Shown here one piece after another: positions 1 to 5,794 of a DNA stretch of 5,794 bases (position 1 is its first letter; each line of letters opens with the position of its first letter). A program made the position numbers and the translations under genes. A model generated the notes under the pieces. The model had not been told where the DNA came from. It was given only the letters and a program-made list of their open reading frames with translations, and did not search any database. The stretch spans positions 1 to 5,794 of the forward strand of contig JAEWEI010000023.1 in assembly GCA_023389545.1 (NCBI GenBank), in the 5' to 3' direction. Source of the DNA: Actinomycetes bacterium (GTDB taxonomy: Bacteria; Actinomycetota; Actinomycetes; Actinomycetales; Cellulomonadaceae).

Positions 1-62
1 TCAGGTCCGGGCACGCTCCGGATCTGGCGCAGCGGTCGTGGATCGATGTCCTCGGAGGCGCC

Positions 63-1028
63 ATGCGCGCGGCAGTGGTGACAGCGTTCGACCGCCCGCC
101 CCGGCGCCTGGACGTGCCGGAGCCGGAGCCGGGCGACCACCAGGAGGTCGTGGACGTCCTGGCGGCGGGCCTGCACCGGCGGGTGCGCTCGCAGGCCGAC
201 GGCTCGCACTACACCTCGACGGGCGTGCTCCCGCTGATCCCCGGGATCGACGGGGTGGGGCGCAGGGCCGACGGGTCGCTGGTGTACTTCCTGCTCCCAC
301 CCGGGGCGACGCAGGGCTCGATGGCCGAGCGGGTGGCGATCGACACCCGGCGGGCGGTGACACTGCCGGACGACGCCGATCCCGTGCGTGTCGCCGCCGC
401 CATGAACCCCGCGATGTCCTCGTGGGTGGCGTTGCGCAGACGGGTCGCGTTCCGGCAGGGGCAGGGGGTGCTGGTCTTCGGCGCCACGGGCAGCGCGGGC
501 CAGCTCGCGATCCAAGTGGCCAAGGACCTCGGCGCGGGGACCGTCACCGCGGTGGGCCGTGGGGCGGCCCGGCTGGAAGGGCTGCGCGATGTGGGCGCCG
601 ACGTCGTCGTCCCGCTCGATGGCGACCCCGCGGAAGCGGCACAGGCCGTCGGGCTCGCCGCTGCCGACGTGGACGTGGTGCTCGACTACCTCTGGGGCCA
701 GCCGACGCAGGACGCCCTGGCGGCGGTCGTCACGCATCGGGCCGATCCCGCCCGGCGGATCGACTGGGTGCAGATCGGCTCGGTGGCGGGGCCGGACATC
801 ACCCTGCCATCGGCGGGGCTGCGCCGGGTCAACCTGCGCGTGCTGGGCAGCGGGCAAGGGTCGGTGTCGCCCGACGAGATGGAGGCGGAGCTCGGCGACC
901 TCGCGCGGTGGATCGACGCGGGGGCGTTCACCGTGGGCCTCCAGGCCGTCGGCTTGTCCGACGTCGAGCGGGCGTGGACGTCGCCGATCCCGTCAGGCAT
1001 GCGCATGGTGGTCATCCCGACGCGGTGA
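63..1028 (+). CDS. Zinc-free medium-chain dehydrogenase/reductase (quinone oxidoreductase-like)
   Basis: This 321-residue protein belongs to the MDR superfamily of cytosolic NAD(P)H-dependent oxidoreductases, on the quinone oxidoreductase/enoyl reductase side. The N-terminal GroES-like half (about 1-125) contains PGIDGVG (60-66), where zinc alcohol dehydrogenases carry the GHE zinc motif, so no catalytic zinc is expected. The Rossmann half begins at VLVFGATGSAGQLAIQVAK (about 136-154), with the GATGSAG nucleotide-binding loop at 140-146. Length is normal for the family. The ATG at 63 is preferred because GGAGG lies at 54-58, four bases upstream, and MRAAVV is a typical MDR N-terminus. The frame is open back to the window edge, so a longer protein is possible but unlikely. 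No partner gene identifies the substrate. It converges on the lipoprotein gene. Family assignment is firm; substrate is unknown. Confidence 0.88.
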   Translation: MRAAVVTAFDRPPRRLDVPEPEPGDHQEVVDVLAAGLHRRVRSQADGSHYTSTGVLPLIPGIDGVGRRADGSLVYFLLPPGATQGSMAERVAIDTRRAVTLPDDADPVRVAAAMNPAMSSWVALRRRVAFRQGQGVLVFGATGSAGQLAIQVAKDLGAGTVTAVGRGAARLEGLRDVGADVVVPLDGDPAEAAQAVGLAAADVDVVLDYLWGQPTQDALAAVVTHRADPARRIDWVQIGSVAGPDITLPSAGLRRVNLRVLGSGQGSVSPDEMEAELGDLARWIDAGAFTVGLQAVGLSDVERAWTSPIPSGMRMVVIPTR

Positions 1029-1045
1029 GAGGCACCCGACGCGTC

Positions 1046-1062
1046 GTGGCCCAGGTGGCCAC
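1046..1062. terminator. Stem-loop between convergent genes, possible bidirectional terminator
   Basis: GTGGCC at 1046-1051 pairs perfectly with GGCCAC at 1057-1062 around a five-base loop. It sits in the 57-base gap between the convergent stop codons at 1028 and 1086, where a terminator serving both strands would be expected. There is no T-tract on either side, so it is not a classical intrinsic terminator. The stem is only 6 bp. Confidence 0.35.
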
Positions 1063-1085
1063 CACAGGCTCGCCGCGGGCGCGGC

Positions 1086-1604
1086 TCAGCCGCCCAGGTC
1101 GCAGAAGACGTCGCCGTCCACGATGCCGAGCATCGACCCCGTCCACAGCTCGTCGAAGGCCACGGCGTCGGCGTGCGTGGTGAACACGACCCCCACGCCG
1201 AACTCGGTGCTCGGGCCGTCGGTCACGCCGAGGGCAGCGTAGGCGTCGTACTGGCAGCTCAGCGGCCACTGCGAGCCGTCGTACCCGACCGCTTCGAGTT
1301 CGGCGCTCGCGGGGTTCAACGCGGCGTCGAGGTCGTCCGTGCCGAGGGTGGCCACGGCGATCCACGCGACGGACAGCGGGTTGTGCTGGCCTTGGATGGC
1401 GGTGGCGAGCTCGAGGGAGTCGGGCCAGTCGGCCTCGGAGTCGGGGGGAGTGCTCGACTTGGGGGGAGTGCTCGTGCTGCCAGCCGAGGGGCTGGCGGTG
1501 GCGGGGCGGGGTTCGGCGTCGTTCGGGCCGCAGCCCGCGATGACGCCCACTGTCAGGAGCGCCCCGCCGAGCAGCATGGCGGTCGCTTTCATGACGACGA
1601 CCAT
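1086..1604 (-). CDS. Small secreted lipoprotein of unknown function
   Basis: This 172-residue protein has a lipoprotein signal peptide: Lys6, a hydrophobic stretch at about 9-24, then the lipobox IAGC with Cys25 as the predicted lipidation site. It should be anchored on the outer face of the membrane. Residues 30-56 are a Pro/Ser/Thr-rich tether containing a repeated STPP unit. The globular part (about 60-172) has Cys117 and Cys168, which could form a disulfide. No known domain was recognised. The ATG at 1604 is taken as the start; the ATG at 1592 (residue 5) gives an equally good signal peptide, and neither has a convincing Shine-Dalgarno. The gene lies 63 bases downstream of the response-regulator stop on the same strand and may be co-transcribed with it, possibly as an accessory protein of the two-component system. 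That role is a guess. Confidence 0.75.
   Translation of the reverse strand: MVVVMKATAMLLGGALLTVGVIAGCGPNDAEPRPATASPSAGSTSTPPKSSTPPDSEADWPDSLELATAIQGQHNPLSVAWIAVATLGTDDLDAALNPASAELEAVGYDGSQWPLSCQYDAYAALGVTDGPSTEFGVGVVFTTHADAVAFDELWTGSMLGIVDGDVFCDLGG
1443..1474 (-). repeat. Imperfect 18-bp tandem repeat in the lipoprotein tether
   Basis: The 14-base unit ggggggagtgctcg occurs at 1443-1456 and again at 1461-1474, a period of 18 bp with differences in the four intervening bases. On the coding (minus) strand it encodes two consecutive six-residue units built on STPP. Because 18 is a multiple of three, gain or loss of a unit would lengthen or shorten the tether without a frameshift. Confidence 0.7.
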
Positions 1605-1667
1605 GCCACGCCGCCGGGGGCGCCGCCTCTGGGGAGCGCGGCCGGTCGGGCCGCTGTGGGCGACGCC

Positions 1668-2339
1668 TCAGGAGGCGGGCCCGATCTCCTCCAGCAGTCG
1701 CAGGGCTGCTGTCACCCGGGGGTTCCGCGCCGGGCCGGCGTCGATGCCCAGCGCCGCGTAGATCGTGTTGATGTGGTTCTGCACGGACTTCTCCGCGATG
1801 CCGAGCTCTTCGCCGATGCCCGCGTTGGACAGCCCGCGCGCGAGCAGCCGGAGCACCCGGTACTGGCGGTCGGTGAGCCGCGCCACTGACGATCCGGCGC
1901 GCGGCTCCAACCGGTCCAGGAGGGCGGGGTCGAGGGTCGTGTGGCCGGCTGCGGTGGCCCGCACCGCGTGCACGAGCTCGTCCGTGCTGGTGGACGAGGT
2001 CTTGCTCAGGTAGCTCCAGCCGCTGGCGACGTCCGGCGGCAGGTCGAGCAGCAGGTCCATCGCGTCGTGGGCGGAGAGCAGCAGGATGCCCAGCCGGGGC
2101 TGCGCGCGGCGCAGCGTGACGCCCAGCGCGATGCCGTTGCCGTCGGGCAGGTCGATGTCGAGCAGCGCCACGTCCACCGCGCCGGGCCGGAACTCCCGGT
2201 TGGCCGCGGCGACCGTGCCGACGGCGGCGACGACCTGCATTCCGGGCACGCCGGCGAGGGTCAGCTCGAGCATCGAGCGGAAGAGCGGCTGGTCTTCGAC
2301 AATCCCGACACGGATCAGCCGGTGGTCGGTCTGAGTCAC
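1668..2339 (-). CDS. NarL/LuxR-family two-component response regulator
   Basis: This 223-residue protein has the standard two-domain layout. The receiver domain (about 9-130) has the acidic pair Glu15-Asp16, the probable phospho-acceptor Asp61 in LLDIDLPDGNG, the switch Ser89 in LLLSAHD, and the conserved Lys113 in YLSK. A linker leads to a LuxR-type helix-turn-helix (about 154-200) that begins LTDRQYRVLRLLARGLSN and includes IAEKSVQNHINTIYAALGI. The GTG at 2339 is chosen because the receiver fold begins right after it. The frame is open much further upstream, but that extension is antisense to the kinase gene and reads as low-complexity Arg/His/Pro protein. No Shine-Dalgarno precedes the GTG, and a possible -10 box sits at leaderless distance. 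It is divergent from the kinase at 2415, its evident partner. Target genes are not visible. Confidence 0.92.
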   Translation of the reverse strand: MTQTDHRLIRVGIVEDQPLFRSMLELTLAGVPGMQVVAAVGTVAAANREFRPGAVDVALLDIDLPDGNGIALGVTLRRAQPRLGILLLSAHDAMDLLLDLPPDVASGWSYLSKTSSTSTDELVHAVRATAAGHTTLDPALLDRLEPRAGSSVARLTDRQYRVLRLLARGLSNAGIGEELGIAEKSVQNHINTIYAALGIDAGPARNPRVTAALRLLEEIGPAS

Positions 2340-2346
2340 GCGGCCC

Positions 2347-2352
2347 AGTATC
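2347..2352 (-). promoter_or_regulatory. Possible -10 box for a leaderless response-regulator mRNA
   Basis: Read on the minus strand the hexamer is GATACT. It ends seven bases before the GTG start at 2339, the usual distance from a -10 box to the transcription start. Transcription would then begin at or next to the start codon, which fits the missing Shine-Dalgarno and the frequency of leaderless mRNAs in actinobacteria. No good -35 box is seen at 16-18 bases upstream, so the call is tentative. The kinase promoter must lie in or near the same 75-base gap. Confidence 0.35.
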
Positions 2353-2414
2353 GTCGGCCGCCAGGTCAGCGAGCCGCACCGCGCCGCCGACACACCCACG
2401 GATGCGAGGCGCCC

Positions 2415-3560
2415 ATGCCGTTCCGCCGCCAGGCAGCTGATCCGACGGATCTGCCAGCGCTCCTGGTGGCGGTCGCGGCGATACTCGTCGTGTTCGGCGT
2501 GGGCGCCGCGGTGCAGACGGCCTACGTGTTCTCCGCTGGCCCGTTCGGCGTCGGGGGCGCCGTGCCGCGCCTGGCGGCCAACCTCGTGGGGGCCGCGGGG
2601 GTGTTGGCCGCCGTCGCAGCGCTGCGAGTGCACGCGCAGCGGTCGCAGTGGACGATGCTCGCCCGGGCGCTGGCCGCAGCCGTGCTCGGCGCCGGGGCGC
2701 GGTCGTTGGCCCAGCGGGCGGTCGGGATCTACGACGCGCACAGCCCGCTCCAGTCCGTGCTGGTCGAGTTCTTCAGCGGCCTGGGCGTGGGGTGTGTGGC
2801 CGGCGCCATGGGCGTGGCCTTCATGATGTCCCGCCGGCGGCTCCGGGTGCAGGCCCAGGCCGCGGCCGAGGGGCGGATCCAGATCGAGCTGGCGCTGGCG
2901 GCGTTGCAGAACGAGGAGGTGCGGGTCCGGCGCGAGGTCGCTGAAGGGCTGCACGGCAGCCTGCAGCAGCGGCTGGTGCTGATCGTCGCGCGGCTCGACA
3001 TCATCCGGGGGCACCTGGCCGCCGGCGCCGCGAGCCCCGCCGACGTCGAGGCGTTGCAGGACATCCGCGAGCAGCTCGAGCAGATCCGCGAGGGGGATGT
3101 GCGCGAGACCAGCCGGATGCTGTACCCGGACGGCCTCGAGGTGGGCATGGTCCCGGCGCTGCGGTCGCTGCTGGGACGCATCCCCGCGAGCATCGGCGCC
3201 AGGCTGCAGGTCTCGCCCGAGGTGCGGCTGCTCGACGATCCGGCGGCCCCTGCGCTCACCCAGACGGAGCGGCTGCTCGTGGTGCGTGTGGTGGAGGAGG
3301 CGCTGACGAACGCGCTGAGGCATGGGAGCGCGGGCACGCTGGAGGTGCGGGTCGAGCTGGACGGCTCGGCCCTGGCGGTGGAGGTCGTGGACGACGGGGT
3401 CGGGTTCGACCCTGCTGACGCCGGCCCGCCGTCGGGGACGGCGCGCTTGCGTGACAGGCTCGCGCTGGTCGGCGGGAGCCTCACTCTGACCTCGGCGCCA
3501 GGCCGGGGCGCCACCTTGCGGGCACGTGTCCCTGTCGCGCGAGTGGGGGCGGTGGCCTGA
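2415..3560 (+). CDS. Membrane sensor histidine kinase, HisKA_3/HATPase type
   Basis: This 381-residue kinase has four hydrophobic segments (about 14-35, 51-72, 82-100, 115-138) with only short connecting loops, so the signal is probably sensed in or at the membrane. A helical, probably coiled-coil linker (about 140-175) leads to the dimerisation and phospho-acceptor helix, where His180 in AEGLHGSLQQRL aligns with the HisKA_3 His. The acidic residue normally following it (LHD/LHE) is Gly181. The HATPase domain has an N box VVEEALTNALRHG (Asn299), a G1 box DDGVGF (326-331), and a reduced G2 region SGTARLRDRLALVGG. The ATG at 2415 has GAGG five bases upstream (2406-2409) and is followed directly by the membrane domain; longer in-frame extensions are antisense to the regulator. 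It should autophosphorylate and pass phosphate to the divergent regulator. The signal is unknown. Confidence 0.9.
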   Translation: MPFRRQAADPTDLPALLVAVAAILVVFGVGAAVQTAYVFSAGPFGVGGAVPRLAANLVGAAGVLAAVAALRVHAQRSQWTMLARALAAAVLGAGARSLAQRAVGIYDAHSPLQSVLVEFFSGLGVGCVAGAMGVAFMMSRRRLRVQAQAAAEGRIQIELALAALQNEEVRVRREVAEGLHGSLQQRLVLIVARLDIIRGHLAAGAASPADVEALQDIREQLEQIREGDVRETSRMLYPDGLEVGMVPALRSLLGRIPASIGARLQVSPEVRLLDDPAAPALTQTERLLVVRVVEEALTNALRHGSAGTLEVRVELDGSALAVEVVDDGVGFDPADAGPPSGTARLRDRLALVGGSLTLTSAPGRGATLRARVPVARVGAVA

Positions 3561-3602
3561 CCGCGGGGGCGCGCGCCACGGGCAGATCACTGTGCGGATC
3601 GT

Positions 3603-3749
3603 GTGGTTCGCCCGCTTCGCCCGGGTGAAAGATCCGGACTATTCGCCAACCTCAGGTGCAAGCACCTAGGCGTGCTCGTGCGAGGCCATCTCGACGCGCT
3701 TAGCGTCGCGTTCTGCCAGCTCGAACAGCACATCTCCCAGGAGTTTCCC
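3603..3749 (+). promoter_or_regulatory. Structured leader with alternative hairpins upstream of the secreted subunit
   Basis: The gap between the kinase stop and the subunit ATG holds several small stems. CCGGGT (3621-3626) pairs with ATCCGG (3632-3637, one G-U) around a GAAAG loop. AGGTG (3654-3658) pairs with CACCT (3663-3667), and CGCC (3644-3647) can close around it with GGCG (3669-3672). AGCAC (3661-3665) can instead pair with GTGCT (3672-3676), which excludes the previous stem. CGAG/CTCG (3681-3684, 3690-3693) overlaps CGACGC/GCGTCG (3692-3697, 3703-3708). AGGAG at 3739-3743 is the Shine-Dalgarno, six bases before the ATG. Mutually exclusive stems suggest a regulatory 5' UTR, but random GC-rich DNA also forms such stems. 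It matches no riboswitch class I can name, and no clear promoter was identified. Confidence 0.35.
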
Positions 3750-4169
3750 ATGGCCCGCTTCACCTTCCCCCGCCGCAAGACCGCCGCCGTCTCGATGGCT
3801 GTGCTCGGTGTCGCCGGACTCGCGCTGGCCTCTGCGGCCACGCTCAACCTCCAGGGCGGGACGCTCGCCGCCAACACCGTGGTCGTGGCCTCGTGCCAGC
3901 CCACTGGCACCCCCATCACCGTCGGCTTCGACAACGCGTTCGCTGCGAACGCCACGAACCCCGGCTACAACGTGTCCGGCGTGAAGCTCAAGGACGTCGA
4001 CGCGGCTTGTGCGGGCAAGGCCGTCAAGGCCGACCTGATCGACGCGTCTGGCGCGTCGCTCGGGCAGGTGACCGGCGCCGCGTCCGCCGGCACGACGAGC
4101 CTTGGCGCCCCGTCGGCGTCCGTCGCCGCGAGCGCCGTCGCGAAGGTCTCGGTCGTCATCTCCGACTGA
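3750..4169 (+). CDS. Small secreted subunit, probable substrate of the adjacent SipW-type peptidase
   Basis: This 139-residue preprotein has a basic N-region (PRRK, 7-10), a hydrophobic core (about 12-26) and a likely signal peptidase site ASA|ATL after residue 29. The mature protein of about 110 residues is rich in Ala, Val, Ser, Thr and Gly, has no Trp, and has two Cys (49 and 87) that could form a disulfide. There is no LPXTG motif and no lipobox. Residues about 76-137, including CAGK (87-90), align with residues about 61-124 of the protein encoded at 4821-5618, so the two are paralogues. The ATG at 3750 has AGGAG at 3739-3743; the longer in-frame opening has neither an RBS nor protein-like sequence. 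Its place first in the cluster, strong RBS and hairpin after the gene suggest an abundant structural subunit of a surface fibre or matrix. Function is inferred from context only. Confidence 0.82.
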   Translation: MARFTFPRRKTAAVSMAVLGVAGLALASAATLNLQGGTLAANTVVVASCQPTGTPITVGFDNAFAANATNPGYNVSGVKLKDVDAACAGKAVKADLIDASGASLGQVTGAASAGTTSLGAPSASVAASAVAKVSVVISD

Positions 4170-4175
4170 TCGTCC

Positions 4176-4205
4176 CTGGATGCGGCGGCGCCACGCCGCA
4201 TCCAG
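4176..4205 (+). terminator. Perfect 12-bp stem-loop between subunit and peptidase genes
   Basis: CTGGATGCGGCG (4176-4187) is exactly complementary to CGCCGCATCCAG (4194-4205) across a six-base loop. It starts seven bases after the subunit stop codon. No T-tract follows, so it may act as a partial terminator, as a barrier protecting the subunit mRNA from 3' decay, or both. Either effect would give much more subunit than peptidase. An intrinsic terminator of the GC-rich actinobacterial kind lacking a U-tail is the simplest reading. Confidence 0.7.
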
Positions 4206-4215
4206 CCTTCATCGC

Positions 4216-4824
4216 GTGACCGTTCTGGAGAGAGCCATCACCATCGCCCAGGCGCCATCCGCGCCCACAGCAGCCGACGTGCCCCGTGCGCGTCGGCTGC
4301 TGGGCGTCGCGGCCGACCTCGGCCTGGCCCTGTTCCTCGCCGTCGCCGTGTGGGCGCTGTGGCCCTCCTCGCTCGGGGGTTGCACCACGCTGACGATCGT
4401 CTCGGGGCACTCGATGGACCCCACCTACGCGACGGGCGACCTGGTGGTCGCGCGTTGTGGCGAGCCCGCGGTGGGCGATGTGGTGGTGTACCAGCCGGCG
4501 ACGGAGAACGGCGGCAGGGTCATCCACCGCATCATCGGCGGCGACGGCGAGACCGGCTGGCGGATGCAGGGTGACAACAACGACTTCACCGACCCGTGGA
4601 TGCCCACCGCGGACGAGGTTCTGGGGGTGGCGCGGCTGCACCTGCCGGGGGTCGGCGTCGTCGCGTCGATCCTCCTGATGCCCCTCACCTGGGTGTCGCT
4701 GCTGGTGGTGGCCGCCGGGATCCTGCTCTGGCCGAGCCGCGCCGCGGACGACAAGGATGCCGACGCCGACGCGCTCGAGCCCGCCCACTCCGCCACCGCT
4801 GATCTGGAGGAGGACGCCCGATGA
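4216..4824 (+). CDS. Signal peptidase I, SipW/archaeal/ER type (Ser-His)
   Basis: This protein of about 202 residues is a membrane-bound S26 peptidase that removes signal peptides from exported proteins. A first membrane helix lies at about 33-50. The nucleophile is Ser66 in SGHSMDPT. The box that carries Lys in ordinary bacterial enzymes reads RVIHRI, so His104 is the likely general base, as in archaeal, ER and Bacillus SipW enzymes. GDNND (119-123) supplies the conserved C-terminal box. A second helix (about 146-172) is followed by an acidic, probably cytoplasmic tail of about 30 residues. The start is uncertain: the GTG at 4216 has no Shine-Dalgarno, while GGAGAG at 4227-4232 precedes an in-frame ATC at 4237. 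Its stop overlaps the next start in ATGA, which implies translational coupling. The two flanking secreted proteins are the obvious substrates. Family assignment is firm. Confidence 0.9.
   Translation: MTVLERAITIAQAPSAPTAADVPRARRLLGVAADLGLALFLAVAVWALWPSSLGGCTTLTIVSGHSMDPTYATGDLVVARCGEPAVGDVVVYQPATENGGRVIHRIIGGDGETGWRMQGDNNDFTDPWMPTADEVLGVARLHLPGVGVVASILLMPLTWVSLLVVAAGILLWPSRAADDKDADADALEPAHSATADLEEDAR
4227..4232 (+). promoter_or_regulatory. Shine-Dalgarno-like GGAGAG facing a non-standard ATC start
   Basis: This purine box lies inside the reading frame opened by the GTG at 4216. Four bases after it is an in-frame ATC (4237), which would give a protein beginning (M)TIAQAPSAP ahead of the first membrane helix. 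No ATG, GTG or TTG lies at a fitting distance downstream. It may mark a rare AUC start with low initiation, a mutated ATG, or a chance match within the coding sequence. Confidence 0.35.
4806..4813 (+). promoter_or_regulatory. Strong ribosome binding site within the peptidase 3' end
   Basis: GGAGGAGG lies seven bases before the ATG at 4821 and inside the last codons of the peptidase gene. It fixes the start of the downstream secreted protein. Combined with the ATGA overlap, it shows that the last gene can be translated efficiently in its own right as well as by coupling to the peptidase. Confidence 0.8.
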
Positions 4825-5618
4825 GCCGGCGCCGCCTCCTGTACGCCGTCGCCGTGATCGGCGCCCTGCTCATCGCGGGGCTGTCCACCGCGAGCGCCGC
4901 GACCCTGCCGCTCAGCAGCGTCCGGATCACCACCCTCACCGTCGCCGAGCGTTGCGCTCCCGCGCTGACCGTGGAGCCGGGCCCGGCGACCGGCGGCACT
5001 GCCACCAGCGTCGCCATCCGGCAGGTCCCCGCCCACTGCGCAGGCAAGCAGGTCCGGCTGCGGCTGCTCGGCGCGTCCGGTCCGCTCGCCACCGCCGACG
5101 CAGTCGCCACGCTGCCCGCCGCCGGGGCCACCGCCACGATCCCCGTCGCCGCCTACACGCCGTCCGCCGTGCGCGGCGTGGCGCTCACCGTCGACGGCTG
5201 GGGCCTCGCCCCCACCTGGTCGGCGCCAATGCCGGGCATCGCGTGCACCGTGCCCGGCAACCCCTCGGCCAGCTGCGATGTGAAGGTCGTGGCGTCGCAT
5301 GAGTGGGGCTCAGGCGAGTCCCGGACGTACCTGCGCCGGTTCGAGGTCAGCACCACCTCGACGACCCCCATCACCTGGCGGCTCACCCTCAACCTGTCGG
5401 ACGCCACGCTGTTCCCGTTCGTCGCGGCAGGGCTCTCCGACCAGCAGGGCGGCCTGGTGAAGGTCAGCGCTAGCGCCTGTTCCGACCCCGCCCGGCTCGT
5501 CACCGTCAAGGGCACCACGAACTGGGGCTCGTACCACACAGTCGTCGCCGGGGAGCCCCGCACGCTCGAGGTCCAGGGCTTCGGGTCGGCGGGCGGCAAC
5601 CTGCTGGCCTGCTCCTGA
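4821..5618 (+). CDS. Secreted two-domain protein: subunit-like module plus CBM2-like C-terminal domain
   Basis: This 265-residue preprotein has a signal peptide (RRR at 3-5, hydrophobic 7-21, probable cut ASA|ATL after 26). The N-terminal module (about 27-125) is paralogous to the protein encoded at 3750-4169: it shares the cleavage junction, the two Cys (45 and 73), CAGK at 73-76 and the following alternating pattern. The C-terminal region (about 145-265) is bracketed by Cys152 and Cys264, with Trp162 in EWGSGES, Trp186 in ITWRLTL and Trp235 in NWGSY followed by VVAGEPRTLEVQGF. Order and spacing resemble family 2 carbohydrate-binding modules (W..GF, GW.L.F, W.G..PAG....F.F), although the Trp corresponding to position 54 of the classical Cex module is not evident. 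There is no LPXTG motif or C-terminal membrane anchor. It may be a minor tip, anchor or glycan-binding component of the same assembly. The gene is real; the domain call is moderate. Confidence 0.83.
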   Translation: MSRRRLLYAVAVIGALLIAGLSTASAATLPLSSVRITTLTVAERCAPALTVEPGPATGGTATSVAIRQVPAHCAGKQVRLRLLGASGPLATADAVATLPAAGATATIPVAAYTPSAVRGVALTVDGWGLAPTWSAPMPGIACTVPGNPSASCDVKVVASHEWGSGESRTYLRRFEVSTTSTTPITWRLTLNLSDATLFPFVAAGLSDQQGGLVKVSASACSDPARLVTVKGTTNWGSYHTVVAGEPRTLEVQGFGSAGGNLLACS

Positions 5619-5633
5619 CACTCGGGGAGCCGG

Positions 5634-5687
5634 GGAGTCGCGCAGCCGGGTGAACGGGCGCCCGACTCCTCACCTGCGACGCGCAGG
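5634..5687 (+). terminator. Inverted repeats downstream of the secretion cluster
   Basis: Two stems lie in the 128-base gap after the stop at 5618. GGAGTCG (5634-5640) pairs with CGACTCC (5663-5669) across a wide 22-base interval, and CCTGCG (5673-5678) pairs with CGCAGG (5682-5687) around a three-base loop. Neither has a T-tract. One or both could terminate the cluster transcript before the gene starting at 5747, but the evidence is only base pairing in GC-rich DNA. Confidence 0.3.
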
Positions 5688-5746
5688 CGCCGATGGTGAC
5701 GACAGGTCGAAGGATCGGCCGTGGCGTGCGCAGGAGGCGAATGCCC

Positions 5747-5794
5747 ATGAGCTCAGGTCAGAAGCGTGCCCGCCGGATCACCGCGGGCTGGCTG
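5747..5794 (+). CDS. Start of a further gene, truncated by the window end
   Basis: AGGAGG at 5732-5737 precedes two in-frame ATG codons at 5741 and 5747. The second is preferred because its nine-base spacing is better than three. The 16 visible codons read MSSGQKRARRITAGWL and remain open to the window edge. A basic cluster (KRARR) running into a more hydrophobic stretch could be the start of a signal peptide or membrane helix, which would fit another exported or membrane component, but this cannot be decided from 16 residues. It follows the secretion cluster in the same direction. Confidence 0.6.
   Translation, partial: MSSGQKRARRITAGWL

Follow-up and report, generated by a model that had tools for sequence, protein, structure and literature searches.

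The closest described counterparts of the locus considered here are the fibre systems of Bacillus. In TasA, the donor strand, with which one subunit complements its neighbor, consists of residues 28-38 immediately after the signal (PMC9674648), and an N-terminal stretch common to TapA and TasA has been described (PMC10151520). The original prediction for the actinobacterial DNA analyzed here (the window, 5,794 nucleotides in total) was that two paralogous exported proteins, a major subunit (A) and a larger, adhesive relative (C), surround their own SipW-type signal peptidase. Our analysis upholds the part of this reading in which a Ser/His peptidase is tied to two exported paralogues as a conserved unit but not the identification of the peptidase as SipW.

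Re-examination of the open reading frames confirmed the three genes as described, A, peptidase and C on one strand, with the start of gene C inside the stop of the peptidase gene (ATGA, 4821-4824; Table 1). The bounds initially set for the unit, 3750..5618, turned out to be too narrow because the two-component system upstream (1668-3560) and gene D downstream belong to it. The start of this fourth gene is at 5741 or 5747, and the 18 codons present in the window match, in context, the N-terminus of the 138-aa D protein of loci L001 and L002. Given the identity to L001 (92% for A, 90% for the kinase, 96% for the response regulator and 86% for C), the source is close to Cellulomonas timonensis; a megablast search for a plasmid origin yielded no match. 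The small lipoprotein-like gene, for which no family was found in Pfam, sits between the oxidoreductase and either the regulator or D in L001, L002 and G007.

Table 1. Features of the window and, in the last row, riboswitch positions in related loci
Feature	Position	Strand	Details
Quinone oxidoreductase, zinc-binding-dehydrogenase type, ordinary	63-1028	+	PF00107, 37.9 bits
Small lipoprotein-like gene	1086-1604	-	Kept in L001, L002, G007
NarL/LuxR-type response regulator, divergent from kinase	1668..2336	-	Response_reg 53.1 bits (cut-off 30.2), GerE 44.2 (23.5)
Sensor histidine kinase, directly upstream of A	2415..3560	+	HATPase_c 46.1 bits (cut-off 26.4)
Motif GGGTGAAAGATCCG, ~115 nt upstream of A	3623..3636	+	Pattern written from window
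Gene A, small exported protein, proposed major subunit	3750..4169	+	139 aa
A residues 26-49, comprising the cleavage region and an extension that reaches Cys49; proposed donor strand	3825..3896	+	Conservation
Hairpin between A and peptidase gene, perfect 12 bp stem	4176..4205	+	-27 kcal/mol, z -3.67
Ser/His signal peptidase gene (S26)	4216..4824	+	202 aa; GTG start most likely
Gene C, larger paralogue, proposed minor adhesive subunit	4821..5618	+	265 aa
C residues 42-137, A-like domain	4944..5231	+	Profile comparison with A domain
C residues 152-264, CBM2-like domain between two invariant Cys	5274..5612	+
Motif GGTCGAAGGATCGG, upstream of D, similar to 3623-3636	5705..5718	+	Same pattern
Gene D start, third A-type exported protein, cut by window end	5741..5794	+	18 codons
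c-di-GMP-I-class riboswitches in other loci	L007 8396-8505; L008 5267-5374; L014 8918-9026; L015 8385-8495; L016 5752-5859; L018 8419-8527; L026 9316-9424; L032 8378-8486; L035 8419-8526; L041 9250-9357

The predicted structure of A comprises six strands at residues 57-138, and the mean pLDDT per block is 83-93 from residue 51 onward. Conservation is distributed differently, with the highest mean value (2.75 bits) in residues 26-49, followed by the signal (residues 1-25, 2.49 bits) and the remainder of the protein (residues 50-139, 2.15 bits). Residues 26-46, directly after the signal, show pLDDT below 50 despite being within the most conserved stretch. A conserved yet unstructured extension is a parallel to the donor strand of TasA, not a proof of the same function. 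The extension of A is preceded by LASAA, a c-region of small residues, which is a feature of cleaved signals. The paralogy that had been proposed holds at the profile level, where the first domain of C and the domain of A match at 97.0% (E 1e-10, 65 columns); we count the N-terminus shared by A and C in favor of a fibre, given that TapA and TasA share theirs.

Neither A nor C belongs to a family in Pfam or NCBIfam, and TasA-type substrates were rejected as a candidate, in agreement with the initial remark that the two proteins do not look like TasA or TapA. Specifically, no TasA-type model matched A in NCBIfam or Pfam, nor any of 43 A-type members in NCBIfam (E <= 0.1), nor the C of the window in either database, nor the 23 C members in Pfam (E <= 0.1). 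Structural search with A retrieved general Ig-like neighbors only, Foldseek gave no match at E <= 0.001 for A or C, and the A profile found nothing among the sequences of solved structures up to E 5; the C profile recovered there a single unrelated row (E 1.4). An LPXTG-type sorting signal is absent from both A, which ends in ...VVISD, and C, which ends in ...LLACS.

The extra domain attributed to C is real and common to its relatives, of which there are eight at E <= 1e-3, the window itself among them. It is separate from the A-type domain, considering that its comparison with the domain of A and with the N-terminal domain of C gave 0.2-0.5% only. Cys152, Cys264 and Trp186 are present in 23 of the 23 sequences, Trp162 in 20 and Trp235 in 17; alignment A7 combines 16 of the 55 loci described below, chosen for carrying the domain, with six of the eight C relatives, and leaves out P0128, which has a different C-terminus, and P0121 of the window itself. 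A likeness to CBM2 had been written down as an expectation ahead of the structure search, and CBM2 was among the best rows of the structural comparison. In the profile comparison, 85 columns were aligned, and the Cys and Trp positions of C fall on those of CBM2, with the closing Cys located outside the aligned columns. The last domain of C resembles CBM2 in length, in the bounding Cys pair, in a buried Trp and in two aromatic positions. The Pfam model of CBM2 itself (PF00553) matches neither the C of the window at E <= 1 nor any of the 23 C members at E <= 0.1. In two organisms that possess the module, 23 and 31 CBM2 domains were counted; for 20 CBM2 stretches, the strand was chosen by a simple motif and by the lack of stops. 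The larger paralogue, as anticipated, thus has a domain compatible with adhesion, which is CBM2-like in the profile comparison and is predicted to bind polysaccharide.

Between A and the peptidase gene, stems of at least 9 bp, differing in sequence, were found in 28 of 55 cases (L037 is left out of this count). Dinucleotide shuffles would give 1.10, and such stems were seen in one of 54 cases after the peptidase stop and in 0 of 55 inside the peptidase gene; the second of these controls is mostly coding. Owing to the relatedness of the loci, the 28 cases are not independent. Promoter and terminator scans of positions 3500-5794 found none and, given the empty terminator scan and the lack of a U-run, we do not call the hairpin at 4176-4205 a terminator. 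We read it as a device for producing A in excess, as would befit a major subunit.

Taken together, these observations lead us to favor, tentatively and at slightly less than an even chance, the explanation that A, the peptidase and C comprise a conserved export module of Cellulomonas and its relatives in which the peptidase cleaves both proteins, A forms a fibre and C is its polysaccharide-binding minor member. Under this scenario, A and C, which have the N-terminal signal in common, are likely cut after it by the peptidase, the freed A would polymerize through its N-terminal strand into a surface fibre, with donor-strand exchange as in TasA, and C would join the fibre as a minor member, its CBM2-like domain binding plant polysaccharide; the hairpin would leave A in excess, either by impeding transcription beyond A or by shielding the A portion of the mRNA. 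We infer cleavage by this peptidase, donor-strand polymerization and the formation of a fibre; the adhesive paralogue has real support from the CBM2-like domain. Alternatively, the peptidase could be dedicated to A and C, with both proteins being soluble or wall-associated, non-polymerizing Ig-like modules that aid secreted polysaccharide-binding proteins. The paralogy and the CBM2-like domain need no fibre, and in some loci (for example L011, L026 and L041) the A-type genes number as many as four or five, which would suit a group of secreted binders. Given, however, that the stretch following the cleavage region is the most conserved part of A, which the free N-terminus of a soluble protein would not need, and that, judging from the hairpin, the cell requires far more A than C, we consider this alternative somewhat unlikely.

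The fibre-forming module and the soluble alternative both depend on a dedicated peptidase. The enzyme encoded in the window scores 55.0 bits against TIGR02228, above the curated cut-off of 51.85, as do the peptidases of L001, L052 and L080 relative to this cut-off, and 29.2 bits against PF10502 (cut-off 22.9); the top matches among solved structures are SEC11C and SEC11A. The pairs Ser66-Met67 and His104-Arg105 are invariant in the 22 aligned homologues, and so are Asp120, Asp126, Cys56 and Cys81. Because Ser66 and His104 are found in all 22 rows, with the histidine in place of the bacterial catalytic lysine, the enzyme is a Ser/His rather than a Ser/Lys peptidase. The label 'SipW-type' is not borne out as it stands, the enzyme being a relative of the TIGR02228 type; SipW proper was rejected, with a score of 30.5 bits against NF046067, for which the cut-off is 190. 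A separate signal peptidase I (TIGR02227 above cut-off) is encoded in all five genomes searched and, in one of these (L084), contains a catalytic-type 'KR' stretch recognized by eye. Given the presence of this housekeeping enzyme, a second, different peptidase needs a reason.

A single scan of GTDB contigs yielded 55 loci with a relative of the peptidase, labelled mostly Cellulomonas or Actinotalea, with a few from Cellulosimicrobium, Pengzhenrongella, Microbacteriaceae and Propionicimonas. In all 55 loci, as in the window, the gene immediately preceding the peptidase is of the A type. A script placed the A-type gene within 250 nt upstream in 55 of the 56 places (the 55 loci and the window) and, in the remaining one (L037, for which the script took a wrong peptidase start), the A reading frame ends at 5944, ahead of the peptidase; accordingly, this adjacency is not due to chance. 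On the downstream side, the script found the start of an A- or C-type gene at a distance of no more than 300 nt in 47 of the 56 places; in L012, L023, L038 and L053, a C frame is present that the script missed, and contig ends truncate L030 and L037. In 39 of the 55 loci, the last letters of the peptidase gene are RTGA, which permits overlap with the next start. A second peptidase with A-type neighbors of its own is found nearby in L011, L025 and L029, and G085, G101 and G140 contain two clustered sets of A-type and peptidase genes or two sets of A-type genes.

Given that the 55 loci were found via the peptidase, their synteny with A is conditional on it, and the reverse test is a search of 150 genomes of the family, in which scoring covered part of the first-look candidates. 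This search detected 85 A-type matches in 38 genomes, of which 80 share the strand of one of the 38 best peptidase matches (those listed at E <= 9.6e-38, with the cut placed at a gap in the list) and lie no more than 3,178 nt away from it; for 34 of these 38 peptidases, an A-type match is found in the 300 nt upstream. Five A-type matches in four genomes have no such peptidase in reach: two in G031 and one each in G126 (a contig end), G007 and G035 (lone D genes). Regular occurrence of the secreted proteins without the peptidase had been named as grounds for refutation, and this part of the proposed check was run: with only 5 of 85 matches apart from a peptidase, the homologues do not regularly occur without it. 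The four peptidases that have no A-type match within 300 nt upstream (G137, G102, G019, G043) follow a protein whose signal and extension are of the A kind but whose mature part is different. For the partners in L080, L082 and L083, the signal and extension stretch aligns with the A profile (E 1.1e-5, 1.1e-6 and 1.3e-7, respectively), and the likeness of the partner in L081 (G043) was judged by eye only; thus, it is the N-terminus rather than the mature part that goes with the peptidase. L080-L083, where more distant Ser/His peptidases lie behind exported proteins with the same signal type, are further systems of this kind; the one exported protein tested among them had no NCBIfam match. Altogether, there is good support for a conserved export module that has a dedicated peptidase of the Ser/His kind.

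In G007 (L078 1284-5310), the oxidoreductase, lipoprotein gene, D (63% identical to that of L001) and hydrolase are all in place, but the lipoprotein gene is followed by D without the regulator, kinase, A, peptidase and C in between, as if the block had been gained or lost as one. In G031 (L076 2-2869), A, C and D follow in order (A and D matching, C between them), and no peptidase was found; a long inverted repeat lies behind A, and the match to the GDSL hydrolase extends over only 46 residues, so this looks like an eroded locus or an assembly fault. These genomes bear on a second alternative, namely that ordinary signal peptidase I processes A and C and the neighboring Ser/His enzyme has another job, for example a regulatory one as reported for B. 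subtilis SipW. Compatible with this are the presence of signal peptidase I in five of five genomes, the retention of A and C in G031, the persistence of D alone in G007 and the title of a reference cited in PMC13082335 that calls SipW bifunctional. Yet an A-type N-terminus accompanies the peptidase even in cases of a different mature protein, and G031, besides its eroded appearance, had 21 of 28 candidates scored, which makes this division of labor improbable. Least probable of all is that the N-terminal segments stay uncleaved, anchoring A and C in the membrane as surface proteins, with the peptidase acting elsewhere or on damaged forms: the signal region of A is indeed long and well conserved, and cleavage is a proposal, but the extension comes after LASAA, in keeping with cleaved signals, and the genes for the two proteins flank that of the peptidase.

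In the favored module, with A as the fibre subunit and C as its minor partner, regulation may differ between lineages. The regulator and kinase are located upstream of A in 38 of the 49 loci with at least 2.5 kb of upstream sequence; the HisKA_3 match of the kinase (18.2) is under the cut-off of 24. In 43 of 47 loci, a gene for a GDSL-type hydrolase (PF13472, 98.8 bits) comes next, on the opposite strand. In ten loci, a c-di-GMP-I-class riboswitch is present upstream of D: Rfam models identified it in four of eight sources, three as the GGC variant RF03167 and one as RF01051, and model R1, built from four of its own ten hits, in 10 of 56. None of these ten loci contains the two-component system in the sequence at hand, which for L008 and L016 is little over 2 kb upstream, and RF03167 occurs 207-300 nt upstream of D in at least 12 of the 38 genomes with A-type genes. 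The window contains no riboswitch or known RNA, with an sR28 match at chance level only. Among the 42 loci with both flanks, 32 have the two-component system only, 8 the riboswitch only, none both and 2 neither; this split follows clades and so may reflect one event. Several loci possess a small reading frame just behind the riboswitch that is too variable to interpret. The adjacent two-component system would switch the module in Cellulomonas, and in Actinotalea-type loci the riboswitch would act on D. The motif found upstream of both A and D in the window recurs at both places in L001 and L002, whereas the other 53 loci lack it at these places; it is a possible candidate for a shared operator.

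Cellulomonas species are model cellulose degraders. The hold of Cellulomonas cells on cellulose has been credited in one case to the curdlan exopolysaccharide (PMC3035266). If our reading is correct, a conserved protein fibre with a cellulose-binding member would be a protein answer to the question of how these cells hold cellulose, the TasA principle of a special signal peptidase combined with a donor-strand fibre would extend into actinobacteria, and a set of proteins without any Pfam or NCBIfam model would become testable parts. The boldest version, which we regard as doubtful, is a cellulose-adhesion organelle of Cellulomonas consisting of a donor-strand fibre of Ig-like A, matured by its own Ser/His peptidase, tipped or studded by the CBM2-like paralogue, which would attach the cell to plant fibre, switched by the two-component system and tuned by a c-di-GMP-class riboswitch in the sister clade. 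No paper on this system was found among open papers, which is weak evidence of absence.

Several known systems resemble parts of the module. The CBM2-like domain of C differs from CBM2 (PF00553), whose modules bind cellulose, xylan and chitin, in being too distant for the Pfam model and in being joined to an A-type domain instead of a glycoside hydrolase. The peptidase passes the model of the archaeal/ER-type signal peptidases (TIGR02228) and has SEC11C and SEC11A as its best solved relatives, but it acts beside a normal bacterial signal peptidase I and next to its presumed substrates. As described in PMC13082335, the sipW-tasA/calY/capP locus of Bacillus cereus is a sortase-independent filament locus encoding several secreted paralogues processed by SipW, an arrangement that the module is proposed to share; the module differs in the lack of sequence-family matches and of a recognizable CapP-like gene, and no carbohydrate-binding partner is reported in that description. 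The tapA-sipW-tasA operon of B. subtilis (PMC9674648, PMC10151520) likewise has a special Ser/His-type peptidase between two exported proteins that share an N-terminal stretch, with one abundant and one minor protein expected, and its beta-sandwich subunits with a mobile N-terminal strand have a possible counterpart in A. Here, in contrast, the peptidase scores below the SipW cut-off, no model for TasA, TapA or camelysin recognizes A or C, a CBM2-like domain is added in C, a two-component system or a nearby riboswitch stands in place of SinR, and the hosts are high-GC actinobacteria. Thus, without being a member of that system by sequence, the module would work like TapA-SipW-TasA.
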